Of a DNA stretch of 10,569 bases, positions 1 through 10,569 are shown piece after piece. The DNA comes from Deltaproteobacteria bacterium (GTDB lineage: Bacteria > Myxococcota > B64-G9). Location: positions 1 to 10,569 of the forward strand of contig JAUVAM010000055.1 of the NCBI GenBank assembly GCA_030591745.1, given 5' to 3'. Positions within the stretch are counted from its first letter, which is position 1, and every line of letters starts with the position of its first letter. Made by a program: the position numbers and the translations under genes. The notes under the pieces are model-generated. The model ran no database searches, was not told where the DNA came from, and saw only the letters and a list, made by a program, of their open reading frames with translations.

Positions 1-1131
1 GAAGGGCGCGGCGTCATGGAAAGAACGCACGGCCACCTCGTCAAAGAACTTCACCCCGGAAGAAGTAACCACGGAGACCTGGCTTAGGGCCCCGCTCTTT
101 TCCAAAGAAACGTTAAGCAGTGTATAGCGGTCCTTGACCCCGTAAATGTTGCCGTAGGGATCGCGGCGAATGTACTCCTCGCCCACCCTGGGCGACCAAT
201 ACTGGCTCACGCCCCGCTTCACCCTGTTGAAGAAGGTGGCGTACTTGAACTCCTTGCTGTTGAGCAGCGAGGCCTCGCCCTCGTCCACGTCTTCAACGTG
301 GTCGTTGGCGGGCGCCCCTGTGACCATATCCAATTGGTCGAGGCTGGGGCGTCTGAACATGGCCACCGTACTTTCGTGCTGCCCCTGCTCTCCCGTCTGC
401 TCATCGGCCTGTTCGCTGCCCTCTCCTTTTTGCAGCCTGAGCTTGTCCGAGTTGCCGCTCATGGCTTCGCTGGCGTCGTAGGCGGCCATCTCACCCATTT
501 TCAAATCCAATTTCAAATGAAGAGCATCTCTCTTCTTCAAATCGGGCACTTCGAAGGCGGGCATCTTGTACTCGGTCGCCTGCTGCTGATCGCCCTGCTT
601 GCGGGTCAAGAGGGCCACATCGTCTAATCCTTCGTCCTGCTGGGGCTCGGGCCGGCGGCGAGATGACTCGGCGATGGTGGGCCTGGGTTGGGCCACCCCG
701 TAATCCGACCGCCGATGCCGGCTGATGCTCTCTTTTTCCACCTGCGTGTTGTGCTCGGACAAGAATCGGGCATCTTCAGGCGGGTTCTTGTCGGGGGTGG
801 GCGCCAAGTCCACCACCTGCCCCTCGGGATCCTTCTCTTCCTTTTTCTCTTCTTCCGGCACTTCGGGCTGCGGTGGCTTCTGCTCTTCCTTCTTCTCTTC
901 CACCTTCACCTTGGGCAAAATCTGACGATTGGCCTCGAAGTCCCGGGGGCTCATGGCCAACAAGGTGACTTCCGTATTCTCCTGCACTTTGGGCTTCGGC
1001 ACCAGGTCGGCAAACCAGTTATACATACCCGGCAGCAGACCGGTGAAAATCAGCTCCGCATGGACAAAAAGCGCCACGAGCAAGGCCACCAGCAATGGCT
1101 TGTAATTTCTGGCTGGCCGGTTCTCGGACAT
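1..1131 (-). CDS. TonB-family energy-transducing protein, C-terminus cut by the window edge
   Basis: An open frame with no stop runs from an ATG at 1131 to the left edge (377 codons, incomplete). The N-terminus is short and basic, followed by one hydrophobic segment at about residues 13-35, as expected for an inner-membrane anchor. Residues about 75-120 are rich in Lys, Glu and Pro, including KVEEKKEEQKPPQPEVPEEE, which resembles the extended periplasm-spanning linker of TonB proteins. Residues about 120-290 are hydrophilic and low in complexity. From about residue 295 a TonB C-terminal-like domain starts, with YATFFNRVKRGVSQYW and later LLNVSLEKSGALSQVSVVTS and AVRSFHDAAPF; it is cut before its end. 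TonB proteins transmit proton-motive-force energy to outer-membrane transporters. The linker is long for a classical TonB, so a related envelope or motility protein with a TonB-like C-terminus is possible. It is probably transcribed separately from the upstream operon. Confidence 0.8.
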   Translation of the reverse strand, partial: MSENRPARNYKPLLVALLVALFVHAELIFTGLLPGMYNWFADLVPKPKVQENTEVTLLAMSPRDFEANRQILPKVKVEEKKEEQKPPQPEVPEEEKKEEKDPEGQVVDLAPTPDKNPPEDARFLSEHNTQVEKESISRHRRSDYGVAQPRPTIAESSRRRPEPQQDEGLDDVALLTRKQGDQQQATEYKMPAFEVPDLKKRDALHLKLDLKMGEMAAYDASEAMSGNSDKLRLQKGEGSEQADEQTGEQGQHESTVAMFRRPSLDQLDMVTGAPANDHVEDVDEGEASLLNSKEFKYATFFNRVKRGVSQYWSPRVGEEYIRRDPYGNIYGVKDRYTLLNVSLEKSGALSQVSVVTSSGVKFFDEVAVRSFHDAAPF

Positions 1132-1183
1132 GGTCTCTTAACACCTCTCGAGCAGCGTCTATTCAGCCCAATTCCAACTCTTT

Positions 1184-1213
1184 ATTTTAACACTAGCGAA
1201 TAGGGGGGGTCAA
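1184..1213 (-). promoter_or_regulatory. Candidate sigma70-type promoter for the TonB-family gene
   Basis: On the minus strand a TTGACC box (1213-1208) and a TAAAAT box (1189-1184) are separated by 18 bases. This is close to the TTGACA/TATAAT consensus with acceptable spacing. The -10 box is about 50 bases upstream of the ATG at 1131, within an AT-rich patch that contrasts with the GC-rich surroundings. This would let the TonB-family gene be transcribed independently of the operon. The call rests on sequence match only. Confidence 0.4.
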
Positions 1214-1228
1214 ACCAGCGAGGGGGGC

Positions 1229-1714
1229 TCAGACAGCTTCAAGCCTGTTCAGCAGCGATCGAATCCGATTGGCGTGGCCCTGTTCCTGTTTGGCCAATTC
1301 CTCAAAAAGCGCATACAAATCTGACAACTGGCTCAGGGACAAGAGGGTGTTGTAAAGATCCCGGGTGGCGATTTCGCGGCGGTGGGCAACCTGCAAGACA
1401 CCGGCCGCATCCGATGCCTCAGGCAGGCCCGGGGCTTGGACGATACGCTCGACCGCCTCTTTCAGATTCGCATCATCGATGAGACCCGTCTTTTCAGGCA
1501 GGACCTCATATCGCTTCATCAAGCGATCGCGGTGGCTGACTTCGTCCTGAATCAGCTTGGCCAACAACGCGATCACCTCTGCATCCTGCTCGGCTTCGTC
1601 AAGCGAGAGTTGCCGTTTATGAGCCTCTTCATAAAAAGTCTTGGACTCTTCTTCGATACGAATGGCGAACTGAACGATGCCTTCCAGGCTCAGTTCAGGG
1701 GCTGCATTCGACAT
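1229..1714 (-). CDS. Ferritin-like / rubrerythrin-family diiron protein
   Basis: This 161-residue protein is predicted to be a four-helix ferritin-like domain. The diiron ligand pattern can be traced: a Glu in the first helix (EEESKTFYEE, residues 21-30), an ExxH at E58/H61 (QDEVSH), a Glu at 114 (HRREIATRDLY) and a second ExxH at E144/H147 (KQEQGH). No rubredoxin-type CxxC iron site is present, so it is a rubrerythrin core domain rather than a full rubrerythrin. Members of this broad family reduce peroxide, store iron or have unassigned roles. The start at 1714 is preceded by GAGGAG with a 6-base spacer and lies one base after the stop of the fusion oxidoreductase, so the two are very probably translated together. 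It may protect the oxygen-sensitive Fe-S complex from peroxide or assist it; that is inference from position. Confidence 0.85.
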   Translation of the reverse strand: MSNAAPELSLEGIVQFAIRIEEESKTFYEEAHKRQLSLDEAEQDAEVIALLAKLIQDEVSHRDRLMKRYEVLPEKTGLIDDANLKEAVERIVQAPGLPEASDAAGVLQVAHRREIATRDLYNTLLSLSQLSDLYALFEELAKQEQGHANRIRSLLNRLEAV

Positions 1715-1715
1715 A

Positions 1716-3623
1716 TCAAGCTCCTCGCTCAGGTCCAGGGTCGGTCAAAAGTTCATCAATGGCCCGGGCCGCGTTGTGGCCGTCCCGGATGGCCGAAATC
1801 ACATCCGGCCCATGGATGATGTCGCCGGCCACGAAAATCTTCGATTCCGGCGTGGCACCCGTGTCGTTGCGGGCGAAGCGTCCCCGGGTGATACCCAGTT
1901 TTTCCTGGTCTTCTTCGCTGAGAAAGCCGTAGCCCGGTGCCTGGCCGATGGCCTCGATGACCTGACTGCCGGCATAGAAAGCCTTATCGTCCTCATCGAT
2001 CTTGGGGTTAAAACGCCCCTCCTCGTCGAAGACTTGCAGACAACGAGCCACCTCCAGCCCATCCACTTTTCCAGCCTCATCAAGCCGGATTCGCTTGGGG
2101 GCCCAGCCCGGCTCGATGATCACGCCCTCCTCTCGGCTCTCCTCGATCTCCTCCTGGTCCGCCGGCATCTCTTCTTCGCACTCCAGACTCGTGAGCAGCA
2201 TATCCACCTTGCCGAAGCGCTGCTTTTGCAGTCTGGCCAAGCTGCGGACGATATCCATGGCCACGTTGCCACCGCCGATGACCACGATTTTTTCGTGAAG
2301 AGGGACCTCTTTGCCCAAGCGAATATCATTGAGCAACAAGATGGCCCGCTGCACGTCTTTGTGATCGTGGTTCTCGATTCGGGTACTGCGTCCGCCAGGA
2401 AAACCCACGGCGATGATCAGGGCATCGTGCTCATCTTTGAGCTTTGTCCACGCAGCAGGATCGTCCACCTTGCTGTTACAGCGAATTTCCACGCCCATGG
2501 CGACGATGGCCTCAAGGTCCCGGTCGATGGCCTCGTCGGGCAGACGGTAAGCCGGGATGCCGTATCGCATGGTGCCGCCCGCCTTGGGCATGCGCTCGAA
2601 GAGCGTGATCTGATGCCCCATGTGGGCCAAATAGTATGCCGCGGCCAAACCAGCCGGCCCGGCGCCCACGATGGCCACCCTCTTGCCGCTGGGTTTGATG
2701 ACGGCTTTTTTCGCTTCTTCCGAATCCGGATCAAGACTCTTGGATATTTCGCTCACCTGCTCGGCGGGCAGGGCATCAATGGCGTAACGCTTGAGCCAGC
2801 GAATGGCCACGGCTTCGCCCCTGTGAGAAAGAGCACAAACCGATTCGCAATTGTGGGTACAGATTCGACCGCAAACCGAGGGCAAGGGATTGGTGCGATA
2901 GATCTGACGCACCGATTCGGGCAAATCGCCATCGAAGATGCCGCGGATGTATTCGGGGATGTTCATATGGGCAGGGCAAGTATCGGTGCAAAGGCCACAT
3001 TCGACGCAACGCTGGGCTTCTTCCATGGCGGCTTGGGCCGAAAAGCCCTTGACGAACTCCACGAAACTGCCGATGCGCTCGGCCGCCTCCATCATCTCCA
3101 TGGGCCGACGGGTAAAATCCAGCCAGGACAAAGCCGGCTCAGCCTGCCAGCTTTTCTCCCCGGCATGGGTCTGATCCGGCTGGATGGTGAAAGCGGCTTG
3201 CTTCCAGCGCAACCCCTCTAAGGGATCCTCTTTGATGGATGGTTGCGTATAGATGTAGTTCCGACTCATGGACAAAGAGCCCGTGGGGCAAACGTCCACG
3301 CAAAAAGCGCAGAAACAGCAGCGGCCATAGTCCACAACGGGCCGTTCCGGATTGGTGCCCTCCGCCCCTTCAGGCGCTTCTTCTCCTTCGGCCCGCGGTG
3401 GCACCTTCATGTTGATGGCCGCCGTGGGGCACACGGTTGAGCAGGTGCCGCAGCCGATGCAGACCTCGTGATCGTTGGTGTGCATGCCACGATAGATCAT
3501 GGAGGCACCTTTTTTCTCATGGACCTCCAGGTCTTCCGCCGGGTAACGGATGGTCAAGGGTTTGCGGAACAAGTTGGCCAAGACCGCAAAAGGCGCGAAA
3601 AATGATTTTTCTCCAAGGGCCAT
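1716..3623 (-). CDS. NuoI/MbxN-like ferredoxin subunit fused to a GltD/NfnL-type FAD-NAD(P)H oxidoreductase
   Basis: This 635-residue protein has two parts. Residues 1-125 are NuoI/MbhN-like: a membrane-peripheral start (LFRKPLTIRYP, 18-28) and two [4Fe-4S] motifs, C55/C58/C61/C65 and C102/C105/C108/C112, separated by an acidic Pro/Glu insert (75-95). Residues about 200-635 match the GltD/NfnL/AegA flavoprotein family. They show Fe-S cysteines C206/C209/C212/C216 and C251/C255/C259/C263, an FAD-binding GAGPAGLAAAYYLA at 320-333, the GIPAYRLP segment at 355-362, a second Rossmann motif GGGNVAMDIVRSLAR (450-464) for NAD(P), and the closing FAD motif VAGDIIHGPDVISAIRDG (598-615). Such flavoproteins pass electrons between NAD(P)H and Fe-S carriers. 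The start at 3623 has AGGAG upstream; the gene follows the NuoD-like gene by 19 bases and precedes the ferritin-like gene by one. The fusion implies direct NAD(P)H exchange with the membrane complex. AegA of E. coli has a similar C-terminal part but an HycB-type ferredoxin domain. Confidence 0.92.
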   Translation of the reverse strand: MALGEKSFFAPFAVLANLFRKPLTIRYPAEDLEVHEKKGASMIYRGMHTNDHEVCIGCGTCSTVCPTAAINMKVPPRAEGEEAPEGAEGTNPERPVVDYGRCCFCAFCVDVCPTGSLSMSRNYIYTQPSIKEDPLEGLRWKQAAFTIQPDQTHAGEKSWQAEPALSWLDFTRRPMEMMEAAERIGSFVEFVKGFSAQAAMEEAQRCVECGLCTDTCPAHMNIPEYIRGIFDGDLPESVRQIYRTNPLPSVCGRICTHNCESVCALSHRGEAVAIRWLKRYAIDALPAEQVSEISKSLDPDSEEAKKAVIKPSGKRVAIVGAGPAGLAAAYYLAHMGHQITLFERMPKAGGTMRYGIPAYRLPDEAIDRDLEAIVAMGVEIRCNSKVDDPAAWTKLKDEHDALIIAVGFPGGRSTRIENHDHKDVQRAILLLNDIRLGKEVPLHEKIVVIGGGNVAMDIVRSLARLQKQRFGKVDMLLTSLECEEEMPADQEEIEESREEGVIIEPGWAPKRIRLDEAGKVDGLEVARCLQVFDEEGRFNPKIDEDDKAFYAGSQVIEAIGQAPGYGFLSEEDQEKLGITRGRFARNDTGATPESKIFVAGDIIHGPDVISAIRDGHNAARAIDELLTDPGPERGA

Positions 3624-3642
3624 GATTCGCTCTCCTAGCCTG

Positions 3643-4794
3643 TCAACGATCGATGTCCGGTGGACAGACGCTGAAAGACATCATCCAGGCCGCCACATCG
3701 TCGATCTTCATGCCCGGCAAATGCTTGTGGCATAAATACATGCCGGCCGGGAGGGAAGGTCCGCGCACGGCGACCCGATAAGGCGTCAAACCACCGTCGC
3801 TGACCACGTAATAGCCGAACTCGCCTTTGGACGACTCCACCTTGGAGTAAGCGTCACCGGCGGGCACGCGCAATTTCATCAAGTTACCCATGTTGAGGCG
3901 GACCGGGCCATCGGGAATCTGGGCGGCCAGGCGCCGGATGATCCGCAGGGATTCATGGTAATCCATACGCACCTGCACCGCGCGAGCCAGGGCATCGCCT
4001 CCACCCGAACAGGCCACCTTCACCTCCACCTCGTCATAGGCCGCATAAGGCGCATCCACCCGCACATCGGCGGCTACGCCTGTGGCCCTGAGGCTTGGCC
4101 CCACGATACCCGATGCCACAGCGTCTTCGGCCGAGATATACCCCAAGCCGCTCAAACGACTGTGCACGACCCTGTTCTCAAAAAGCAATCGGTCCCAGGT
4201 AAGCAGGCGATCTTCCAGGGTGTCCACCAGCTTGAGCAATTTGTCCAACCATCCATCGGGCAGATCTCGGCGCACACCACCGGGCACGTTGTAAATGTGG
4301 TAGACCCGCGCGCCCGTCAAGGCCTCGAAAAGGTCCAGCAACCAGTCCCTGTCCAACATCATCAGATACATGGGCGTGTAGTGACCCAGGGAACCGCCCA
4401 GGGCACCCATGCCCATCAAGAGAGACGTCAACCTCGACATCTCCAAGGTCAGGGATCTCAGATAGCGAGCCCGGCGTGGTACTTCAACGCCCAGGATGGT
4501 CTCCACGGCCTGGCAGTACGCCACCTCGTTGGGGTCCGGGTCCACCACGCAGACCCGGGGGATCAGAGACAGGTTGGCCGCCCAGGCTTTCTTTTCCATG
4601 GACTTTTCGAAGCCGCGGTGCAGCATGCCGGCGTTGGTTCGAACTTTGACGATTTCGGGTCCCACCATGTCCAGCACATAGCCGAAGTTGCCATGCATGC
4701 CTGGGTGGTTCGGTCCAAAAAACAAATCATAGGTGGCGTACTCGTCATTTTCCGCAATCTTCTGCAGGGTGGTGTAGCCGTCGGACAAGTGCAT
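3643..4794 (-). CDS. mbxL: NuoD / hydrogenase large subunit-like catalytic subunit (MbxL-like), NiFe ligands partly lost
   Basis: This 383-residue protein belongs to the complex I 49-kDa / energy-converting hydrogenase large subunit family. Visible family features are GPNHPGMHGNFGYVLDMVG (27-45, the HPxxHG loop), NAGMLHRGFEK (54-64) and the C-terminal DIDR end. At the two places where a NiFe hydrogenase has CxxC, this protein has C82-V-V-D85 (in RVCVVD) and C377-P-P-D380 (in SVCPPD). Two of the four metal-binding cysteines are therefore aspartate, and there is no C-terminal extension to be cleaved. A classical NiFe site is unlikely; Mbx/MBS and Ehr complexes are known relatives without hydrogenase activity. 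The ATG at 4794 is preferred because GGAGGT lies 6 bases upstream. A GTG at 4797 is an alternative that adds one residue. The start overlaps the NuoC-like stop, so the two are translationally coupled. Confidence 0.93.
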   Translation of the reverse strand: MHLSDGYTTLQKIAENDEYATYDLFFGPNHPGMHGNFGYVLDMVGPEIVKVRTNAGMLHRGFEKSMEKKAWAANLSLIPRVCVVDPDPNEVAYCQAVETILGVEVPRRARYLRSLTLEMSRLTSLLMGMGALGGSLGHYTPMYLMMLDRDWLLDLFEALTGARVYHIYNVPGGVRRDLPDGWLDKLLKLVDTLEDRLLTWDRLLFENRVVHSRLSGLGYISAEDAVASGIVGPSLRATGVAADVRVDAPYAAYDEVEVKVACSGGGDALARAVQVRMDYHESLRIIRRLAAQIPDGPVRLNMGNLMKLRVPAGDAYSKVESSKGEFGYYVVSDGGLTPYRVAVRGPSLPAGMYLCHKHLPGMKIDDVAAWMMSFSVCPPDIDR

Positions 4795-5294
4795 CACTCC
4801 ACCTCCCCTTCCTCAAAGCCCAAGCCTTTCAAGGTGTAGGCCTTCATGGAATACGCGGTGGCGTCGAAGTCCTTGCGCAAAGGCGGCATGTCTTGCCAGT
4901 TGTGCAAAAACAAGGGCGACAGGTCCGGGTTGCCGGGAAAATAGGTGCCGAAGAACTCGTGGATCTCTTGCTCATAGACCTGGGCCTGACCCCAAAGTTC
5001 GTGCACCGTATGGGCCCAAGGACGATCCCGATCGATGCGGATCTTAACAAGAGCGTGAAGCTTATGCTTGTAGGACCCAAGGTGGTAGACCAACTCCAAC
5101 TCGCTCGTGTCGATCCAGTCCACGCAAGAAATGAAGGACAAATGGGCGAAGCCTTGCTGTTTGAGCCAGTTCAAGACCGACAGCAGGTTATCCCGCTCTG
5201 TCTTGACCTCAAACACGGTGCCCGGCTTGTCTGCGCACTGAACACGCTCTCCCATTGCCCGGTCCAGATCGGCCATGATATCCGAGGCGGTCAT
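4794..5294 (-). CDS. mbxK: NuoC / 30-kDa-like subunit (MbxK-like)
   Basis: This 166-residue soluble subunit belongs to the complex I 30-kDa family. The signature lies at about residues 108-143: EQEIHEFFGTYFPGNPDL, followed by LFLHNWQDMPPLRKDF. The LHxWxxxPPLRKDF ending is typical of the hydrogenase-type (Ech, Mbh, Mbx) members. The N-terminal part (VEVKTERDNLLSVLNWLK-like region, about 28-45) and CVDWID (57-62) fit the usual alpha/beta fold. It would clamp the NuoD-like and NuoB-like subunits in the peripheral arm and is not expected to carry a cofactor. The frame stays open far upstream, but the ATG at 5294 is chosen because it begins the recognisable domain, has GAGGAGGT upstream and overlaps the NuoB-like stop as ATGA. 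The C-terminus is short, as in Mbx-type proteins, with no NuoCD fusion. Confidence 0.92.
   Translation of the reverse strand: MTASDIMADLDRAMGERVQCADKPGTVFEVKTERDNLLSVLNWLKQQGFAHLSFISCVDWIDTSELELVYHLGSYKHKLHALVKIRIDRDRPWAHTVHELWGQAQVYEQEIHEFFGTYFPGNPDLSPLFLHNWQDMPPLRKDFDATAYSMKAYTLKGLGFEEGEVE
4801..4806 (-). promoter_or_regulatory. Ribosome binding site that decides the NuoD-like start
   Basis: Minus-strand GGAGGT ends 6 bases before the ATG at 4794 and 3 bases before the GTG at 4797. The spacing favours the ATG. The motif lies inside the 3' end of the NuoC-like gene. Confidence 0.65.
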
Positions 5295-5923
5295 GACTTC
5301 ACCTCCTCGGCCATGAGTTGCTCGACCGTGGGCCGCTTGGCGAAAGGATCTTCCCAGGCCTTGAGCACCGGCGTGGAGCGCTTGAGGACGGCATCCTGGT
5401 TGCGCTTGTACCAGTCGTGGTTCTCCCGGTAGCGCCGGTAGCCCACGGCCTTGCCCGCCTGGATCTGGTCCATCAACTTGTTGAAGGAGTCGATGACGGC
5501 CTGAGGCCGGGGCATGCAGCCGGCGATGGACATGTCCACCGGCATGAACATTTCCAGTTGGTTGATGACCGGGTAAGAATCCCAGTATATGCCGCCGTTG
5601 ATCGGGCAAGAACCAAAACCCACGACGTAACTGGGATCCTGCATCTGCTCGTAGGTATAGATGACCCTCTTGAGGGTCTTGGCCGAAAGGTAGCCCGTGA
5701 TGAGTAAGAGATCCGCCTGGCGTGGTGTGGCCATGGGCCCCAAGCCGAAGCGTTCCATGTCGTAGCGCGAGGTCATGGTGGGCGGCAGCTCCACCGCCCC
5801 ACAGCCCGTGCAGTAGTAGAGCATCCACATGGAGCGTTTGCGGAAATAGTTCAAAATGGTCTGCCAACCGTTTTTCTGCTCCGCCGCACTATTGAGGACT
5901 ATGAGTTCTTCTCTTTGTTCCAT
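5291..5923 (-). CDS. mbxJ: NuoB / hydrogenase small subunit-like Fe-S subunit (MbxJ-like)
   Basis: This 210-residue protein is a NuoB-family subunit predicted to hold the terminal [4Fe-4S] cluster next to the catalytic pocket. Four candidate ligands are visible: C38 and C41 in YYCTGCGAVELPP, C106 in VGFGSCPINGG and C136 in IAGCMPRP. The CxxC spacing of the first pair is the hydrogenase (Ech/Mbh/Mbx) form, unlike the adjacent CC pair of true complex I NuoB. It lies between the NuoH-like and NuoC-like genes, where the mbx operon has mbxJ. The frame extends upstream, but the ATG at 5923 begins the protein sensibly, sits 5 bases after the NuoH-like stop and has GGGGTGA upstream. The C-terminal 45 residues (YRRYRENHDWYKRN and beyond) form a basic tail longer than the minimal fold. 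The stop overlaps the next start as ATGA. Confidence 0.93.
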   Translation of the reverse strand: MEQREELIVLNSAAEQKNGWQTILNYFRKRSMWMLYYCTGCGAVELPPTMTSRYDMERFGLGPMATPRQADLLLITGYLSAKTLKRVIYTYEQMQDPSYVVGFGSCPINGGIYWDSYPVINQLEMFMPVDMSIAGCMPRPQAVIDSFNKLMDQIQAGKAVGYRRYRENHDWYKRNQDAVLKRSTPVLKAWEDPFAKRPTVEQLMAEEVKS

Positions 5924-5928
5924 CTGCG

Positions 5929-6828
5929 TCACCCCGCAAACCGAGTCAGCACGAGTTGGATCAGAGCCAACGAGCCCGCCCAGATCCACAGGTGCCTGAT
6001 GCCCTGCTCGATCCGGTAACGCGCCATGACTGCGTTGACACACATGGTGGTGAAATAAACGACGAACTGCTTGGCCGTGAAGGCGTACCAGGTCTCGGCA
6101 CCGCCGAGAAAAAGGTTCACGATCAGGCCGGTCTCTACGTAGAGCTGCACTGCGTGCATCAAAAAACCGATGCCCAGATACTTGCCCGAGAGCTCGACCA
6201 TGGGTCCGGACGCGATCTCGGAGGGAGCGATCATGTGGTCGTATGGCTTCTCGCCCACCATGGCCTGAAAAGCCAACTCCACCGCCAAAAAGCCGATGGG
6301 CATACGGAGGATGTTCCAGTTTTCCACGCCACCTTGCTGGGCCGCGGCCAGCACACCCAAATCCGAGCTACCATAGACCAACATCATCGCCATGATGACC
6401 ATGACCAAAGGAATCTTGTAGCCCAGCATCAAGGCCAGTGCCCGGGAGATGCCGATGGTGGCGTTGGGATTGCCGGAAGCGGATACGCCCATGGCCATGC
6501 CCAAATAACCGATGCTCATCAAATAGAGAATGACGACGATGGGGCTGCCCCCCAGCACCGAAACGCCGGCCAATGGAATATAGAAGGCCGTGGCGATGAG
6601 ACCGCCCAGGGCCATGATGATGCCCAGGTCCATCACATAGTTGTGGGTGATGGAGCGTTTCGTGAAACACTTAATGACGTCGATAAATGACTGGTAAAAG
6701 GGTGGACCATAGCGACTCTGGATGCGAGCGGTCACCTTGCGGCCCAGGCCCATGAAAAGCAGCCCGACGGCCATGGAGAAAAAGGCCAATCCCACCAGTT
6801 CGGCAAATTGCCATGCGCCAAAGTTCAT
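5929..6828 (-). CDS. mbxM: NuoH-like membrane subunit (MbxM-like)
   Basis: This 299-residue integral membrane protein, with about eight hydrophobic segments, belongs to the NuoH/HyfC/EchB/MbhM family that joins the peripheral arm to the membrane arm. Family features are ARIQSRYGPPFYQSFIDVIK (34-53), the acidic loop GEKPYDHMIAPSEIASG (192-208) and VELSGKYLGIGF (211-222), matching the PFD...E...G...EYSG region where acidic residues start the ion path. The open frame extends upstream to 7056, but that part overlaps the preceding gene and shows no membrane character. The ATG at 6828 gives a normal-length protein and overlaps the upstream stop as ATGA; a GGGGGTG sequence precedes it as a weak ribosome site. 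Its place before the NuoB-like gene is the Mbx order; in mbh operons the M gene comes after L. Confidence 0.92.
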   Translation of the reverse strand: MNFGAWQFAELVGLAFFSMAVGLLFMGLGRKVTARIQSRYGPPFYQSFIDVIKCFTKRSITHNYVMDLGIIMALGGLIATAFYIPLAGVSVLGGSPIVVILYLMSIGYLGMAMGVSASGNPNATIGISRALALMLGYKIPLVMVIMAMMLVYGSSDLGVLAAAQQGGVENWNILRMPIGFLAVELAFQAMVGEKPYDHMIAPSEIASGPMVELSGKYLGIGFLMHAVQLYVETGLIVNLFLGGAETWYAFTAKQFVVYFTTMCVNAVMARYRIEQGIRHLWIWAGSLALIQLVLTRFAG

Positions 6829-8714
6829 CGGAGCACCCCCAGCAACCACAGCAGGCCCAAGCCCAGGCCAAAGGACCAGACCAGAGAGCGGCCTTCCGTC
6901 CACAGGCCGGCCAAAAAACCACCAGCACGGTGCAGAGACCGAGCCATTTGTCGATAGGCCTGCTCCACGGCTCCCAAGGGCACCCAGCGGAACAGAACGC
7001 GGATGGGCAGATAAAAGGAATGCCCGTAGTGATAATCCTCGGGACGCATTTTCCAATCCGCCGGCTCCTCACCGCTGGTGTAATTGTCCATCATCCCCAC
7101 CTTGCGACGGCCGGCACCCAGCAGGAAAAGAACAAAAACGATCAGGACAGCAAGACCGAAAGCCACGGCAATGCCGCCGGCTTCGATGCTTGCCGTGGCA
7201 CCGGTGATGGAGAAGAGATCAGCCTGTAAGGCCTGCATGCCCTGTGCGGAAAGAACCTCGTTGATGGGCCCGGTGAAAACGCCAGGAGCCACGCCACCCA
7301 GCATCATCACGCCCATCAAGATTATCATGGCCAGGGACATGGGCCAGGGTGCCTCACGCAATTTGGCGTGCCTGTCGGAGAGCTGACCCAAAAAGACGCT
7401 GTGCAAGGCGCGGAACAAATACAAAAACGCGCCGGTGGAGGCGAAGAACAGGGCCGTGGCCAAGAAAACCAAATCCTTGTCGAAGAGGGCCTGGAAAATA
7501 AGCCACTTGGAGTTAAAACCGCTCAAGGGCGGAATGCCTGCCGCGGCGATGATACCCAAAAGGAAGGTGAAAAAACTCACCGGCATGACGTAGGCCAGGC
7601 CTCCCAATTTGTGCATCTCCCGCTCGCCGGTGCGATGCTTGACCGCGGCCAAGGACGCGAAAATGGCACCCTTGAAAAACATGTGGTTGGCCGTGTGGAA
7701 CAAAGCCGCGGCATAGCCCAAAGAACTGCCCGTGGCCAAGGCCGTTGCGATGTAGCCCACGTTGGCCACCGTGGAATGGGCCATCAGGCGCTTCATGTCG
7801 TTGGAGAAAATGGCCATCAAGGTGCCAACCACAGCGGTGAGGGCCCCGATCCAGGCAAGCAAATACATGGGCCAAGGCAGACCGGCCACGGTGGCTACGC
7901 TCGAACCACCGCTTGAGGCGGCGACGAAGACGGGGACCACGAAGACCAGAAAGCCATAAAGGCCGTACTTGATCATGACGCCTGATAGATAGGCCGAGAA
8001 ATCGTCCGGCGCCTCGGCGTGGGCCATGGCCGGCCACATATGGAAAGGAAAGAGAGCCGACTTGGCCAAGAAAGCAGCGCCAAAAAGAAAGATGACCGGG
8101 CAGGCGAAGGCCGGGTTGGTGCTCAGATCCGCGGCCAGGGCGGTCACCGAAGTCGCGATATCGAAAGAACCGGTCCGAGCGTAGATGAACCACAGCCCCA
8201 CCATCATGGCCAGGGTGCCGGCCAGGCTCAGCAGATAGTAAAACAAACCCGCTTTGAAACTTTGATTCTTGCCGTGGCCGATGATGAACAAAGAGGTCCA
8301 GGCCATGAGTTCCCAAAGAGCAAAAAAGACCAACCAGGAGGCTGACAGAAAAATGCCGTTCGAGGCACCCAGCAGCATGAGCCAGAGCGGTGCCACCCTG
8401 GTGGCGTGCTTGTGATCGTTAAAGCCCAGGGAGAAAAGAGCGAAGAGCATCGACGCAACCGCCGAGATGGCCAAGAAGAACCAGGAAAGCTGGCTCAGCT
8501 TCAAACCCAGGGCCACCTCACCCACGGGTTGGTATTGCAAGCCCAAAAAGGACCAACTCAGGCCAATCCCATCATGCAACATGGCCACGACGACCAATAC
8601 GCCCAGGTTGACCAGGAAAAACAAACCCCAGGCCAAACGCTTGGGCAAGGCAAAGGCCAAAAGACCCAAGGCCACCGGCACGGCGATTAAGAGGGGAAGC
8701 ATCAAGGCGTCCAT
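6825..8714 (-). CDS. mbxH': Antiporter-like membrane subunit with C-terminal extension (MbxH'-like, NuoL/MrpA/D family)
   Basis: This 629-residue polytopic protein belongs to the proton-translocating antiporter-like family (Proton_antipo_M). Conserved ion-path positions are intact: the Glu of FALWELMAWTS (E135), the Lys of FLAKSALFPFHMWPAMAHAE (K218), and the Lys of LSGVMIKYGLYG (K249). DMKRLMAHSTVANVGY (306-321) and IPPLSGFNSKW (394-404) are also typical. Residues about 540-629 form an extension beyond the usual core: a soluble YTSGEEPADW segment (545-554), an amphipathic stretch and a final hydrophobic helix. This may take the place of the lateral helix or the separate MbhI subunit; that is inference. 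The start at 8714 follows the upstream stop by 3 bases and has GGGAGGT upstream. It forms part of the ion-pumping membrane arm. Confidence 0.92.
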   Translation of the reverse strand: MDALMLPLLIAVPVALGLLAFALPKRLAWGLFFLVNLGVLVVVAMLHDGIGLSWSFLGLQYQPVGEVALGLKLSQLSWFFLAISAVASMLFALFSLGFNDHKHATRVAPLWLMLLGASNGIFLSASWLVFFALWELMAWTSLFIIGHGKNQSFKAGLFYYLLSLAGTLAMMVGLWFIYARTGSFDIATSVTALAADLSTNPAFACPVIFLFGAAFLAKSALFPFHMWPAMAHAEAPDDFSAYLSGVMIKYGLYGFLVFVVPVFVAASSGGSSVATVAGLPWPMYLLAWIGALTAVVGTLMAIFSNDMKRLMAHSTVANVGYIATALATGSSLGYAAALFHTANHMFFKGAIFASLAAVKHRTGEREMHKLGGLAYVMPVSFFTFLLGIIAAAGIPPLSGFNSKWLIFQALFDKDLVFLATALFFASTGAFLYLFRALHSVFLGQLSDRHAKLREAPWPMSLAMIILMGVMMLGGVAPGVFTGPINEVLSAQGMQALQADLFSITGATASIEAGGIAVAFGLAVLIVFVLFLLGAGRRKVGMMDNYTSGEEPADWKMRPEDYHYGHSFYLPIRVLFRWVPLGAVEQAYRQMARSLHRAGGFLAGLWTEGRSLVWSFGLGLGLLWLLGVLR

Positions 8715-8717
8715 GAT

Positions 8718-10193
8718 TTACCTCCCCGCCAATTGTTGAACCGAGCTGATGTAGGCAGGGCCAAGTTGACCGGGAATCTTCGCAAGCGTTTTGTCCAAGA
8801 GGCCGGGCCAAACCCCCAAGAGCAGGATCAAAATCGCTGAGATCAAGGCCACGGACCCAAAGGCCAGACCATAGGACACGGGCTTGGTTTCTCTCTCGGA
8901 AGACTCAAAAAGCCGGTGGGCCAGACGGAAAAAGTAGGCCGCTTCGACCACTGTTGCACCCAGGATCACGTAGATGCCAATCAGGTAAAACTCACCAGCC
9001 CGGGCCGCCTCGCCCACAACGGCGAACTTTCCCCAAAAGCCGGAGAAAAAAGGCACCCCGATAATCCCCAGGCTGCCGATGATGAAAGCCACGCCCAGCA
9101 TGGGGTTACGTCGCCCCATGCCGGTCCATTCTTTCCATCTGGAGGTCTTTGTGCTCGATACCAAGACACCCACCACCATGAACAGCAGGAGCTTGACCAG
9201 CCCATGACTGATGGCGATGAATAGGCCGCCATAAATGGCCGCCTCCGTCCCCAAGGAAAATGCGATCAAGACCAATCCCATCTGAGCCGCGGACGAAAAC
9301 CCAAGAAGTTTTTTGGCGTCATCAGAAGCCAAAGCGGACAGCTCGCCCACCACCACCGTGATCACGCCCAGGACGAAGAGGGCTTGAGACAGGACCAGGC
9401 CCTGACCGGAAACCAATATGGTGCCGTTGATGCGCAGCAGCGCATAAACACCCGCCAGGGCCATGCCGCCCGACAAGAGAGCGCCAACGGAGGAAGGCGC
9501 GCCTCTGTAAACCTCGGGCACCCAGGCATTGAAAGGAAAAATCTTGGCCTCGAAGAGCAAAGGGGCCAAAAGACACAGGCCCGCGAATGCGGCTACGGCC
9601 GGCTTGAGCCCCTGGAATCCAGCAGCCACCGCGGCGATGTTCAAAGTACCCAGGCTGCGATAGATGAAGGCCACGCCCACCAGATACAGCACCGAGGCCA
9701 CCGTGCCCAAGACCAGCAACTTGGCGGCACCTCGTACCCCCACCCGCCCGTTACCGGATGCCACCAGGGCGTAGCTGGAAATGCCGGCGATCTCGATAAA
9801 AACGAAGAGGTTGAACAAGTCGCCGGTAAACAAAATACCCAAAACGCCCACGTACCAAAACAAAAGCAGCATGTAAAAAGCAGGCGGCTTGTCCGTCCCG
9901 CGGGCCATCTGAAACCAGACCGCGCCCAAGCTAAGAAAGCTCGTCACCAGGGCAAAAAGCAGGCTCAGGTGATCGAAGTGCAAATGGATGCCGAAGGGCG
10001 GTGCCCAGCCGCCCATGATGATCATGAGCGGCGCATCTCCCAGACCGGTCAGCAACCAGGTCGCCATGACAGTGCCACCGGCCAGGACCAACAGAGTCAA
10101 ACCCTTGACCAAAACTGCTGAGAGCCTGCCCAAAATGGGAATGGAGAAGGCGACGCCCAAAGGAATCGCCAACATGAGCACGGGCTGATTCAT
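8718..10193 (-). CDS. mbxH: Antiporter-like membrane subunit (MbxH-like, MrpD/NuoN family)
   Basis: This 491-residue polytopic protein has about fourteen hydrophobic segments and belongs to the MrpD/NuoN group of antiporter-like subunits. GDLFNLFVFIEIAGISSYAL (124-143) carries the conserved Glu (E134). DDAKKLLGFSSAAQMGLV (291-308) and PFFSGFWGKF (381-390) are also family-like. In the central channel, however, the usual K-x-x-x-x-P motif reads FEAKIFPFNAWVPEVY (214-229), with Glu at the expected Lys position and a Lys two residues later. The usual Lys of the SGxxxKxGVYA helix is Leu (L246 in SGGMALAGVYA). It may therefore conduct ions differently from its neighbour or serve as a structural antiporter module. 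The start at 10193 overlaps the MrpC-like stop as ATGA and has GAGGTG upstream. Confidence 0.92.
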   Translation of the reverse strand: MNQPVLMLAIPLGVAFSIPILGRLSAVLVKGLTLLVLAGGTVMATWLLTGLGDAPLMIIMGGWAPPFGIHLHFDHLSLLFALVTSFLSLGAVWFQMARGTDKPPAFYMLLLFWYVGVLGILFTGDLFNLFVFIEIAGISSYALVASGNGRVGVRGAAKLLVLGTVASVLYLVGVAFIYRSLGTLNIAAVAAGFQGLKPAVAAFAGLCLLAPLLFEAKIFPFNAWVPEVYRGAPSSVGALLSGGMALAGVYALLRINGTILVSGQGLVLSQALFVLGVITVVVGELSALASDDAKKLLGFSSAAQMGLVLIAFSLGTEAAIYGGLFIAISHGLVKLLLFMVVGVLVSSTKTSRWKEWTGMGRRNPMLGVAFIIGSLGIIGVPFFSGFWGKFAVVGEAARAGEFYLIGIYVILGATVVEAAYFFRLAHRLFESSERETKPVSYGLAFGSVALISAILILLLGVWPGLLDKTLAKIPGQLGPAYISSVQQLAGR

Positions 10194-10567
10194 TCGCTCA
10201 CCTCTTCTTTCCCCTCGCCGACCGCAGCCAAGTCCAGGCTGCCATGGCCCTCCTGGTATCGAATCGCCAAAACCAGAGCCAAAGCAGTGACGGCCAAGCC
10301 AATGACGATGGATGTCAAAACCAGGGCATGGGGCAAGGGGTCGGCAAAGCGGCCCAGATCACCTGCCTTGGTCAAAGAAGACAGGATGGGTGCCTCGGCG
10401 CCGGCACCAGCACCCGAGGCCACGATGAGTAGATTCACCCCGGCCTCCATCAATCCCAAGGCCAGAATGATTCGAATCAGGTTTTTCTGGGTCAAAATGG
10501 CGTAGAGCCCCACCAACAACAAACCGAATCCGGCAGCATAAAACACGGAATAAAACTGGGCGCTCAT
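10190..10567 (-). CDS. mbxG: MrpC/NuoK-like membrane subunit (MbxG-like)
   Basis: This 125-residue protein has three predicted membrane segments (about 8-28, 30-51 and 80-102) and belongs to the MrpC/MnhC/NuoK family. The membrane Glu at 41 (ALGLMEAGVNLL) and the signature DPLPHALVLTSIVIGLAVTA (76-95) are typical of MrpC. The last 20 residues form a charged tail (EGKEEVSE end). It sits between the antiporter-like subunits and the rest of the membrane arm in Mrp and Mbx complexes. The ATG at 10567 is two bases from the window edge, so its ribosome site cannot be seen. The bases ATGA at this start would allow an upstream gene to end at 10564 in the same overlapping style as elsewhere in the operon. 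The stop overlaps the next start. Confidence 0.9.
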   Translation of the reverse strand: MSAQFYSVFYAAGFGLLLVGLYAILTQKNLIRIILALGLMEAGVNLLIVASGAGAGAEAPILSSLTKAGDLGRFADPLPHALVLTSIVIGLAVTALALVLAIRYQEGHGSLDLAAVGEGKEEVSE

Positions 10568-10569
10568 GC

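What the first reader, a model, noticed from the sequence alone, without database searches (positions are those of the whole stretch)
1716..3623. NuoI/MbxN subunit fused to a GltD-type NAD(P)H flavoprotein in a complex I-like operon
The sequence shows, in one uninterrupted frame, a NuoI-type ferredoxin domain with two [4Fe-4S] motifs and a full GltD/NfnL-like domain with eight further Cys, FAD and NAD(P) Rossmann motifs. In archaeal Mbx/MBS, MbxN ends after the ferredoxin part and takes electrons from soluble ferredoxin. Here the fusion would bring pyridine nucleotide directly to the complex, acting as a substitute for the NuoEFG module. This suggests an ion-pumping NAD(P)H (or ferredoxin:NAD(P)) oxidoreductase of a type I do not know as characterised.
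Basis: partly seen in the sequence, partly recalled or inferred. Interest (0 to 1): 0.8.

Follow-up and report, generated by a model that had tools for sequence, protein, structure and literature searches.

The report
Complex I relative with NAD(P)H flavoprotein
The gene joins the ferredoxin-like subunit of a membrane ion pump related to respiratory complex I to a flavoprotein that looks built to bind NADH, so the pump is predicted to be fed by NADH; the fusion is real and recurs in many anaerobic and sulfur bacteria, but what the complex does has not been tested.

Summary
Minus-strand ORF 3623..1716 (635 aa) is one open frame: a NuoI/MbxN-type 2x[4Fe-4S] domain followed by a complete GltD/NfnL-type flavoprotein. 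It is no assembly artefact: a 97%-identical copy sits in the same operon of another genome (dN/dS about 0.07), and all 82 loci examined (80 of them fetched as relatives) carry the fusion. The other subunits match the sulfane reductase MBS better than complex I or hydrogenase, and MbsJ's proximal-cluster motif is kept. Two residues refine the reading. NfnL's NADPH-binding YRR is replaced by S-L-E, predicting NADH; its Glu cluster ligand is replaced by an invariant Lys, as in non-bifurcating StnC. In ten Thermotogota genomes Nfn genes follow the operon, and the nine fusions there carry YRR. Best reading: electron-input subunit of an NADH-linked MBX complex coupling NADH oxidation to sulfane reduction (or the reverse) and ion transport. 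Substrate, direction and pumping are inferred. The architecture is in databases (NCBIfam PRK13984, no function given); I found no paper on its function in the open-access library searched. A diiron ferritin-like gene follows and is fused to it in some relatives.

The parts
1716..3623 (-). MbxN-GltD fusion protein, 635 aa, predicted electron-input subunit
3189..3623 (-). NuoI/MbxN-type domain (residues about 1-145), two [4Fe-4S] motifs
   Evidence: best solved match of this part: 6u8y_N, E 8.1e-23; Cys invariant
1740..3128 (-). GltD/NfnL-type domain (residues 166-628): eight Cys for two [4Fe-4S] clusters, FAD and NAD(H) sites
2790..2792 (-). Lys278 codon, at the position of NfnB Glu117 / StnC Lys170, ligand of the cluster next to FAD
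   Evidence: residue numbers counted along the alignments; K in 80 of 80
2181..2189 (-). Ser479-Leu480-Glu481, replacing the NADPH-binding YRR motif of NfnL
   Evidence: alignments; Leu 78 of 80 and Glu 78 of 80
3643..4797 (-). MbxL (NuoD-like), 384 aa
   Evidence: best solved match MbsL 6u8y_L, E 5.7e-100, next Nqo4 1.4e-63
4794..5294 (-). MbxK (NuoC-like), about 166 aa
   Evidence: PF00329; start read
5291..5923 (-). MbxJ (NuoB-like), 210 aa, proximal [4Fe-4S] cluster, CTGCGxxExPP motif
   Evidence: best solved match MbsJ 6u8y_J, E 7.2e-70, ungapped
5929..6828 (-). MbxM (NuoH-like) membrane anchor
   Evidence: best solved match 6u8y_M, E 1.3e-50
6825..8714 (-). MbxH' (NuoL/M-like antiporter subunit), 629 aa
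   Evidence: best solved match 6u8y_X, E 8.1e-71
8718..10193 (-). MbxH (MrpD-like antiporter subunit), 491 aa
   Evidence: PF00361; NF006241 344.9 bits
10190..10567 (-). MbxG (MrpC/NuoK-like), 125 aa; the rest of the operon lies beyond the window
   Evidence: PF00420; MrpB-, G-, F- and E-like ORFs follow in the G001 copy
1229..1714 (-). ferritin-like diiron protein, 161 aa, starting 1 base after the fusion's stop; accessory
   Evidence: PF02915; ligands E21, E58, H61, E114, E144, H147 in 22 of 22 rows, window included; PF02915 fused to the C-terminus in P0089 and P0099

Best explanation
The protein is subunit N of a bacterial MBX complex (a Mrp-containing relative of complex I and of the sulfane reductase MBS) with an NADH dehydrogenase module built in. 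Proposed path: NADH gives a hydride to the FAD of the GltD-like part; electrons leave one at a time through its two [4Fe-4S] clusters (the one next to FAD held by Lys278), cross to the two clusters of the NuoI-like part, and reach the three-Cys proximal cluster of MbxJ. There they reduce sulfane sulfur (polysulfide), which drives Na+ or H+ transport through the MbxH/H' antiporter subunits. Because NADH and polysulfide have similar potentials (recalled: about -320 against about -260 to -275 mV), the enzyme should be reversible and move few ions, and could make NADH from sulfide in sulfur oxidisers. Shown: the fusion, its conservation, the operon, and the cofactor and cluster motifs. Inferred: NADH use, electron order, sulfane as substrate, pumping, direction.
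For: Subunits match MBS best: L 5.7e-100, next best 1.4e-63; J 7.2e-70, next best 1.3e-32; H' 8.1e-71 and M 1.3e-50, next best 1.7e-41 and 2.1e-22, both MBH. In a tree of 48 rows the bacterial MBX rows and MbsL are split from two outgroup rows at 99/98. The three Cys that hold the sulfane-reducing cluster in MBS (PMC7684303, passages) are kept in 100 of 100 distinct MbxJ; the quinone Tyr position of Nqo4 is Val in 116 of 116 distinct MbxL; the Cys dispensable in MBS (C25) is Gly in 33 of 100 (with duplicates 110, 126 and 35 of 110). SLE replaces YRR; a study of the related DsrL found YRR enzymes to use NADP(H), and DsrL-1 enzymes with residues drawn from S/T - L/V/.. - F/E/.. to use NAD(H) (PMC7596348, passages). 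Lys278 aligns with the cluster-ligating Lys170 of non-bifurcating StnC (PMC10482914, passages; alignment). In nine fusions of Thermotogota genomes whose MBX operon continues into NfnS-NfnL the motif is YRR. In T. maritima mbxA rose 4.36-fold with sulfur (PMC9431562, passages), and T. maritima is the only one of 14 control genomes over the PRK13984 cut-off.
Against: No biochemistry. The window MbxL keeps a His (H35) at the Nqo4 H38 position, absent in MBS; it is His in 33 of 116 distinct MBX-type rows. The driving force from NADH to polysulfide is small. PMC9431562 (passages) assigns ferredoxin as donor of the T. maritima MBX, and ferredoxin could still enter at the NuoI-like clusters. In 16 of 82 loci a dihydroorotate-dehydrogenase-like gene lies directly downstream (one representative matched to PRK07565), which could mean another partner of the flavoprotein. 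Distances between clusters and FAD could not be measured. The YRR/Nfn association comes from one group of similar genomes and may be a single event. In four loci (L061, L062, L063, L067) no MBX gene was found near the fusion.
Confidence: 0.55

Rival explanations
1. Ferredoxin stays the donor: reduced ferredoxin feeds the NuoI-like clusters and the GltD module is a second port that exchanges electrons with NAD(H), so the complex links ferredoxin, NADH and ion transport (Rnf-like), with or without sulfane.
For: Archaeal MBS takes electrons from ferredoxin through MbsN (PMC7684303, passages); ferredoxin is the donor assigned to T. maritima MBX (PMC9431562, passages); one genome, G221, has an unfused MbxN without the GltD part.
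Against: The flavin module follows MbxL in 29 of 30 Thermotogota loci fetched and 14 of 16 Spirochaetota matches, and all 16 Cys are kept in 80 of 80 fusions counted; a mere side port would be expected to be lost more often.
Confidence: 0.2
2. The complex uses another electron acceptor or substrate (a quinone, an organic disulfide, or a neighbouring flavoenzyme), and the MBS-like site is only ancestry.
For: H35 at the quinone His position in the window; DHODH-like gene next to the fusion in 16 of 82 loci.
Against: The quinone Tyr is Val in 116 of 116 distinct MbxL; the three sulfane-cluster Cys and the E61 and P64 positions are kept in 100 of 100 distinct MbxJ.
Confidence: 0.15
3. Electron bifurcation at the GltD FAD (NfnL-like), splitting electrons between ferredoxin and the membrane path.
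Against: The NfnB Glu117 cluster ligand is Lys in 80 of 80, as in StnC, whose GltD flavin does not bifurcate although it keeps the Arg (PMC10482914, passages).
Confidence: 0.06
4. Assembly or sequencing error joining two genes.
For: None found.
Against: Independent 97%-identical copy, low dN/dS, 82 of 82 loci fused, junction conserved in alignments.
Confidence: 0.01

Closest known systems
MBS of Pyrococcus furiosus (PDB 6u8y; PMC7684303, passages)
   Same: Subunit set, closest sequences for J, L, M and H', three-Cys proximal-cluster motif, lack of the quinone Tyr
   Different: MbsN is 208 aa and the chain matched only the NuoI part; it takes electrons from ferredoxin; MBS lacks the H38-type His that the window keeps
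NCBIfam PRK13984 (NF010590), 'putative oxidoreductase'
   Same: Same full-length fusion architecture
   Different: The window scores 757 against a cut-off of 946; the model carries no function
StnC of Sporomusa ovata (PDB 8oh5; PMC10482914, passages)
   Same: GltD-type module feeding a complex-I-type Fe-S domain; conserved Lys ligand; non-bifurcating flavin
   Different: The partner domain is NuoG-like, bifurcation is done by StnAB, and the cofactor is NADPH (YRRT)
NfnL/NfnB
   Different: NADPH motif YRR and Glu117 ligand, both replaced in the window
Respiratory complex I (NuoA-N)
   Same: Homologous B, C, D, H, I, K and antiporter-type subunits; NADH input predicted
   Different: No NuoEFG; CxxC not CC in NuoB; Mrp-type membrane arm
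DsrL-1 (PMC7596348, passages)
   Same: GltD-related flavoprotein with a non-YRR motif that uses NAD(H) in sulfur metabolism
   Different: Partner of DsrAB; not fused to NuoI

Membership tests
MBX/MBS-type complex | Mrp-type membrane subunits (E, F, G, B, C, D) plus H', M, J, K, L, N in one operon | tested here: met
   Full order in the G001 copy L009 and in relatives; 48 of 82 loci held at least 8 of the 11 non-N subunits searched, many others being cut by contig ends; the window itself ends after MrpC
MBX/MBS-type complex | J, L, M and H' closer to MBS than to complex I or MBH | tested here: met
MBX/MBS-type complex | Proximal cluster held by three Cys of MbsJ (C28, C93, C123) | tested here: met
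   Aligned Cys in the window and in 100 of 100 distinct relatives; real coordination not tested
MBS proper | Absence of both Nqo4 H38 and Y87 | tested here: not met
   Y87 position is Val84, but H35 stands at the H38 position
MBS proper | Free-standing MbsN fed by ferredoxin | tested here: not met
   MbxN is fused to GltD; ferredoxin use not testable
Complex I | NuoEFG input module in the operon | tested here: not met
   Not in the window; NuoF-type hit in 1 of 82 loci, a 94-aa ORF in L027; NuoE and NuoG were not searched in the loci
Complex I | Tandem Cys of cluster N2 in NuoB | tested here: not met
   CTGC in the window
NfnL (bifurcating) | YRR motif for NADPH | tested here: not met
   S-L-E in the window
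NfnL (bifurcating) | Glu ligand of the cluster next to FAD | tested here: not met
   Lys278
PRK13984 (NF010590) | Curated score cut-off 946 bits | tested here: not met
   757 bits over the full length; P0096 scores 1157
NADH-linked MBX | NADH:sulfane oxidoreductase activity with ion transport | not testable with these tools
   needs purified enzyme

The most novel reading that the evidence does not exclude
Bacterial MBX is a large, uncharacterised class of NADH- (in one group NADPH-) driven, reversible sulfane-linked ion pumps. It replaces the NuoEFG module by one fused flavoprotein, switches cofactor by a three-residue motif, serves as the only complex-I-like enzyme in many anaerobes, and in sulfur oxidisers may run backwards to make NADH from sulfide.
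Probability: 0.4. Interest if true: 0.75.

Novelty: new variant of a known kind. Interest (0 to 1): 0.55.

Why it matters
MBX is treated as ferredoxin-driven in the T. maritima paper (PMC9431562, passages), and the MBX of the Riftia symbiont is listed among complexes of unknown function or direction (PMC11636981, passages). If the bacterial form takes NADH, energy budgets of sulfur-reducing fermenters and sulfur oxidisers change, and MBS-like complexes gain a route to a pyridine-nucleotide input that is independent of NuoEFG. It is directly testable in cultured Thermotoga, Halanaerobium or Prolixibacter.

Tried and rejected
Own genome: not held; nearest genome G001 used instead. Among the 195 genomes of G001's phylum searched, only G001 has the fusion at E 1e-120. 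G001 is listed with 6% contamination, so the host lineage of the window is not established. The nearest named relatives in the MbxL tree are 'Deltaproteobacteria' HGW-22 and a Polyangiaceae MAG.

Bifurcation was considered and set low because of Lys278. NADPH as cofactor of the window protein was considered and set low because of the SLE motif. An assembly error was rejected.

Distances between clusters and FAD could not be computed: no coordinates are laid in the Python box.

The fusion is not always in the MBX operon: in L061, L062, L063 and L067 (Thiotrichales/Beggiatoa-type) no MBX gene was found in the DNA held around it. For L063 the genome has MbxB-C-D elsewhere, with no N gene found in the roughly 1.5 kb held behind D. 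The other three genomes were not searched. L085 lacked detectable D, C, B and H; L032 is cut by its contig end.

Tree caveats: one MBS row only, and two long-branched outgroup rows that join each other: L114, an ordinary NuoD, and L157, a row that I first took for NuoD but whose RICGIC and CFSC motifs look like a group 4 [NiFe] hydrogenase (motifs recalled).

Literature: searches. None of the listings or passages that I saw describes a NuoI-GltD fusion. Three papers that might (tried by DOIs recalled from memory) are not held, so prior mention in subscription papers cannot be excluded.

Full report

2. It is real and selected. Genome G001 carries a 97%-identical copy in the same gene order, and a second, distant MBX operon with its own fusion (48% identity). 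Window against G001: dN 0.017, dS 0.247. With the two G001 loci that makes 82, and all 82 have the fused ORF. In 76 the NuoD-like gene is directly upstream: the script counted 75, and I add L073, where an overlong open frame hid it. Records named among the 80 include Bacteroidota, Spirochaetota, Thermotogota, Halanaerobium, Cloacimonadota, Neomarinimicrobiota, WOR-3, gammaproteobacterial sulfur bacteria (such as Thiomargarita and Sedimenticola) and deltaproteobacterial MAGs.

3. Starting from the NuoD-like subunit instead, 70 of 103 Thermotogota genomes and 14 of 296 Spirochaetota genomes have a match at 1e-70. Of the 30 Thermotogota loci fetched (of 70 matches), 29 have the fusion behind it. 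Of 16 Spirochaetota matches, 14 do; one is cut by the contig end (L146), and one (L157) looks like a group 4 hydrogenase rather than MBX. So in these samples the fusion is the usual form of this complex.

4. The complex is MBX/MBS-like. The L, J, M and H' subunits match Pyrococcus MBS (6u8y) far better than complex I or MBH. MbxJ keeps the MBS motif CTGCGxxExPP without gaps. The three Cys that hold the sulfane-reducing cluster in MBS are kept in 100 of 100 distinct sequences, while the Cys shown to be dispensable there is Gly in 33 of 100 (MBS facts from passages of PMC7684303). The quinone Tyr of Nqo4 is Val in 116 of 116. Against a pure MBS reading, the window keeps a His at the Nqo4 H38 position, as do 33 of 116. 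NuoEFG genes are absent from the window; among the 82 loci one 94-aa NuoF-type ORF was seen.

5. Cofactor. In all five solved relatives whose alignments were printed, the residues after the second Rossmann strand read Y-R-R-S/T. Passages of PMC7596348 say that this motif holds the extra phosphate of NADP(H) in NfnB, and that DsrL enzymes without it, with combinations drawn from S/T - L/V/.. - F/E/.., use NAD(H). The window has S-L-E; Leu and Glu are each found in 78 of 80 loci and in all 75 rows of A2. NADH is therefore predicted.

6. A natural contrast. In a group of ten Thermotogota genomes the MBX operon continues directly into NfnS and NfnL (10 of 10 loci; family models run for two of them). 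Nine of these ten have the fusion, and in 9 of 9 it carries YRR instead of SLE, with all 16 Cys and Lys278 kept. The tenth (G221) has an unfused MbxN. This fits a module whose cofactor follows the operon's redox partner, but the genomes are alike (two of them were put in the tree and join at 100/100), so it may be one event.

7. Flavin chemistry. The Glu117 ligand of the cluster next to FAD in NfnB aligns with Lys278, invariant in 80 of 80. StnC, whose GltD flavin does not bifurcate, has Lys170 at the same place, and its replacement by Ala or Cys caused a severe loss of activity (PMC10482914, passages). A plain two-electron to one-electron input is therefore more likely than bifurcation.

8. 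Mechanism. Best reading: NADH to FAD, to the two GltD clusters, to the two NuoI clusters, to the three-Cys cluster of MbxJ, to sulfane sulfur, coupled to Na+ or H+ movement by the Mrp-type arm. The potentials (recalled) make it nearly reversible. In T. maritima mbxA is induced 4.36-fold by sulfur, and that paper assumes ferredoxin as donor (PMC9431562, passages). T. maritima encodes a protein over the PRK13984 cut-off; I did not see its position in that genome.

9. Accessory genes. A ferritin-like gene with a complete diiron ligand set starts one base after the fusion's stop. It is adjacent in 25 and fused in 4 of 76 loci with enough downstream DNA, and not detected in 47; 6 further loci were too short. 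A protective role against oxygen or peroxide is a guess. A DHODH-like gene follows the fusion in 16 of 82 loci, mostly Bacteroidota, and a CBS-domain gene in 12 of 82 from several phyla, 3 of them behind the DHODH-like gene (one representative of each typed by family model).

10. Verdict. Real, widespread, and mechanistically readable; function unproven. The architecture is in databases, so the novelty is functional: an NAD(P)H-linked variant of MBX. In 8 of 9 genomes tested this was the only NuoD-type match at 1e-40 (mostly draft genomes), so it may be their only complex-I-like enzyme.

Noticed in passing
window 1229-1714: Ferritin-like diiron gene directly behind the fusion; fused to the fusion's C-terminus in relatives (P0089, P0099). 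In L162 three ORFs behind the fusion look ferritin-like (by eye).
   Followed up: partly
L160, L161, L163-L170: NfnS- and NfnL-like genes directly downstream of the MBX operon in ten Thermotogota genomes; the nine fusions there have the NADPH-type YRR motif, and G221 has an unfused MbxN.
   Followed up: yes
L019, L020, L024, L030, L050 and 11 other loci: DHODH-like gene directly downstream of the fusion (L050 copy matches PRK07565); a CBS-domain gene in 12 loci, 3 of them after the DHODH-like gene.
   Followed up: partly
L061, L062, L063, L067: In Thiotrichales/Beggiatoa-type genomes the fusion lies apart from MBX genes; in L063's genome MbxB-C-D is elsewhere.
   Followed up: partly
L010 (G001 contig C22): G001 carries a second complete MBX operon with a 48%-identical fusion; no other of the 195 genomes of its phylum searched has a fusion at E 1e-120.
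   Followed up: partly
window 1-1131, minus strand: Open frame of 377 aa cut by the window end, with a weak C-terminal match to the TonB family (TIGR01352, 19.9 bits, under its cut-off of 27.1).
   Followed up: partly
L009 2282-5541: Genes that look like glycine-cleavage gcvH and gcvP subunits beside the operon in G001 (recalled resemblance, no search run).
   Followed up: no
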